Assembly: GCF_900108955.1 (NCBI RefSeq)
Contig: NZ_FNYA01000002.1
Span: 62,001 to 126,000, forward strand
Direction of reading: 5' to 3'
DNA length: 64,000 bases
DNA from: Flavobacterium terrigena
GTDB lineage: Bacteria; Bacteroidota; Bacteroidia; Flavobacteriales; Flavobacteriaceae
Part shown: positions 1 through 64,000 of the stretch, one piece after another
How the letters are laid out: every line of letters begins with the position of its first letter
Position numbering within the stretch: position 1 is the first letter of the stretch
Notes under the pieces: model-generated
What the model was told of the DNA's origin: nothing
What the model saw: only the letters and a program-made list of their open reading frames with translations
Databases searched by the model: none
Position numbers and translations under genes: made by a program

Positions 1-3000
1 TGAGCAGGAAAAGTACCCGTGTTTTCAAAACGTATTAAGTAATTCACGTAGTCGCCAATTTTTTCAGGACCAACAACACTTCCCTCTAAACAAGTTTTAT
101 CATTTGGATCGTAAGAATTAACAACCACTTGATTTAAACTAAATTCATTATTATTCGGAGTGAAATCAACGTCATTTGTAATATTAGAAACAAAAGTTAA
201 AACATCATTTGAATTTAATGGAGGATTAGCTGTTGGTGTATTTAGCAAAAACATAACATCAATTGTTCTTTGTTCTTGTGGTAATAAATTAACAAAATTC
301 CATTTAATTTGATTTGGAAGGATTGCAGTTTGAAGAAAATTTGTTGAACTAAAACTCATTAAGTTACCATTAAAATTCAACATAATTTCACCAGTTCTAG
401 GAATTGTACCCTCATTCTTAAAAACTATTCTATAACGAGCTTGAAATCCTGGAATTGCATTATTTAAAGGGATAATTACAATATTTAAATCATTAATAAG
501 TCCATTTACACTACTCAAACAATAGTCTTGATTGAAATATGTATTTTGAGTTGGGAATTGAACAGTAATACTTGGAGGAGAAACAGTAAATTGAGAAGTA
601 ACTATTGGTGAAATTGTATAATTACCTGCATTTAAATCTAATTTATAATTACCTGAATAATCTGCAAAAAAATCAAAGTTTTCAATACCATTATTAATAT
701 TAAACTTCATATTAGGAAATACAACATCATTCACATCACATCCACCATTGTTATTTACATCTAATTTTGTGCTTCCTGTAACTGAATAATTTCCACCACC
801 AATTAAGCGAATTAAACCAGAAGCTACATAATTATTATAATATGAAAATTGAAATCCTCCTAATAAAATTTTATTATCAGCTTGTATAAAAATTTTATTT
901 ACACCTTTATTAGAAAAGCCTTTACCAACATTAAATGAATAATCTAATGATCCGTCTTGATTTAATCGTAATAAACCTTTTGAGTTTAAATTATTATATG
1001 ATAAAAAATTACCTCCAATTAAAATTTTTCCACCACTTAAACATTTTAATGTGTAGGGCGCACCATTAAATCCTGTACCAACAGATAAAGAATTATCAAC
1101 TATTCCATTTTCAGTTAATCTAATAACTTTATTAGAAACTATGGAATTTACTTTTCCAAAAGCACCAATTGCAACTATCTTATTATCTTCAGTAATATCT
1201 AAATCATATACTGATTCATTATGAGTTGACGTAGTTGTAGTATATGAAAAAAATGGACTTGTAAAAGTTGCATCAGTTGTTCCGTTTTCATTTCTTTTAA
1301 ATATTCCGCCACTTTCATTACTTAAATTACTCATAAATAAATCTATAAGAAATCCGCATGAATATATAAACTTATCATTTGGTAATACTTTAATTTTAGT
1401 TACATTATTTGTTGAAACATTAATTACAGAAAAAGAAGAATCGGTTTGACCATTTGGTAGAATTCTAATTATTGTTCCTTTTCCAGAAGAACCTGTTGTA
1501 GATGAACTTTGATAAGAAACACCTATTACAAAATTATTTGTTGATTGTATATCTAAAGCAGTAATAACTTGACCAGTATAATTAATCGTATGTACAAATG
1601 TTGGGTCTACACTTCCATCTGAGTTTAAAAGCACTAAATCTTTATAGACAATAGAATTTGAAGTTATTGTAAATTTTCCTCCAATTAATATTTTCCCATC
1701 TTGCAATAGTTTAATAACATAAACAAATCCACTAAAATCCCCAACATTAAAACTTGTATCAATTGTTCCGTCTAAATTAAGTCGAATTAAATCCTTAACA
1801 GCATTTTCATTATAAAACTGAAAATAATCTCCTCCAATTAATAACTTCCCATCTGTTTGCTGTTCTATTACATTAACCAAAGCATAATAATTAAGCCCTA
1901 ACATTTTTCTGTTAAAATCATTAGTTAATGCCCCGTTAGAATCTATCTTAGCAATATGATTTATTTGTTTATACGTATTTGCTGCATCCCTTAAATAATC
2001 GAAACTACCTACTAAATAAATATTATTAGATGAGTCTAAAGCTATATTATTTATTTTTAAAATATCTGGTGTTAGTTTTGTAGTATTTGTTGCACCAGTA
2101 TTTGTCAAATAAAACAATCCTTTTGGATTATTATTAAAGCTAGTAATAGAATTATCTGCAGAATATATAATATTTATATCTCCATTTGGTTGAGATAAAA
2201 TTTTTCTTATATAATTGGAAGAACTATTGAATAAAGTAGTTTCTACGACAAAATCCAAATCTCTACTTCCTGTATTTGTTAACCTTATTAATTTTGAATT
2301 ATTAGTAGTAATAGAATTATAACTAGTAAACTTACCTCCAACTAAAATTAAACCATTGTTATCAATTTCAATATCATAAATAATATTATTACATCCTGTA
2401 CCAATGTTAAAAGATGTATCTAAAGAACCGTCTGTATTTAATCGTACTAACCTATTGAAAGTTTGTCCATTAAAAGTAGTAAAATTTCCTCCTACAATTA
2501 TTTTATCATCTGATTGAACTTCAAGACAATAAATTGCTAAATTAAAACCTGAATTTACTGAAAAACTTGAATCTATTGATCCGTCTAAATTCAATTTAAC
2601 GATACCATTAACCAACTGATCATTAATATCATAAGAAATAAATCCTGAAATAATTATCTTTCCATTAGACAAAACTTCAACATCAGAAATTGCATTTGAT
2701 AAATCTGGAGAAACAAAATTTTGATCTAAAGTACCATCTTCGTTGAATACTAATATTTTTTTTATATCAATATTAATATCTGAAAAGGTAAAACTACCAA
2801 TCATTATTAATTTATTATTGTATTCGATAATTTTTGTTACCGAAATACTTGAAAAAACATCAAAATTTTGGTGAAAACTTTGGTCAACACTACCGTCTGT
2901 ATTTAATCTTAAAATCTTTAAATCATGAAACTCATTATATCTAAAATTGTTAGGCGAAAGCTGTCTAGAAACAATTACTTTCCCATTACTTTGAAGAAAT

Positions 3001-3167
3001 ACCGATTCTGGAAATGAAGTCCCAAAATTATTTTGGGTTGTTGCCAATCCTCCCGAAGGATTAATAACATTATTGATATTAAATGTGTTATCTACACTAG
3101 CTGCAAATTGAGCACAAATTAAGTTAGTAAATAAGAAACCAATTAAAAGTAGGAAATTTCTTTTCAT
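1..3167 (-). CDS. Delta-60 repeat T9SS-type surface protein, C-terminus outside window
   Basis: Open frame from an ATG at 3165-3167 to the window edge with no stop, so the 3' end is missing; 1055 codons are visible. It starts with a signal peptide (MKRNFLLLIGFLFTNLICAQ), followed by many ~50-residue units of the type LNxDGSxDxSF...DGKIxxGGxF, the delta-60 repeat thought to form a beta-propeller-like fold. Near the cut it contains VVNSYDPNDKTCLEGSVVG and LIRFENTGTFPA, aligning with the same region of the next gene (3233-6796), so a T9SS sorting domain very probably follows outside the window. A -7-like TATATTTG lies on the minus strand at 3180-3187. The two genes are tandem paralogs 65 bp apart. 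A secreted, surface-exposed role is inferred; the ligand or substrate is unknown. Confidence 0.88.
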   Translation of the reverse strand, partial: MKRNFLLLIGFLFTNLICAQFAASVDNTFNINNVINPSGGLATTQNNFGTSFPESVFLQSNGKVIVSRQLSPNNFRYNEFHDLKILRLNTDGSVDQSFHQNFDVFSSISVTKIIEYNNKLIMIGSFTFSDINIDIKKILVFNEDGTLDQNFVSPDLSNAISDVEVLSNGKIIISGFISYDINDQLVNGIVKLNLDGSIDSSFSVNSGFNLAIYCLEVQSDDKIIVGGNFTTFNGQTFNRLVRLNTDGSLDTSFNIGTGCNNIIYDIEIDNNGLILVGGKFTSYNSITTNNSKLIRLTNTGSRDLDFVVETTLFNSSSNYIRKILSQPNGDINIIYSADNSITSFNNNPKGLFYLTNTGATNTTKLTPDILKINNIALDSSNNIYLVGSFDYLRDAANTYKQINHIAKIDSNGALTNDFNRKMLGLNYYALVNVIEQQTDGKLLIGGDYFQFYNENAVKDLIRLNLDGTIDTSFNVGDFSGFVYVIKLLQDGKILIGGKFTITSNSIVYKDLVLLNSDGSVDPTFVHTINYTGQVITALDIQSTNNFVIGVSYQSSSTTGSSGKGTIIRILPNGQTDSSFSVINVSTNNVTKIKVLPNDKFIYSCGFLIDLFMSNLSNESGGIFKRNENGTTDATFTSPFFSYTTTTSTHNESVYDLDITEDNKIVAIGAFGKVNSIVSNKVIRLTENGIVDNSLSVGTGFNGAPYTLKCLSGGKILIGGNFLSYNNLNSKGLLRLNQDGSLDYSFNVGKGFSNKGVNKIFIQADNKILLGGFQFSYYNNYVASGLIRLIGGGNYSVTGSTKLDVNNNGGCDVNDVVFPNMKFNINNGIENFDFFADYSGNYKLDLNAGNYTISPIVTSQFTVSPPSITVQFPTQNTYFNQDYCLSSVNGLINDLNIVIIPLNNAIPGFQARYRIVFKNEGTIPRTGEIMLNFNGNLMSFSSTNFLQTAILPNQIKWNFVNLLPQEQRTIDVMFLLNTPTANPPLNSNDVLTFVSNITNDVDFTPNNNEFSLNQVVVNSYDPNDKTCLEGSVVGPEKIGDYVNYLIRFENTGTFPA

Positions 3168-3232
3168 TATTTTTTTATACAAATATAACAATTCAAAATT
3201 ATTACGAGGTTTTTAAAAAAAAATTCGAAAAA

Positions 3233-6200
3233 TTATTCTTTAATAAACTTACAATTTAAAATATTTGAATCTGTTTCCAACTTCATAAAATAATGTCCTG
3301 AACTTAGCATTGACACATCAACAGGTTCATTATTTTTAAAATTTGAATTAGTTAAAACTAATTGCCCTAAACTATTATAAATATAAACACCTTTAATATT
3401 TACATCATCTTTTGAATAGATTGACAACAAATTTTTGACTGGATTTGGATATATACTAAAAATAGTACTTCTTGAAAAATCTTCAGAAGCAAGTGTAGCA
3501 ATTGTTGAAGTAGCAGTATTAGTTACTATTGCTGAATTAAAATCAAAATAGATATTTGCAGTATTACTAAAAGAATCTCCAACTTGTAGTGTAGATTTTA
3601 ATTTAATCTTATACATAACATAACCATCATTATTAGCATCATCAAACGGTAAGTTTATATTATTAAAATAAAATTCAACTTTATTACCATTTGATATTTT
3701 AGTAATAAACGAATGGCTCCCATTTAATGGTTCTAATGTAGAAATATCATACTTAGACAAATCTATAAAATCTTCAATTCTAATAAATTCTGCATTTGCA
3801 GTTCCGTTATTTTCAAAGCGAATTAAATAATGTACAAAATCACCAATTTTATCAACACCTACAACATCACCTTCTAGACAAGTCTTATCATTAGGATCAT
3901 ATGAGTTTACAACATTTTGATTTAATGTGAAAATATTGTCATTTGGAGTATTATCAGATAGAACATTAATTATATTCGCTTCAAAACTTAATAAACTTCC
4001 TATATTTAGTGGCGGAGTTTCAACTGGAGAATTCAAATTAAATTCCACGACAATTGTTCTAACTTCTTGTGGGTTTAAATTTGTAAAATCCCAAGATAAA
4101 GAATTTGCACTTTGATTTGAAAAATTAGGGGTTGAATTTACCAAGTCTATAACGTCGTCTTGAAAACTTAAATTAATATTTCCAGATTGAGTAATAATAC
4201 CTTTGTTTTTATAAACTATTTTATATTTGGCATTAAATCCAGGTCTTGCTGTATTAAGTGGTATAATTTGTACATCTAAATCCGAATAATTACTATTTAG
4301 TGGTGTAATACAATAATTTTGTACTAACGATGTAAATTGTGAAGGAAATATTGCAGAAATACTTGTTGGAAGTATAGAAAAATTCGGATTTACAATTGGT
4401 GTAATAGTATAACTACCTTGAGCTAATAAAAACGAATAATCTCCTGAATTATTTACAAAAAAATCATAATTAGAAAAGCCATCGTTAAAATTCATTTTTA
4501 AATTTGAAAAAGGGAAATCACTACTCTCACAACCATTTAAATTGGTATCAATTTTATTTTGACCTGAAAGATTATAAAATCCGCTACCCAATAATCTTAC
4601 TAATCTACCAACAGTATAAGTCGCATAATTAACCATTGAACCCCCAACTAAAATTTTACCATCAGACTGTAAACTAACATCATATACAACTCCAATACCC
4701 TCTCCAGTATTAAATGAGTTATCAATACTATAATCAACATTCAATTTAATAAGACCTGGTGATACATCAGAAGAATTAAAAGCACTAAATGTTCCACCAA
4801 CCAATAATTTATTATCTGGTTGTATATAAATGGTATTTACAATTCCATTAAAACCTGTACCTACATTAAAAGTTGCATCAACAGTTCCTGTTGATGTTAA
4901 TCTCATGAAATTTTTTGAAAGTGTATTAAAATTACCACCTACTAAGATTTTTCCATCAGCAAATGGAATAATTTTTATAAACCCCACTTCATTACCTAAA
5001 TATGAGTTTATATAACTATTACTATGAATGCAGTTAAATGCCGAAAAAGAACCATTTGCATTAAATCTTTTAATATAGGAAGTATTATTACTAGTGTCAT
5101 TATAAGCCACTAATAATTTCCCGTCTTGCTGTAAAGCAATTGCAGTTGGCGGATAATTTATTCCTGAAAATGTAGAGTTAAAAGTTCCATCTGCATTTAA
5201 CCTCACAACTCTAATTGCAGAAGGATGGTTATTATATGTAGTAAATTTACCTGAAACAATTATTTTACCATCTGGCTGAATTAAAACATTTTTTGCATAA
5301 TTATTTAGTCCCGTACCAATGATAAATGAAGAATCTATAGTTCCATCTTCATTTAATCTTATTATTCTATTTGCAGGAACTCCATTAAACTCAGTAAATT
5401 CTCCAACTACAATGATTTTACCATCTGGCTGTATTTCAAAACTATAAACAATCTTATTGAAACCACTCCCGATATTAAATGAGCTATCGATAGTACCATC
5501 TTGATTAAGTCTTCCAAAAAATTTAAAAGGAACATTATTGTAAAGAGTAAAACTTCCACATACAAGTATTTTACCTCCACTTGTTTCTTTTACTTTATTT
5601 ACAATAAAATTAAACCCGACACCCATTGCAAATGATGTATTTACGGTTTCGTCACTATTTAATTTTGCAATACCATTAACTACTGTATTTCCAACTGATG
5701 GAAATCCACCAACTAGTATCATTTTATTATCATTTTGAATAGAAATATCATTTATATGATAAGTAGATGTAATAACTGAATTTGATTGAACCTGTCCAAG
5801 ATTATCTAATTTGATATTAAATAGAAATGTGCTACCATTATATTCGTAAAAAAAACCTAATACAGCAATATTTCCATCAGGCAACAAAAGAATTTTACTG
5901 ACTTCAGAATCAAACCCCGAACCACTAACAAAAGAATTATCTATACTCCCATCAAGATTAATTTTTACTATTCTATTGTTTGCTACTCCATTATAACTAG
6001 TAAAATATCCACCAACATATAATTTATTATCAGATGAAACACATAATGTATTAACATTTGTATCAAACCCAGAACCAGATACAAAACTAGAATCAATAGT
6101 TCCATCAGAATTCAACGAAACTATTCTGTTTGCAGTAATAGCATTATAGCTCGTAAAGCTTCCACCAATTATAATTTTATTATTTGGTAATTGTAAAATT

Positions 6201-6796
6201 GAAGCCACAATTCCATTAAAACCTGTACCTATATTAAATGAAGAATCTACAGATCCATCAGTATTCAATCTCAAAATTCTGTTAAAAGTAACTCCATCAT
6301 TAACAGTAAAAACTCCACCAATAAGAATTTTCCCATCTGTTTGTACTAAAATTTCGGAAACACTTCCGTTAAGATTTGTTGAAAAAGATGTATCAATAGA
6401 CGCGTCACTATTTAGCATCACTAAACCAGTAACACTCACGCCATTATATTGAGTAAAACTCCCTGAAACTAAAGCTTTACCATCGGAAAAAAAATGTATA
6501 TCAGAAATTTTATTATTAAATCCTGAACCTCCAATATTATAAGTTGTATCTAAAGTTCCATCAATATTTAATCTTTCCACTCTTCTAACTAGCACATCAT
6601 TTAACCAATCACTAGGATAATCAAAATTCAAAATTATCTTTCCATCTAGTTGAGAAAAACACTTTGTCACAGAAAATGAACCTCCGCTTACATTAGATAT
6701 ATTATTGATATTAAAGGTGTTTTCTATAGTTGCACCGTTTTGTGCATTTAATAAAAAAGAGAAAAAGAAAGTAAATAGTAATAAATGATATTTCAT
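3233..6796 (-). CDS. Delta-60 repeat protein with T9SS type A sorting domain
   Basis: 1187 residues. Signal peptide MKYHLLLFTFFFSFLLNAQ, then about 13 repeats of ~50 residues from roughly residue 60 to 720, each pairing LNxDGxIDxSFxxGxGF with a following DGKIxxGGxFxxYNG half. After this comes a single-domain insert (DTNLNGCES), a DUF11-like beta region, a YDPNDKTCLEGD motif near residue 968 typical of flavobacterial surface proteins, and a C-terminal IYPNPVKNLLSIYS...GHYFMKL sorting domain (~1110-1187), which in this phylum directs export by T9SS and attachment to the cell surface. TATATTTG on the minus strand at 6813-6820 is a plausible -7 box. The function is not known; adhesion or surface layer building is a guess from repeat architecture. 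Confidence 0.9.
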   Translation of the reverse strand: MKYHLLLFTFFFSFLLNAQNGATIENTFNINNISNVSGGSFSVTKCFSQLDGKIILNFDYPSDWLNDVLVRRVERLNIDGTLDTTYNIGGSGFNNKISDIHFFSDGKALVSGSFTQYNGVSVTGLVMLNSDASIDTSFSTNLNGSVSEILVQTDGKILIGGVFTVNDGVTFNRILRLNTDGSVDSSFNIGTGFNGIVASILQLPNNKIIIGGSFTSYNAITANRIVSLNSDGTIDSSFVSGSGFDTNVNTLCVSSDNKLYVGGYFTSYNGVANNRIVKINLDGSIDNSFVSGSGFDSEVSKILLLPDGNIAVLGFFYEYNGSTFLFNIKLDNLGQVQSNSVITSTYHINDISIQNDNKMILVGGFPSVGNTVVNGIAKLNSDETVNTSFAMGVGFNFIVNKVKETSGGKILVCGSFTLYNNVPFKFFGRLNQDGTIDSSFNIGSGFNKIVYSFEIQPDGKIIVVGEFTEFNGVPANRIIRLNEDGTIDSSFIIGTGLNNYAKNVLIQPDGKIIVSGKFTTYNNHPSAIRVVRLNADGTFNSTFSGINYPPTAIALQQDGKLLVAYNDTSNNTSYIKRFNANGSFSAFNCIHSNSYINSYLGNEVGFIKIIPFADGKILVGGNFNTLSKNFMRLTSTGTVDATFNVGTGFNGIVNTIYIQPDNKLLVGGTFSAFNSSDVSPGLIKLNVDYSIDNSFNTGEGIGVVYDVSLQSDGKILVGGSMVNYATYTVGRLVRLLGSGFYNLSGQNKIDTNLNGCESSDFPFSNLKMNFNDGFSNYDFFVNNSGDYSFLLAQGSYTITPIVNPNFSILPTSISAIFPSQFTSLVQNYCITPLNSNYSDLDVQIIPLNTARPGFNAKYKIVYKNKGIITQSGNINLSFQDDVIDLVNSTPNFSNQSANSLSWDFTNLNPQEVRTIVVEFNLNSPVETPPLNIGSLLSFEANIINVLSDNTPNDNIFTLNQNVVNSYDPNDKTCLEGDVVGVDKIGDFVHYLIRFENNGTANAEFIRIEDFIDLSKYDISTLEPLNGSHSFITKISNGNKVEFYFNNINLPFDDANNDGYVMYKIKLKSTLQVGDSFSNTANIYFDFNSAIVTNTATSTIATLASEDFSRSTIFSIYPNPVKNLLSIYSKDDVNIKGVYIYNSLGQLVLTNSNFKNNEPVDVSMLSSGHYFMKLETDSNILNCKFIKE

Positions 6797-6910
6797 TTTT
6801 TTGATTTTTTTTCAAATATACTGAAATTTAACAATTTTTAAAGTCTACTGTAACAAATCTATCTTTTCCGCTACTTATTAGAAACATTTAACTGAAAACT
6901 GTTTACTAAA

Positions 6911-7615
6911 ATGAGTACTCCAATAATTGACATTAAAGCCATTACACGTGATTTCCAATTAGGAAGTGAAACGGTAAACGTATTAAAAGGAATTGATTTA
7001 CTAATTAACAAAGGTGAATACGTAGCGCTAATGGGACCATCTGGTTCTGGAAAGTCGACTTTAATGAATATTTTAGGTTGTTTAGACACACCAACTTCTG
7101 GAAGTTACATCTTAAACGGAAAGCAAGTTAGCGAAATGCACGATGATGAATTAGCTGCAATTCGTAATAAAGAAATCGGATTCGTATTTCAAACGTTCAA
7201 CTTAATGCCGCGTACAACGGCATTAGATAACGTAGCCTTGCCAATGGTTTATGCAGGTTTCTCTAAAAGTGAAAGAATCGAACGTGCTACTGAAGTTTTG
7301 ACTCAAGTTGGTTTAGCAGACAGAATGGATCACAAACCAAATCAACTTTCTGGAGGACAACGTCAGCGTGTGGCAGTTGGTAGAGCTTTGGTTAACAAAC
7401 CTTCTATTATTTTAGCCGATGAGCCAACAGGAAACTTAGACAGTAAAACTTCTGTTGAAATCATGAAATTATTTGGCGAAATTCATGCGAATGGAAACAC
7501 AGTGATTTTAGTAACTCACGAAGAAGATATTGCTGATCACGCCCACAGAATTATTCGTTTACGTGACGGAGTTATTGAAAATGATTTCAAAAACGAAAAT
7601 ATCGTTTCTTATTAA
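6911..7615 (+). CDS. ABC transporter ATP-binding protein, LolD/MacB type
   Basis: 234 residues. Complete nucleotide-binding domain: Walker [10 protein letters not shown] (42-50), Q-loop [11 protein letters not shown], signature [15 protein letters not shown], Walker [12 protein letters not shown] and switch His in VTHEEDI. The [11 protein letters not shown] and EPTGNLDS wording is typical of the MacB/LolD/FtsE-like family, which pairs with FtsX-fold permeases to move lipoproteins, peptides or antibiotics or to drive mechanotransmission. No permease is adjacent, so the partner must be encoded elsewhere and the substrate cannot be named. A weak inverted repeat, TTACAAAT/ATTTGTAA (7621-7655), follows the stop. 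Confidence 0.93.
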
Positions 7616-7696
7616 TTAATTTACAAATAGACTTGAATTTGATGCCGATTTGTAACTATTTCTTAATAATGAAATAACACGCAACTATTTATTGAA

Positions 7697-7723
7697 GTGT
7701 AATATTGCTTTTAAATATTACAC
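7697..7723 (+). promoter_or_regulatory. 10-bp hairpin / palindrome abutting the peroxidase start codon
   Basis: GTGTAATATT (7697-7706), a 7-base loop, and the perfect complement AATATTACAC (7714-7723) lie only four bases before the ATG at 7728. As RNA this would put the ribosome landing site next to or inside a stem; as DNA it could be a dimeric-regulator operator. There is no T-tract, so it is not a terminator. Which role applies cannot be decided from sequence. Confidence 0.5.
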
Positions 7724-7727
7724 CCAG

Positions 7728-9542
7728 ATGAAATCGAAAAAAATCTACTTTATTCTATTCTTATTCAGCGTTTTATTGCTGTTTAGTTTCAAATCTAAAT
7801 TACAAGGAACTTCCTCTGAATTTGAATCTAATTTTGCTTTAGAATTAAAAAACGAAATTGATGAATTAGAATTCAATTCGAAAGCATTTAGAGAAAATAA
7901 AATCACAATTGATTCGCTACAAAAAGTCTTTTTAAACTGTAGAAAAGCGTATAAAAAAGTCGAATTTCAACTGGCCTTTCAATTTCCAGAATATGTTTCT
8001 TCAAAAATTAATGGTGCGCCTTTATTGCATATCGAAAAGGAAAACTCCCGACCAATTCTTACCAATCCGGAAGGTTTACAAGTTTTAGACGAACTTATTT
8101 TTTCTGATGAAAGCGCTGAAAACAAAAACGAAATTGCCAACTTAGCAATTAGATTAAACAACAATTACAAAACTATTTACAACAAAGTTAGCGTTGCACC
8201 TTTAAATGCTACTGATGCCATTTTGGCTATCCGAATTCAACTTATTAGAATTTTCACATTAGGAATCACTGGCTTTGACACGCCAGGTTCACTAAATGCC
8301 ATTGACGATTCCTGCAATTCGTTAATCGGGATTAAAAACTATCTTGAAAACAGTTCGAATTTAATGCCTGAAAAAGACAAAAACTCAATCCTAAATAAAA
8401 TTAACAACACAATTGCGTTTTTAAAACAATCCAATTTCGAAAATTTAAATCGATTAACATTAGTTAAAAATCATTTAGACCCAATTTATGCGGAATTATT
8501 ACCATTTCAAAAAAATCAAGCATTAAAATTTGTCACTTCTTGGAATCCAAATAGCACATCTTTATTTGATAGCGAATTTTTAAATCCGTATCAGTTTACC
8601 AATTTAAAAAAAGAAGAGGATTCAGAGGGATTGAGAAGTTTAGGGAAATCACTTTTTTTCGATTCGATGTTGAGTCACGATAATAAAATGAATTGCGCCA
8701 GTTGTCACCAACCAGAAAAAGGTTTTGCAGATGGAACTCCAAAATCGATGAGTAATAAAAATGGAATTACTGTTTTTAGAAACTCACCTACTTTATTAAA
8801 TAGCGCATATGCCGATAGATTTTTTTACGATTTACGAGCGTATACTTTAGAACAACAAGTGGAACACGTTATTTTTAACAATTTAGAATTTAATACTTCG
8901 TATGCTGAAATTCTTAACAAATTGAATTCAAATAAAACATACCGTGAAAAATTTAAAACAATCTTTAAGAAAAAATCAATTACTCGAGAAGATTTCACAA
9001 AAGCATTGGCTTCTTATGTTTTGTCTTTAAAATCGTATAACAGCTCTTTCGATCAATATGTTAGAGGAGAAACTTCAAAAATTGATGCTTCAGTTGCAAA
9101 TGGTTTCAACTTATTTACAGGAAAAGCGAATTGCGCTACATGTCATTTTTCACCAACATTTAGCGGATTGGTTCCGCCTTTATATGTAGAAAACGAAAGT
9201 GAAATTTTAGGTGTTTTTTCGAAACCCACTTCAAAAGAATTAGATGAAGATGAAGGCAGAAACAATAATGGCGTTTTATATGAAAAATCGTGGATTTATG
9301 AAAAATCATTTAAAACCGTAACCGTACGAAATGCAAATGAAACCGCACCTTATTTTCATAATGGCGCTTATACAAATTTAGATGATGTATTAGAATTTTA
9401 CAACCAAGGCGGTGGCGAAGGAATGGGAGTTGCAACCAGAAATCAGACTTTAGGAAGTGACAAATTAAACTTAACAACTGAAGAAAAAAATGATATCGTT
9501 GCGTTTATTAAATCGTTATCGGATAATAAACACACAAGATAA
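7728..9542 (+). CDS. Di-haem cytochrome c peroxidase family protein
   Basis: 604 residues from ATG 7728 (MKSKKIYFILFLFSVLLLFSF, a signal peptide or anchor). An in-frame TTG at 7692 would add 12 residues but would start before the hairpin at 7697-7723 and spoil the signal peptide. The C-terminal half has two haem c sites, CASCH (Cys323, Cys326, His327) and CATCH (Cys469, Cys472, His473), as in bacterial CcpA/MauG-type peroxidases that reduce hydrogen peroxide in the periplasm using cytochrome c electrons. The first ~290 residues are a helical extension, so the protein is longer than the usual ~350-residue enzyme. Family assignment is firm; whether it is a peroxidase or a MauG-like modifying enzyme is open. 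Confidence 0.9.
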   Translation: MKSKKIYFILFLFSVLLLFSFKSKLQGTSSEFESNFALELKNEIDELEFNSKAFRENKITIDSLQKVFLNCRKAYKKVEFQLAFQFPEYVSSKINGAPLLHIEKENSRPILTNPEGLQVLDELIFSDESAENKNEIANLAIRLNNNYKTIYNKVSVAPLNATDAILAIRIQLIRIFTLGITGFDTPGSLNAIDDSCNSLIGIKNYLENSSNLMPEKDKNSILNKINNTIAFLKQSNFENLNRLTLVKNHLDPIYAELLPFQKNQALKFVTSWNPNSTSLFDSEFLNPYQFTNLKKEEDSEGLRSLGKSLFFDSMLSHDNKMNCASCHQPEKGFADGTPKSMSNKNGITVFRNSPTLLNSAYADRFFYDLRAYTLEQQVEHVIFNNLEFNTSYAEILNKLNSNKTYREKFKTIFKKKSITREDFTKALASYVLSLKSYNSSFDQYVRGETSKIDASVANGFNLFTGKANCATCHFSPTFSGLVPPLYVENESEILGVFSKPTSKELDEDEGRNNNGVLYEKSWIYEKSFKTVTVRNANETAPYFHNGAYTNLDDVLEFYNQGGGEGMGVATRNQTLGSDKLNLTTEEKNDIVAFIKSLSDNKHTR

Positions 9543-9617
9543 CATTTACTTAAAACTGGTAACTTTTTTATAAACATATTATAACTTCAAACGCCAAATT
9601 TCATTACATAACCGTGT

Positions 9618-9625
9618 TAGTTTTG
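9618..9625 (+). promoter_or_regulatory. Putative -7 box of the PhoX-like gene
   Basis: TAGTTTTG matches the Bacteroidota TAnnTTTG -7 element and lies 26 bases upstream of the ATG at 9652. No convincing TTG -33 box is seen at the usual distance, so this is tentative. Confidence 0.35.
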
Positions 9626-9651
9626 CTTCAAATAATTAAAACAACACACAA

Positions 9652-11847
9652 ATGAAAAAAGGTTTACTTTTAAGTACTCTTTTAATTTCTCTTTTAGGTT
9701 TTTCGAAAAACGAGAGCAAATTAAATTCTAAAAATCCGGTTACAGTTCCACCAACTGTATTAATCGAAAAAGGTTCGTCTTGGAAATTCCTTGACAATGG
9801 TTCAGACCAAGGTACAACTTGGAAAGACAATGCATTTGACAATACAACTTGGGTTTCAAACTTAGCTCCATTTGGATATGGTGATCCATGTAAAACAACT
9901 GTTTCTTTTGGAGGAAATGCTGCAAGTAAGTACACAACTACTTATTTTACTAAAGACATCAATATTGCTGATATTACTTCTTTAACTACTGATTTAGAAT
10001 TTGGAATTAGAAGAGATGATGGTTTTGTACTTTATGTAAATGGCGTAGAAGTTGTTAGAAACAATATGCCAGCTGGAACTATTACTTCTGCTACTTTTGC
10101 AAGTACAGCAATTAGTACAGCTGATGAAAAAAGATATCAAACGTTCTTCATTCCAAAATCATACTTTACAACTGGTGTAAACAGAATTTCTGTAGAAATG
10201 CACCAAAGTGATTTATCTAGTTCTGACTTAGGTTTCGATTTATTTTTAAAAGAAAAAGATCCAAGTTATGTTTGTGAAGATGGACATATCGGATGTTTTA
10301 CTTCAATCAACCCAACAACACAAACAAATGTGTTAATTATGCCAACAGAACAACGTTTCCAAATGTTATTTAAAGAAGGAAGTACTTATGGAGATGGTTC
10401 TGGAGCAGTTCCTGGAACACATGATTTTACTGGATATATTCCTTCATTAGGTGTAAACGCAAGTACAATTGGACATTTATCTGTAAACCATGAAAACAAT
10501 CCTGGTGGCGTTTCTATACTTGATTTAAATTTAAATACAAACACGAGTAATCCATTATGGGATGCTACTAATTCTAAAAAAGTAGATTTATACAACACTA
10601 ATTTAGTTACTACTATTAGAAACTGTTCTGGAGGTGTAACACCATGGAGAACAATTGTTACAGCAGAAGAAAACACAACTGCTGGTGATGCGAATAGTGA
10701 TGGATATCAAGATGTGGGCTGGTTAGTTGAAATTAATCCAACTACAGCAAGTGTTGTAGATTATGACAGCAATGGTACTAAAGACAAATTATTTGCCATG
10801 GGAAGAATGAACCACGAAAACGTTGTAGTAAGTAACGATGGAACCGTAGCATATTATGGTGAAGATGGTGGAACACACTGTGTTTATAAATTTGTACCAA
10901 CTATAGCTAATAATTTATCTGCTGGAAATGTTTATGTTTTAAAATTAGATACAGCTTTATCTGATGACGAACCAACTTCTGCAACAGCAACTTGGATTCA
11001 AGTTCCAAATACAACTCAAGCAGATAGAAACAACTTGGCATCAAATGCAGGAGCATTAGGAGGAACAAACTTTAATGGTGTTGAAGATTGTGAAATTGGT
11101 CCTGACGGAATGGTTTATTTTGCTTCAAAAGGTAAAGATAGAGTTTACAGATTTAAAGATAATGGAACTACAATTTCAAACTTTGAAACTTTTGTAGGTG
11201 CAATGACTTACCCAATTCAAACGGCTTCAGGAACTGTAAACGAAGCATGGTCTGACGGAAATGACAATTTAGCTTTTGATGATAAAGGAAACCTTTGGGT
11301 AGTTCAAGATGGTGGAAGAAACTACATCTGGGTAGTAAGACCAAACCACAGACAAACTAGCCCACAAGTTTTAATTCATAGTTCTGCGCCAGCAGGTTCT
11401 GAACCAACTGGATTAACTTTTACACCAGATTTTAAATACGGATTCTTTTCAATTCAACATCCAAGTGGTTCAAATGCTTTTCAAGCTGATGCAACTGGCT
11501 TAAACGTTAAATTTGACAAATCTGCTGCTTTAGTATTTTCACATGAAGATTATTTAGGACAACAACCTCTTTCTAACGAATCATTTACAAATAATAATAA
11601 CATTAAAATTTACCCAAATCCAACAAATGGAATTGTAACTTTAGATTTTAATGAATTGAATACTTCAGAAATTCAAATTAACGTTTACGACTTCGTTGGA
11701 AGAAAATTAATTGATAAAAAAGTAAATTCTTCATTATCAAAAACAACAGAAATTGATTTAACAAATTTCAATGGTTCAAACGTTTACTTTTTTGAAATTA
11801 TTTCAGAAAATCAAAAACAAACTATCAAAGTTTTAAAATCAAAATAA
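9652..11847 (+). CDS. PhoX-like secreted phosphatase with T9SS sorting domain
   Basis: 731 residues. Signal peptide MKKGLLLSTLLISLLGFSKN; residues ~30-200 form a beta-sandwich-like module (WKFLDNGSDQGTTW...FGIRRDDGFVLYVNGVEV) of the sort found before phosphatases in flavobacteria; ~205-640 is a PhoX/DUF839-like propeller with NHENNPGG, RNCSGGVTPWRTIVTAEEN, GRMNHENVVV and GEDGG, where PhoX enzymes bind Fe/Ca at the active site; the end (IYPNPTNGIVTLDF...) is a T9SS type A signal. PhoX proteins release phosphate from organic esters outside the cytoplasm. A terminator hairpin follows at 11866-11893. Substrate range is inferred; the family is recognised by motif memory only. Confidence 0.85.
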   Translation: MKKGLLLSTLLISLLGFSKNESKLNSKNPVTVPPTVLIEKGSSWKFLDNGSDQGTTWKDNAFDNTTWVSNLAPFGYGDPCKTTVSFGGNAASKYTTTYFTKDINIADITSLTTDLEFGIRRDDGFVLYVNGVEVVRNNMPAGTITSATFASTAISTADEKRYQTFFIPKSYFTTGVNRISVEMHQSDLSSSDLGFDLFLKEKDPSYVCEDGHIGCFTSINPTTQTNVLIMPTEQRFQMLFKEGSTYGDGSGAVPGTHDFTGYIPSLGVNASTIGHLSVNHENNPGGVSILDLNLNTNTSNPLWDATNSKKVDLYNTNLVTTIRNCSGGVTPWRTIVTAEENTTAGDANSDGYQDVGWLVEINPTTASVVDYDSNGTKDKLFAMGRMNHENVVVSNDGTVAYYGEDGGTHCVYKFVPTIANNLSAGNVYVLKLDTALSDDEPTSATATWIQVPNTTQADRNNLASNAGALGGTNFNGVEDCEIGPDGMVYFASKGKDRVYRFKDNGTTISNFETFVGAMTYPIQTASGTVNEAWSDGNDNLAFDDKGNLWVVQDGGRNYIWVVRPNHRQTSPQVLIHSSAPAGSEPTGLTFTPDFKYGFFSIQHPSGSNAFQADATGLNVKFDKSAALVFSHEDYLGQQPLSNESFTNNNNIKIYPNPTNGIVTLDFNELNTSEIQINVYDFVGRKLIDKKVNSSLSKTTEIDLTNFNGSNVYFFEIISENQKQTIKVLKSK

Positions 11848-11865
11848 TAAAAATATCAAGTAATT

Positions 11866-11896
11866 AAGGTCGGATGAAATACTCCGACCTTTTTAT
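11866..11896 (+). terminator. Intrinsic terminator of the PhoX-like gene
   Basis: AAGGTCGGA (11866-11874), 8-base loop, TCCGACCTT (11883-11891), continuing into TTTTAT. The stem covers an in-frame ATG at 11874, so that ATG cannot be a sensible start for the next gene. Confidence 0.8.
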
Positions 11897-11906
11897 ATTT
11901 TCACTT

Positions 11907-12809
11907 ATGAACAAATATTTACTTTTCATTTTCCTTTTTCCGATTCTAGTATTTTCTCAAAATATAAATCCTAAGAAAGAAAAAATTTTTCAAGATTTAG
12001 TTGTTTCATCTCAAACTCCTGATGAAGTCAAAAATTTAAATTTAAGAGCGAATAATTTGTTTGAAATGCCTTCCGAAATTCAAAATTTTAGGAATCTTAG
12101 ACATTTGAATGTCATGAAAAACAATATTGAGTTTTGGTCAGATTCGGCTACGAATTTTCCAAAATTAGAAGTACTATTATTCAATGAAAATGAATTGAAA
12201 CAGATTCCAAATTCCATTGATCTATGTCAAAATCTTCGAAAAATTGATTTATCTGCCAATAAACTGAATGAATTACCTGAAAATTTCACCAAACTAAAAA
12301 AATTAAAACATCTTACTTTTTCAGTAAATAATATTTCTATTTTACCTGAAGATTTGGGAAGCTGCAAAAATATTGAAGTCATTGAAATGGATAATAACCA
12401 ACTGAGTTTTTTACCAGCAACCATTTCTAAATTAAAAAAACTGAGTTTTTTAGATATTTCATACAATCAATTTAATGAATTGGATGAAAATTGGCTTCAT
12501 TTTCCGAAACTGAAACATTTCAATTTAGATTATAATAAATTAAGTACGATTCCTGCAGAAGTATATAACTTGAAAAAGTTAGAAGTGCTTCAAATCAATT
12601 TTAATAATTTAAAAGAATTACCAGAATCGATTGTGAATTTACAAAACCTAAACACGCTTACTATTGCGCAAAATCAGATTCAATTTTTACCGAAAGAAAT
12701 TGGCAAACTAAAAAATTTGAAAACCTTAATTTTAACTGGAAATCCAATTTCACAAGAAGAGTTATTACGTATAAAAAAAGAATTGCCTAATTGTGCGGTT
12801 TATTTTTAA
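11907..12809 (+). CDS. Secreted leucine-rich repeat protein
   Basis: 300 residues from ATG 11907, chosen because MNKYLLFIFLFPILVFSQ is a clean signal peptide and the earlier ATG (11874) lies inside the upstream terminator stem. The mature part has about 10 leucine-rich repeats of 22-23 residues (pattern LxxLxxLxLxxNxLxxLPxxI), of the typical bacterial 'plant-type' LPxxI class, from about residue 35 to the end. No enzymatic domain, membrane anchor or T9SS tail is visible. LRR proteins serve as protein-binding scaffolds; the partner here is unknown. Confidence 0.85.
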   Translation: MNKYLLFIFLFPILVFSQNINPKKEKIFQDLVVSSQTPDEVKNLNLRANNLFEMPSEIQNFRNLRHLNVMKNNIEFWSDSATNFPKLEVLLFNENELKQIPNSIDLCQNLRKIDLSANKLNELPENFTKLKKLKHLTFSVNNISILPEDLGSCKNIEVIEMDNNQLSFLPATISKLKKLSFLDISYNQFNELDENWLHFPKLKHFNLDYNKLSTIPAEVYNLKKLEVLQINFNNLKELPESIVNLQNLNTLTIAQNQIQFLPKEIGKLKNLKTLILTGNPISQEELLRIKKELPNCAVYF

Positions 12810-12862
12810 AATTATTTGGTTAAATTTGATTGATAATCTACTAATCAAAACATTACAGCAAT

Positions 12863-13720
12863 ATGAAAAGAAAAATTTCTAAGAAATGGATTGTCTTCAT
12901 ATTATTTTGTGGCTACTTATTGTTTTCTCAGTCTTGCATGCGAATGCGATTGTCTGTTAAAAAAACGAATGAATTTTTCTCTCAATCCAATACTGCTTTT
13001 AAAGATGACACCTTTAAAATTTCTGAAGCACATCAAATCCATTATATAGAAACGGGCGATTCTTCCAAATCCACACTTTTTTTCTTACACGGTTCACCAT
13101 GAAGTTGGGATGCCTATAAAACTTATTTATCCGACTTAGACTTACAGAAAAAATACCGCTTAATTGCGATTGACAGACCGGGTTTTGGATATAGTAATTT
13201 TGGCGAAGCGGAAGATTTAGAAACACAAGCCAATTTAATTTTACCGTTTATACTATCTAAAAACAACAACCAACCAATTACATTAATTGGGCATTCTATG
13301 GGCGGACCAGTCGCTGTGAAATTGGCGACAAAAAACCCAAAATTATTTAAAAACTTAGTCATTTTATCGGGTGCAATTGACCCAAAAGCAGAAAATCCTG
13401 AAAATTGGCGACCAATTTTACTTTCGAAACCCATTAGATATTTAATTCCAGGCGCATTTAGGATTTCTAATGATGAACTTTGGTGGTTGAAAGAGGATTT
13501 AAAAATTATGAAACCTCAGTTAGGAAAAATCACCTCCAACGTAATTATTATTCATGGTACAGAAGATTCGTTAGTACCTTATTCTAATGTGGGTTTTATG
13601 AAAAAAGAATTTATAAACGCAAAGAATATCGAGACCATTCCAATAGAAAAGGCCGATCATTTTATTCCTTGGACACATTATGAGATTATAAAAAAAAGTT
13701 TATTGAATTTGGAGAATTAA
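12863..13720 (+). pseudogene. Alpha/beta hydrolase interrupted by one in-frame TGA
   Basis: A single reading frame of 286 codons with one internal stop, TGA at 13100-13102. The first part has a lipoprotein-like leader (LFSQSC) and ends FFLHGSP; the second resumes SWDAYKTYLSDL, with IDRPGFGYS, the nucleophile elbow GHSMGG, the acid region IIHGTEDSLVPYS and the base region KADHFIPWTH. Family members read HGSPGSWDAY here, so the TGA most simply derives from GGA (Gly) by one G-to-T change at 13100. No other stop or frameshift is present, so the lesion is recent or a sequencing error. The only downstream ATG (13298) is within the nucleophile elbow and could not give a folded enzyme. Its stop overlaps that of dapF on the opposite strand (13717-13720). 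Confidence 0.85.
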
Positions 13721-14496
13721 ACCTCTAAACTTCCACCAAAAACCAATTCCGCAGGACCAGTTAAAAACACGTTTTTATAGGTATTATTTTCCACATCAAA
13801 ACTAATGGTTAATTTTCCGCCTAAAACATTAATATTAACTCGTTTGGCATCTGTTTTATAAGTCGAATGCATCGCAATTGCTACTCCAGTCGCACCAGTT
13901 CCACAAGAAAAAGTTTCATCTTCTACGCCACGTTCGTAAGTACGAACTGAAAAAGTGTCAGCATCTAATTGTTCTACAAAATTAATGTTGCAACCACTTT
14001 CATCGTATAAATCGGAATATCTTAATTTGGCACCAATATTTTTTACATCAAACTGCTGTATATCTTTCACCATTTGCACGTGATGTGGTGAACCTGTGTA
14101 TACAAATTCGTGCGTGTCAAAATGCTTCACATCCGTCACATCAATCATTTGTAAAGCAATTAAATTATTTTCAATTTTTGCATAATGATAACCATCTGAA
14201 GCTTCAAAATGGGCTTCATTGTCAATTATACCTAATTGTTTTGCAAAAGCTACTAAACAACGTCCGCCATTACCACACATCGTGCTTGTGCTACCATCGG
14301 AATTATAATACACCATTGTAAAATCGTACTTATCATGATTTTCAAGCAATATTAAACCATCGCCACCAATGCCAAAACGTCGGTCGCATAAGAATTCAAT
14401 TAGTTTGGTATTATTTTTGGGAAATGTGTTGTTACGATTATCAATCATAACAAAATCGTTTCCGGTTCCTTGGTATTTGAAAAAATTTATTTGCAT
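13717..14496 (-). CDS. dapF: Diaminopimelate epimerase
   Basis: 259 residues. Converts LL- to meso-diaminopimelate for lysine and peptidoglycan synthesis, in the cytoplasm, without a cofactor. Both catalytic cysteines are present: Cys74 in MCGNGGRC and Cys198 in ETFSCGTGATG; the N-terminus FFKYQGTGNDFVMID and the GCNINFVE segment are also characteristic. The start MQINFFKYQG at 14496 fits the family; a start at 14523 would add nine unconserved residues. The gene converges on the broken hydrolase with overlapping stops and no room for a terminator between them. Confidence 0.97.
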   Translation of the reverse strand: MQINFFKYQGTGNDFVMIDNRNNTFPKNNTKLIEFLCDRRFGIGGDGLILLENHDKYDFTMVYYNSDGSTSTMCGNGGRCLVAFAKQLGIIDNEAHFEASDGYHYAKIENNLIALQMIDVTDVKHFDTHEFVYTGSPHHVQMVKDIQQFDVKNIGAKLRYSDLYDESGCNINFVEQLDADTFSVRTYERGVEDETFSCGTGATGVAIAMHSTYKTDAKRVNINVLGGKLTISFDVENNTYKNVFLTGPAELVFGGSLEV

Positions 14497-14530
14497 AGTA
14501 CAAAGATATTTATTTTTTTGCACAAAATTG

Positions 14531-14640
14531 CATTAGGGATTGCAGCGGCATCCTTTTTTACAAGTTGACTGAAGCTCGCGAAGGTAACTTGTAAAAAAGA
14601 TATAGTGGAAAGCCCGACCTGTAAGGAAATGCCCAAATGC
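14531..14640 (+). ncRNA. Structured non-coding element (flavo-1-like candidate)
   Basis: Within the dapF-htrA gap a 14-bp perfect stem (14553-14566 with 14586-14599, 19-base loop) is flanked by GGGATTGCAGCGGCAT (from 14536) and GATATAGTGGAAAGCCC (to 14615), with GGG able to pair with CCC. From memory, the GGGAT..GCGGCATCC / AAAGATATAGTGG..AGCCC framework around a variable hairpin recurs in flavobacterial intergenic regions and may be the Rfam flavo-1 motif; this identity was not checked. There is no ORF and no T-run after the second arm, so a simple terminator is unlikely. Orientation is assigned from the recalled consensus. Confidence 0.55.
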
Positions 14641-14681
14641 TAAAAAGGTGTTAAACATTGTTAATCGTGCGTTAAACGGAA

Positions 14682-14711
14682 TTTGAATTTTAAAAAACCT
14701 AGTTATATTTA
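14682..14711 (+). promoter_or_regulatory. Promoter of htrA
   Basis: TTTG (14682-14685), 18-base spacer, TATATTTA (14704-14711, 7 of 8 to TAnnTTTG), 20 bases before the ATG at 14732. This fits the flavobacterial -33/-7 pattern. Confidence 0.55.
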
Positions 14712-14731
14712 CATTATAAACAAATTAAAAA

Positions 14732-16129
14732 ATGAACAAAATGAAAAATTTAGGAAGTCTATTTATTGTATCATTAATGAGTGGTGCCGTTACTTTGGGT
14801 GCCTATAAATTCATTGAAAGCAGAAAAAGCGATTCGGATTCATTTATCACAACATCCCCAAATTATGCCAAAGCCGTGAATTATAACGGTGCGGAAAATG
14901 TAGATTTTACAACTGGTGCCGACAAAGCCATTCACAGTGTGGTGCACGTAAAAAATGTTTCGGTACGAACCGTTTATGATCCGTTTGCGAGTTTTTTCTA
15001 CGGGCAAAGTGGTAGTCAGCAACAAGAGCAAATTGGAACGGGTTCTGGAGTAATTGTTTCGGAAGATGGTTACATTGTGACCAATAATCACGTAATTCAG
15101 GATGCAACAGAATTAGAAGTGACATTAAATAACAACAAAGCATACAAAGCCAAATTGATTGGAACCGACAGCAAAATGGATATCGCGTTACTAAAAATTG
15201 ATGCTGATGAAAAATTGCCATTTATAGTTTTTGGAAATTCAGATAATATTAAAGTCGGCGAATGGGTTTTAGCTGTTGGTAATCCATATCAATTGAATTC
15301 TACGGTTACTGCTGGAATTATTTCGGCGAAAGCTAGAAATTTAGATAAAGCAAGTATTCAATCTTTTATACAAACAGATGCAGCTGTAAACCCTGGAAAT
15401 AGTGGTGGTGCATTGGTGAACACAAATGGAGAATTAATTGGAATTAACACGATGATTTCTTCGCCAACAGGAAGTTATGCGGGATATTCTTTCGCAGTTC
15501 CTTCAAACATTACTAAGAAAATCATTGAAGATTTAATGAAATTTGGAAACGTACAACGTGGAATTTTAGGCGTTGAAGGTGGCGAATTAAATGCCGAAGC
15601 TGCTAAAAAATACGGAATTAAACAAACAGAAGGATTTTATGTGAGTAAAGTCAACAGAAATTCTGGAGCAGAAAAAGTAGGAATTGAAAAAGGTGATATT
15701 ATTGTAAAATTAGATGATAAAAACATTGCTTCATCTGCAGAAATGGCAACAGTTATCAACACGAAAAGACCAAATGATATTGTAAAAGTTTCGCTTATTA
15801 GAGATGGAAAAAACATGGCTTTAAATGTGCCGTTAACTAAAAAAGAATTAATTACTTATGAATTTAATGGTATTGAATTTGAAGATTTAGATGCCAACGA
15901 CAAAAAACGTTTCAATTTGAAAAGCGGTATAAAAATCAAAGAAGTAACTAATGCTGATTATGCGGAATATGCGAACGATTTGAAAGGTTCTATTGTAACA
16001 CAAGTTGATAACATGAGAGCAACAGATATGGAAAGCGTTTCGGCGTATTTAGCTAAAAAAGAAGCTACTGAAAAAACAAGATATCAAATCATTGCCAAAA
16101 ACGGTCAAATGTATCGTATCTTTTTATAA
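14732..16129 (+). CDS. htrA: HtrA/Deg-family periplasmic serine protease
   Basis: 465 residues. Degrades or refolds damaged envelope proteins. An N-terminal membrane segment (LGSLFIVSLMSGAVTLGAY) acts as signal or anchor. The trypsin-like domain carries the triad His120 (TNNHVI), Asp150 (DIALLKI) and Ser224 (GNSGGAL), followed by a first PDZ domain (~275-365; RGILGVEGGELN) and a second, less typical PDZ region (~375-465). Length and order match Deg proteases. ATG 14732 follows the promoter directly; a second ATG three codons later is equally possible. A strong hairpin follows at 16157-16196. Confidence 0.95.
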   Translation: MNKMKNLGSLFIVSLMSGAVTLGAYKFIESRKSDSDSFITTSPNYAKAVNYNGAENVDFTTGADKAIHSVVHVKNVSVRTVYDPFASFFYGQSGSQQQEQIGTGSGVIVSEDGYIVTNNHVIQDATELEVTLNNNKAYKAKLIGTDSKMDIALLKIDADEKLPFIVFGNSDNIKVGEWVLAVGNPYQLNSTVTAGIISAKARNLDKASIQSFIQTDAAVNPGNSGGALVNTNGELIGINTMISSPTGSYAGYSFAVPSNITKKIIEDLMKFGNVQRGILGVEGGELNAEAAKKYGIKQTEGFYVSKVNRNSGAEKVGIEKGDIIVKLDDKNIASSAEMATVINTKRPNDIVKVSLIRDGKNMALNVPLTKKELITYEFNGIEFEDLDANDKKRFNLKSGIKIKEVTNADYAEYANDLKGSIVTQVDNMRATDMESVSAYLAKKEATEKTRYQIIAKNGQMYRIFL

Positions 16130-16156
16130 TTAATCTAAGTCATATTTACTTAACCG

Positions 16157-16196
16157 AAAAATTCGCAAAGCATAATATTATGTTTTGCGAATTTTT
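16157..16196. terminator. Bidirectional terminator between htrA and the PagL-like gene
   Basis: Long near-perfect palindrome of about 19 bp: AAAAATTCGC (16157-16166) pairs with GCGAATTTTT (16187-16196), and the interior CATAAT/ATTATG continues the stem. A- and T-runs on both sides serve both convergent genes. Confidence 0.85.
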
Positions 16197-16199
16197 ATT

Positions 16200-16835
16200 T
16201 TAATTCAATTCATAATATGCACCAATTTCAAAACCAGATGAATTTAAGCCATAGTTTGGTTTTTGTAAATTGGCATTTGAAGCATGTCTGAACATAAATT
16301 TCGCATCAAAAGAAAGTTTTTTGATTCTATAATTATATCCAACAGAAAGCACATCACTAAAAGCAAATCCTTTTTTAAGTCGTTCTGTATCGGTATCAAT
16401 ATACATCGGACCTGTATTTAATGTGGCAAAAATCGATGAATTCAAGTTGAAATATCTTCTATAAACCAATCCTAAATGTAAAGCATACTCATTAATTGTT
16501 TTTAAACGCATATATTTTGCTCTAAGTTCATCACCATTTTCTTCAGTATGACTAATAAACCAATAATTTATCATTTGATGTTTGGATTGGTAATAACTTG
16601 GTTCTACTAAAATTTCCCAGCTGTGTTTTCTTTTTTTCGACCAATTAAAGTGATTGGTAAATTTAACAATCTGATTTTCATAAGTATAATCAGATTCTTG
16701 TTTTATAAATGTATTTTGAGAAGCATAACCAATAACGACACCAGTTCGTAGCCATTTAAATTTAGAAATTGTATCTTGAGAATAGGCGAATACTGAGAAA
16801 AGCAAACTAATAATGATTAGATATTTTAATTTCAT
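16200..16835 (-). CDS. PagL-like acyloxyacyl hydrolase family outer-membrane protein
   Basis: 211 residues from ATG 16835, giving the signal peptide MKLKYLIIISLLFSVFAYSQ (a start at 16862 adds nine residues before it). The rest alternates polar and hydrophobic residues as in an 8-strand beta-barrel. The C-terminal segment RHASNANLQKPNYG resembles the PagL lipid A 3-O-deacylase motif HxSNAGLxxPNxG; His184 and Ser186 match its catalytic His and Ser. In PagL the triad Glu sits 12 residues after the Ser; here that position is Asn198. The protein may be a divergent deacylase or a non-catalytic barrel. Confidence 0.7.
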   Translation of the reverse strand: MKLKYLIIISLLFSVFAYSQDTISKFKWLRTGVVIGYASQNTFIKQESDYTYENQIVKFTNHFNWSKKRKHSWEILVEPSYYQSKHQMINYWFISHTEENGDELRAKYMRLKTINEYALHLGLVYRRYFNLNSSIFATLNTGPMYIDTDTERLKKGFAFSDVLSVGYNYRIKKLSFDAKFMFRHASNANLQKPNYGLNSSGFEIGAYYELN

Positions 16836-16941
16836 TTTTATTTTTTGATAAATTTTCGGCAAAATTAGAAAAAGTAAATTTATGTAGAAGCATATCTAAT
16901 TGTCTATTTTACAAAACTAATAGTTAAAAAATAGAAAAAAG

Positions 16942-16973
16942 TTTTATGAAAACAATTGAAATATCTACTTTTG
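16942..16973 (+). promoter_or_regulatory. Promoter of gap
   Basis: TACTTTTG (16966-16973) matches TAnnTTTG. A TTTTATG at 16942-16948 lies where the -33 TTG is expected but is an imperfect match. Transcription from here would start near 16980 and supports translation from ATG 17004. Confidence 0.5.
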
Positions 16974-17003
16974 CATCAAATTAGTAACACAATCTATATT
17001 TTC

Positions 17004-18452
17004 ATGAACAACAACACTATTTACGAAAAAGAATTAGCTTTTCAAGCAGACAGAAGAAAAGCATGTGTAGAATTTGTTAGAATTATAAGCGATTTATGGT
17101 TCGACAAATCTATTGAACTAGTATTATTTAGAAATCAATTGATTGATAGAAATGTTAGTGACATCATCAACTTACACGAATATGCTGGTGCTTTTGTAGA
17201 GAAACCAATTAATATTTTTGATTCGGTTGAAATTGCTAGAGCTATTGAAAATTTAGATTTACCACCATCTCGTATCGATATTGGAAAATTAACTTACGAA
17301 TTTCACTTAGAAGACGATAAATATAACGATGCAACTGCTTTTGTAATTGACAAATTGAAAAATGCAAAAGATACTTCTGAAATTGTTCCTAAAGATGTAG
17401 TTCTTTACGGATTCGGACGTATTGGGCGTTTATTAGCTCGTGAAATGATGAGTAAAATTGGTAAAGGACAACAATTACGTTTACGAGCGATTGTAACTCG
17501 TGATAAAAATGATGCGGTTTTACTAGAAAAACGTGCTTCTTTATTACGTTACGATTCAGTTCATGGTGATTTTGAAGGCTCTGTTTCTGCAGATCCAGAA
17601 AACAATGCTTTAATTATCAACGGAACTACGGTTCATATTATTACAGCGAATTCTCCAGAAGAAATTGACTATACAGCATACGGAATTAACGATGCTTTAG
17701 TAATTGACAACACTGGTGCTTTTACATCTGAAGAAGCTTTAGCAAGACATTTAACTTCTAAAGGTGCAGATAAAGTTTTATTAACTGCTCCAGGAAAAGG
17801 TGTTCCAAATATTGTTTATGGTGTAAACCACGAAGATTACAATCCAGATACCGTAAATATTTTCTCTGCAGCATCTTGTACAACTAACGCTATTACTCCA
17901 ATTTTAGCTGTTGTTGAAGAAACTTTAGGTGTTGTTAAAGGACATTTAGAAACTATCCATGCTTATACTAACGACCAAAACTTGGTTGATAACATGCATA
18001 AAAAATACCGTCGTGGAAGAGCAGCTGGTTTAAATATGGTAATTACTGAAACTGGTGCTGGTAGTGCGGTTGCAAAAGCTTTACCAAGTTTAGCAGGTAA
18101 ATTAACTTCAAACGCTATTCGTGTTCCTGTTCCAAATGGTTCATTAGTAGTTTTAAATTTAGAAGTTGGTAGAGAAACATCTGTTCAAGAATTAAACGAA
18201 ATCATGAAAAAATATGCTTTAGAAGGAAATTTAGTAGAGCAAATTAAATATTCAATGAACAACGAATTAGTTTCTTCAGATATTGTTGGAACAGCACAAC
18301 CTTCAATTTATGATAGTAATGCTACAATCGTTTCTGGAGATGGTAAAAATATCGTTTTATACATTTGGTATGATAACGAATATGGTTACAGTCACCAAGT
18401 AATTCGTTTAGCAAAATATATTGCTAAAGTAAGACGTTACATGTACTACTAG
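17004..18452 (+). CDS. gap: Glyceraldehyde-3-phosphate dehydrogenase, long form
   Basis: 482 residues, about 140 more than the usual ~335-residue enzyme. Residues 1-130 are an extension (YEKELAFQADRRKACVEF...) with no known catalytic motif, recalled as standard in Bacteroidota long-type GAPDH. The NAD-binding Rossmann fold starts at LYGFGRIGR (134-142), the catalytic Cys292 is in SAASCTTNAITP, and the catalytic domain continues with TIHAYTNDQN and WYDNEYGYS. It interconverts glyceraldehyde-3-phosphate and 1,3-bisphosphoglycerate in glycolysis and gluconeogenesis. A frame-open TTG start at 16956 precedes the promoter -7 box and is rejected. Confidence 0.96.
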   Translation: MNNNTIYEKELAFQADRRKACVEFVRIISDLWFDKSIELVLFRNQLIDRNVSDIINLHEYAGAFVEKPINIFDSVEIARAIENLDLPPSRIDIGKLTYEFHLEDDKYNDATAFVIDKLKNAKDTSEIVPKDVVLYGFGRIGRLLAREMMSKIGKGQQLRLRAIVTRDKNDAVLLEKRASLLRYDSVHGDFEGSVSADPENNALIINGTTVHIITANSPEEIDYTAYGINDALVIDNTGAFTSEEALARHLTSKGADKVLLTAPGKGVPNIVYGVNHEDYNPDTVNIFSAASCTTNAITPILAVVEETLGVVKGHLETIHAYTNDQNLVDNMHKKYRRGRAAGLNMVITETGAGSAVAKALPSLAGKLTSNAIRVPVPNGSLVVLNLEVGRETSVQELNEIMKKYALEGNLVEQIKYSMNNELVSSDIVGTAQPSIYDSNATIVSGDGKNIVLYIWYDNEYGYSHQVIRLAKYIAKVRRYMYY

Positions 18453-18475
18453 TAGATAGCAACATCAAATTTAAG

Positions 18476-18512
18476 AATCCGTCTCGATATAAATTGGGAC
18501 GGATTTTTTTTA
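18476..18512 (+). terminator. Terminator of gap
   Basis: AATCCGTCTC (18476-18485), 10-base loop, GGGACGGATT (18496-18505; one G-U pair), then a run of T. Confidence 0.85.
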
Positions 18513-18556
18513 TAAAATATTTTGTAACTTTACTTTACTAACTAAAACTATTACAT

Positions 18557-19084
18557 ATGAGAATTTTAAAAAAATTACTGATTTTTATTCTGGCATTAGT
18601 GGGATTGTTCTTGCTAGCAGGCTTGGTTATGGATAAACAATATACCGTATCACATACGCTAACCATTAACAAACCACAAGAAGAAGTTTTCAATTATATG
18701 AAAATGTTCAAAAATCAAGAAAAATATAGTGTTTGGGTAATGGCCGATCCAAATATCAAATTAAAATATGAAGGTGAAGACGGAACGGTTGGCGCTAAAG
18801 TTTCTTGGGATGGAAATGATGATGTTGGAGCAGGTTCTCAAACCATCACAAAAATCACCAATGACCGAATGGATATCGATTTACATTTTATCAGACCAAT
18901 GGAAGGTGATCAAAAAGGTGCTACAATCGTAAAAGCAATTGATGCTAATTCTTGTACAGTTACCGAAGAGTTTTACGGAAACGATCCGTATCCAATGAAC
19001 GCTTTATCTTTCGTTGGAAAATATTTCATTAAAGATGCTTTCACTAAAAATGGTGAAAATGTAAAGAAAATTTTAGAGAAATAA
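18557..19084 (+). CDS. SRPBCC (START-like) family protein
   Basis: 175 residues. One N-terminal transmembrane segment (LLIFILALVGLFLLAGLVM) followed by a compact alpha/beta domain beginning YTVSHTLTINKPQEEVFNYM and containing the characteristic polyketide-cyclase/SRPBCC features: a hydrophobic ligand-binding sheet and a long C-terminal helix (FVGKYFIKDAFTKNGENVKKILEK). SRPBCC domains bind lipids or small hydrophobic molecules; ligand and role are unknown here. It is a single-gene unit between two terminators. Confidence 0.8.
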   Translation: MRILKKLLIFILALVGLFLLAGLVMDKQYTVSHTLTINKPQEEVFNYMKMFKNQEKYSVWVMADPNIKLKYEGEDGTVGAKVSWDGNDDVGAGSQTITKITNDRMDIDLHFIRPMEGDQKGATIVKAIDANSCTVTEEFYGNDPYPMNALSFVGKYFIKDAFTKNGENVKKILEK

Positions 19085-19089
19085 TTATT

Positions 19090-19128
19090 AAACCTGTCAG
19101 GTTTCAAAAACCTGACAGGTTTTTTTTT
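19090..19128. terminator. Bidirectional terminator, 15-bp perfect stem
   Basis: AAACCTGTCAGGTTT (19090-19104), CAA loop, AAACCTGACAGGTTT (19108-19122), then T-run. Each arm is itself nearly palindromic. It separates the convergent SRPBCC and permease genes. Confidence 0.9.
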
Positions 19129-19130
19129 AT

Positions 19131-20573
19131 CTATTCTGATTTTCTTTGTGTGAAATAATAAATCGGAATTCCTAATAACACAATTCCTAAGCCTAAACCT
19201 GTATTTCTTGTATCGTAAATCAATAAAGTAATACAAATTAAAGATGTCATTACGATATATAAAATTGGAACAAATGGATAACCAAAAGCTTTATATGGTC
19301 TTTCTGCATTTGGTTCTTTTTTACGAAGAATGAAAATTCCGTAAATGGTTAAGATATAAAACAACAATGATGCGAAAGTCGCGTACGTTAACAAATCACC
19401 ATATTTTCCCGATAAACACAATACTGAAGCCCATAAACATTGAAACCATAAGGCTTTTTCAGGAACATTATTTTTGTTTAATTCACCAGCTTGTTTAAAA
19501 AACAAACCATCTTGACTCATCGCATAAAACAAACGGCCACCCGCTAAAATAATTCCGCTATTGCAACCAAAAGTCGAAACCATAATTAAACCCGCCATTA
19601 CAAAAACACCCACATTTCCTAAAATGATATTCGCTGCTGCAGCACCTACTCTATCATCTGTGGCAAACATGATTCCTTTTCCTAAAACACTAGCATCTTC
19701 TGGACTTCCGCCTACTGGTAACAAAGCCAAATAAGCTAAATTCGCTAAAATATAAATTACGGTTACAATCAAAGTCCCTAAAAACAAACTTCTTGGAATG
19801 TTCTTTTTTGGATCTTTAATTTCCGCAGCAATAAACGTTACATTATTCCAAGCATCACTAGAAAATAACGAATTAATTATCGTTGCTCCCATCGCACCTA
19901 ATAAGGCAATTCCGCTTAATTTAGTTACGGTTAAACTTCCATCTTCTTTTAAAACGGTTTTAGAAGCTTCCCACATATTTTCAAAATTGTGACTTAAAAT
20001 ATCGGTTTGTAAACCCACGTATAATCCCAAAATAATTAAAGCGAACAAAGCAAATAACTTCGCAACTGTAAATAACAATTGAATTTTCTTACCACTATTC
20101 ACCCCTTTTGTGTTGATGAAAGTCAGCAAAACAATACTAACAATGGCTAAAACTTGTTTTAAATTGATTGTGTACGAACCAACTTCAAGAAGTGTTTTAT
20201 CTAATTCTGGAATAAAAACGGCGGTATAATTGGCAAAAGCTACAGCAACGGCAGCAATTACACCTGTTTGAATTACTGAGAAAACGGTCCAGCCGTATAA
20301 AAAAGACATTAATTTACCATAAGCTCTTTGAATGTAAACGTATTGTCCACCAGCATTTGGCATCATTCCGGCTAATTCGCCATAACTTAATGCGGCCGAC
20401 ATCGTTAACAAACCTGTAACTAACCAAATAACTAATATCCAAGCTGCTGAACCAACATCTCGCGCCATTGCGGCAGTTACAATAAATATTCCGGAACCTA
20501 TCATTGAACCAGCGACTAAACTGGTTGCATTTAACAATCCTAATTCTTTTTTAAACTCAGTTTTCTCTTTCAT
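19131..20573 (-). CDS. APC-family amino acid permease
   Basis: 480 residues, about 12 transmembrane helices. The first helix carries the family's conserved SMIGSGIFIV substrate-binding motif, followed by SYGELAGMMPNAGGQYVYIQ and GCNSGIILAGGRLFYAMSQDG, as in LAT/APC-type cationic or neutral amino acid exchangers and permeases. No large soluble domain. The substrate cannot be predicted from these motifs. It ends at the terminator 19090-19128. Confidence 0.9.
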   Translation of the reverse strand: MKEKTEFKKELGLLNATSLVAGSMIGSGIFIVTAAMARDVGSAAWILVIWLVTGLLTMSAALSYGELAGMMPNAGGQYVYIQRAYGKLMSFLYGWTVFSVIQTGVIAAVAVAFANYTAVFIPELDKTLLEVGSYTINLKQVLAIVSIVLLTFINTKGVNSGKKIQLLFTVAKLFALFALIILGLYVGLQTDILSHNFENMWEASKTVLKEDGSLTVTKLSGIALLGAMGATIINSLFSSDAWNNVTFIAAEIKDPKKNIPRSLFLGTLIVTVIYILANLAYLALLPVGGSPEDASVLGKGIMFATDDRVGAAAANIILGNVGVFVMAGLIMVSTFGCNSGIILAGGRLFYAMSQDGLFFKQAGELNKNNVPEKALWFQCLWASVLCLSGKYGDLLTYATFASLLFYILTIYGIFILRKKEPNAERPYKAFGYPFVPILYIVMTSLICITLLIYDTRNTGLGLGIVLLGIPIYYFTQRKSE

Positions 20574-20729
20574 TTGTGTTTTTTATTGTTTTAAATTGTC
20601 AAATGCAATCGCTTTATAAATTGGATTTGCTTACGCAAACTTTACTTAATGCGATTTCATAGTAAAATTATAGTTTTGCTAAAGATAAAAAAAGAAAACG
20701 ATTTTCAATGAAGAATATAAACTTGTGTA

Positions 20730-21776
20730 TTATTGAGGAATAACTCGGTTAATTTGAACGAATCGCTTGTCGTAATATTCTTCTGTGATGGAAGAAATTA
20801 CAACACCCAAACTTGTTGAAGAATGAACAAATTTGATATCATTTTCTGAAACTTCTGTGATTAAACCCACATGATTAATATGAGAAGAACCATTTGTTGC
20901 AAAAAAGATTAAATCGCCTTTTTGAGCGGAATTTTTATCAATTTTAATTCCGTAATTTGATTGTTCCGAAGAAGTTCTTGGCAGTGTAATATCAATAGCT
21001 TTAAAAGAAGAAAACATCAAACCAGAACAATCAAAACCATCTGAATCTGTTCCACCAGTTCTATATTTTGTACCAATATTATTTGAAGCTGTTGAAATTA
21101 CCGATTCTGCTTTAGATAAACCTTCTGCTGAAACTATTTTAATTTCTTTTGGAATCATAACTTGCTGTTCAATTCTATCACTCTTTTGAGAAGTTTGAAT
21201 CACTAATCGCGTTCCAACTGATAATTCGTTTTTGATTTGAGGATTTAGTTGTTCTAAATCGGCAATGCTGATTTTATATTTTTTTGAAAGTCCATATTTG
21301 GTTTCCTTTGGTAAAACCGTATGATATACTTCTTGAAGTTCCTGATTTTTTTCTTTTTTCCATTTTGGTTTTTCAACTATCACTTCTTCAGAAATTGAAT
21401 AATTTTTCGAGTTAGAAAGTTGCAAAACTTGACCAACTTTCAAACCTTCCGATTCAATACTTGGATTCAATTGCTTCAATTTATCAATACTAATATTGTA
21501 TTTTTTCGATAATCCGAATAACGTTTCTTTTGGCATAACTTTATGCATTTCCACTCCAACTTCTGATTTATTATTTACAGAAATTTGTAAAATGGAATTG
21601 ACCGATAAACCTTTTTTTGAAGCTGGATTAAGTTGTTCCAATTGAGAAACCGAAACCTTATATTTCTTTGAAATACTATAAAGCGTTTCACCTTTTTGTA
21701 CAGTATGCGTTAGGTTTTCCTGAGAAAAACCCAAACTTATAAAAAGAGAAAAAAGGACAGTTATAAAAAATTTCAT
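20730..21776 (-). CDS. Secreted peptidoglycan hydrolase: three LysM plus NlpC/P60
   Basis: 348 residues. Signal peptide MKFFITVLFSLFISLGFSQ, then three LysM domains beginning HTVQKGETLYSISKKY, HKVMPKETLFGLSKKY and HTVLPKETKYGLSKKY, spaced about 60-80 residues, which bind N-acetylglucosamine-containing glycan. The C-terminal NlpC/P60 domain has the nucleophile Cys250 in FDCSGLMFS and a conserved His in SSHINHVGLI, and probably cuts peptide stems of peptidoglycan. The gene is separate from mltG: a terminator lies between them (21808-21854). Confidence 0.93.
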   Translation of the reverse strand: MKFFITVLFSLFISLGFSQENLTHTVQKGETLYSISKKYKVSVSQLEQLNPASKKGLSVNSILQISVNNKSEVGVEMHKVMPKETLFGLSKKYNISIDKLKQLNPSIESEGLKVGQVLQLSNSKNYSISEEVIVEKPKWKKEKNQELQEVYHTVLPKETKYGLSKKYKISIADLEQLNPQIKNELSVGTRLVIQTSQKSDRIEQQVMIPKEIKIVSAEGLSKAESVISTASNNIGTKYRTGGTDSDGFDCSGLMFSSFKAIDITLPRTSSEQSNYGIKIDKNSAQKGDLIFFATNGSSHINHVGLITEVSENDIKFVHSSTSLGVVISSITEEYYDKRFVQINRVIPQ

Positions 21777-21807
21777 TTTATAGTAACGTAAAAAATCGAC
21801 AAATAGT

Positions 21808-21854
21808 ATAAAAAATCAGGTGTAAGCATTAATTTTAACACTTACACCTGATTT
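21808..21854 (-). terminator. Terminator of the FAD dehydrogenase-GNAT-mltG operon
   Basis: AAATCAGGTGTAAG (21813-21826) pairs perfectly with CTTACACCTGATTT (21841-21854) over a 14-base loop; on the minus strand it ends in a T-run. Confidence 0.85.
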
Positions 21855-21870
21855 AAATTATTTTAAAAAC

Positions 21871-22911
21871 TTATCTTTTGTAATTCTGTTTAGCAACCCA
21901 ATCAGCATATTTTGCTGCAACTTTTAAATGTTCGCTATAGTCTGTTGCAAATTCATGGTAACCGAATCTTTCTACACTTGCACAGAAATATAAATAATTA
22001 TGTTTTTCTGGACTTAAAACCGCATCAATAGCCGAAACATCTGGCATAAAAATTGGTCCTGGAGGCAATCCTGTATTTCTGTAAGTGTTATAAGGAGAAC
22101 TTGTCATTAAATCGTTGTGCATCACACGTTTTACGACTAAATCCCAATTGTTTGATTTTTGTTTTAAAGCATAAATTACCGTCGGATCCGCTTGTAATGG
22201 CATATTTTTGTTCAAACGATTTAAATATACACCAGCAACTTTTGGTCTTTCGTCTGCTTTTGCTGTTTCTTTATGTACGATTGAAGCTAAAGTATATACT
22301 TGAGCTGGTGTTAAATTCAAAGCTTTGGCATTAGCTAATCTGCCGTCATTCCAAAATCTCTTGTATTCTTTTGTTAACTTTTCAGATAATTCTTCAGGAG
22401 AAATGTTCCAATAAAATTCGTAGCTATTCGGAATGAAAAACGACATTACGTTGTCTTTATTCAAACCATTTTCTTGTAAAAAAGTATCGTTTGTGAAAAT
22501 TTCTTTCAATTTTGTAGTATCTGGTTCAATTTGCGAAGCCAATCTCACAAATAAATCTTGCACTTTTTCCTGATTGTTAAAAGCTAATTTCACAGGAACA
22601 TTTAATCGTAACGCACGAACAATACTGAAACTGCTCATTCCTTTTTTCAATAGAAATTTACCCGCTTTTACATTCGTATCGTATTCTCTTTTTGAAGCCA
22701 CCCAATCAATTTTATCCTGATTTTTTACATATGGTGCTAAAATTTTCTTTACATCTTCGTATTTAGAATCAGTTGGCACGTATACAAACACTTCCTCTTC
22801 TTCAAATTTTGTGTTTCCAGTAAAGGCTTTATATATTACATATCCACCACAAATCATTATGAATATAGCTCCAATAACGATAATTCTTCCGAATAATTTT
22901 TTTGCTCCCAA
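21871..22911 (-). CDS. mltG: Endolytic peptidoglycan transglycosylase MltG
   Basis: 346 residues. One N-terminal membrane segment (IIVIGAIFIMICGGYVIY), a LysM-like region, and the YceG catalytic domain with the SIVHKETA motif (catalytic Glu) followed by KVAGVYLNRLNKNMPLQADPT and PPGPIFMPDVSAIDAVLSP. MltG cleaves nascent glycan strands and is thought to set their length. Last gene of a minus-strand operon; only 5 bases separate it from the GNAT gene. Confidence 0.96.
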   Translation of the reverse strand: MGAKKLFGRIIVIGAIFIMICGGYVIYKAFTGNTKFEEEEVFVYVPTDSKYEDVKKILAPYVKNQDKIDWVASKREYDTNVKAGKFLLKKGMSSFSIVRALRLNVPVKLAFNNQEKVQDLFVRLASQIEPDTTKLKEIFTNDTFLQENGLNKDNVMSFFIPNSYEFYWNISPEELSEKLTKEYKRFWNDGRLANAKALNLTPAQVYTLASIVHKETAKADERPKVAGVYLNRLNKNMPLQADPTVIYALKQKSNNWDLVVKRVMHNDLMTSSPYNTYRNTGLPPGPIFMPDVSAIDAVLSPEKHNYLYFCASVERFGYHEFATDYSEHLKVAAKYADWVAKQNYKR

Positions 22912-22916
22912 AATTT

Positions 22917-23441
22917 TTATTTTTTATGTATTAGTTGAAAAAGTACTTCATCTACAAAAGTACCATTTATTTTATTCCAGTCTTTTTTTATGCCGATTTT
23001 TTGAAAACCAAAATTACTAAAAAGCAATAAACTAGCTTCATTATTTGTAGTAATATTTGCAAATAATTGGTACAAACTTAAATGTGTGAAAGCGTAATTA
23101 GAGATCAACTGTAAGGATTCTTTTCCAATTCCTTGATTTCTAAAGTTTTCAGAAATAATAATTCCAATTCCAGCACGACTATTTTTTGCATCAAAATCGA
23201 ATAAATCTATTAATCCCACTTTTTCATTGGTTGCAGACAAAACAATCATCAATCGCAATTGCTTGGCTTCAAAAATATCTTGATGAGCATTTTCTAAATA
23301 TTGCTTCAAAACCCATTTACTATAAGGCGTTTGCGTGTTGCTCACTTCCCAAACCGATTCGTTATTTTCTAATTCGTATAGAAAATCTAAATCTTCGGGT
23401 TCGAGTGCTCGCAAATGGATATTTTGTCCTTTTAATGTCAT
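22917..23441 (-). CDS. GNAT-family N-acetyltransferase
   Basis: 174 residues. RimJ/RimL-like GNAT domain starting LRALEPEDLDFLYELEN, with the acetyl-CoA-binding segment GIGIIISENFRNQGIGKESLQL and a C-terminal LFSNFGFQKIG strand. Substrate unknown: such enzymes acetylate amines on proteins, amino sugars or polyamines. It lies 10 bases after the FAD dehydrogenase and 5 bases before mltG, so the three genes are probably co-transcribed. Confidence 0.87.
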   Translation of the reverse strand: MTLKGQNIHLRALEPEDLDFLYELENNESVWEVSNTQTPYSKWVLKQYLENAHQDIFEAKQLRLMIVLSATNEKVGLIDLFDFDAKNSRAGIGIIISENFRNQGIGKESLQLISNYAFTHLSLYQLFANITTNNEASLLLFSNFGFQKIGIKKDWNKINGTFVDEVLFQLIHKK

Positions 23442-23451
23442 TTTTATTTTT

Positions 23452-25014
23452 TTAATTACCTAATGCTTCTGCAATTTTTAAAGCACATTTTTCACCATCG
23501 ATGGCTGCAGAAATAATTCCACCAGCGTAACCAGCTCCTTCTCCGCAAGGATATAAACCTTTAATTTGAACGTGTTCCAAAGTGAAATTATCTCTTGGAA
23601 TACGAACTGGAGATGAAGTTCTACTTTCTGGAGCATGCAAAATGGCCTCATTAGTTAAATAACCTCGCATGGCTTTTCCGAAAGCCGAAAAACCTTCACG
23701 CATGGTTTGTGTTAAAAACGAAGGAAAAACTTCACCTAATTCTACCGAAGTTGTTCCTGGAACGTAAGATGTTTTTGGAATAAATCCAGAAACTTTGGTT
23801 TGTGTAAAATCAATCATTCTTTGTGCTGGAACTTTTTGCGTTTTACCCGCTAAATTCCATGCTTTTTGCTCAATTTGTTTTTGAAATTCCATTCCTGCTA
23901 AAGGTCCGAATTTTTCAAAAGGTTTAAAATCTTCTAATCGTAATTCGACAACAATTCCAGAATTGGCTGTTGCTTGATCACGTTTACTTGGACTCCAACC
24001 ATTCGTAACCACTTCTCCATCAGCTGTGGCACAAGGTGCAATTACGCCACCTGGACACATACAAAATGAGTACATTCCACGACCATTGACTTGTTTTACG
24101 ATTGAATATGGTGATGGCGGCAAAAATTCGCCACGGAAATCGCAAGAATACTGAATTTTATCAATTAATTCTTGAGGATGTTCCGCTCGAACACCTAATG
24201 CAAAAGGTTTCGCCTCGATGAAAATATCTTTTCTATGTAATAATTCGAAAATATCACGAGCTGAATGTCCGGTTGCTAAAATGATTTTTTTAGAATGAAT
24301 TGTTTCTCCGTTTTGAGTCACAATTCCGTCTACTTCATTATTTTTCACTAAAATATCCGTCACACGCGTTTCGAACAAAACTTGTCCGCCACATTCGATA
24401 ATTTTATCTCGAATATCTTGAATAATTTGTGGTAATTTATTCGTTCCAATGTGCGGATGAGCTTCTACTAAAATTTCTTCCGTAGCACCAAAAGCTACTA
24501 ATAATTGTAAAATTCTATCTACATCACCACGTTTTTTAGAACGTGTATATAATTTTCCGTCAGAATACGTTCCTGCTCCGCCTTCTCCAAAACAATAATT
24601 CGAATCTGAATTTACAATTCCGTCAACATTTATCGCTTTTAAATCTCTTCTTCTGCCACGAACGTCTTTTCCGCGTTCTAAAACTATCGGTTTTAAACCT
24701 AATTCGATTAATTGTAAAGCAGCGAATAATCCGGCTGGACCAGCTCCAACTACAATAACTTCTTGTTTATTGGTAACGTTTGGGTAATTTGGTAATTCAA
24801 TTTTAGAATCTGTAAACACCTCATCTTTAAAGTAAATATTTAATTTTAAATTGAATTTTATAGCTTTTTGGCGGGCATCAATAGAGCGTTTTACCACCAC
24901 AATTTTTTGTAAATCAGCAACAGAAGTGTGTACTAATTTAGAAACATGTTGGTATAACATTTCTTCGTTATTCGCCATTTCTGGAGAAACTTGAATGAGT
25001 AATTCGCGTGGCAT
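23452..25014 (-). CDS. FAD-dependent dehydrogenase (COG2509-like)
   Basis: 520 residues. An N-terminal ~90-residue domain precedes the FAD-binding Rossmann motif VVGAGPAGLFAALQLIELG (~89-107). Later motifs GGQVLFETRVTDI, CMCPGGVIAPCATADGEVVTNG and the C-terminal LYPCGEGAGYAGGIISAAIDG match the uncharacterised FAD-dependent dehydrogenase family found widely in bacteria. The reaction is unknown. First gene of the operon leading to GNAT and mltG; TATTTTTG at 25034-25041 on the minus strand may be its -7 box. Confidence 0.88.
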   Translation of the reverse strand: MPRELLIQVSPEMANNEEMLYQHVSKLVHTSVADLQKIVVVKRSIDARQKAIKFNLKLNIYFKDEVFTDSKIELPNYPNVTNKQEVIVVGAGPAGLFAALQLIELGLKPIVLERGKDVRGRRRDLKAINVDGIVNSDSNYCFGEGGAGTYSDGKLYTRSKKRGDVDRILQLLVAFGATEEILVEAHPHIGTNKLPQIIQDIRDKIIECGGQVLFETRVTDILVKNNEVDGIVTQNGETIHSKKIILATGHSARDIFELLHRKDIFIEAKPFALGVRAEHPQELIDKIQYSCDFRGEFLPPSPYSIVKQVNGRGMYSFCMCPGGVIAPCATADGEVVTNGWSPSKRDQATANSGIVVELRLEDFKPFEKFGPLAGMEFQKQIEQKAWNLAGKTQKVPAQRMIDFTQTKVSGFIPKTSYVPGTTSVELGEVFPSFLTQTMREGFSAFGKAMRGYLTNEAILHAPESRTSSPVRIPRDNFTLEHVQIKGLYPCGEGAGYAGGIISAAIDGEKCALKIAEALGN

Positions 25015-25101
25015 ACAATAAAAATTTATCCTGCAAAAATAGTCAAAATAGTTTGTTTAGTTAGTAAACCTATTATTTTTCTAATTTGTAAAAGGCTTTA
25101 T

Positions 25102-26760
25102 TTATTCTCCAATTAAAATTCCAGAAACATTCCAAGCACTAAAGCTTTCGCCTTCTGGTTTTCCTTGAGGAATTTTCACTTGAATTGTGTATTCTCCTGC
25201 AGGTAAATCTCCTAAATCAATATACGTTGGTGTGGTTACCATTCCTGGACACCAATTGGCTCTACTATAATCTGAAGATGACAATCCGTTAGGGAAATTT
25301 CCTGAAGCGGGATTATACAATCGATAAGAACCACAATCTTGACGCCATGGCGTGAATTGGAATACTTCTTTTCCATTGACTAAAATGGTATTCTTTTTCG
25401 GAACAAACTCATCACCATTTTCCCAACCACCGTGACCAGTAGTGATGTAACGAATTTTAGCGTTTTTTAAAGGTTGTGATAAGTTAATTTTTGTTTCTAA
25501 ACCCTTTTCTACATCAAACATAGTTCCGTAATCTTGTCCGGCCATTTCCATAATATTTGTGGTATTAAACAACGGAAATAATTTAGTAGGTTTAAATGTT
25601 ACATCTTCAGAATGTAAAGTAATATTCATGGTAATTTTATGACCGCCTTTATCGTAATTTCCAATAAAAGTACCAATCCACACTTCTCTACCAGCAAATT
25701 GTTGGAATACATCTGTAATTTCCTGACGATAAGAAACCTGATTTTCCCATGTTTTATCTTTTAATTCAATATGATTATATTGTTTGATTCCGAAGGGTGT
25801 AAAAAATCGCATTAATTCGGTTAATGGCTCATAAGTTGAAGTGGCAACAACACCCTGATATTTTTTTCCATTACCATTTTCATAAATTGGCAAAGCTTCT
25901 TTTCCTTTCTCTAAACCAGATAAAAAGGTTTGTTTCGAGTTCGAAATTGGAATGATAAAAACCGAACCTGTTCTATCATAAGCATCGCCGTTAGATTGTT
26001 CAATTACATCTAAAAAGGCAAGATTTGATTTGGTTTGATTAGGAACTTTAATTTTCTTTAAAATAATAGTTCCGTTAGCAAATCTTATAATTGAATCATT
26101 TGATTTTGCTTCAGACGAAAAATTAATAATTTCATCTTTAAACACTGGGATAGTTGTAAATCGGCTTTTCCACAACAAATCCTTATAGGTTAATACATCA
26201 ACTGTGTTATCAATTTTAGTATTAGAAGTGTTTTTCGATTTTCTCTTTTGAATTTTGATGGCTTGAGTTGTACTATTACCATTTCTAGTAATTTCCAAAA
26301 CCAAACCTAAATTTATTCCTAAAACTGTTGGACTCGCTTTTAAATTTAATTCATTCGTATACCAAATTTCAATCGCATTAGAATTAATTACAGTCTTAGC
26401 TTTTTTACACAGATAACCCAATATTTTTTTGGTTTCTGGTAAAAATTCTAATTTTTGATTTTTGATAGCTTCATTGTCTTTATAACTAATCACTTTATTG
26501 GAAGACAAAGTCGCAACTTGATAAAAACTTAAGTTTTCGGTGTCAATCAACGTTTTCTCAAATGGTAAAGTCGCTTGATTGGCTTCTATTTTTTCAGTGG
26601 ATAACACAACTTGATTGTGAGTTGCAAAAACTTTTAGTAAATCTTGGTTTTCGATAATTTTTCCATTGAAACTTCTTTGATAAGAAATTTCATAAGAAGT
26701 TTCTTGAGCGAATGAAACTAAGGAAAAAAACACGAAAAATTTTAGTAGGTAATACTTCAT
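25102..26760 (-). CDS. GLPGLI-like / peptide-N-glycosidase F-like fusion protein
   Basis: 552 residues with signal peptide MKYYLLKFFVFFSLVSFAQ. Residues ~20-190 resemble the GLPGLI domain of Bacteroidota (ETKKILGYLCKKAKT, IEIWYTNEL, LGLVLEITRNG). From about 220 to the end it resembles PNGase F: a YDRTGSVF segment, then TTGHGGWENGDEFV, WRQDCGSYRLYNPASGNF, DYSRANWCPGM and a final beta-sandwich ending LPAGEYTIQVKIPQG. PNGase F releases N-glycans from glycoproteins at asparagine. The DEF and YDR segments may hold the catalytic acids, but exact residues were not aligned. No T9SS tail, so the protein is probably periplasmic. No neighbour suggests a glycan locus. Confidence 0.78.
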   Translation of the reverse strand: MKYYLLKFFVFFSLVSFAQETSYEISYQRSFNGKIIENQDLLKVFATHNQVVLSTEKIEANQATLPFEKTLIDTENLSFYQVATLSSNKVISYKDNEAIKNQKLEFLPETKKILGYLCKKAKTVINSNAIEIWYTNELNLKASPTVLGINLGLVLEITRNGNSTTQAIKIQKRKSKNTSNTKIDNTVDVLTYKDLLWKSRFTTIPVFKDEIINFSSEAKSNDSIIRFANGTIILKKIKVPNQTKSNLAFLDVIEQSNGDAYDRTGSVFIIPISNSKQTFLSGLEKGKEALPIYENGNGKKYQGVVATSTYEPLTELMRFFTPFGIKQYNHIELKDKTWENQVSYRQEITDVFQQFAGREVWIGTFIGNYDKGGHKITMNITLHSEDVTFKPTKLFPLFNTTNIMEMAGQDYGTMFDVEKGLETKINLSQPLKNAKIRYITTGHGGWENGDEFVPKKNTILVNGKEVFQFTPWRQDCGSYRLYNPASGNFPNGLSSSDYSRANWCPGMVTTPTYIDLGDLPAGEYTIQVKIPQGKPEGESFSAWNVSGILIGE

Positions 26761-26831
26761 TTTAATACTATTTTTGCAACGTTACAACATATTTTTTTGA
26801 TTGGAGTCAAAATTATAAAATCTATAACAAA

Positions 26832-27080
26832 ATGTCTAGGAAAATAAAATTAATCTGGGATTTTAGAGGTCAAGCTGCTCCTAAAACTGCCGAGCATCAT
26901 GAAATTCACCTGAAAGAATTTTTAGAAAAAGAAAATTATGCGATAAAAATTACGGGTTTTGAAATTTTAAACGAAATGTATGCCATTGCGTATTTAGTTG
27001 TTGAAGAAGCTGATATGATTACTTTTAGAGATGCTTTGCGACCACACAGAGGTGAAGTTTTTGAAGAAAAATCAGAATAA
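26832..27080 (+). CDS. Conserved-looking small protein, function unknown
   Basis: 82 residues, not recognised. Basic start MSRKIKLIWDFRG, then His-rich EHHEIHL, an alpha-beta-like layout (KEFLEKENYAIKITGFEILNEMYAIAYLVVEEADM) and a C-terminal ALRPHRGEVFEE. No signal peptide or membrane segment, so cytoplasmic. A real gene is supported by normal codon use, divergent placement from the PNGase-like gene, a TATTTTTG box at 26769-26776 and a dedicated terminator downstream. Confidence 0.75.
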   Translation: MSRKIKLIWDFRGQAAPKTAEHHEIHLKEFLEKENYAIKITGFEILNEMYAIAYLVVEEADMITFRDALRPHRGEVFEEKSE

Positions 27081-27081
27081 A

Positions 27082-27127
27082 AAAAATCCAAATTCTAGTT
27101 TATCGTACAACTGGAATTTGGATTTTT
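27082..27127. terminator. Bidirectional terminator between the 82-aa gene and recQ
   Basis: AAAAATCCAAATTC with AGTT (27082-27100) pairs with AACT and GAATTTGGATTTTT (27109-27127) apart from one internal mismatch; 8-base loop. Serves both convergent genes. Confidence 0.85.
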
Positions 27128-27150
27128 AGTTTGGGTTTATAATTATTATT

Positions 27151-29346
27151 TTAGTTTGCGACTTCGCTTATAAATTTAATTCTCATTAATCGTAATTCTT
27201 CCGTATCGTAATCGCCGTCAAATTCTTTTAGAGCTTTTTCGATACTATCCGATTCGGATTCCATAAAATATTCGTGAATTTCTTCTTGTTGATCTTCGTC
27301 TAAAATATCATCAATCCAATATTTTATATTCAATTTTGTTCCAGAAAAAACAATTTGTTCCATTTCTTTCAACAAATCATCGAATTTCAAACCTTTTGCA
27401 GAAGCAATATCATCTAAAGCTAATTTTCTATCAATATTTTGAATAATATATAATTTGTTCGCCGAATTCGCACCTGTAGATTTCACTACTAAATCATCTG
27501 GACGAATGATATCATTATCGTCAACATATCTTGAAATCAATTCCACAAAAGGCTTCCCAAATTTCTTCGCTTTTCCTTCTCCAACTCCGTGAACATTGCT
27601 TAATTCATCAATAGAAATTGGATATTTCAGCGCCATATCTTCCAAAGATGGATCTTGGAAAACTACAAACGGTGGCACACTATGTTTCTTAGCTTCTTTT
27701 TTACGTAAATCTTTCAACATTGCCATTAAAGCTTCGTCTGCTGTTCCTGTAGATTTGGCTGCGGCAATGATGTTTTCATCTTCTTCTTCGCTAAACTCAT
27801 GATCTTCCGCCACCATAAATGAATATGGTTTTTTGATAAAATCGTTTCCAGCTTTCGTAACTTTTAAAACCCCATAACTTTCAATATCTTTTGAGATTAA
27901 TCCCGCCACTAAAATCTGACGGATTAAAGCCATCCAATATTTCTCGTCGTGTTCTTTTCCACTTCCGAAAGTTTTAAGCGTATCTATTTTTTGAGCTTTA
28001 ATAATGGCGTTAATTTTACCCACTAAAGCCAATATAACTTCTTTTGGTTTGAATAATTGTTTCGTATCGTTAATAACTTCTAACAACGTAACAATTTGAT
28101 CTTGTGCTTCGGTTTTTTTCTTCGGATTTCTAACATTGTCATCCATATCTGCACCATCGCCATTTACTTCATCAAATTCTTCACCGAAATAATGCAATAA
28201 ATACTTTCTTCTAGACATTGAAGTTTCGGCGTAAGCCACCACTTCTTGTAACAAAGCATATCCAATTTCTTGCTCAGCAATTGGTTTACCCGACATGAAT
28301 TTTTCTAACTTTTCGATGTCTTTGTATGAATAATAAGCCAAGCAAATTCCTTCGCCATCATCTCTACCAGCTCTACCCGTTTCTTGATAATAACTTTCAA
28401 GTGATTTTGGAATATCGTGATGAATTACGAAACGAACATCTGGTTTATCAATTCCCATACCGAAAGCAATAGTTGCCACTACCACATCTACATCTTCCAT
28501 AAGGAACATATCTTGATGTTTGGCACGTGTTTTTGCATCTAAACCAGCGTGATAAGGAACGGCAGAAATTCCATTTACTTGTAAAACTTGTGCAATTTCT
28601 TCTACTTTTTTTCGACTTAAGCAATAAATCACACCCGATTTTCCTTTGTGCTGCTTAATAAATCGTATTAAATCGCCTTGAACGTTTTTCGTTTTTGGGC
28701 GTATTTCGTAATATAAATTTGGTCTATTGAATGAAGCTTTAAACGTATTGGCATTCGGCATATCTAAGTTTTTCAAGATATCTTCTTGCACTTTTGGAGT
28801 AGCCGTTGCGGTAAGCCCAATAATTGGCACATCACCTAATTGTTTGATAATGCTTCTTAAGTTTCTGTATTCTGGGCGGAAATCGTGACCCCATTCTGAA
28901 ATACAATGCGCTTCATCAATCGCCACAAAAGAAATTTTCACTGTTTGTAGAAACTGAATATAATCTTCTTTCGTTAAAGATTCTGGAGCTACGTAAAGCA
29001 TTTTGGTTTTTCCAGATAAAATATCTGCTTTTACCTGATTGACTTCTGTTTTATTTAATGAAGAATTTAGAACATGCGCCACACCAATATCTGAACCCAT
29101 ACTTCTAATGGCATCCACTTGATTTTTCATTAACGCAATAAGCGGAGAAACCACAATTGCAGTTCCTTCCAAAACCAAAGCAGGCAATTGGTAACATAAA
29201 GATTTACCACCACCAGTTGGCATAATAACAAACGTGTTATTACCAGATATAATACTCGTAACTACTTTTTCTTGTAATCCTTTAAATTGAGAAAATCCAA
29301 AGTATTTTTTTAATTCTTTGTATAAATCTATATTTTGTTCTGTCAT
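27151..29346 (-). CDS. recQ: ATP-dependent DNA helicase RecQ
   Basis: 731 residues from ATG 29346 (MTEQNIDLYKELKKYFG); an in-frame earlier start at 29430 adds 28 unrelated residues and overlaps the upstream divergent region. Helicase motifs: Walker A IMPTGGGKSLCYQ (from residue 41), DEAHCISEWGHDFR, GLTATATP, YHAGLDAKTRAKHQ, ATIAFGMGIDKPDVRFVIH and QETGRAGRDD. Then an RQC-type winged helix and an HRDC domain (VPPFVVFQDPSLEDMA). The region after HRDC (~620-731) is acidic and unlike standard RecQ. Unwinds recombination intermediates. Confidence 0.96.
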   Translation of the reverse strand: MTEQNIDLYKELKKYFGFSQFKGLQEKVVTSIISGNNTFVIMPTGGGKSLCYQLPALVLEGTAIVVSPLIALMKNQVDAIRSMGSDIGVAHVLNSSLNKTEVNQVKADILSGKTKMLYVAPESLTKEDYIQFLQTVKISFVAIDEAHCISEWGHDFRPEYRNLRSIIKQLGDVPIIGLTATATPKVQEDILKNLDMPNANTFKASFNRPNLYYEIRPKTKNVQGDLIRFIKQHKGKSGVIYCLSRKKVEEIAQVLQVNGISAVPYHAGLDAKTRAKHQDMFLMEDVDVVVATIAFGMGIDKPDVRFVIHHDIPKSLESYYQETGRAGRDDGEGICLAYYSYKDIEKLEKFMSGKPIAEQEIGYALLQEVVAYAETSMSRRKYLLHYFGEEFDEVNGDGADMDDNVRNPKKKTEAQDQIVTLLEVINDTKQLFKPKEVILALVGKINAIIKAQKIDTLKTFGSGKEHDEKYWMALIRQILVAGLISKDIESYGVLKVTKAGNDFIKKPYSFMVAEDHEFSEEEDENIIAAAKSTGTADEALMAMLKDLRKKEAKKHSVPPFVVFQDPSLEDMALKYPISIDELSNVHGVGEGKAKKFGKPFVELISRYVDDNDIIRPDDLVVKSTGANSANKLYIIQNIDRKLALDDIASAKGLKFDDLLKEMEQIVFSGTKLNIKYWIDDILDEDQQEEIHEYFMESESDSIEKALKEFDGDYDTEELRLMRIKFISEVAN

Positions 29347-29405
29347 AAAAAATGGGTTGAACTTATAAACAAATATTTTTAGCCAATTATTATTTGAATT
29401 TTGTC

Positions 29406-29413
29406 TAAATTTG
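29406..29413 (+). promoter_or_regulatory. Putative -7 box of the kdsD-tatC operon
   Basis: TAAATTTG matches TAnnTTTG. It lies 53 bases before the proposed TTG start at 29467 and downstream of the frame-opening TTG at 29401, arguing against that earlier start. No clear -33 box is seen. Confidence 0.4.
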
Positions 29414-29466
29414 CAATTATAAAGATACAACTATTCTTTAAAAACAAAAATATAATTCATTTAATT

Positions 29467-30432
29467 TTGAATACAACACAATCTATCCTAGAAAACGCAA
29501 AGCAATCTATACTTTCACAGAGCGAAAGTATCCAAAAACTAACAAATTATCTTACTGATGATTTTGCCAAAACCGTGCAACTTATCTTCGAATCAAAAGG
29601 AAGATTAGTCGTTACAGGAATTGGAAAAAGTGCCATAATTGCTCAAAAAATTGTTGCTACTTTAAATTCAACTGGAACACCTTCGATATTTTTACATGCT
29701 GCTGAAGCGATTCACGGCGATTTAGGTATGATTCAAAATGGCGATTTGGTACTTTGTATTTCGAAAAGTGGAAACAGTCCAGAAATTAAGGTTTTAGCAC
29801 CAATTATCAAAAGTTTCGGTACGACGTTAATTGGAATGACGGCAAACACTACTTCGTTTTTAGCGACTTCATCTGATTTAGTTTTACATGCACACGTAGA
29901 TGCCGAATGTTGTCCAATTGGTTTAGCACCAACAAACAGTACAACTGCTCAATTGGTTTTAGGTGATGCGATTGCCGTTTGTTTGATGAAATTGAGAAAT
30001 TTTCAAGCGGAAGATTTTGCTAAATACCATCCAGGTGGTGCTTTAGGTAAAAAATTATTGTTGCGTGTAAAAGACATGTTAGACAATACACACGCACCAC
30101 AAGTTGCTCCAGATGCTTCGATTAAGAAAGTTATTATGGAAATTTCCGAAAAACGTTTAGGTGTTACAGCCGTAATTGAAAACGGTGTAGTTATTGGAAT
30201 TATTACCGATGGTGATATTAGAAGAATGTTGACAGATAGAGAAACTTTTTCTGATTTAACAGCACAAGATATTATGACAAAAAATCCAAAATCAATTGCT
30301 TCAACTGTTTTAGTTTCAGAAGCTTTAGATGTTTTGGAAGATTATAAAATTACACAATTGATGGTTATTGATAATGGAACTTACAAAGGTGTGTTGCATT
30401 TACACGATATTTTAAAAGAAGGAATTGTATAA
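29467..30432 (+). CDS. kdsD: Arabinose-5-phosphate isomerase, KpsF/GutQ family
   Basis: 321 residues if translation starts at TTG 29467 (LNTTQSILENAKQSILSQSESI, matching the usual N-terminus); no in-frame ATG exists until deep inside the SIS domain, so a non-ATG start is required. SIS domain with VTGIGKSAIIAQKIVATLNSTGTPSIFLHAAEAIHGDLGMI and the LCISKSGNSPEI loop, CCPIGLAPTNSTTAQL, then two CBS repeats (VKDMLDN... and DIMTKNPKSI...). Makes D-arabinose-5-phosphate for Kdo, the inner LPS sugar. Its stop overlaps the tatC start (TAATG). Confidence 0.93.
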   Translation: MNTTQSILENAKQSILSQSESIQKLTNYLTDDFAKTVQLIFESKGRLVVTGIGKSAIIAQKIVATLNSTGTPSIFLHAAEAIHGDLGMIQNGDLVLCISKSGNSPEIKVLAPIIKSFGTTLIGMTANTTSFLATSSDLVLHAHVDAECCPIGLAPTNSTTAQLVLGDAIAVCLMKLRNFQAEDFAKYHPGGALGKKLLLRVKDMLDNTHAPQVAPDASIKKVIMEISEKRLGVTAVIENGVVIGIITDGDIRRMLTDRETFSDLTAQDIMTKNPKSIASTVLVSEALDVLEDYKITQLMVIDNGTYKGVLHLHDILKEGIV

Positions 30433-31262
30433 TGGCAAAAAAGAATAAAAAGAACATTAACGAAATGACTTTTTTAGATCATCTTGAAGAATTAAGATGG
30501 TTATTAGTAAGAAGTTCGGCAGCTATATTAATTGGAGCAACAATTGCTTGGTACTTTAGTGATTTCATTTTTAAAACTATTATTTTCGGACCAATGGAAG
30601 GTGATTTTATTACCTATCAGTTTTTCTGTGATTTGGCTCATAAATACGATTTAGACAAAAGTTTTTGCGATGCTACATTAAATTTCAGCATACAAAATAC
30701 AGAAATTGAAGGTCAAATATCTTTGTTAGTTTGGACGTGTATTACGGCTGGATTAATCATTAGTTTTCCTTATATTTTATTGCAATTTTGGAATTTCATC
30801 AGTCCAGCTTTGTATAAAAAAGAAAAGAAAAACGCTGTAAAATTCATCGTGATTTCATCATTGTTATTCTTTTTAGGAGTAGCTTTTGGTTATTTCGTAT
30901 TAACACCGTTATCGTTAAACTTTTTATCTACTTTCTCAGTTTCTGATGTCATAAAAAATGATATTAATGTGAATTCGTATATCGGAACGGTAAAAACCAC
31001 AACATTAGCGACTGGATTGGTTTTCGAATTACCAATAATTATTTATTTTTTGTCTTCTTTAGGATTAGTAACTCCATCGTTTTTAAGAGAATACAGAAAA
31101 TGGGCGTATGTAATTATCTTAATTATTGCAGCGATTGTAACACCGCCAGATGTAATCAGTCAAATTATAGTTACGATTCCATTAGTGATTTTATTTGAAA
31201 TAAGTATTTTCATTAGTGCTTTCATAAATAACAAAAACAACAAAAAAATAACCACTACATAA
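30432..31262 (+). CDS. tatC: Sec-independent protein translocase TatC
   Basis: 276 residues. Cytoplasmic N-terminus with the conserved MTFLDHLEELRWLLVRS motif, then six predicted membrane helices; the segment FWNFISPALYKKEKKNAV and FGYFVLTPLSLNFL match the family, and FELPIIIYFLSSLGLVTPSFLREYRKWA is a conserved loop and helix. TatC receives twin-arginine signal peptides for export of folded proteins. It overlaps kdsD by one base upstream and the AhpD-like gene by one base downstream. TatA is not in the window. Confidence 0.97.
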   Translation: MAKKNKKNINEMTFLDHLEELRWLLVRSSAAILIGATIAWYFSDFIFKTIIFGPMEGDFITYQFFCDLAHKYDLDKSFCDATLNFSIQNTEIEGQISLLVWTCITAGLIISFPYILLQFWNFISPALYKKEKKNAVKFIVISSLLFFLGVAFGYFVLTPLSLNFLSTFSVSDVIKNDINVNSYIGTVKTTTLATGLVFELPIIIYFLSSLGLVTPSFLREYRKWAYVIILIIAAIVTPPDVISQIIVTIPLVILFEISIFISAFINNKNNKKITTT

Positions 31263-31615
31263 TGAGCGATTTAATTAAAGAATTCAACGATTATCGTGCT
31301 AAAATGAATGAAAAATTATTAGCTGATGATAATAAAGTGATTAAAAGAATTTTCAATTTAGACACCAACACCTATATGGAAGGCGCGCTAGATGTGAAAA
31401 CAAAAGAATTGTTAGGTTTAGTAGCTTCAGCTGTTTTACGTTGTGATGATTGCATTAAATACCATTTAGAAACCGCTTACAAAAATGGAGTAAATCGTAC
31501 AGAAATGATGGAAGCCATGAGTATTGCGACTTTAGTTGGTGGTACAATTGTAATTCCGCATTTGCGTAGAGCCTATGAATTTTGGGAAGCTTTAGAAAAC
31601 AAGGCAATTAAATAA
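31262..31615 (+). CDS. Carboxymuconolactone decarboxylase / AhpD-like protein
   Basis: 117 residues forming the all-helical CMD fold with the redox-type motif Cys61-x-x-Cys64-x-x-x-His68 (RCDDCIKYHLETAYKNG), as in AhpD-family proteins that reduce peroxiredoxin partners. The decarboxylase name is inherited from the fold; a thiol-redox role is likelier here because both cysteines and the His are kept. Its start overlaps the tatC stop, so it is part of the kdsD operon. Confidence 0.9.
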   Translation: MSDLIKEFNDYRAKMNEKLLADDNKVIKRIFNLDTNTYMEGALDVKTKELLGLVASAVLRCDDCIKYHLETAYKNGVNRTEMMEAMSIATLVGGTIVIPHLRRAYEFWEALENKAIK

Positions 31616-31708
31616 TTAGCCTATGTGCCAATTATCCGAAAAGTTAAACTAGTAATAATAAAATTTCAACTTCAAATAAATTTAATATTTTTACAAAATA
31701 TTGAAACA

Positions 31709-31737
31709 TTGGCATATTGCCAAATTGACAATTGACA
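31709..31737. repeat. Short inverted and tandem repeats upstream of lptB
   Basis: TTGGCA-TAT-TGCCAA (31709-31723) directly followed by two tandem ATTGACA heptamers (31724-31730, 31731-31737), 12 bases before the lptB ATG. Possibly a regulator site or a dispersed intergenic repeat; no consensus known to me applies. Confidence 0.35.
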
Positions 31738-31748
31738 TATTAAAAACG

Positions 31749-32522
31749 ATGAAATTAAGAGCCGAAAATTTAGTTAAAACGTACAAGAAAAGAAGTGTTG
31801 TAAAAGGGATTTCAGTAGAAGTAAATCAGGGAGAAATTGTTGGTTTATTAGGTCCGAATGGAGCCGGAAAAACAACTTCTTTTTACATGATTGTAGGTTT
31901 AGTTAAACCAAATAGCGGAAATATTTATTTAGACGATATGAATATTACCGATTTTCCGATGTACAAACGTGCACAAAACGGAATTGGGTATTTGGCACAA
32001 GAAGCTTCGGTTTTTAGAAAATTGAGTATTGAAGACAATATTTTGTCGGTTTTACAATTGACAAATCTGACCAAAAAAGAACAAGAAGCCAAAATGGAAA
32101 GCTTAATTGAAGAGTTTTCTTTAGGACATATTCGTACAAACCGTGGTGATTTATTATCAGGTGGTGAACGAAGAAGAACGGAAATTGCACGTTGTTTAGC
32201 AACCGATCCAAAATTCATTTTATTAGATGAACCTTTTGCTGGAGTTGACCCAGTTGCAGTAGAAGATATTCAGCGAATTGTAGCCCAATTGAAAAACAAA
32301 AACATTGGAATTTTAATTACCGACCATAACGTACAAGAAACTTTAGCGATTACTGACAAAACGTATTTAATGTTTGAAGGTGGAATTTTAAAAGCTGGAA
32401 AACCAGAAGAATTGGTAGAAGATGAAATGGTTAGAAGAGTGTATTTAGGTCAGAATTTCGAATTAAGAAAAACAAAAATTGATTTCAATACACCTAAAAC
32501 TGATGCAGAAATAGATTTTTAA
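31749..32522 (+). CDS. lptB: LPS export ABC transporter ATPase LptB
   Basis: 257 residues from ATG 31749 ([22 protein letters not shown], the family start); the longer frame from 31701 adds 16 residues spanning the repeat cluster. Walker [10 protein letters not shown] (35-43), Q-loop [13 protein letters not shown] (typical of LptB), signature [14 protein letters not shown], Walker [14 protein letters not shown]. LptB powers LptFG extraction of LPS from the inner membrane. A C-terminal ~20-residue extension ([19 protein letters not shown]) goes beyond the E. coli protein. The neighbouring kdsD supports an LPS theme. Confidence 0.95.
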
Positions 32523-32523
32523 T

Positions 32524-33021
32524 ATGTCAGATTTAATAACTGTTTATAAAGTTTCAAAACAGAACCAAATTAATGTTATAAAAAAATCGAGATTATATTA
32601 TCTTCTATTTTTTGCCAGTCCTTTTTCGTGTTTTTTTACAGACATTAAATTTTGCATATATTTTACTTTAGTAATTTTTATTCCAATTTTAATCCAATTT
32701 ATTATTCATTTAGATTATTACATAAATGATAGAAATAAAGAAATTGAAATAAACTTTTCTGACAGAATTATTACAATAAAGAAAAATAACATTAAGGAAT
32801 CTTTTAGTTTCAATGATGTTAAATCGATTCTTATTCAAAAAGGTCATATTAACGCTTCAAGTGATCCTAAAGCACTACCGTTTTCTTTTTATAATTATTA
32901 TACAATTAAACTTTTAAATGACAAAGAGTATGTTTTTACAGATTTACTATGTCAAAGATTAAACGTATTCGAATTAAACAAATTAACTAAATCGAAAGTA
33001 AATTTCATAAATATCATATAA
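32524..33021 (+). CDS. Membrane protein with possible bacterial PH-like domain
   Basis: 165 residues, not recognised. Two membrane segments (~25-70; LYYLLFFASPFSCFF and IYFTLVIFIPILIQFIIHL) are followed by a soluble part whose pattern (EIEINFSDRIITIKKNNIKESFSFNDVKSILIQ) resembles bacterial PH-like or YdbT-type strands. Starts one base after the lptB stop, so it may be translationally coupled, but AT content is higher than its neighbours. Function unknown. Confidence 0.7.
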   Translation: MSDLITVYKVSKQNQINVIKKSRLYYLLFFASPFSCFFTDIKFCIYFTLVIFIPILIQFIIHLDYYINDRNKEIEINFSDRIITIKKNNIKESFSFNDVKSILIQKGHINASSDPKALPFSFYNYYTIKLLNDKEYVFTDLLCQRLNVFELNKLTKSKVNFINII

Positions 33022-33022
33022 T

Positions 33023-33256
33023 ATGAAAAATCCATCAAAAGAACAATTAGAAGCATGGCACAAAGATCCAAACAATTGGAAATTTGGCGTATTTTATTAT
33101 AACCCAGAAGACGAAAGATTATTACCACCTAAAAGAGCTGCTTGGATGGGCTGGACAACTAACTTTGCAAATTCAAAATCTGTTGCATTATTAGTTGCGA
33201 TTATTTTTCTAATTGTATTTCTAATGGCACTTTTGCCAAAAAAATGGGTTATTTAG
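33023..33256 (+). CDS. DUF5808-like small membrane protein, copy 1
   Basis: 77 residues. The soluble start (DPNNWKFGVFYYNPEDERLLPPKRAAWMGWTTNFAN) resembles DUF5808 (a pattern of NPxDxRLxxPKRxGxGWTxNF), followed by one hydrophobic helix (SVALLVAIIFLIVFLMALL). Begins one base after the previous gene and is followed 34 bases later by a close duplicate (33291-33518). Function unknown. Confidence 0.75.
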   Translation: MKNPSKEQLEAWHKDPNNWKFGVFYYNPEDERLLPPKRAAWMGWTTNFANSKSVALLVAIIFLIVFLMALLPKKWVI

Positions 33257-33290
33257 TTACTTCATATCAATTCAAATCTGCATAACAAAA

Positions 33291-33518
33291 GTGAAAAATC
33301 CATCAAAAGAACAAATAGAAGCATGGCGTAAAGATTCTAATAATTGGAAATTTGGTGTGTTTTATTATAATCCCGAAGACGAAAGTTTATTACCACCAAA
33401 AAGAGAAGCTTGGATGGGTTTTACTGTAAATTTCGCGAATTGGAAATCTATTGGATTACTTATTCTTTCTTTAGGTTTTTTCTCTTTTGTAATTTCAATG
33501 ATACTACACAAGAATTAA
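33291..33518 (+). CDS. DUF5808-like small membrane protein, copy 2
   Basis: 75 residues, starting with GTG at 33291. Its first ~50 residues repeat those of 33023-33256 with few changes (WRKDSNNWKFGVFYYNPEDESLLPPKREAWMG), while the membrane helix (IGLLILSLGFFSFVISMIL) has diverged. This is a tandem gene duplication. It ends two bases before the opposing GH25 stop with no terminator between them. Confidence 0.75.
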   Translation: MKNPSKEQIEAWRKDSNNWKFGVFYYNPEDESLLPPKREAWMGFTVNFANWKSIGLLILSLGFFSFVISMILHKN

Positions 33519-33520
33519 GT

Positions 33521-34366
33521 TTATTTCAAACAGACTTTCTTTAAATCGTCTACATTTCCGTTGAAAACATTGACATCAACTAATTCGTCAACGCCATGAA
33601 GTTGGGCTTTTTCTGTAAATTGCCACATCAAATAATCGTCTTCAATTTTTTCTTTCCACGGATTGTAATTCGCTATCCAAAATTGGTAACTTGGAAAATC
33701 TTCTTGTAAAAAATCTTCATAGTATTTTTCTCCTGTGTAAATTATCGGTTTCACTCCATAATGTTTTTCTACAATAGATAACCAATTTTGCAAACCTTCT
33801 TTCAGTTTGTCCATTGATTGTCCTTTTGGCATTTTTTCGATATCTAAAATCGGAGGTAAATGACCTTTTCGTAATTTTACGGTTGCGATAAAATTATTCG
33901 CTTGATCTGTAGAATTTTCATCCGGTCGATAATAATGATAAGCACCTTGAATGTACATGGATTCCGTTAAATTTCTCCAGTTTTTCTTGAATTTCAAATC
34001 GATTTTATTACTTCCAGCTGTGGCACGAACGATAACAAATTTCAGTTCAAATTGTTCTTCAATGGCTTCAATATTATCCCAATCTACTGTTCCTTGATAC
34101 TGCGAAACATCAATTCCGAAAATTTTTCCTTTGTGCTTATCAACAATATCGTTAATACGCTTATCTTCTAATTTTCGTTGATTCGCAGTTAGTTCATTAT
34201 TTTTGATTTTAAACCCTAAATAATATAAAACCGCATCTTTTTTTTGATACACAAAAATAATCGTACACAATAACAAAAAAAGTCCAACAATCCATTTTAC
34301 GGATTTCGGACTAATTATAGATTGTTTTTTACTTTTAGAAGGATATTTTCTTCTGGTTGCTGCCAT
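33521..34366 (-). CDS. GH25 family lysozyme, membrane-anchored
   Basis: 281 residues. Basic N-terminus, one transmembrane segment (WIVGLFLLLCTIIFVY, ~26-41), then a GH25 muramidase domain: FGIDVSQYQGTVDW (Asp acid/base candidate), FVIVRATAG, GAYHYYRPDE, PPILDIEKMP (Asp/Glu catalytic pair), PIIYTGEKYYEDFL and FWIANYNPW. Cleaves the MurNAc-GlcNAc bond of peptidoglycan, in the periplasm. Overlaps the stop of pssA by one base (TAATG), so translation is probably coupled. Confidence 0.92.
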   Translation of the reverse strand: MAATRRKYPSKSKKQSIISPKSVKWIVGLFLLLCTIIFVYQKKDAVLYYLGFKIKNNELTANQRKLEDKRINDIVDKHKGKIFGIDVSQYQGTVDWDNIEAIEEQFELKFVIVRATAGSNKIDLKFKKNWRNLTESMYIQGAYHYYRPDENSTDQANNFIATVKLRKGHLPPILDIEKMPKGQSMDKLKEGLQNWLSIVEKHYGVKPIIYTGEKYYEDFLQEDFPSYQFWIANYNPWKEKIEDDYLMWQFTEKAQLHGVDELVDVNVFNGNVDDLKKVCLK

Positions 34367-35109
34367 TAAACTTTCTTAAGAAGCGTATTATTTACAACCG
34401 ATAAAATCACATATAATAAAATGATAATCGGAATCGCAATAAATTCTAAAAGTCCAATTAAAACTACAGAAAGAATCAAAAACACCACTTGCATTTTATA
34501 TTTTTCCCAGCTAAAACTCTTCACTTTTAAAGAGAACAAAGGAATTTCTGCATTTAATAAATAAGCACTTAAAGCTGTAATTCCAACTAAAACGTATGGA
34601 TTACTTAATGTATCAATCACAAAATCTACATCAGTATATTGAAACTGAATCATTGGGATACTCATAATCAATAAGGCATTTGCTGGAGTTGGCAAACCAA
34701 TAAATGAATCTGTTTGACGCGTATCTACATTAAATTTCGCTAATCTGTAGCAAGAAGCTAACGTAATTAGGAAACCTAAATAAGGAACTACACCCATAAA
34801 ATAAGTGTCTTCCGTTAAATTATATTGTGATTGATTTTCTTGAATATCACCAAGCATTTTATACATAACCAAACCTGGCACAACACCACTGGTAACCATA
34901 TCTGCCAAAGAATCTAATTGTAAACCAATTGGACTTTGAACTTTCCAAATTCTAGCAAAGAAACCATCCCAAAAATCGAAGAAAATCCCTAAACAAACCA
35001 GAGAAAAAGCTTCTCTGTAACTTCCGTTAAATGCGTGAATTAAAGCGCATAAACCAGCAAATAAATTCAATAAGGTAATAACGTTAGGAATGTGTTTTTT
35101 TATGCTCAT
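34366..35109 (-). CDS. pssA: CDP-diacylglycerol-serine O-phosphatidyltransferase
   Basis: 247 residues. The CDP-alcohol phosphotransferase signature DG-x2-AR-x8-G-x3-D-x3-D is complete in WDGFFARIWKVQSPIGLQLD followed by SLAD. About seven membrane helices. N-terminal IPNVITLLNLFAGLCALIHAF is typical of PssA type II, which makes phosphatidylserine as precursor of phosphatidylethanolamine. TACATTTG at 35147-35154 on the minus strand may be its -7 box. Confidence 0.93.
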   Translation of the reverse strand: MSIKKHIPNVITLLNLFAGLCALIHAFNGSYREAFSLVCLGIFFDFWDGFFARIWKVQSPIGLQLDSLADMVTSGVVPGLVMYKMLGDIQENQSQYNLTEDTYFMGVVPYLGFLITLASCYRLAKFNVDTRQTDSFIGLPTPANALLIMSIPMIQFQYTDVDFVIDTLSNPYVLVGITALSAYLLNAEIPLFSLKVKSFSWEKYKMQVVFLILSVVLIGLLEFIAIPIIILLYVILSVVNNTLLKKV

Positions 35110-35215
35110 CTTCTTAAAAATTTCTTAAATGTGATAAATTCTACAACAAATGTAAACAATAAAATGAAAGAATTTGAGTTTATTAAGTAAGAAATTATGA
35201 TATTTGTGTTAGAAT

Positions 35216-35250
35216 TAAATTTGCTTTGAACTCGCCACTAATAACGAGTT
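35216..35250 (+). promoter_or_regulatory. Candidate -7 box and leader hairpin of the PorV-like gene
   Basis: TAAATTTG at 35216-35223 fits the -7 consensus but lacks a placed -33 box. It is followed by a small hairpin, AACTCG (35229-35234) / CGAGTT (35245-35250). If used, the leader would be about 90 bases. Low confidence. Confidence 0.3.
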
Positions 35251-35321
35251 TGTTGTAAACAAACACCTTTTAAAAAAAAGCGATAACATTTATGACCGCT
35301 AAAAAAGTCTACTTTGCATAA

Positions 35322-36395
35322 ATGAAAAAGATATTACTATTAATTGTCATTTTGGCTTCCACGTCAATTTCGGCACAAACTATTCGTAAATATTCCAACG
35401 AATTTTTAAACATTGGGGTTGATGCTGCTGCGTTAGGGATGAGTAATGCCGTAACCGCACAAACTGCCGATGTGAATTCTGGATATTGGAATCCGGCTGG
35501 AATTTTGCAATTAGAAGATAAACAAATTGCCTTGATGCACGCAAATTATTTTGCCAATATTGCGCAATATGATTACGCAGCTTTTGCGATGCCTATTGAC
35601 GACAGAAGTGCTTGGGGACTTTCCCTAATCCGTTTTGGAGTAGATGATATTTTAAACACAACACAATTAATTGATAGCGAAGGAAATATCGATTACAATA
35701 GGGTTTCGCTTTTTTCTACTGCCGATTATGGTGTGACTTTTTCTTACGCGAGAAAATTGCCTTTAGAAGGCTTTAATTATGGCGTGAATGCGAAAGTAAT
35801 CCGAAGAATTATTGGAGATTTCGCTTCTTCTTGGGGATTTGGATTTGATTTAGGATTACAATTTCAAAACAAAAGCGATTGGAAATTTGGTTTAATGTTA
35901 CGAGATATTACTACGACTTACAACACGTGGAGTATTAACGAAGAAGAATACGAGAAAATTAAAAATGCGGTTCCAGGTGAAAATCAGGAATTACCTGAAA
36001 CAAGTGAACTTACCTTACCAAAAGCACAATTTGGATTATCGAAAAAATTCGAATTTCATTACGATTATACCTTAACAACTGCAGCAAATTTGAATATGGA
36101 ATTTGCACAAACGAACGATATTATTTCAACAAGTGTGGTAAGTATAAATCCAGCTGTTGGATTTGAATTTGGCTATATCGATTTGGCTTTCTTACGTGCG
36201 GGTGTTGGGAATTTTCAACAAATTACACAAATTGACAATACAAGTAAAGTGAGTTTTCAACCGAATATTGGTTTAGGATTCAAATACAAAGGTATTCAAG
36301 TGGATTATGCTTTAACCGATTTAGGAAATCAAAGTGCGGCTTTATATTCGAATGTGTTTTCTGTAAAAGTGGATTTAGGTATTTTTAGAAGATAA
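35322..36395 (+). CDS. PorV/PorQ-type outer-membrane protein (PorV2-like)
   Basis: 357 residues. Signal peptide MKKILLLIVILASTSISAQ, then GVDAAALGMSNAVTAQTADVNSGYWNPAGI, the conserved opening of the PorV/UPF0164 family, and a full-length beta-barrel ending in the aromatic-containing FSVKVDLGIFRR. PorV proteins bind and shuttle T9SS cargo sorting domains at the outer membrane; the PorV2 paralog is recalled as a putative T9SS component without proven function. The window encodes several T9SS cargos but no other core component. Followed 73 bases later by an Lnb-like gene. Confidence 0.82.
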   Translation: MKKILLLIVILASTSISAQTIRKYSNEFLNIGVDAAALGMSNAVTAQTADVNSGYWNPAGILQLEDKQIALMHANYFANIAQYDYAAFAMPIDDRSAWGLSLIRFGVDDILNTTQLIDSEGNIDYNRVSLFSTADYGVTFSYARKLPLEGFNYGVNAKVIRRIIGDFASSWGFGFDLGLQFQNKSDWKFGLMLRDITTTYNTWSINEEEYEKIKNAVPGENQELPETSELTLPKAQFGLSKKFEFHYDYTLTTAANLNMEFAQTNDIISTSVVSINPAVGFEFGYIDLAFLRAGVGNFQQITQIDNTSKVSFQPNIGLGFKYKGIQVDYALTDLGNQSAALYSNVFSVKVDLGIFRR

Positions 36396-36468
36396 ATTAT
36401 AAGTATTCAGTCTCAACAGTATTCAGTTAAATAAAATCAGTTAAATCCGCAAAATCTGCGTACCTATT

Positions 36469-37578
36469 ATGCTAAAAAAATTACTTTTCTTATTACTTCC
36501 TATTCTTAGTTTTTCACAAAACATTATTTTATCTGACAATGCCAAAGTGAGTATTTTAACTTGCGGAACGGCGCCAGTTTCTTACGCGATGTATGGTCAT
36601 ACTGGAATTCGAATTACCGATTTTGTTAACCAAATTGATGTGGTATATAATTATGGTGCGTTCGATTTTAGCACGCCAAATTTCATGATGAAATTCGTAA
36701 AAGGTGATTTGCAATATTTTGTGACAAGTGATAATTACTACAATTTTGAATTAGGTTATTTACAAGACGGCAGAAGTATTGTAGAACAAGAATTAAATTT
36801 ATCACCGCAACAAAAACAACAACTTTTAAACGAACTCAACAACAGCTTGACTTCTGATGAGCGTTTTTATACTTATAAATTTATTGATAAAAATTGCACG
36901 ACTATGGTTGTCGATAAAATCAATAAAATTTTAGGCTCAGAAGTCTTAAAACAACCAAAATCAGAACAATCATATAGAGAAATTTTATATCCGTATATGA
37001 CGGATTTTTATATGAAATTGGGCATTCAAATTATTTTTGGAACCAAAGTTGACCAACCTGCTACTCGCCTATTTTTACCTTTAGAATTAGAGAAAGTTTT
37101 GAATACTGCTACACAAAACGGACAAAAAATTGCACAGCCAACCAAAGTCTTAAATAAACAAGCGGTTACTGTTCCGTTTTCTTGGGTAAATTCTATCTAT
37201 TCTTTATTAGCCGCGATTATAATTTTGATTTTGTTAAACAAAAAAGGCATACAAATTACCTATTTCATTTTCGCAGGATTGTTAGGTTTGTTTTTCTTTT
37301 TAGTCGGATTTTATTCGCTACACGAAGAAATTTTATGGAATTACAACATCTTATTATTTAATCCATTATTACTGGTTTTTGCCTTTTTCTATTGGAAAAA
37401 CAATATCCGAAAAATAATTTTATTTGGACAAATCTGCATTGCTTTCACACTAATTTACTTGGCATATATTCTAAGCAAAGTGCAATTACTAATTGTACTT
37501 CCAATTGTTGCATTGCATTTGTTTTGGTTGATTAGAATTGTGATGAAGGAGAAGAAAAAACAACAAAACTTAAATTAA
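36469..37578 (+). CDS. DUF4105 / Lnb-type membrane protein, possible lipoprotein N-acyltransferase
   Basis: 369 residues. Signal peptide (MLKKLLFLLLPILSFSQ), a periplasmic DUF4105 domain with YAMYGHTGIRITD (conserved His) and FIDKNCTTMVVDKI (conserved Cys), then about five membrane helices (~235-360). The DUF4105 domain has been renamed for Lnb, the lipoprotein N-acyltransferase of Bacteroides that replaces the missing Lnt; a His/Cys pair is expected to be catalytic. Function in this protein is inferred from family resemblance. Next gene starts 4 bases downstream, suggesting an operon. Confidence 0.75.
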   Translation: MLKKLLFLLLPILSFSQNIILSDNAKVSILTCGTAPVSYAMYGHTGIRITDFVNQIDVVYNYGAFDFSTPNFMMKFVKGDLQYFVTSDNYYNFELGYLQDGRSIVEQELNLSPQQKQQLLNELNNSLTSDERFYTYKFIDKNCTTMVVDKINKILGSEVLKQPKSEQSYREILYPYMTDFYMKLGIQIIFGTKVDQPATRLFLPLELEKVLNTATQNGQKIAQPTKVLNKQAVTVPFSWVNSIYSLLAAIIILILLNKKGIQITYFIFAGLLGLFFFLVGFYSLHEEILWNYNILLFNPLLLVFAFFYWKNNIRKIILFGQICIAFTLIYLAYILSKVQLLIVLPIVALHLFWLIRIVMKEKKKQQNLN

Positions 37579-37582
37579 TATT

Positions 37583-37984
37583 ATGAAAAAATTTCTTTTA
37601 GTAGCATCTGTAATCCTGTTTTCATTTGGATTTACAATTCAATCAAAAACAGACACAAGATTAATTGGCACGTGGAAAGGTTCTGAAAAAAGCGGTCAAG
37701 TCGCAGGAATGCAAAAATCTTGGATTATGACAAGAAAAGGGAATGGAACTTATAAAATTGAATTTTCAGCTAAAGACGATGAAGGAAAAATAACAACTTC
37801 ATCTGAAAAAGGAAAATGGTGGACTTCAGGAAATCAATTTTATGAGCAATATGAAGGAAATGAAACTCCAACTGTTTATACATACAAAGTACTTGACGCC
37901 AAAACAATTTACTTCAAACTAAAATCATCTGAAGATGATTTTGAAAACGAAAATTATGAATTTGTTGATACTAAAATTGATTAG
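37583..37984 (+). CDS. Secreted lipocalin-like small protein
   Basis: 133 residues. Signal peptide MKKFLLVASVILFSFGFTIQS and a beta-rich remainder (LIGTWKGSEKSG...GTYKIEFSAKDDEG...KGKWWTSGNQFYEQYEGN...VLDAKTIYFKL) resembling small lipocalin/DUF domains that start GTWxG. No Cys, so probably a soluble periplasmic protein. Linked to the Lnb-like gene by a 4-base gap. Ligand unknown. Its own terminator follows. Confidence 0.78.
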   Translation: MKKFLLVASVILFSFGFTIQSKTDTRLIGTWKGSEKSGQVAGMQKSWIMTRKGNGTYKIEFSAKDDEGKITTSSEKGKWWTSGNQFYEQYEGNETPTVYTYKVLDAKTIYFKLKSSEDDFENENYEFVDTKID

Positions 37985-38005
37985 TATTTGAAATACAGTT
38001 AAAAC

Positions 38006-38037
38006 AAAAAACTCCAAGTGAAAGCTTGGAGTTTTTT
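38006..38037 (+). terminator. Terminator after the lipocalin-like gene
   Basis: AAAAAACTCCAAG (38006-38018), loop TGAAAG, CTTGGAGTTTTTT (38025-38037); perfect 13-bp stem with T-tail. Confidence 0.9.
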
Positions 38038-38044
38038 GTTTTTT

Positions 38045-38115
38045 ATTCTCGATACATTCCGACTCATGCTTCATCGGAACACTCGACTCAAGGCTAAGCC
38101 GAACAGAGCGAAGCT
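38045..38115. repeat. Candidate dispersed intergenic repeat with dyad symmetry
   Basis: The block between the lipocalin-like terminator and the acnA stop has TCGA..TTCCGA (38049-38062) mirrored by TCGGAA..TCGA (38074-38086), and is less AT-rich than its surroundings. A similar CTCGATACAT...GGGAACACTCGA unit is recalled from other flavobacterial intergenic regions, but copies were not sought here. It could also help terminate acnA. Confidence 0.4.
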
Positions 38116-38131
38116 AATTAACGAAATTAAA

Positions 38132-40396
38132 TTACGCTTTTCCAGCAGCAATTAAATTTAAAGCTGAACCTGCTACGAACCAACCAATTTGGCTTTCGTT
38201 GTAGGTGTGATTCGCTAAAATAATATCTTTTGTACCATCTGCGTGAACAAGCTCTAAGGTTAAAGGTTTTCCTGGAGAAAATTCTGTTAAATCTAAGAAA
38301 TTGATAGTATCGTCTTCTTTAATTTTTTCGTAATCTGCTTCGTTTGCAAAGGTTAATCCTAACATTCCTTGTTTTTTCAAGTTGGTTTCGTGAATACGAG
38401 CAAACGATTTCACTAACACAGCCACAACTCCTAAGAAACGTGGTTCCATCGCAGCGTGCTCACGTGAAGAACCTTCTCCATAATTGTGATCTCCCACAAC
38501 AATTGAAGGGATTCCGACAGCTTTGTACGCTCTTGCTACTGCAGGAACTTCACCATATTCACCAGTTAATTGATTTTTAACTTTATTAGTAGCTTGATTA
38601 AATGCATTAACAGCACCAATTAACATATTATTGGAAATATTATCTAAATGTCCACGGAAACGTAACCATGGTCCAGCCATAGAAATATGATCAGTTGTGC
38701 ATTTTCCAAACGCTTTAATTAACAACTTCGCACCTTCAATATTTTTCCCGTTCCAAGGTGCAAATGGCGCTAACAATTGTAATCTATCAGAAGTTGGCGA
38801 AACCACAACCTCAACCGAAGAACCATCAGCAGCTGGTGCTTGAAAACCTGCATCTTTCACATCGAAACCTTTAGTTGGTAATTCGTCTCCTTTTGGTGGG
38901 TTTAATTTGATTTCCATACCTGTATCACTCAATAAAGTATCGGTTAATGGATTAAAATCTAATCTTCCAGAAATTGCAATTGCTGCTACCATTTCTGGCG
39001 AGGTTACAAACGCGTGCGTATTTGGATTTCCGTCGGCTCTTTTAGAGAAATTACGGTTAAAAGAGTGAATAATTGTATTTTTCTCACCTTTGTCTGCTCC
39101 TGCTCTATCCCATTGCCCGATACAAGGTCCGCACGCATTGGTAAAGACTTTTGTTCCCATTTTTTCGAAAGTGGCGATAATTCCGTCTCTTTCAATCGTA
39201 TATCTAATTTGTTCAGAACCTGGATTGATTCCGAATTCTGCTTTAGGTGTAATTCCATGTGCTACAGCTTGTTCTACAATAGATGCTGCTCTACTCATAT
39301 CTTCGTAAGAAGAGTTCGTACAAGAACCAATTAAACCCCATTCGACTTTTATAGGCCATCCGTTTTGAGCCGCTTCTTGTTTCATTTTAGAAACTGGCGT
39401 TCCTCTATCTGGTGTGAATGGTCCGTTGATATGTGGTTCTAATTCTGATAAGTTAATTTCAATTAATTGATCGAAATAATTTTCTGGATTGGCATATACT
39501 TCTGCATCACCTGTTAAATAATCCGCCACTTTATCTGCTGCATTTACTACATCTTGACGACCAGTTGCTGCTAAATATCTTCTCATCGAATCATCATAAC
39601 CGAAAGTTGAAGTGGTTGCACCAATTTCTGCACCCATATTACAAATCGTACCTTTTCCTGTACAAGACATTGAAGTGGCGCCTTCACCAAAATATTCTAC
39701 AACTGCTCCAGTTCCACCTTTTACAGTTAAGATATCGGCAACTTTTAAAATGACATCTTTTGGCGAAGTCCAACCGTTTAATTTACCCGTTAATTTTACT
39801 CCGATTAATTTCGGAAATTTCAATTCCCAAGACATTCCAGACATTACATCAACCGCATCAGCACCACCAACTCCTATCGCTAACATACCTAAACCACCAG
39901 CATTTACTGTATGAGAATCGGTACCAATCATCATTCCACCAGGGAAAGCATAATTTTCTAAAACAATTTGATGAATAATTCCTGAACCAGGTTTCCAAAA
40001 CCCAATTCCGTATTTATTGGAAACGGATGAAAGGAAGTCGAAAACTTCTTTAGATTGCTTATTAGCGAAAGCTAAATCTGTTGCAGCGCCTTCTTTGGCT
40101 TGAATTAAGTGATCACAATGCACTGTTGTAGGAACAGCAACTGTTTTTTTACCAGCGTGCATAAATTGCAATAATGCCATTTGTGCTGTTGCATCCTGAC
40201 ACGCTACTCTATCTGGAGCGAAATCCACATAATCTGCACCTCTTTTAAAAGTTTCGGTAGGTGTTTTTTCCCATAAGTGAGAATATAAAATCTTTTCTGT
40301 TAGGGTAAGTGGACGACCAACTAACTCGCGTGCTTTATCTACACGAGCTGCCATATTTGCGTACACTTTTTCAATCATTTCAATATCAAATGCCAT
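38132..40396 (-). CDS. acnA: Aconitate hydratase, mitochondrial-type (AcnA-like)
   Basis: 754 residues. The three [4Fe-4S] cysteine sites are visible as [15 protein letters not shown] and [12 protein letters not shown]; other active-site runs include [31 protein letters not shown], and the C-terminal swivel domain [19 protein letters not shown]. Interconverts citrate and isocitrate in the TCA cycle. Architecture matches the single-chain mitochondrial/AcnA-like enzyme with linker then swivel, and differs from acnB upstream. Transcribed separately: a terminator lies between the two genes. Confidence 0.95.
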
Positions 40397-40468
40397 AAGA
40401 TTTATTTTTTGTGTGTTATTCTATTTTTCAACTTACCAAATTACGAAAATTATAGTTGTCATAAAAGA

Positions 40469-40497
40469 AAAAGCCCGAGTTTATGACTCGGGCTTTT
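40469..40497 (-). terminator. Terminator of acnB
   Basis: AAAAGCCCGAGT (40469-40480), loop TTATG, ACTCGGGCTTTT (40486-40497); 12-bp GC-rich stem followed by T-run on the minus strand. Isolates acnB from acnA. Confidence 0.9.
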
Positions 40498-40523
40498 AAA
40501 TTATATTTCAGTAAATCAATTTA

Positions 40524-43301
40524 TTAGTTTACTAAAAGTTTATGAGAAGGTGCAAATTTAGTTAAGTTGATACCTTCAACAGCAGTTTTATATTCTTCAA
40601 TTGTTGGCGTTCTACCAAGAATAGTTGACAACACTACAACTGGTGTAGAAGAAAGTAATGATTCTCCTTTTTTACCTTCTGTATCTTCTACTACTCTTCC
40701 TTGGAAAAGACGTGTAGAAGTTGCCATAACTGTATCTCCTTTTGAAGCTTTTTCTTGGTTACCCATACATAAATTACATCCTGGACGCTCTAAATACAAC
40801 ATGTTTTCGTATTCTGTACGAGCTGCACCTTTTGGAGCGTTATCGTCAAATTCGAAACCAGAATATCTTTGTAAAACTTCCCAGTCGCCTTCCGCTTTTA
40901 ATTCATCTACGATGTTATATGTTGGTGGTGCTACTACTAATGGCGCGTTAAATTTAACTTCACCATTTTGAGCTTCCACATTTTTAAGCATTTGAGCTAA
41001 GATTTTCATATCTCCTTTGTGAACCATACAAGAACCGATAAATCCTAAATCTACTTTTTTATCACCTCCGTAGAAAGAAAGTGGACGGATTGTATCGTGA
41101 GTATATCTTTTAGAAACGTCTTTGTTATTTACATCTGGATCAGCAATCATTGGTTCTGCAATTAGATCTAAATCTACTTCAACCTCAGCGTAATATTTTG
41201 CATTTGCATCTGGAGTTAAAGCTGGTTTTTCACCTGATTTAATCTCAGCGATTCTCTTATTTGCTTTATTGATTAATCCTTGAAGAACTTGTGTTTTGTT
41301 GTCCATTCCTTTATCAATCATAATTTGGATTCTTCCTTTCGCAATTTCTAAAGATTCTACCAAAGTATCATCTTCAGAAATACAAATTGAAGCTTTTGCT
41401 TTCATTTCAGCCGTCCAATCTGTAAATGTAAAGGCTTGATCCGCAGTAAGCGTTCCTAAATGCACTTCAATAATTCTTCCTTGGAATACATTTTCTCCAC
41501 CAAATTTGTGTAACATTTGCGCTTGAGTAGCGTGAACCACATCACGGAAATCCATGTAACTTGCCATTTGTCCTTTGAAAGTCACTTTTACAGATTCTGG
41601 AATTGGCATTGAAGCTTCTCCTGTAGCAAGAGCTAAAGCAACTGTACCAGAATCGGCACCAAATGCTACACCTTTCGACATTCTTGTATGAGAGTCACCA
41701 CCAATAATGATAGCCCATTCGTCAATTGTAATGTCGTTAAGTACTTTATGAATTACATCCGTCATGGCATGATAAACACCTTTCGGGTCACGAGCTGTAA
41801 TTAATCCGAAGTCGTTCATAAATTTCATCAATTTAGGAATATTAGCTTGCGCTTTTTTATCCCAAACCGAAGCTGTATGACAACCCGATTGATAAGCTCC
41901 ATCAACGATTGGAGAAATAACTGTAGCTGCCATAGATTCTAATTCCTGAGCAGTCATCAATCCTGTTGTATCTTGAGAACCAACGATATTTACTTCAACA
42001 CGAACATCAGAACCAGCGTGTAATGCTTTTTTAGAAATTGTACCTACAGAATTTCTATTGAAGATTTTTTCAACAGCAGTAAGTCCTTGTCCTTCAATTG
42101 AAACTTCTTTTGAAGGTGCATAAACTAGAGGCGCTTCAATCCCTAAAGTTTTAGCAGCAAAAGTTTGAATTTTTTTACCGAAAACAATTGCATAAGAACC
42201 ACCAGCTTTGATGAATTCCATTTTCTGAGGCGTGAATGCTTTAGAAATGTCAATTAATTCTTTGTCTCCGTTATATAATTTTTTTGTTTTTGTATTGATT
42301 GTAAGAACTGTTCCTGTAGCAACAGAATACGTTTCTTCTAAAACTGGATCACCACTTTCATTACGAACTACTTCGCCGTTAGCATCTGTCTTTTTTACCC
42401 AGTTTTTCAAATCTAGACCAATACCACCAGTTACATCAACAGTTGTTAAGAAAATTGGAGAGATTCCGTTTGTTCCTGCAACGATTGGCATAAAGTTTAC
42501 GAATGGCACATATGGACTTGCTTGTTTACCTGTCCAAAGCGCTACGTTATTCACACCTGACATACGAGATGAACCTACACCCATTGTACCTCTTTCTGCA
42601 ATTAACATTACAGATTTATCTGGATGTTGTGCTTGCAAAGCTTTGATTTCGTCTTGAGCTTGAGGTGTAATCATACATTTACCATGCAATTCACGATCTG
42701 AACGTGAGTGTGCTTGATTACCTGGAGAAAGTAAATCTGTTGAGATATCTCCTTCACCAGCGATAAAAGTAACAACTTTAATTTCTTCAGCTACTTCTGG
42801 AAGTTTTGTAAAAAATTCTGCTTTAGCATAACTTTCTAAAATTTCTCTAGCTACTTCATTACCATTTTGAAATGCATCTTTTAAACGATCCATATCAGCA
42901 TCATAAAGATACACTTGAGTTTTAAGAACTTTTGCAGCTTCTTTCGCGATAGCGATATCATTTCCTAAAGCTAAATCAAGTAATACTTCAATTGAAGGAC
43001 CACCTTTCATGTGTGATAATAATTCAAAAGCGAATGCAGGAGTAATTTCATTTACTACAGATTCTCCTAGAATAATTTCCTTTAAGAATTTTGCTTTTTC
43101 ACTAGCTGCACTTGTAGTTCCTGGTAATGTATTGTAAATAAAAAACTTAAGAGAATCTTCTCTATTTTCGTTATTTACATCTTTGATTTGCGCAACGATT
43201 TCGGTTAATAAGTCGGCGCTATCAATTGGTTTTGGATGAAGACCTTGGCCTTTTCGCTCTTCAATTTCTTTGATGTATTCTTTATAAATATTCATTTCCA
43301 T
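40524..43301 (-). CDS. acnB: Aconitate hydratase B (bifunctional 2-methylisocitrate dehydratase type)
   Basis: 925 residues. AcnB organisation: N-terminal HEAT-like domain (IKEIEERKGQGLHPKPI...), swivel domain with GEGDISTDLLSPGNQAHSR and RGTMGVGSSRMSGVNN, then catalytic domains with IIGGDSHTRMSKGVAFGADSG, GFIGSCMVHKGDM and RPGCNLCMGNQEKA holding the cluster cysteines. AcnB works in the TCA cycle and, in some bacteria, the methylcitrate cycle. TAAATTTG on the minus strand at 43359-43366 may be its -7 box. Confidence 0.95.
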   Translation of the reverse strand: MEMNIYKEYIKEIEERKGQGLHPKPIDSADLLTEIVAQIKDVNNENREDSLKFFIYNTLPGTTSAASEKAKFLKEIILGESVVNEITPAFAFELLSHMKGGPSIEVLLDLALGNDIAIAKEAAKVLKTQVYLYDADMDRLKDAFQNGNEVAREILESYAKAEFFTKLPEVAEEIKVVTFIAGEGDISTDLLSPGNQAHSRSDRELHGKCMITPQAQDEIKALQAQHPDKSVMLIAERGTMGVGSSRMSGVNNVALWTGKQASPYVPFVNFMPIVAGTNGISPIFLTTVDVTGGIGLDLKNWVKKTDANGEVVRNESGDPVLEETYSVATGTVLTINTKTKKLYNGDKELIDISKAFTPQKMEFIKAGGSYAIVFGKKIQTFAAKTLGIEAPLVYAPSKEVSIEGQGLTAVEKIFNRNSVGTISKKALHAGSDVRVEVNIVGSQDTTGLMTAQELESMAATVISPIVDGAYQSGCHTASVWDKKAQANIPKLMKFMNDFGLITARDPKGVYHAMTDVIHKVLNDITIDEWAIIIGGDSHTRMSKGVAFGADSGTVALALATGEASMPIPESVKVTFKGQMASYMDFRDVVHATQAQMLHKFGGENVFQGRIIEVHLGTLTADQAFTFTDWTAEMKAKASICISEDDTLVESLEIAKGRIQIMIDKGMDNKTQVLQGLINKANKRIAEIKSGEKPALTPDANAKYYAEVEVDLDLIAEPMIADPDVNNKDVSKRYTHDTIRPLSFYGGDKKVDLGFIGSCMVHKGDMKILAQMLKNVEAQNGEVKFNAPLVVAPPTYNIVDELKAEGDWEVLQRYSGFEFDDNAPKGAARTEYENMLYLERPGCNLCMGNQEKASKGDTVMATSTRLFQGRVVEDTEGKKGESLLSSTPVVVLSTILGRTPTIEEYKTAVEGINLTKFAPSHKLLVN

Positions 43302-43620
43302 ATCAAAAGTTATTCTATAAATTTATTAATTTGATTGTACTATTTTTCAAAAGTTGCACAAATTTAGCTAATTCTTTTCAAATTAAAAAATTTTTAATAA
43401 AAAACGATAATCAAGAAATTATTATTTGTAATTATTCTATTTTACTGAATATAATTCAATAATAGTAGCGAAAACGAGTGTTTTTTTAGGAATTCTTAAT
43501 TTTAAGATTTTAAACTACGAATTTCGAAAAAAAGAATATAAAATTTTAATAAATTGACAATATTTACTGGTGTTTCAAACACTGTTTTCTGGCAAAAAAG
43601 CTAGAAATAATTTTTAAAAA
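43302..43620. other. Intergenic stretch, no gene seen
   Basis: 319 bases, very AT-rich. It holds the putative acnB -7 box (43359-43366) and a short GTGTTT/AAACAC dyad near 43571-43583. No ORF on either strand with coding character and no convincing RNA structure. Confidence 0.6.
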
Positions 43621-44304
43621 TTACTTCACATATTTAAACATCCAATCGTACATGGCGTTTTGGTGAAATAAATTTTCCACATTTCCATGATTTCCACCTT
43701 TAATAATTGTTAGAGTTGCGTCTGCATTTGGGTTGCATTTTTTTATTGCATTATAAACTTTTTGAGATTCTGACATTTTTACGATATAATCTTTATCGCC
43801 ATGTTGAATCCACATAGGAACTTTAGATAAATTACAACCATCAGAAACATTTCCGCCACCACAAATGGCAACAGCTGCTGTTACTCTGTCTGGATATTTA
43901 CCCACAAAATGCATGGTTCCATAACCTCCTAAACTCATTCCGCAAACATACACGCGTTTCAAATCGGTTTGATAGGTGTTTTGGACATACGTTAGCACTT
44001 CTAAGACTTTATCTGGATTCCAATTTCCTGAAGCAATTTGTGGTGCAATGACAATAGCGTTTATCTTTCGTCCTTTTTCCATAGCACGCAACACACCGTA
44101 ACGTTTTACTCTATTTAAATCAGTACCAGAAAGGCTTTTCCCGTGAAGAAAAATTAAAACTGGAGGCTTTTCGTCAACACTTACAACTTTTGGAATTTGC
44201 AACCAAAACGGATAGGTTGTTTTCCCAATAACGGTATGTAATTTTTCTTCTGGTTGTTGGAAAGCAAATATAACTAGTAAAAACAGTGCACTTAATTTTT
44301 TCAT
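43621..44304 (-). CDS. Secreted alpha/beta hydrolase (esterase/dienelactone-like)
   Basis: 227 residues. Signal peptide MKKLSALFLLVIFAFQQ. Oxyanion region PVLIFLHGKSLSG, nucleophile elbow GMSLGGYGTMHF (Ser), acid region WIQHGDKDYIVKMSES and base IIKGGNHGNVENLFH. The compact fold resembles prolyl-oligopeptidase-type or carbohydrate/poly-hydroxyalkanoate esterases; the substrate is unknown. Downstream of the two T9SS cargo genes and 62 bases from the SGNH gene, so it may be co-transcribed with it. Confidence 0.85.
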   Translation of the reverse strand: MKKLSALFLLVIFAFQQPEEKLHTVIGKTTYPFWLQIPKVVSVDEKPPVLIFLHGKSLSGTDLNRVKRYGVLRAMEKGRKINAIVIAPQIASGNWNPDKVLEVLTYVQNTYQTDLKRVYVCGMSLGGYGTMHFVGKYPDRVTAAVAICGGGNVSDGCNLSKVPMWIQHGDKDYIVKMSESQKVYNAIKKCNPNADATLTIIKGGNHGNVENLFHQNAMYDWMFKYVK

Positions 44305-44366
44305 TTATGGTGAATTTCTAACAACAGAAATGTTGCTAACCTGATTTCACAAAGTTAAAAATTAAT

Positions 44367-45578
44367 TTATTTTTTAATCACTTTGTAACTATCATTATCA
44401 ATTTTAACAATATATACACCCGAAGCGAAACCACTTAAATCAACAATTATATTGTTTTCAGTCTTTTCAAATTTCGTAATTTGCTGACCAACAGAATCAT
44501 AAACAACTCCATCAAATGAAAATTTACTATTAATATAAAATACAGAATCTGTTATAGTTGGAAATATAGCAATATTATCTTGAACAAATACATCTGAATT
44601 TAACACATTCACCACAATATTTTTCGTAAAAACTTCAGAACATCCATTTTTAGTCACGGTCAATGTGACTGTTTTTGTACCTAATGAGGTGTAAAAATGT
44701 TCTGGATTCGTATCTGTAGAAGTTGTTCCGTCACCAAAATCCCAAAGTAACGATGTGAAATTCGTGGATAAATTAGTGAAATTGACCAAATTATCAGTTT
44801 GCGCTGTACTAAACTCGGGATGGAGATCAAAGGTATTTATCCGCCATAATGCTTTGTTATTTAAGACAATATTATCTGCAATTCCTTGGAAATATGTTGC
44901 ATTAGCTGGAGTAACTCCTCCATTAAAAGCGACTCCAGAGACTGGTTCTTGAAAAATGGTACAAAACATCGCGCAAGCTACTAAATAAGAGCCATTTAAA
45001 TTTGGATGCACATCATTGTAAGAACCATGTAAAAGTAAATCTTGTTGTGCTAAATAATGTTGTCTAGCACATTCTCCAGCCGCAGCAAAAGAAACTTCCA
45101 TATTGTCTGCCAATTTTGTAATTGAATCTTTTATTTTTGTTTGAATCTGAAAATAATTGGCATAATTATCAGCAGAAGGTACTCCGTAAGGAATTTGATA
45201 AAGCAATACTTTGGCACAAGGACTGTATTTTTTAATAGAATCTTGCATTTGATTTCCTCTTTCTGCTGTTGTTGACACTGGCCAAGACACTCCAGCTGAT
45301 TCTGATGTTCCAGGTTGTAAAACCACAACATCCCAAACATTGTTTTCAAAAAGGTCGTAAACGTTATTATCAACATGGTGATTAACAAAACCTGTTCCGC
45401 CAGGAGCATAAAAATCAACATCAACATTTTTTCCTTTTTCGTTAGCAATGGATTCGAATAAAATAGGCATATCGTTAAAATAGGTCATACTATTTCCGAT
45501 AAATAAAATTTTTTTCTGAGCTTGTGCATTAGAAAACAACACAGCAAATAATAATACTAGTAGGTAGTTATTTTTCAT
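44367..45578 (-). CDS. SGNH-hydrolase-like protein with PKD and T9SS sorting domain
   Basis: 403 residues. Signal peptide MKNNYLLVLLFAVLFSNAQAQ, followed by an SGNH/GDSL-type fold: FIGNSMTYFND (Ser) and NDVHPNLNGSYL (Asp-x-x-His). Then a PKD domain (~262-315; WDFGDGTTSTDTNPEHFY) and a C-terminal T9SS type A domain (IFPTITDSVFYINS...GVYIVKID). Probably an esterase acting on a secreted polymer, exported to the cell surface. Its leader and promoter region are near-copies of those of the next upstream gene (45670-50538). Confidence 0.88.
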   Translation of the reverse strand: MKNNYLLVLLFAVLFSNAQAQKKILFIGNSMTYFNDMPILFESIANEKGKNVDVDFYAPGGTGFVNHHVDNNVYDLFENNVWDVVVLQPGTSESAGVSWPVSTTAERGNQMQDSIKKYSPCAKVLLYQIPYGVPSADNYANYFQIQTKIKDSITKLADNMEVSFAAAGECARQHYLAQQDLLLHGSYNDVHPNLNGSYLVACAMFCTIFQEPVSGVAFNGGVTPANATYFQGIADNIVLNNKALWRINTFDLHPEFSTAQTDNLVNFTNLSTNFTSLLWDFGDGTTSTDTNPEHFYTSLGTKTVTLTVTKNGCSEVFTKNIVVNVLNSDVFVQDNIAIFPTITDSVFYINSKFSFDGVVYDSVGQQITKFEKTENNIIVDLSGFASGVYIVKIDNDSYKVIKK

Positions 45579-45601
45579 AAAAATTAGGTTTGAGGGCGTG
45601 A

Positions 45602-45609
45602 CAAATATA
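45602..45609 (-). promoter_or_regulatory. Putative -7 box of the SGNH-PKD gene
   Basis: TATATTTG on the minus strand, 23 bases upstream of the ATG at 45578. The same element sits at the same distance before 50538. No -33 TTG can be placed because the upstream terminator fills that space. Confidence 0.45.
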
Positions 45610-45621
45610 ATAAAAAAAATA

Positions 45622-45648
45622 AAAAAGCCCTGAAAATCAGAGCTTTTT
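45622..45648 (-). terminator. Terminator of the 1622-aa T9SS gene
   Basis: AAAAAGCCCTGA (45622-45633), AAA loop, TCAGAGCTTTTT (45637-45648), with one C-A mismatch. On the minus strand it ends in a long T-run. Near-copy of the terminator at 50583-50607. Confidence 0.8.
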
Positions 45649-45669
45649 AAAAAAATTAACTTAAAAAAA

Positions 45670-48600
45670 TTACTTAACTAATAACTTTTCGTTCCAAGTT
45701 TTATTTTCGGCATTAATTTTAACTAAATATGTACCTTGATTTAAATGTGGTAATGCAATTTGTGGTACATCACTTTCTTTTTCTAAAACCATTTTTCCAG
45801 TAACATCATATAATGCGATTGTAAATTTCCCTTTGATATTGGTTAAATTCAGTTTTTCTCCGTTTTTAATTGGATTTGGAAACAAACTAGTTTCAAAATC
45901 ATTAATTATATCTTCATTTGAAAGCAATTGATTGTACACAATTTTAAATCTATCATTATAAGTTCCTGCTAACAAATTTAAAGTAATTGGGTTTTCTAAA
46001 CTTTGAACCGTTCCTGTTAAAGTATCTTTTAAGTAAATTCCGTTTGAATTAAAAATTCCTTCTTTTTGATGAATCGAAATTTTATAATCTCCACTTTCTA
46101 ATACATTAAAACCAATTGGAACCTCATCATTTACATTGAAATTTCCTCTTCCTTGAATTACAAGCGCTTCATTATTTAAAACCGAATACATAATCGTTTT
46201 GTCTGTTTCTAGAACTTTACCATCGATACTTTGATCAAAATTCAATGAAGAATTTTCTGTATAACCAATTAAGATTTGATTAAACGGCATACTTTCAGAA
46301 GTCAGATTTAACCAATATCTATTTATTTCTGGATTAGTATTGTTTTTGAAAAACTGCGTATCACTTTCTGCTTTTCTTCTTGTAGAATTGTTCAATGCAA
46401 AGCTTCCACCTGTTGTTGTTCTTACGAAAAATCCTTGTCCTACACCTATTTTTCCATTTGGAATATTTCCGCCAGCAACTGCAGCCGTTCCGCCTAAAGT
46501 GGTGTAAGAAGCATAGTTTGATTGCGCAACATACGCTCCATTTTGAGGAACGTTATGTGTCCAGAAATATAAAGTCCCAACTGATGGATTTAGCATTAAC
46601 ACCTCATTACCATTTATTGGAGAAGGATACGGATTTCCAACTAAATTATACCCAATTCCGATTGGAACAGTAATTGGTCCGTTATTTGGCACGCCTGTAA
46701 ATTGTCCATTGAAAATGGTTGGAGTTGAAGTTGGCCAATCATTTGCTGAACGAATCATATAACCTTTTCCTAAGCTAAAATTATTAGTTGGAGTAATTGT
46801 TTGATAAGCCGTTGCTGTTGTGGTTCCTGTATATAAATATTCGTAGAAACGATTTGCTAAAGTATTTGGCGAAAAAGCTTGTAATTGTTGTCCGGTCACT
46901 GGTGAAGTCCACGCCGTATAATCTAAACGTATCATTGGTGCAGAGTTACTTTTTACAATACTATTTCCAATATTCGCATCATCTTTAATTTGAAGAATAG
47001 CAGCCTTGTTTTCAACCCTTAAAGTAGCTCCATTATCCACTTGAATTTTACCAGTAACTTGTAAATTCGCGCCTTGTTGTATGGTTACTACCGCATTATT
47101 TGTTACCAATACGGAACACACATTTAGATCTGAACTTAATGTGTAATTTCCTGTAAACACTACAGCACTATCATTTGGTAAACCGTTTGACCAAGTTGAT
47201 CCGTTCCATGTTGTACTTTTTATTTCAAAAATCGAGTTGAATAATTGGTTATAAAACACGCCATTCTTTTTTGCAGATATGGCAATTGAATATTGTCCCA
47301 TTGGCAATCCGCTTACATTTATTGTCGTTCCACTATAAGTATATACGTTTGTTCCTCTTTGAATGGTCCATTTTAATTCATCAACTGCACTTCCCGTATA
47401 TGTTAATTGAAATGGTGTGTTTTCACAATAATTTGGATTACTTTGAATAGTTAATGTTGGCGAACCACTATCACTTATTTGAACTAAATAATCTTCCACT
47501 TCACCTAGAGTTGTTCCGCAAGCATTACTATAATCGCCCCAATACCCTAAACGAACTCTCATTCTAACATTTCCAGTTACAGCATCAAATGGAACTGTAA
47601 AGTTACCCGTTCCTTGTAGTCCAGTATTAAGATCCGAAACCACCTTTTCAGATATTGAAAATGCTCCATCGTTATTGTAATCAATCCATACCAAAAAGTC
47701 ATTATCACCCCAACCTGTATTAAAATTACCTGTAGCTGTATAATTACTTCCTTTGTCTAATTGAATTGGAGTTGCACTATAATATGTATAACCTCCATAA
47801 GCATTTGTTGTATTAGTAAGATTTGCACATAAGAAACTATTAATTCTTAAACTACCATTTGTATTTTCACCGCTAGCAGCACAATAGTCGAATGGTTTTA
47901 CTTCATACATGAATTTAAATGTTTCTGAAGTATCATTATTAGAACCTGTAACAATTACTTTAAAATACACTTTTGTACCGATTGGAAAATCAGGAATTGC
48001 AGCGTTTGATTTCCAAGTATTTCCAGTTACTAAATACATTGGAATGACATCTGTAGCATTAAAAGCAGGATTATCAATTGCCCAAGCCACCTTTGCATTT
48101 GATATCGTCCCATCATAATTAATATTTGATGTTACATATTGTGCTACTCCAACTTTAGGTGAATCAAAAGTTACAGGTGAAGTAATATCTGTTTTAACAA
48201 TTTCAGGGTAATTTTCTTTACCTGCTAATTTTGCTTCCCAAATTCCTCTTCCCCAAGTTGCGGCTTTAATAGTATTTGCTCCGCAATTGATTTCTAATTC
48301 TTCAATAGATACATTTGGTAAACTAGCATTATACATTGTCCAAGCTGTAGCTAAAAGTGTTTTTTTATACACTCCTATTTCGGTTCCAACATAAATAGTT
48401 GCATCGGCCGAACCTTCAATCACAACAGCTCTTACAGGCATATTTCCTAAGTTATAAGTAATATTTTGCCAAGTAACACCTGCGTCGTTAGTTATAAATA
48501 CTTTTTGATTATTATTTTGCCAATCGGAATAGGTTACTATAATTCTATCATCATTATTAGGATCAAAGGCAATATCTGAAATTCCAAAATTTGGTAATGT

Positions 48601-50538
48601 GCTACGTATAGATGAAAAAGTAACACCTGCATCGTTAGACATTTCAATATTAGCACCTCTTGACGCCACTAATCTATTACTATTATTAAATGCTATAGCT
48701 GCATTATCAATAGTAGCATTACCAAAAGTTGCTGGAGCAGCTAGAGCGACCCAATTGTTACCAAACTCTGTACTTCTATACACATTTTTGGCAAAAGAAT
48801 AAACAGTCATTTGATTATTCGGATCATAAAGAATAGGTGCTACCCAGCCCGCATTTCCTGAACCAGATTGCGGTTGAGAACAACCAGAATTTGAAAGACC
48901 ACCATCAAAAGATCGCTGTCTGCCTCCATATTGTAAACTTCCAATCATCCAATCATCGTTTAAGGGATGAATTAAACCTTCCATACCATCAGCGCCATAA
49001 TACTCAATCCAGCCATTTTCAGTTTTAACGTTAGTTCCATTATCTTGAGCACCAGTTATTACTCTTTCGTTATTTGATTGTGATATTCCTAAACAATAAT
49101 TTTCTCTCAAACACGTATCGGCATTTAATCTGCTCCATGTTAAACCATTATCAGCAGATTTACTTAAAAAACCATCAGTGCAAGCATAATACACACCATT
49201 TACACAAGTCAAATAATCCATATCTGCATGAACATATACTTGACTATTATTGAATCTGGTTTGCATACTTCCTGCACCATGTTGCGCACTTCCTAATGAC
49301 CACCAAGTTGCTTGAGAAAAAGTAGCTCCACTATCTGAACTTCTGTACATGTCTAAATAACCACTTACAATTTTTGTTGGATCAGTATCATTCGGAACTC
49401 CGTACCAAAGACTTACACCTGCTGGTGCAGGGTTCTGAATAGTTGTGAAATTAGCACCTGTATCTGTAGAATTCCAAATTCCACTATCAGAAATTAAATA
49501 AATACATTCTGGGCATGTTGATGAAACTGAAATGTTAATTTCAGCATTTGAATTACCAGCAACGTCAGCTAAAGCAGTATAACTTACCCCTTGATTTATA
49601 GATTTGTGTATTTTATTTTTATTACTTCCCCAATAATAATTTTCATATAGATAAATGATATTGTTATTTGTAGGATGAAACTCGATGTCTTTAACATCCC
49701 AAGAATTGTTTAACCTTGTAAAAGTTAACAAATCATCTGTTGATCTAAAAACACCTCTATCTGTACCAACAAAAACCAAATTAGCTACTGTGGGATGATA
49801 TCTTATAACATTGATTTTTAAGTTGGAACCTAATCCACCAAAACCTAGTATACTTGGTTTAAAATTAGTTTCTTGAAAAGTCGCTCCACCATCAATTGAA
49901 CGATAAATCCCGAAACTATTTCCGGTACTAGACATTCTAACATTAATCAGAACAGAATCGAAATTGGTTGGTTTTGCCGCAATTGCATCTACACCTGAAG
50001 CAGGTAAAAAGTCTGTATTTTGTGACCAAGTTGTTCCTTCGTTGTTAGTACGCCAAAGTCCACCACTACGAGAACCCATATAAATTTGTTGTGCATTATT
50101 TCTATTCACTTCAACATATTCCATTCTTCCTAAACCAGGAGAATAATGCCCAGTAATTGCGCCAACTAAAGCAGGACCTTCAAGTGTCCAATCTGAAGTA
50201 TTTGTGGTAGTTTTTTGGCTATTATTTTCTTTTTTTAATCGTTCGAATTCTTTGTATGGTAAATAATGGTCAATCATTCTATTTCCAGAAGGATAATATT
50301 TTGATTCGTTATCGTATTTCCAACGTAAAAAGGGTTTATAGCCAAAGCCTTTTTTGTCTTTATCAATAGTTCTAAAAAAAGCTTCTGCCGAATCACAAAC
50401 TGTATAAAAATTAATTGACATATCATACATCATATGTTTGTATGCTGCTTGTCTATGCGATTTTTGAGCTGGGGTTTTTACTTGTGCTTTGGAAAACAAT
50501 GCAGCAAACAATAATAGTAGTAGGTAGTTTTTTTTCAT
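45670..50538 (-). CDS. Giant T9SS-exported BNR-propeller protein with GEVED domain
   Basis: 1622 residues. Signal peptide MKKNYLLLLLFAALFSKAQ, then a large N-terminal part (~115-790) with repeated BNR/VPS10-like motifs (YRSIDGGATF, RSSDSGATFS, FISNDAGVTWQNI, STDTGANF) that form sialidase- or sortilin-like propellers without an obvious catalytic set. A GEVED domain (~883-1020) ends in CGTTLGEVEDYLVQI, a middle region (~1050-1500) is beta-rich, and the final ~75 residues are a T9SS type A signal (LFPNPIKNGEKLNL...GTYLVKI). Likely a surface adhesin or binding protein; function not known. Confidence 0.9.
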   Translation of the reverse strand: MKKNYLLLLLFAALFSKAQVKTPAQKSHRQAAYKHMMYDMSINFYTVCDSAEAFFRTIDKDKKGFGYKPFLRWKYDNESKYYPSGNRMIDHYLPYKEFERLKKENNSQKTTTNTSDWTLEGPALVGAITGHYSPGLGRMEYVEVNRNNAQQIYMGSRSGGLWRTNNEGTTWSQNTDFLPASGVDAIAAKPTNFDSVLINVRMSSTGNSFGIYRSIDGGATFQETNFKPSILGFGGLGSNLKINVIRYHPTVANLVFVGTDRGVFRSTDDLLTFTRLNNSWDVKDIEFHPTNNNIIYLYENYYWGSNKNKIHKSINQGVSYTALADVAGNSNAEINISVSSTCPECIYLISDSGIWNSTDTGANFTTIQNPAPAGVSLWYGVPNDTDPTKIVSGYLDMYRSSDSGATFSQATWWSLGSAQHGAGSMQTRFNNSQVYVHADMDYLTCVNGVYYACTDGFLSKSADNGLTWSRLNADTCLRENYCLGISQSNNERVITGAQDNGTNVKTENGWIEYYGADGMEGLIHPLNDDWMIGSLQYGGRQRSFDGGLSNSGCSQPQSGSGNAGWVAPILYDPNNQMTVYSFAKNVYRSTEFGNNWVALAAPATFGNATIDNAAIAFNNSNRLVASRGANIEMSNDAGVTFSSIRSTLPNFGISDIAFDPNNDDRIIVTYSDWQNNNQKVFITNDAGVTWQNITYNLGNMPVRAVVIEGSADATIYVGTEIGVYKKTLLATAWTMYNASLPNVSIEELEINCGANTIKAATWGRGIWEAKLAGKENYPEIVKTDITSPVTFDSPKVGVAQYVTSNINYDGTISNAKVAWAIDNPAFNATDVIPMYLVTGNTWKSNAAIPDFPIGTKVYFKVIVTGSNNDTSETFKFMYEVKPFDYCAASGENTNGSLRINSFLCANLTNTTNAYGGYTYYSATPIQLDKGSNYTATGNFNTGWGDNDFLVWIDYNNDGAFSISEKVVSDLNTGLQGTGNFTVPFDAVTGNVRMRVRLGYWGDYSNACGTTLGEVEDYLVQISDSGSPTLTIQSNPNYCENTPFQLTYTGSAVDELKWTIQRGTNVYTYSGTTINVSGLPMGQYSIAISAKKNGVFYNQLFNSIFEIKSTTWNGSTWSNGLPNDSAVVFTGNYTLSSDLNVCSVLVTNNAVVTIQQGANLQVTGKIQVDNGATLRVENKAAILQIKDDANIGNSIVKSNSAPMIRLDYTAWTSPVTGQQLQAFSPNTLANRFYEYLYTGTTTATAYQTITPTNNFSLGKGYMIRSANDWPTSTPTIFNGQFTGVPNNGPITVPIGIGYNLVGNPYPSPINGNEVLMLNPSVGTLYFWTHNVPQNGAYVAQSNYASYTTLGGTAAVAGGNIPNGKIGVGQGFFVRTTTGGSFALNNSTRRKAESDTQFFKNNTNPEINRYWLNLTSESMPFNQILIGYTENSSLNFDQSIDGKVLETDKTIMYSVLNNEALVIQGRGNFNVNDEVPIGFNVLESGDYKISIHQKEGIFNSNGIYLKDTLTGTVQSLENPITLNLLAGTYNDRFKIVYNQLLSNEDIINDFETSLFPNPIKNGEKLNLTNIKGKFTIALYDVTGKMVLEKESDVPQIALPHLNQGTYLVKINAENKTWNEKLLVK

Positions 50539-50561
50539 AATATTAGTTTTAGTAGGTAAAA

Positions 50562-50569
50562 CAAATATA
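50562..50569 (-). promoter_or_regulatory. Putative -7 box of the 1622-aa T9SS gene
   Basis: TATATTTG on the minus strand, 23 bases upstream of the ATG at 50538, matching the element before 45578 in sequence and distance. Confidence 0.45.
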
Positions 50570-50582
50570 ATAAAAAAAATAA

Positions 50583-50607
50583 AAAAGCTCTGAAAATCAG
50601 AGCTTTT
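50583..50607 (-). terminator. Terminator of the moxR / foldase operon
   Basis: AAAAGCTCTGA (50583-50593), AAA loop, TCAGAGCTTTT (50597-50607), perfect 11-bp stem, T-run on the minus strand. It closes the operon that runs from 55799 to 50633. Confidence 0.85.
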
Positions 50608-50632
50608 AAAATTTATTTTGATTTTAAATCAA

Positions 50633-51586
50633 TTAAAATAATTTTCTAATGATGTCTTCTTCAGAAATTCCTTCCGCATCCGCTTTGTAGTTTTTTACAA
50701 TTCTGTGACGTAAAATTCCGAAGGCAACTGCTTGAACATCTTCAATATCTGGAGAGAATTTTCCATTAATAGCCGCATTAGTTTTTGCAGCTAAAATTAA
50801 ACTTTGCGAAGCACGTGGACCAGCACCCCAATCTAAATAATTTTTAACAAAATCAGTTGCTAACGGATTATTTGGACGTGTTTTAGAAACCAAAGTCACG
50901 GCATATTCAATTACGTTATCGGTAACTGGAATTTTTCTTATTAGATTTTGATATTCAATAATTTCTTCAGCAGAAAATAATGGATTAATTGTAACTTTTA
51001 TATCTGAAGTTGTCGCTTTAACCACTTGAACTTCTTCTTCAAATGAAGGATAATCTAAATTTATCGCAAACATAAAACGGTCTAATTGTGCTTCTGGTAA
51101 CGGATATGTTCCTTCTTGCTCAATAGGGTTTTGAGTCGCTAATACAAAAAATGGTAAATCTAATTTAAAAGTTTGCCCGGCAACAGTAACCGATTTTTCT
51201 TGCATGGCTTCTAATAAAGCCGCTTGGGTTTTTGGTGGCGTTCTGTTGATCTCATCTGCCAAAATAATATTTGAAAAAATAGGTCCTTTTATGAATTTAA
51301 AACTTCTATTTTCATCTAAAATTTCACTTCCTAAAATATCAGAAGGCATTAAATCTGGTGTAAACTGAATACGTTTAAAGTTTAAACCTAATGCTTCCGA
51401 AATAGTATTAACCATTAAGGTTTTTGCTAAACCAGGCACACCAACTAAAAGTGCGTGTCCGCCAGAAAAAATACTTAAAACAATTTGATTAACTACTTCA
51501 TCTTGACCTACAATAACTTTAGCAATTTCTTGTTTCAATTGCTTTTGTTTTTGTACTAATTTTTCAATTGCTGCTACGTCTGACAT
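50633..51586 (-). CDS. MoxR-family AAA+ ATPase
   Basis: 317 residues. Walker A GVPGLAKT, preceded by GGHALLV, sensor and Walker B IILADEINRTPPKTQAALLEAMQE, arginine finger region and C-terminal helical lid. MoxR ATPases act as chaperones that help insert metals or assemble complexes, usually with a VWA-domain partner; none is in the window, so the partner is unknown. It is the last gene of the foldase operon (47-base gap after the SurA-like gene), and its terminator is at 50583-50607. Confidence 0.92.
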   Translation of the reverse strand: MSDVAAIEKLVQKQKQLKQEIAKVIVGQDEVVNQIVLSIFSGGHALLVGVPGLAKTLMVNTISEALGLNFKRIQFTPDLMPSDILGSEILDENRSFKFIKGPIFSNIILADEINRTPPKTQAALLEAMQEKSVTVAGQTFKLDLPFFVLATQNPIEQEGTYPLPEAQLDRFMFAINLDYPSFEEEVQVVKATTSDIKVTINPLFSAEEIIEYQNLIRKIPVTDNVIEYAVTLVSKTRPNNPLATDFVKNYLDWGAGPRASQSLILAAKTNAAINGKFSPDIEDVQAVAFGILRHRIVKNYKADAEGISEEDIIRKLF

Positions 51587-51633
51587 ATTTTAAGGTAAAG
51601 GGTTAAAGGTATAAGGTAAAATTTTAATCTAAA

Positions 51634-53016
51634 CTATTTTTTTAACCAATTGCTTTCGAAAGCACAATCTTTATATTCATTGTTAACTTTAATATAGTTT
51701 TTTTCTATATTTTCAGTTCTCCATTTTATAACTTCATTAAATTGCTTATCTGAAAGTGCCAATTCTTTAATTTTCATATAGTCAGTACCATAATCTGCTT
51801 TATGTTCTTCCGTTTTCTTATTTACTTTAAGAATTTTAAAGAATTTTGCTCCTTTTCTTTCTTGATCTAAAAACACTTTAGAAACCTCACCTTGCTTCAA
51901 ATCTTTAACTTGATTGTATAAAGCTGGATCTAATTTTGAAATTTCGAAAAGTGGTTCAGATGTACGAGGATTTAATAAAAGTCCACCATTTGTTTTAGTA
52001 TCTTTATCATCAGATGATGCTTTTGCTGCATCTTCGAAAGTAATTTCTCCTTTTTCAATTTTTGCTTTAATATTTTCAATTTCTTCTAACGCATCACTTG
52101 TTGCTTTTGAGCTCACTTTAGGACTCATTACAATATGACGTAATTCAATTTCTTGACCAATAATTTTCTCTACGAAGATAATGTGATATCCAAATTCAGT
52201 TTCAAAAGGTTCAGAAATTTCACCTTCATTTAAACGGAAAGCGACATCTTTAAATTCTTTTACGAACTGTGTTTTTTTATTAATTTTATAATATCCACCA
52301 CTCGAAATAGACGCTTCATCTTCAGAATAAATTACAGCTTTGCTATAAAAACTTGCACCATTATTAAGAACATCGTTTCTTATTTCGTTCAATTTATCAA
52401 TTACTTTTTGTTTGTCTTCTTTAGTAACAACAGGTTTTACAACAATTTGAGATAATTCAATTTCTGCTCCAATTATAGGAACCTGATCTGCTGGAATTTT
52501 ATTAAAAAACTGTTTCACTTCATCAGGAGTAACTGTAATATCATCAACAATTTTACGTTGCATTTGTTGCGTTAACTTGTTCATTTTGATGATTTCGAAA
52601 AAATAACTTCTAAAATCTTCTTCGTCTTTTTTCTTGTAGTATTCAAACAATTTTTCTTTTGAACCAATTTGCTCAACCATTGTGTTCATTTGATTATCCA
52701 TAAAAGTATTAATCTCTTCGTCTGTAACCACAATACTATCTTGAATAGCTTGATGAGCGTATAATTTGTCCTCTAATTGCTTTCCTAATAATTCGCAACG
52801 TGTAATTTTCTCAACATCTATACCTTGAGATTTTAATTCTAAATACATTAAATCAATATCAGAATCTAATACGATATAATTACCAACAACAGCTGCAACA
52901 CCATCTACTTTTTGTTTCTTTTGCGCAAAAGTTACTACCGAAAACAGGAAGAATGCTAATGCTAAAATGCTTGTTTTATTTGAAAATTTCGAAATCATTG
53001 TCTTTAATGGCGTCAT
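51634..53016 (-). CDS. SurA-like periplasmic peptidyl-prolyl isomerase
   Basis: 460 residues. Signal peptide within MISKFSNKTSILALAFFLFSVVTFAQ; the start may be 53016 or 52998, both overlapping the previous gene. A SurA-type N-terminal helical domain (VAAVVGNYIVLDSDIDLMYLE) is followed by two parvulin-type domains: ~180-288 (SSGGYYKINKKTQF...EFGYHIIFVEKI) and ~290-385 (LRHIVMSPKVSSKA...NGGLLLNPRTSE). Chaperones outer-membrane proteins across the periplasm. Third in an operon with two other foldase-like genes. Confidence 0.9.
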   Translation of the reverse strand: MTPLKTMISKFSNKTSILALAFFLFSVVTFAQKKQKVDGVAAVVGNYIVLDSDIDLMYLELKSQGIDVEKITRCELLGKQLEDKLYAHQAIQDSIVVTDEEINTFMDNQMNTMVEQIGSKEKLFEYYKKKDEEDFRSYFFEIIKMNKLTQQMQRKIVDDITVTPDEVKQFFNKIPADQVPIIGAEIELSQIVVKPVVTKEDKQKVIDKLNEIRNDVLNNGASFYSKAVIYSEDEASISSGGYYKINKKTQFVKEFKDVAFRLNEGEISEPFETEFGYHIIFVEKIIGQEIELRHIVMSPKVSSKATSDALEEIENIKAKIEKGEITFEDAAKASSDDKDTKTNGGLLLNPRTSEPLFEISKLDPALYNQVKDLKQGEVSKVFLDQERKGAKFFKILKVNKKTEEHKADYGTDYMKIKELALSDKQFNEVIKWRTENIEKNYIKVNNEYKDCAFESNWLKK

Positions 53017-53824
53017 TTGTTATTTCTGTTTGAATTTTATTTATTAAATCTGTTTTTCTTTTATTTAAAATTATTTGTTTGATAGTTGGTGAAATGTATG
53101 ACAAAGGCACCACATTATTTTTCTGGACCATATCTCTTACCTTTACTAACCAAATTGAGGTAGAATCGGCATATTGATACGATATTCCAACATCAATAAA
53201 TTTGGCAATATTATCTTGATTTACAAAAGGCAATCTTTCGTATACTTGATCAATATCAACCCAAATACTATCATTAAATGCGTAATCTTTAAACTGAATG
53301 GCTAAATTTTTTAAGTCTTTTTTATCTTTTGATTTAAAACTTGAAAACTTTGCGCTTATACTAGCTAATTTATTATTTCCTTTTACTAAGTTGATATATC
53401 TCAACTTCACTAACGGGCTATTTGCTTTAAAATTGTTTTTGTTCGTGTTATAATACTTTTCAATTTCTTCCTTGGTGATTGCGGTATCAATTTTCGTAAC
53501 TACCAATTGTTCCAAATAAGCTTTGGAGTATAAATCCATTTTGTATTGATTTATTAATCCGTCTAGCTCAATTTGTTTGCTTTTGCTAATGTTTTTATTG
53601 GCATTATTCATGAGCAATTGTTGCGTTGCCCATCTGTTAATAAAATCTTTTACAATCGCAATACTATCTTTTTTTGGTGTACCTGAAGGAACTAAATTTT
53701 CTAGATCCGACGGATACAAATATTGATCGTCTACTCGGGCTATGGCTTCTGCTTTATTGTCATTACTTTCTTTACCACAAGAAAACAATAACAGCAAACT
53801 ACATATGCTACCGAATATTTTCAT
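52976..53824 (-). CDS. SurA-like lipoprotein lacking a parvulin domain
   Basis: 282 residues. Lipobox leader MKIFGSICSLLLLFSC. An N-terminal SurA/PrsA-like helical domain (AIARVDDQYLYPSDLENLV, FINRWATQQLLMNNANKNISK) is followed by a region in the position of the PPIase domain that lacks the recognisable GGxxG/FGxHI features. It is probably a chaperone rather than an isomerase. Overlaps the next gene's start by at least 23 bases and follows the 655-residue gene by 7 bases. Confidence 0.8.
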   Translation of the reverse strand: MKIFGSICSLLLLFSCGKESNDNKAEAIARVDDQYLYPSDLENLVPSGTPKKDSIAIVKDFINRWATQQLLMNNANKNISKSKQIELDGLINQYKMDLYSKAYLEQLVVTKIDTAITKEEIEKYYNTNKNNFKANSPLVKLRYINLVKGNNKLASISAKFSSFKSKDKKDLKNLAIQFKDYAFNDSIWVDIDQVYERLPFVNQDNIAKFIDVGISYQYADSTSIWLVKVRDMVQKNNVVPLSYISPTIKQIILNKRKTDLINKIQTEITNDAIKDNDFEIFK

Positions 53825-53831
53825 TCTAATT

Positions 53832-55799
53832 TTATTTTAATTGTTCTTTGGTTTTTTCGAAAATATTCTGATTTACTTTTACAGAAAATTCTTTTTTCAA
53901 ATCGTCAACCCAAGTTGATTCTAGATATTGTTGATAATCGTTAATTACTCTGCTCTTACATTCTTCGAAAGATTTAGTTTCTGCAGATTTCATTTTTTTA
54001 ACATTTACAACAAAACTATAATTCGCGTCTTTATATGTATTATTAGCTCCTTGAGTAATTGTTGACATTTTATCTAAAATATCATAATTTTTTTCAAACA
54101 AACCAGATTTTACCATAATGGCAACTTTGTCATTTTTGTTGAATTTAGCTTTGATATCTTCAATTGATTTTCCTTTTAAAAGCATTTTTTGAGCTCCTTC
54201 AATAACTTTTCCATCTGTTGAAGATAAAATATCTACATCATATCTTTCTTTCCAGCTATATTTTGATTTGTTTGAATCGTAATATTTTTGCAATCCGATA
54301 GTATCATTTTTAGATTTGTTCCAAATTTCCTTTTCCATTAAATCGAACAACAGCAAACCATCTCTGTATTCATCCATAACGTTTTTAAATTCTGGAAATT
54401 CGTTTTCTAAATTGTCATTATAAAAAGCAATTAATTCTTCACCTTTCCAAGATTCATATAATTCTGCAACTAACTTTTTAACCGGTTTTGTTGTTAATTT
54501 ATTTTTTTGTTGTGAGTAAATATAATTTACAAAAGAAGGTGTTCCAATTTTTTTAGTTTTATTAATTGTAGCAACATCACCTTTTATAACATCTTTATTT
54601 TTAGGAAGTTCCCAAGTTTGGCTATAAATCTCATCCGTTACAATTTTTTCAACGTTTTGATATTGAGCTTTGTTTGTTTCAAATGTATATTTTGCTTTTA
54701 ACTTACTTGCTAAAGTATTTGTAATAATAATAGAACGTTCGTCTCTTTTGATTTTAGCTTCTAAATCAACTTTAGATTCTGCTAATGTTTTTATTGGATG
54801 ATTTTCAATTAATTTCACAATATGCCATCCAAAACCAGATTCAAATGGTTGAGAAATTTCTCCATTTTTACTCAATGAAAAAGCTACTCTTTCAAATTCT
54901 TCAGAACTTAATTGACCTGTCCCAAAACGTTGCAAAACACCGCCTTTTACTGCGCTAGATTTATCTTCAGAAAACTGACCTGCTAAAGCTTCGAAATTTT
55001 CACCTTGTTGAATTTTTTTATAAATATCATCAATTGTTTGTTTCGCTTTTGCTTTTGCTTCTGCTGTTGCATCAGTTGGATTCAAAATCATAATATGCGC
55101 CACTGTAACTTCACCTTTATTGTCTCTAACATCCGTAACTTTGATGATATGATACCCAAAACGTGTTCTTACAGGATTTGAAATTTGACCAATTTTTGTT
55201 TTATATGCAGCACATTCAAAAGGATAAACCATTCTAAAAGCAGAAAAATAACCTAAATTCCCTTTGTTATCAGCCACAGATGGATCTTGAGAATTAGCAA
55301 CTGCTACAGTTTCAAAATTTTCTCCTTTTTCTATTCTTTTCTTTAAATCTAAAGCTTTATTATAAAACGCTAAAGTATCAGCACCTTTAATATTTTCGTC
55401 AAATGAGATTAAAATATGTGAAGCTTTCACTTCTTTTAAACTTCTATTATAAGCTTCTTCAACTAATTGATTCGTAACTTTAGAATCGTTTAAATAGGTT
55501 TTTGAAAGCTGATTTCTATATGAACTCAACTCATTTTGATATTTAGAATTATTTTGCAGTCCTAATTTATAAGCCTTACTCACTTTTAGTTTGTATCCAA
55601 TAAACAAATCTAAATATTGATTTAAATCTTTTTGAGAATCGTCTTTTACTAAATCTAAATTTTTTAGATAAATTCTTTTAAACTCATCTGTAAAATACTG
55701 ATTATCATCAATCGTAAAAAGTACATCTTTAGAATTTTGACCAAATGAATTAAAGCAAAAAGTTAAAAATAATGCTAAAAAAATGTTTTGTATTTTCAT
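53832..55799 (-). CDS. SurA-like foldase with two parvulin domains
   Basis: 655 residues. Signal peptide MKIQNIFLALFLTFCFNSFGQ. Two consecutive parvulin domains, ~126-225 (VKASHILISFDEN...RFGYHIIKVTD) and ~230-335 (EVTVAHIMILNPT...GFGWHIVKLIE), then ~300 residues of charged helical sequence ending in KVNQNIFEKTKEQLK. A periplasmic isomerase/chaperone for exported proteins. First gene of the operon, with a good promoter upstream (55829-55858). Confidence 0.9.
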   Translation of the reverse strand: MKIQNIFLALFLTFCFNSFGQNSKDVLFTIDDNQYFTDEFKRIYLKNLDLVKDDSQKDLNQYLDLFIGYKLKVSKAYKLGLQNNSKYQNELSSYRNQLSKTYLNDSKVTNQLVEEAYNRSLKEVKASHILISFDENIKGADTLAFYNKALDLKKRIEKGENFETVAVANSQDPSVADNKGNLGYFSAFRMVYPFECAAYKTKIGQISNPVRTRFGYHIIKVTDVRDNKGEVTVAHIMILNPTDATAEAKAKAKQTIDDIYKKIQQGENFEALAGQFSEDKSSAVKGGVLQRFGTGQLSSEEFERVAFSLSKNGEISQPFESGFGWHIVKLIENHPIKTLAESKVDLEAKIKRDERSIIITNTLASKLKAKYTFETNKAQYQNVEKIVTDEIYSQTWELPKNKDVIKGDVATINKTKKIGTPSFVNYIYSQQKNKLTTKPVKKLVAELYESWKGEELIAFYNDNLENEFPEFKNVMDEYRDGLLLFDLMEKEIWNKSKNDTIGLQKYYDSNKSKYSWKERYDVDILSSTDGKVIEGAQKMLLKGKSIEDIKAKFNKNDKVAIMVKSGLFEKNYDILDKMSTITQGANNTYKDANYSFVVNVKKMKSAETKSFEECKSRVINDYQQYLESTWVDDLKKEFSVKVNQNIFEKTKEQLK

Positions 55800-55828
55800 C
55801 GTTTTTATTAGGTTTTGTTTGCAACAAG

Positions 55829-55858
55829 CAAAAATATGAAATGATTACAATTAAACAA
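55829..55858 (-). promoter_or_regulatory. Promoter of the foldase operon
   Basis: Minus strand: TTG (55856-55858), 19-base spacer, TATTTTTG (55829-55836), followed by about 22 bases to a start near 55822. A full match to TTG-N17-23-TAnnTTTG. Confidence 0.6.
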
Positions 55859-56015
55859 CTAATTGAAGATATATTAACTAAAATTTTAGAAATTGAGCGG
55901 CTATATTTTGAAGAAATGTGCATTTTTTTTTAGTTTTTGAAATAAAACTTTCTTTTTTGGTTTTTTTTTATATTTTTGTTATTCTATTAAGAGAACCTCA
56001 TAATCCAAATATAAA

Positions 56016-56219
56016 ATGAAAAATAACCTACTAAAAGTACACATGACTGTTTTTATAACATTCATGAGTTTCTTAGCAACAGCCCAACCTGTTGACCCAC
56101 CTGCAGACCCTGACCCAATCCCTGCGCCAATTGACAGCCAAATTATCTGGCTAGTAATTGTAGGAATTGCTTTTGCTTACTACATTATAAACAAAAAGAA
56201 AATTGCTTTTTCAAAATAA
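56016..56219 (+). CDS. Small secreted/membrane protein, Pro-Asp linker type
   Basis: 67 residues. Signal peptide MKNNLLKVHMTVFITFMSFLATAQ, a Pro/Asp-rich spacer (PVDPPADPDPIPAPIDSQ) and one membrane helix (IIWLVIVGIAFAYYII) ending in a basic tail. Such short proteins recur in flavobacteria and are sometimes mis-named signal peptidases; function unknown. TATTTTTG at 55971-55978 is a possible -7 box and a terminator follows. Confidence 0.75.
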   Translation: MKNNLLKVHMTVFITFMSFLATAQPVDPPADPDPIPAPIDSQIIWLVIVGIAFAYYIINKKKIAFSK

Positions 56220-56244
56220 AAAGTCAAAAGAAAATAAAAAACAA

Positions 56245-56280
56245 CACCCTTAAATAACCTACATTATTTAGGGGTTTTTT
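56245..56280 (+). terminator. Terminator after the 67-aa gene
   Basis: CCCTTAAATAA (56247-56257), loop CCTACA, TTATTTAGGGG (56264-56274) with one wobble pair, then a T-run. Confidence 0.75.
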
Positions 56281-56391
56281 ATTATAAAAAATTATCATTT
56301 AATTTATAGCACTTTATTAATTCTGAAAAAAAAACTATCTTTATAAAATATACAACACATTTGAATTAGGAAGTTAATAAAACATACTTAA

Positions 56392-57084
56392 ATGATTAAA
56401 GCTTTTCTAAAAAACAAAGACGTAGTTAAAACCCTAATACTAGTTTACTTCTTAAACTTAGTGTTTTATAGTATTTGTTCTTTTTTAAAATTCACTTCAG
56501 CTGAAACTGTTTTTTGGTTTTCCAGAATTCCCTTACTTTTAATTCTCTACTTAATTACTGGAAGAAAAAGCATTATTTACATAACTTCCTTATTATTATA
56601 CCAAACAGCTTCTATTCTGTTTTCAACTGGAAATCAAGACTTATTTATATACGGTAGCATATCTTCAGTTGGATATAAATTCTTATTATTATTAATTCTG
56701 CTACCATTAATTACAAAAGAAAATCGCTTAGCCATAAGTTTAGCTTGCTTACCTTTTTTCGTATTATTTCTTTATATTATTGAATTGGTTTTACACTCGT
56801 TAGGCGAATCGTTATTTATTTGGATATTAAATGCGTTAATTACCTCTATTATCGGAGGAATTGCAATTATACACTACATCAACAACTACGATTTGAAAGG
56901 TTATTGGTTACTAATTAGTTCTATACTCTTTATCATTCAAATTGGAGCATTTTTCATCAATAAGTTTTATATTAAAAGTGAAGCTATTTACCAGATGGTA
57001 ATCTTTTTTTATGGTTTATCACATTTTACTTTTTACAAGTTTATGATATTAAAAGAACAAGAAAGATTTAATGTTTCAACTTAA
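56392..57084 (+). CDS. Polytopic membrane protein of unknown function
   Basis: 230 residues with about seven predicted membrane helices and short loops; no conserved family motif recognised. Basic start MIKAFLKNKDVVKTL followed by LILVYFLNLVFYSICSFL, ends with FYKFMILKEQERFNVS in the cytoplasm. The pattern resembles small exosortase- or YhhN-like membrane proteins but this is not supported strongly. A single-gene unit with its own terminator. Role not predicted. Confidence 0.75.
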   Translation: MIKAFLKNKDVVKTLILVYFLNLVFYSICSFLKFTSAETVFWFSRIPLLLILYLITGRKSIIYITSLLLYQTASILFSTGNQDLFIYGSISSVGYKFLLLLILLPLITKENRLAISLACLPFFVLFLYIIELVLHSLGESLFIWILNALITSIIGGIAIIHYINNYDLKGYWLLISSILFIIQIGAFFINKFYIKSEAIYQMVIFFYGLSHFTFYKFMILKEQERFNVST

Positions 57085-57086
57085 AT

Positions 57087-57122
57087 AAAAAAGTCCCAAT
57101 TATTTAAAATTGGGACTTTTTA
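57087..57122. terminator. Bidirectional terminator between the membrane protein and folD
   Basis: AAAAAGTCCCAATT and AATTGGGACTTTTT form a 14-bp stem with a 6-base loop (about 57088-57121). Confidence 0.9.
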
Positions 57123-57137
57123 TTATAATTCTATTTT

Positions 57138-58013
57138 TTACTTTTTATTCGCTCTTGCTATTAAAGTGTTTTTTAATAACATCGCAATTGTCATTGGACC
57201 AACTCCACCAGGAACCGGCGTAATGTATGATGCTTTTTTAGAAACATTTTCAAAATCTACATCTCCAACAATTTTATATCCTTTTTCAGTTGTATCATCA
57301 GCAACACGAGTAATACCCACATCAATAATTACCGCATCATCTTTAATCATTTCTGCTTTTAAGTAATTTGGAACCCCAAGAGCTGAAATAATAATATCTG
57401 CTTGTGAAGTAATTTGAGTGATATTTTTAGTATGTGTATGCGTAACAGTTACCGTTGAATTTCCAGGAAAACCTTTTCTTCCCATTAAAATACTCATTGG
57501 ACGACCCACAATATGACTTCTTCCAATAACAACAGTGTGTTTTCCTTGAGTTTGAACGTTGTATCTTTCTAACAATTCTAAAATTCCGAAAGGTGTAGCT
57601 GGAATAAATGTACTCATATCCAACGCCATTTTTCCGAAGTTTTCAGGATGAAATCCATCAACATCTTTTGAAGGATGAATAGCCATAATTACTTCTTGAG
57701 TATCAATTTGTGGAGGCAAAGGTAATTGCACAATAAATCCATCAATATTTGAATCTTCGTTAAGTTCCTTAATTTTTTTAAGTAATTCTGTTTCAGAAGT
57801 AGTACTTGGCATTTTTATCAAAGTCGATTCGAAGCCTACTCTTTCACATGCCTTTACTTTACTACCAACATAGGTTAAACTCGCCCCATCATTTCCTACA
57901 ATAATTGCAGCTAAATGTGGTACTTTTTCCCCTTTGGCTTTCATTTTTGCTACTTCAGCAGCAATTTCATTTTTAATGTCTTCCGATACTTTTTTTCCGT
58001 CGAGTAGTTGCAT
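57138..58013 (-). CDS. folD: Bifunctional methylenetetrahydrofolate dehydrogenase/cyclohydrolase
   Basis: 291 residues. Family motifs SLTYVGSKVKACERVGF (catalytic Lys region), DGFIVQLPLPPQID, PSKDVDGFHPENFGKM, VVIGRSHIVGRPMSILM (NADP binding) and TPVPGGVGPMTIAMLL. Interconverts methylene- and formyl-tetrahydrofolate for purine and Met synthesis in the cytoplasm. Separate from ffh: a terminator is between them. Confidence 0.96.
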   Translation of the reverse strand: MQLLDGKKVSEDIKNEIAAEVAKMKAKGEKVPHLAAIIVGNDGASLTYVGSKVKACERVGFESTLIKMPSTTSETELLKKIKELNEDSNIDGFIVQLPLPPQIDTQEVIMAIHPSKDVDGFHPENFGKMALDMSTFIPATPFGILELLERYNVQTQGKHTVVIGRSHIVGRPMSILMGRKGFPGNSTVTVTHTHTKNITQITSQADIIISALGVPNYLKAEMIKDDAVIIDVGITRVADDTTEKGYKIVGDVDFENVSKKASYITPVPGGVGPMTIAMLLKNTLIARANKK

Positions 58014-58043
58014 TTTCTTTGTATTGTGAGTTGTTGTAATCGT

Positions 58044-58073
58044 ATAAAAAAAGACGCAAATAGTCGCGTCTTT
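58044..58073 (-). terminator. Terminator of ffh
   Basis: AAAGACGC (58050-58057), 8-base loop, GCGTCTTT (58066-58073), then a run of T on the minus strand. Confidence 0.8.
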
Positions 58074-58080
58074 AAATTTT

Positions 58081-59433
58081 TTATTTCATTCCAGGCATAT
58101 TTGGCATTCCTTTACCGCCCATCATTTGCATCAATTTTTTTCCGCCACCACCTTGCATCATTTTCATCATTTTGCTCATTTGGTCAAACTGTTTCATCAA
58201 TTGATTCACTTCTTCAATTTTTCTACCAGCACCTTTAGCAATACGTGTTTTTCTTTTTACATCAATTATAGATGGCTTACTTCTTTCTTTTGGCGTCATC
58301 GATTGAATGATTGCTTCAACATGTTTGAAAGCATCATCTTCAATTTCCACATCTTTTAAAGCTTTTCCAGCTCCAGGAATCATTCCGACAAGGTCTTTCA
58401 TGCTTCCCATTTTTTTAATTTGCTGAATTTGCGCTAAGAAATCATCAAAACCAAATTCGTTTTTAGCGATTTTCTTCTGAATTTTTCTTGCTTCTTCTTC
58501 ATCATATTGCTCTTGTGCTCTTTCTACTAAAGACACAACATCACCCATTCCTAAAATTCTTTCCGCCATACGAGAAGGATAGAACACATCAATTGCGTCC
58601 ATTTTTTCTCCAGTACCAATGAATTTTATAGGTTTATTTACAACAGATTTAATAGAAATTGCTGCTCCACCACGAGTATCTCCATCTAATTTAGTTAAGA
58701 TAACTCCGTCGAAGTTTAACCTATCATTGAAGGCTTTTGCTGTATTTACAGCATCTTGACCTGTCATGGCATCCACAACAAATAAAGTTTCGTGTGGTGT
58801 AATAGCTTTATGAACGTTTGCAATTTCGTTCATCATTTCTTCATCAACAGCTAAACGACCAGCAGTATCAATAATTACAACATTGAAACCGTTTGCTTTT
58901 GCGTGCTTAATTGCATTTTCAGCGATAGAAACCGCATTTTTATTTTCTGGCTCAGAATAAACTTCTACACCAATTTGATCTCCAACAACATGCAATTGAT
59001 TAATTGCCGCAGGACGATAAATATCACAAGCAACCAATAAAGGTTTTTTGTTTTTCTTAGTTTTTAAAAAGTTGGCTAATTTACCAGAAAAGGTAGTTTT
59101 ACCAGAACCTTGTAAACCTGACATCAAAATCACAGTAGGATTTCCTGATAAATTCACACCAGCAACATCACCACCCATTAATTCAGTCAATTCATCCTTA
59201 ACTAATTTCACCAATAATTGACCTGGTTGTAATGTAGTTAATACGTTTTCTCCAATTGCTTTATCTTTTACACGAGTCGTAAAATCTTTAGCAATTTTAA
59301 AGTTAACATCGGCATCTAACAACGCACGACGCACTTCTTTTAACGTATCGGCAACATTTACATCGGTAATTTTTCCGTGTCCTTTTAGTATATGGAATGC
59401 TTTATCTAACTTATCGGTAAGATTATCAAACAT
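58081..59433 (-). CDS. ffh: Signal recognition particle GTPase Ffh
   Basis: 450 residues. N domain, then G domain with GLQGSGKTTFSGKLA (P-loop), DIYRPAAINQLH, DTAGRLAVDEEMM, TKLDGDTRGGAA and the GTPase-specific I-box; the M domain is methionine-rich at the end (QFDQMSKMMKMMQGG, LMQMMGGKGMP). Binds 4.5S RNA and hydrophobic signal sequences and delivers nascent membrane proteins to FtsY. Promoter at 59459-59491. Confidence 0.97.
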   Translation of the reverse strand: MFDNLTDKLDKAFHILKGHGKITDVNVADTLKEVRRALLDADVNFKIAKDFTTRVKDKAIGENVLTTLQPGQLLVKLVKDELTELMGGDVAGVNLSGNPTVILMSGLQGSGKTTFSGKLANFLKTKKNKKPLLVACDIYRPAAINQLHVVGDQIGVEVYSEPENKNAVSIAENAIKHAKANGFNVVIIDTAGRLAVDEEMMNEIANVHKAITPHETLFVVDAMTGQDAVNTAKAFNDRLNFDGVILTKLDGDTRGGAAISIKSVVNKPIKFIGTGEKMDAIDVFYPSRMAERILGMGDVVSLVERAQEQYDEEEARKIQKKIAKNEFGFDDFLAQIQQIKKMGSMKDLVGMIPGAGKALKDVEIEDDAFKHVEAIIQSMTPKERSKPSIIDVKRKTRIAKGAGRKIEEVNQLMKQFDQMSKMMKMMQGGGGKKLMQMMGGKGMPNMPGMK

Positions 59434-59458
59434 AATTATTGAGCTTTTTAATGAAGTG

Positions 59459-59491
59459 CAAATTTAGTAATTTGATTTTTAAGATATCAAA
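59459..59491 (-). promoter_or_regulatory. Promoter of ffh
   Basis: Minus strand: TTTG (59488-59491), 21-base spacer, TAAATTTG (59459-59466). Full match to the flavobacterial -33/-7 pattern. Confidence 0.6.
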
Positions 59492-59501
59492 TTATTGAAA
59501 T

Positions 59502-59532
59502 AAAAAAAACCGCTTATTTTCATAAACGGTTA
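59502..59532 (-). terminator. Terminator of the Cys/Lys-rich peptide gene
   Basis: AACCG-TTAT (59508-59517) pairs with ATAA-CGGTT (59522-59531) around a C-A mismatch; T-run on the minus strand. Confidence 0.7.
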
Positions 59533-59552
59533 AATTTTTAAATAAAAACTTA

Positions 59553-59735
59553 TTATTTTTTTGAACAACAAGATTTTTTAGCTGAAGTTGAGCAAGATTT
59601 TGCATCTTTTTTATCAGTACAAGCTTTTTCAGTTTTAGCTTTTTTCTTTTCTTTTTCTTTTTCTTTGAAATCAACTACAGAAGCAGAAGAAACCATAAAT
59701 GCCATTAAAGCAACGATTGATAATACTTTTTTCAT
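59553..59735 (-). CDS. Secreted Cys/Lys-rich peptide of unknown function
   Basis: 60 residues from ATG 59735. Signal peptide MKKVLSIVALMAFMVSSASV, followed by a charged stretch (DFKEKEKEKKKAK) and four cysteines: C39, C48, C56 and C57 in ACTDKKDAKSC and SCCSKK. Mature part is about 40 residues, over a third Lys. This could be a metal- or polyanion-binding or antimicrobial-like peptide; no family recognised. The longer frame from 59867 is not a credible start. TATATTTG (59780-59787, minus) with TTTG 15 bases upstream may be its promoter. Confidence 0.7.
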   Translation of the reverse strand: MKKVLSIVALMAFMVSSASVVDFKEKEKEKKKAKTEKACTDKKDAKSCSTSAKKSCCSKK

Positions 59736-59820
59736 GTTATTTATTTTTAAATTAATGTTATAAATTCGTTTCAAGAATTCAAATATATAAAATTTTAAAT
59801 ACCAAAATGATAAATTTTTC

Positions 59821-60291
59821 TTAATTTTTTTCGAAAGTAACATAATCAGTTCCTCCTCCTCCACCACTAACGTGAATTAATTGAATCTTTGTTGAATTAT
59901 AAGAAACTATATTCCAATCTTCGGTTAATTCTGCAAAATTTGCTGGTGTAGAAAAAGCGATATTAAAATCTAAATCGTTACTCGGACTATCATCATTACT
60001 ATTATCTGAAGTTACTGACCAAGTTCCTAAATAAGTATCGACACCATTTGTTGCAGATAATACACTTCCAGCACCAAATGAAAAATTATATCCTGTAAAA
60101 TTCGAGGTTTCATTGACACCAGAATCGTTAAATAAAGTAATTCTCCAAGTACCATTATTAACAGTATTTATAACTGGTGTAGGATCTACACTAGCATTTA
60201 CAACAACATCATCGTCTTCATCTGTACATGATGAAACTACACTTAACAGCAATAAAAACACAAAAGCTGAAATTATTTTGATTTTTTTCAT
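59821..60291 (-). CDS. Lipocalin-like lipoprotein
   Basis: 156 residues. Lipoprotein leader ending LLSVVSSC, an acidic linker (TDEDDDVVVN), then a single beta domain (NNGTWRITLFNDSGVNETSNFTGYNFSFGAGSVLSATN...YLGTWSVTSDNSN) resembling calycin/lipocalin-like lipoproteins. Ligand unknown. Acidic residues right after the lipobox Cys fit the Bacteroidota surface-export signal for lipoproteins, so surface display is possible. Confidence 0.8.
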   Translation of the reverse strand: MKKIKIISAFVFLLLLSVVSSCTDEDDDVVVNASVDPTPVINTVNNGTWRITLFNDSGVNETSNFTGYNFSFGAGSVLSATNGVDTYLGTWSVTSDNSNDDSPSNDLDFNIAFSTPANFAELTEDWNIVSYNSTKIQLIHVSGGGGGTDYVTFEKN

Positions 60292-60402
60292 AATTATTTA
60301 AGTTTAAAAAACATTATAAAGATAACGAAAAAAACAGAAGAATCATTAGTTTATTAATCAACTAATATTTAACTCATAATACAATACTTGAACGCCTATT
60401 CT

Positions 60403-60705
60403 CTAAACATTGCATTTCTGTTTAACAATACTTACAATTTCATTTTTAGAAACAACCCCAGATTGCCTCCACAACATTTTTCCGTTTTGAAATAACATCA
60501 TTGTAGGCACACCCTTAACCTGAAATTGAGCAGCAATTTCTTGATTCTTATCTACATCAATTTTGATGATACTTACTGCTTCACCTAGTTCTTCTTTTGC
60601 ATCTACTAAAATAGGCGCTAAAGCTTGACATGGCCCACACCAAGTTGCAAAAAAGTCAATTAAAACAGGTTTATTTCCATTAATTAATTCTTGAAACTTA
60701 CTCAT
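60403..60705 (-). CDS. trxA: Thioredoxin family protein
   Basis: 100 residues from ATG 60705 (MSKFQELINGNKPVLIDFFATWCGPC); catalytic Cys23 and Cys26 in WCGPC, cis-Pro in VKGVPTMMLF. Thioredoxins reduce disulfides in the cytoplasm. No signal peptide. An alternative ATG two codons upstream exists. Its start overlaps the end of the 68-residue membrane gene by 8 bases (ATGAGTAA), so translation of the two is coupled. Confidence 0.93.
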   Translation of the reverse strand: MSKFQELINGNKPVLIDFFATWCGPCQALAPILVDAKEELGEAVSIIKIDVDKNQEIAAQFQVKGVPTMMLFQNGKMLWRQSGVVSKNEIVSIVKQKCNV

Positions 60706-60904
60706 CTTCATTTTTTTTAGTAGGTAAATTACAACCTCTTGGTCCACATCCTAAATTAAAAATAGCTTGAAACAAAAAGAATATTCCAAAAGCAATAAAA
60801 ACCCATTGATTTTGCTCGTAAGCTGTGTAAAAACAAAACAAGGCTATGGCTATTCTGAAATAACGCATAAAATGCCAGTTAGCAAACAACAACTTCTTCA
60901 TCAT
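60698..60904 (-). CDS. Small DUF2892-like membrane protein
   Basis: 68 residues with two membrane helices (FMRYFRIAIALFCFYTAY and WVFIAFGIFFLFQAIFNLGC) and a CGPRGCN motif at the cytoplasmic end. Resembles the YgaP-type/DUF2892 module. Overlap with the thioredoxin suggests it supplies or takes reducing power with it; the two Cys might be its partner site. Inference only. Confidence 0.75.
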   Translation of the reverse strand: MMKKLLFANWHFMRYFRIAIALFCFYTAYEQNQWVFIAFGIFFLFQAIFNLGCGPRGCNLPTKKNEDE

Positions 60905-60964
60905 GTAAAATATTTAAGTAAATGTAAGAAACTTTAAATAACTATTTGTAACAAAGATTACAAA

Positions 60965-62638
60965 CTAAAACTGAAAATAAATAAAAGGTTGTGGCCCAGC
61001 TGATGCTGTTGCATAAACCAACCAGAATATCAATCCTAAAACAATTGCTCTTGTAATTAAAGGCATTGCTTTAAACACATTTTGAATTGCAATGGTAACT
61101 TTTTCTGGAATATAATGCCAAAAATAGCCCAAAAACATTAGGATAAATACGTTTTGATAGCCTTGAATAATTGTTAACCATTGATTGAAGTCGAAAGTAA
61201 CTTTTCCAATATTTTCAATTATTTGCAATGCTGTTGTGAAATCTTTTGCACGGAAGAAAATCCAACAAAAAGCCACAAAATGAAACGTCACAAGAATAGC
61301 GAAAAACTTTAAAAATGGCGTCAAAAAGAATATTTTACGTTTTGATTCTGGATAATATTCTAAAAATATTTTATGAACTGCTAAAGCCATTCCGTGTAAA
61401 GCTCCCCAAATTATAAATCGTAAACTTGCTCCATGCCATAATCCTCCTAATAACATCGTGGTCATTAAGTTGACATTGGTATACATTGTTTTTTCTTTTT
61501 CCTTTGAAAATAAGAACGTAAATGCAAAAATTACAGTTGAAGCAATAGCGATAATTAAAGGAATATTACTCGTTTGAGAATACGAAATTCCCCAAACAAT
61601 TAATCCGAAGAAAAACAATCCTGGGAATAAAAACCCAGCAATTGTTCCGTAACGGTTTCCTCCAACTGAAATGTATAAGAAATCTTTTAACCAAGTGGAT
61701 AATGAAATATGCCAACGACGCCAGAAATCGGTAATAGAAGTCGATTTATAAGGAGTTCGGAAATTGGTCGGTAATTTGAAACCTAACAATAATGCCACAC
61801 CAATTGCCATGTCAGAATATCCCGAAAAATCACAATAAATTTGAATGGTATATCCGTAAGAAGCCATTAAATTTTCGAAAGGTGTGTAACTATTTGGCAA
61901 GTCGAAAACACGATCAACGAAGTTTAGTGAAATATAATCGGAAATTACTGTTTTCTTAATTAATCCACCAATAATTAATAGAAATGCGCGATTGATATCG
62001 TCTTGCGTTACATTTAATTTCTGGTAAATTTGCGGTAAGAAATCTTTCGCTCTAACGATTGGTCCAGCTACTAATTGTGGGAAAAACGAAACGAAAAACA
62101 AATAATCAATAAAACGTTTTGTAGGTTCAATTTCTTTTCGATACACTTCAATAATATAACTGATTGACTGGAATGTATAAAACGAAATTCCAACAGGTAA
62201 AATCACATCAAAAAATGACATTTTCCCGCCAGTTAAGTTGTTCGTAATATCAACTAAAAAGTTACTGTATTTGAAATACCCTAAAAATCCTAAATTCAGG
62301 ATAACACTAAAAGTCAAATATAATTTCTTATTAACAACACTTGATGTTCGATGAACTAAACCAGCTAAATTATAATCGACAACGGCAGAACCTAAAAGTA
62401 ATAAAAAGTAGATTCCGCTTGATTTGTAATAGAAAAACAACGAAAATAAGATCACATAAACCATTCGTAACGTGTCTGCTTTTCTTAGTAAAATATACCA
62501 AAAGTAAAACACCAAAAACAAACCTAAAAATAAGCCCGTATTAAAAAGCAACGGTTCTTTTTCGTTATAAACGAACCATTTTTCAACTACTTCAGGAGTA
62601 ACTTTTCCGATATTTTTATAAAACCATTCTTGTAACAC
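60965..62638 (-). CDS. MBOAT family O-acyltransferase (AlgI/DltB type)
   Basis: 557 residues, about 11 membrane helices. Family landmarks: PVGISFYTFQSISYIIEVYR, FVSFFPQLVAGPIVRA, CDFSGYSDMAIGVALLLG, DFWRRWHISLSTWLKDFLYI and the catalytic His in GGLWHGASLRFIIWGALHG. MBOAT proteins of this group pass acetyl or other acyl groups across the inner membrane to cell-surface polymers, with a partner SGNH protein transferring them. Exactly such a partner lies 6 bases upstream (62645-64000). Confidence 0.94.
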   Translation of the reverse strand: MLQEWFYKNIGKVTPEVVEKWFVYNEKEPLLFNTGLFLGLFLVFYFWYILLRKADTLRMVYVILFSLFFYYKSSGIYFLLLLGSAVVDYNLAGLVHRTSSVVNKKLYLTFSVILNLGFLGYFKYSNFLVDITNNLTGGKMSFFDVILPVGISFYTFQSISYIIEVYRKEIEPTKRFIDYLFFVSFFPQLVAGPIVRAKDFLPQIYQKLNVTQDDINRAFLLIIGGLIKKTVISDYISLNFVDRVFDLPNSYTPFENLMASYGYTIQIYCDFSGYSDMAIGVALLLGFKLPTNFRTPYKSTSITDFWRRWHISLSTWLKDFLYISVGGNRYGTIAGFLFPGLFFFGLIVWGISYSQTSNIPLIIAIASTVIFAFTFLFSKEKEKTMYTNVNLMTTMLLGGLWHGASLRFIIWGALHGMALAVHKIFLEYYPESKRKIFFLTPFLKFFAILVTFHFVAFCWIFFRAKDFTTALQIIENIGKVTFDFNQWLTIIQGYQNVFILMFLGYFWHYIPEKVTIAIQNVFKAMPLITRAIVLGLIFWLVYATASAGPQPFIYFQF

Positions 62639-62644
62639 GCTTCT

Positions 62645-64000
62645 TTATTTTTCAGATTTATAAAATTCGTAAGATTGAATAAAGGCATCGAAAAACAATT
62701 CACCTTGTTTTTCATATCCTGCATTTGAATAATGGACTTTATCTCTAGCCATTAATCCCATTCTCGAATTGATATTTATGTTTTTATTTCCACCAAAAAC
62801 GTCTAATAAATCCCAAACGGCATAGTTTTCAGTTGGTGCCATTTCAATGATTTTTTCAGCATATTTTTCGATGTAAATGTTTTTATGTTTTCTATGTAAA
62901 ACAGATGGTGGCGAAGTTGTAACCAAAATTGAAGCTTCTGGACATTTTTGCTTAATTCCGTCAATCATTGTTTTTAAATTTCCGAAATAGGTTGCAATAT
63001 CTTGTTTATCGAAACTTTCGTTTGTTCCTAAAGAAATCACATATAAATCGGCTTCTAAAGCTGGTAATTGTTCGAAAAATAACGGGAATTTATTGTAATC
63101 GTTACTTTTCGCACCGTTAACACCAATAGCACTATAAGTTACTCCAGGTTTTTCATTTTCTAAAATCAAACCATTTAAAGCAAAATCAGAAGCATTTTCA
63201 TCTCCGATAATTGTTATTTTATCAATTGGTTTTGCTGAAGTGTAATTATTAGAAATTGGTGTGTTTTCTAAAGCAATTGGTTCGTAAACATATTTTACTG
63301 TAGAAACCGTTTTGTAAGTTGTAACCGATTTTCCACCAGGAATTTTTAAAATTTTTCCATCGCGAATATTGTCTGATTTCAATCCGTTAGCTGATTTCAA
63401 CTGTTTTAATGAAATGTTGTATTTATCTGCAATTCCACCTAAAACTTCACCTGGCTTTACTTTATGCGAACTTGTTGCAGGTGTTTTTACCGCAACTTTT
63501 TCTTGAGTGGTATAACTCTTTTTAGCAAATGCGACATTGAAAATATTTTCGTTTTTTGGAGAAATGACTTTCAATTTTGTAAAATCGAATTGTGCATCTT
63601 TCACCAACATGTCGATATGGAAACTTTTTTGTTTTGGTTCGAAAGAAATTCCGCTTAACCCAACAGGTTTTGAAGCATCAGCATATAAATTTCTTGTAGC
63701 AGAAAATCCGCCAGAACCTGTAAAACGTATTGGTGAACTATTATTTGTTCCTGCTAAACTATATGGAAAAGTGAATCCGAAACCCGCATTTCCGAATACT
63801 TGTTGCATTCTTCTACGGATTTTTGCCGTGTACAAATCGGCTTGAATATGCGAATCGCCAATATGAACAATTCGTACTTTTCTATCTTGATTTTCTTCTA
63901 ATAAATACAATTTTTCAAAAACATTAGCTAATGCTTTTTCATTAATAATTACGTTACCAAACGCTTCAAAATTTGCCGTATCAATAGCAACTGAAATACT
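62645..64000 (-). CDS. SGNH/GDSL-like protein with internal LysM, N-terminus outside window
   Basis: At least 451 residues; the frame stays open to the window edge (TANFEAFGNVIINEKALANVF precedes the region), so no start is present. The SGNH fold begins with VHIGDSHIQADLY (Ser block), is interrupted by a LysM domain (HKVKPGEVLGGIADKYNISLKQL ... LKIPG), then continues with VISLGTNESF and RDKVHYSNAGYEKQG (Asp-x-x-His). Probably the periplasmic O-acetyltransferase/esterase partner of the adjacent MBOAT, with the LysM perhaps anchoring it to peptidoglycan. Confidence 0.82.
   Translation of the reverse strand, partial: SISVAIDTANFEAFGNVIINEKALANVFEKLYLLEENQDRKVRIVHIGDSHIQADLYTAKIRRRMQQVFGNAGFGFTFPYSLAGTNNSSPIRFTGSGGFSATRNLYADASKPVGLSGISFEPKQKSFHIDMLVKDAQFDFTKLKVISPKNENIFNVAFAKKSYTTQEKVAVKTPATSSHKVKPGEVLGGIADKYNISLKQLKSANGLKSDNIRDGKILKIPGGKSVTTYKTVSTVKYVYEPIALENTPISNNYTSAKPIDKITIIGDENASDFALNGLILENEKPGVTYSAIGVNGAKSNDYNKFPLFFEQLPALEADLYVISLGTNESFDKQDIATYFGNLKTMIDGIKQKCPEASILVTTSPPSVLHRKHKNIYIEKYAEKIIEMAPTENYAVWDLLDVFGGNKNININSRMGLMARDKVHYSNAGYEKQGELFFDAFIQSYEFYKSEK

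Follow-up and report, generated by a model that had tools for sequence, protein, structure and literature searches.

Flavo-1 and related repeat systems

The Flavo-1 motif (RF01705) was described in 2010 by Weinberg et al., and in the accessible text of that paper it is marked "y" as RNA and "n" as cis-regulatory (PMC2864571). The accessible parts of the literature on the motif since 2010, PMC2864571 and PMC9723704 included, give no function for it, in agreement with the first-pass annotation of the DNA considered here, which had called the function undescribed. A description of Flavo-1 as a mobile element was likewise not found, in a search that took in a minority of the subscription papers.

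The copies analyzed here share with the Rfam family the sequence frame, the long imperfect hairpin and the Bacteroidetes range, and the copy in the window (the whole stretch of 64,000 nucleotides of Flavobacterium terrigena DNA that was analyzed) lies above the family threshold. The correspondence is, however, incomplete. Rfam treats Flavo-1 as an sRNA gene of 76 positions, whereas copies of a long-ended form, designated type A, add two features, a stem that closes the element and another variable hairpin; moreover, inner and outer modules are mixed among the copies, as judged by eye, and the copy in the window behaves like inserted DNA.

Like the repeats of the REP/RAYT (Y1/HUH) system, Flavo-1 sequences are intergenic and palindromic, number dozens per genome and form a strand-specific hairpin; in contrast, they have a long conserved frame and a length of about 110 nt, compared with 20-40 nt for most REPs (accessible portions of PMC2817692). 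In addition, the Y1 transposase is missing from the F. terrigena genome itself (G000) and from G004, G029 and G030, copy-rich genomes that carry 36 to 86 copies.

Integron attC sites are bounded by paired end boxes, RYYYAAC and GTTRRRY. Flavo-1 resembles them in its conserved paired ends, unpaired features, highly variable tip and strand-specific fold, but its ends read GCRTTA.../...AAYGCCC on the model strand, which by eye is not the R''/R' order of those boxes. Unlike attC sites, Flavo-1 is dispersed and occurs in copy-rich genomes without an integrase-like gene.

A further comparison is provided by the MITE-like enterobacterial repeats ERIC/RU-1, the name ERIC being the one that we presume to apply. 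These are small, mobile-looking sequences of 100-170 bp in multiple intergenic regions (accessible text of PMC2759123), and Flavo-1 shares this appearance; it differs in sequence and in its hairpin, which at a given site is exchanged as a whole block, a feature that we did not meet in the literature on comparable repeats. With respect to MITEs of DDE transposases, the Flavo-1 ends can pair (P1, see below), and no parent gene was recognized beside the copies.

The Flavo-1 copy in the window

A cmscan search of the 64-kb window placed RF01705 at 14528-14623 on the + strand, with 55.5 bits (E-value 2.4e-9) against a gathering score of 42 bits, and this was the sole match above any Rfam gathering score. 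The alignment runs over model positions 1-76 of 76, untruncated, and covers the full consensus sequence and structure. The covariance model has therefore borne out the guess of the first-pass annotation that the region corresponds to flavo-1. The 14-bp hairpin that it had proposed was also recovered, as a perfect inverted repeat (14553-14566 and 14586-14599, 100% complementary, 19-nt spacing); within 14300-14900 no other inverted repeat of 12 nt or longer was reported. The element itself stood, while the limits of 14531-14640 that had been assigned to it are better placed at 14528-14637. The window copy is a true Flavo-1 and an ordinary member of the family.

Folding energies, which are weak evidence alone, gave a z-score of -1.9 on the + strand (equalled by 9 of 200 shuffles) and of -1.4 on the - strand (20 of 200). 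In the window copy the 14-bp P3 stem is part of the minimum-energy fold, in which the strands of P1 and P2 are paired otherwise, and this disagreement slightly lowers our confidence in the mobile-repeat reading developed below.

Structure of the extended element

Comparison among the copies showed that the Rfam model represents only the middle part of the element. The features of the window copy are as follows.

14528-14637, + strand: whole extended Flavo-1 in its long-ended form, type A (Rfam core 14528-14623; ends judged from other type-A copies)
14530-14534, + strand: P1 5' strand, GCATT, a proposed closing stem outside the Rfam pairing, which would pair with 14628-14632 (covariation)
14536-14538, + strand: P2 5' strand, GGG, which would pair with 14613-14615
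14539-14552, + strand: left conserved frame, ATTGCAGCGGCATC, inner module I (Rfam alignment; same frame in other genomic copies)
14553-14599, + strand: P3, the variable hairpin with a 19-nt loop (arms from the repeat search)
14600-14612, + strand: right conserved frame, ATATAGTGGAAAG (Rfam alignment)
14613-14615, + strand: P2 3' strand, CCC (copy comparison)
14618-14626, + strand: P4, a second variable mini-hairpin, CCT GTA AGG (weaker covariation)
14628-14632, + strand: P1 3' strand, AATGC, followed by CCAAA up to 14637 (copy comparison)

The general order of type-A copies is TTTGCRTTA, P2 5' strand, left frame, P3, right frame, P2 3' strand, GA, P4 and AAYGCCCAAA. Their statistics derive from the 41 copies (40 distinct), out of 195, that fit the end pattern. 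At each position P1 is paired in 39 or 40 of the 40 distinct copies; its pairs 1-2 are fixed through the pattern by which the copies were selected, and pairs 3-5 covary, the observed pairing being reached by 0 of 5000 shuffles (n = 40 distinct copies; kinship ignored). The middle P2 pair and an isolated pair, designated X, gave 0 of 5000 each, and the outer P2 pair covaries more weakly (40 of 5000), again with n = 40 and kinship ignored. Covariation is also weaker for P4 pairs 1-4 (20, 2, 8 and 2868 of 5000 shuffles, kinship ignored). Among other copies P2 occurs as GGG/CCC, GTG/CAC and GCG/CGC, and P4 reaches about 60 nt.

The ends of the element are sharp, with conservation beyond them of 0-0.4 bits (47 left and 41 right ends), and the runs of T and A at the ends are weakly conserved. 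Several pairings of inner module with outer end can be seen by eye among the copies, as though the two had been shuffled at the frame they have in common. L034 and L035, which are compact and whose inner hairpin is short, score under the Rfam cut-off. The P3 tip of the window copy resembles, by eye, those of two other copies in the same genome (L010 and L022). In three further copies (L007, L024 and L026), palindromes like CACTGAGCTTGTCGAAGTG lie inside the Flavo-1 tips, which gives them the look of nested repeats.

Copy number and taxonomic distribution

The first-pass annotation had stated that the framing sequences recur, and in the F. terrigena genome (3.17 Mb, 18 contigs) they do so in 36 Flavo-1 matches at E <= 1e-3, 31 of them above the cut-off, with tips that differ among the copies. 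Four of the 36 are identical and lie near the ends of contigs C2, C7, C15 and C18, so that the number of independent copies is lower than 36. Across the genus, matches were detected in 39 of 41 genomes (own genome included), in 37 above the cut-off; the number per genome ranges from 0 to 86, with G018 and G020 copy-free and four more genomes carrying 1 to 4 matches. None of 14 control genomes gave a match.

A pattern scan of named genomes yielded at least 118 stretches, in which the same frame occupies different sites in many genera. Among the 80 titles listed, nearly all belong to genera that we take to be Flavobacteriales, together with MAGs labelled Bdellovibrio, Bacteroidales and Bacteroidetes. 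Two exact-pattern scans of a viral collection returned seven stretches, two of which are identical in sequence, and all were confirmed by Rfam; one of these Flavo-1-bearing viral contigs encodes a phage minor tail protein and an anti-repressor. A blastn search of phage and plasmid collections with the single copy L002 gave no match.

Hairpin replacement at orthologous sites

The copies of genomes G006 and G015 were compared at the level of individual sites (30 of 40 and 30 of 41 copies, respectively), which provided nine orthologous pairs, supplemented by the L118 site. The main flank pieces of the nine pairs are 81-93% identical, on one side only for some pairs; a further pair (L115/L092, 66% identity) was excluded, and the G015 partner at L118 lies outside the listed model matches. 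In seven of the ten pairs (L071, L074, L080, L082, L091, L104 and L118) P3 was swapped as a block, and L071 and L074 show a switch of the inner frame from module II to module I along with the hairpin. The stem is unchanged in L094 and L102, and L113 differs by one compensatory pair.

At L118, Flavo-1 occupies the same site in G006, G008 and G015. Between G006 and G015, P4 changed in addition to P3, and the G015 tip is, by eye, like that of another G015 copy, L140; in G008 one compensatory P3 pair differs and P4 is new. A site common to three genomes weighs against mobility to the extent that it suits selection for a host function too. Among the other G008 pairs, outside the ten, the hairpin was kept in L080/L083 and differs in L139/L083 and L140/L086.

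Hairpin types recur inside and across species, and identical ones were present at different loci in four of the six genomes compared. A formal comparison of near-identical hairpin sharing within versus between genomes gave no clear excess. Tips may be exchanged by gene conversion, by re-insertion or by another route. Within the F. terrigena genome, L003 and L011 (contigs C17 and C18) have 40 bases of left flank in common and carry different hairpins, and represent a within-genome example of tip replacement.

A palindrome without strand-specific constraint should accumulate G.T and A.C mismatches equally, such that an excess of G.T points to constraint on the fold of the model strand. Isolated P3 mismatches, with Watson-Crick pairs on both flanks, comprised 37 G.T versus 8 A.C in 169 unique hairpins (p 1.5e-5, kinship ignored), and 39 versus 9 under another filter. 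By set, the counts were 10/3 in the own genome, 8/5 in G006, G015 and G008, and 19/0 in the named genomes. For these counts, as for those of gene context below, the copies were those that fit a text pattern, largely from the scan listing at least 118 stretches, with L037-L066 and L141-L260 left out and orthologous copies counted apart. Judged from these mismatches, the fold of the model strand seems to be constrained, as RNA or as single-stranded DNA. As evidence for mobility the bias is tempered on two counts, as a strand-specific fold suits a functional RNA equally and the ratio is just 8 to 5 in G006, G015 and G008.

A probable mobile folding repeat

We favour, with moderate confidence, the reading that Flavo-1 is a folding repeat, dispersed, non-coding and probably mobile, whose tips can be replaced, and that it is not a classical sRNA gene. 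The many copies, their sharp ends, the lack of the element in the dapF-htrA gap of most relatives, the lack of orientation towards genes, the strand specificity of P3 and the block replacement of hairpins form its basis. The + strand would fold with P1 as the closing stem and a long frame stem, P2, ending in the variable P3, together with the second variable hairpin, P4. With the single strand folded, its conserved frame would be recognized by a trans-acting factor, which would also insert new copies between genes; new tips would arise when a copy re-inserts into a frame already in place or through an exchange resembling gene conversion. In the window, the element would have landed between dapF and htrA, which are divergent, and ahead of the likely htrA promoter, so that any effect on htrA would be incidental.

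A more tentative extension, which we consider possible without holding it to be probable, is that Flavo-1 represents a new class of miniature mobile element, in which one folded strand transposes via a recombinase, a transposase or an RNA-templated route that recognizes the conserved frame, and the tips serve as exchangeable cassettes, swapped as blocks while the site stays the same. A part of the covariation captured by Rfam would then stem from the exchange of cassettes and from recognition of the single strand, and not from a cellular regulatory RNA.

Should Flavo-1 be a folded element that moves, rather than an sRNA, dozens of loci would be mislabelled by annotation in many flavobacterial genomes, and a search for regulated target genes would be the wrong experiment. 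The block replacement of tips at fixed sites is unusual, and the family, which behaves like a dispersed mobile folded element with replaceable tips, is more interesting than the window copy itself.

Gene context and transcription

Among 200 copies, 164 had both neighbours, 31 were at locus edges and five were inside mechanical ORFs (four of these under 100 codons). The 164 copies were distributed as 44 tandem sense, 52 tandem antisense, 41 divergent and 27 convergent, with no bias in orientation towards genes; by comparison, among all gaps of 90 nt or more at these loci, as defined by mechanical ORFs, 235 were tandem, 90 divergent and 49 convergent. Replication-strand bias was not evident in two single-contig genomes whose replichore limits were drawn by eye (G010, p 0.44; G036, p 0.65).

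The promoter pattern TTG-N-TAnnTTTG was found upstream of 1 of 193 copies on the + strand and of none on the - strand (downstream, 9 and 2). Conservation upstream is near 0, and the copies share no promoter in front of them of the sort that an sRNA gene would own. An excess of TAnnTTTG on the right flank (35 of 193 versus 9-12) was dropped from consideration, in view of several occurrences at the same orthologous loci and of unequal flank windows. An intrinsic terminator was likewise rejected, as the T-left/A-right arrangement around the stem holds on both strands and no terminator-like site was found at the window copy.

In the accessible text of the F. psychrophilum transcriptome study, Flavo-1 hits seemed indistinctly sense or antisense to transcribed regions, many lie in none, and several 5' transcribed regions coincide with hits (PMC9723704), and our context counts agree with this part of its observations. 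The last point is one of those that would suit a true small RNA or RNA-protein scaffold, one that would owe its transcription to scattered promoters or to read-through and its many copies to its usefulness. The Rfam classification as an sRNA gene, the preference for G.U over A.C among model-strand stem mismatches and the presence of the same frame in many genera (among the titles listed) are also in its favour. We nevertheless regard such an RNA as unlikely, in view of the near absence of the promoter pattern upstream, the lack of a terminator-like site at the window copy and of any orientation bias, the six genus genomes with no match or only 1 to 4, and those F. psychrophilum hits that are without consistent strand or transcription.

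Repeats of this sort may behave neutrally, as general knowledge suggests. Flavo-1 would then be an inert relic, whose frames look conserved merely through gene conversion homogenizing the copies, and the identical hairpins at different loci are compatible with such a history. This appears distinctly improbable, however, as neither the internal covariation nor the predominance of G.T over A.C is expected from pure decay, and the same frame is found at different sites in many genera.

The dapF-htrA locus

The surroundings of the window copy are organized as follows.

13717-14496, - strand: dapF, the divergent neighbour (ORF listed from a GTG at 14523, with the likely ATG at 14496; Pfam DAP_epimerase)
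14682-14712, + strand: likely htrA promoter, TTTG ... TATATTTAC, outside the element and downstream of it (in a stretch that aligns among 18 dapF-htrA gaps)
14732-16129, + strand: htrA/degP-like protease gene, trypsin-like and PDZ (ORF; Pfam Trypsin_2 and PDZ_2)

When the dapF-htrA gap was aligned with those of 17 relatives, the insert was missing in 16 of the 17, and the stretch between insert and htrA aligned in all 18 sequences, with CGTTAA in each. The htrA loci of 18 related genomes were searched with Rfam, and Flavo-1 did not exceed the cut-off in any of them. The window copy seems to have arrived in the lineage of this species. The pair TTTG...TATATTTA between element and htrA fits what we take to be the Bacteroidetes promoter consensus; given its position past the insert, htrA transcription probably starts downstream of the element, which is probably not inside the htrA message. 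The proximity of Flavo-1 to htrA is most likely a coincidence, as the first-pass annotation had allowed. A cis-regulatory htrA leader that senses envelope stress is hardly credible: the element lies on the coding strand and ends about 95 nt before the start codon, but conserved linkage is lacking (0 of 18 relatives), the promoter-like block separates it from the gene and would leave it outside a 5' UTR, and 27 of 164 copies are located between convergent genes.

The corresponding gap in G013 (L045) holds, by eye, a different, compact Flavo-1-like copy that is sub-threshold in Rfam, and the G013 and window copies are possibly two independent arrivals in one intergenic region. Upstream of htrA, a block at 14650-14679 (GTTAAACATTGTTAATCGTGCGTTAAACGG) recurs with variations across the 18 aligned gaps and could be a regulator site.

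Candidate partners of the probable mobile repeat

Several gene families were considered as partners of the probable mobile repeat, and none followed its distribution. The RAYT/REP type was rejected, with no Y1_Tnp (PF01797) match in G000 and a Spearman rho of 0.08 with copy number over 41 genomes. The same holds for a reverse transcriptase, RVT_1 being unmatched in G000 and in copy-rich G001, G003, G013 and G028 (rho 0.24, p 0.13). No genome out of 41 exceeded the TIGR02249 cut-off for an integron integrase; a sub-cut-off, integron-integrase-like recombinase occurs in 23 of 41 (a split set by eye from the best E-values), is unrelated to copy number (U-test p 0.58) and is missing from copy-rich G004, G010, G013, G014, G021 and G036. 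These absences are weaker in the drafts G001, G003, G014, G021 and G028, which are 86-93% complete. Among families beside copies at four or more loci, no mobile gene was recognized, and those recognized were, by eye, housekeeping-like.

A target-site duplication was not established, and the relatives are too distant to place the insertion point to the base. In the empty-site comparison of the L379 region there was little alignment at the copies. At the first copy of L381, G015 and G008 are unaligned over the element but contain about 2 kb of other DNA there, so that no clean empty site is present.

The tyrosine recombinase mentioned above is encoded in the F. terrigena genome at L509:3927-4970 (contig C5, about 39927-40970) and in 22 further genomes of the genus (L510-L531), and has a length of 347 aa in 12 of the 23 loci. 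In many of them it is followed by an imperfect palindrome that ends near TATAnACnAGTT, sometimes near a contig end (by eye), and the loci are possibly integron-like arrays. Flavo-1 is situated at most 100 nt upstream of the recombinase in 3 of the 23 loci (Rfam), and a few others contain degenerate copies that were spotted by eye. Next to the Flavo-1 copy at L118 lies a second repeat family (L118:1317-1464), about 145 bp long, which has dozens of matches in G015 and G008.
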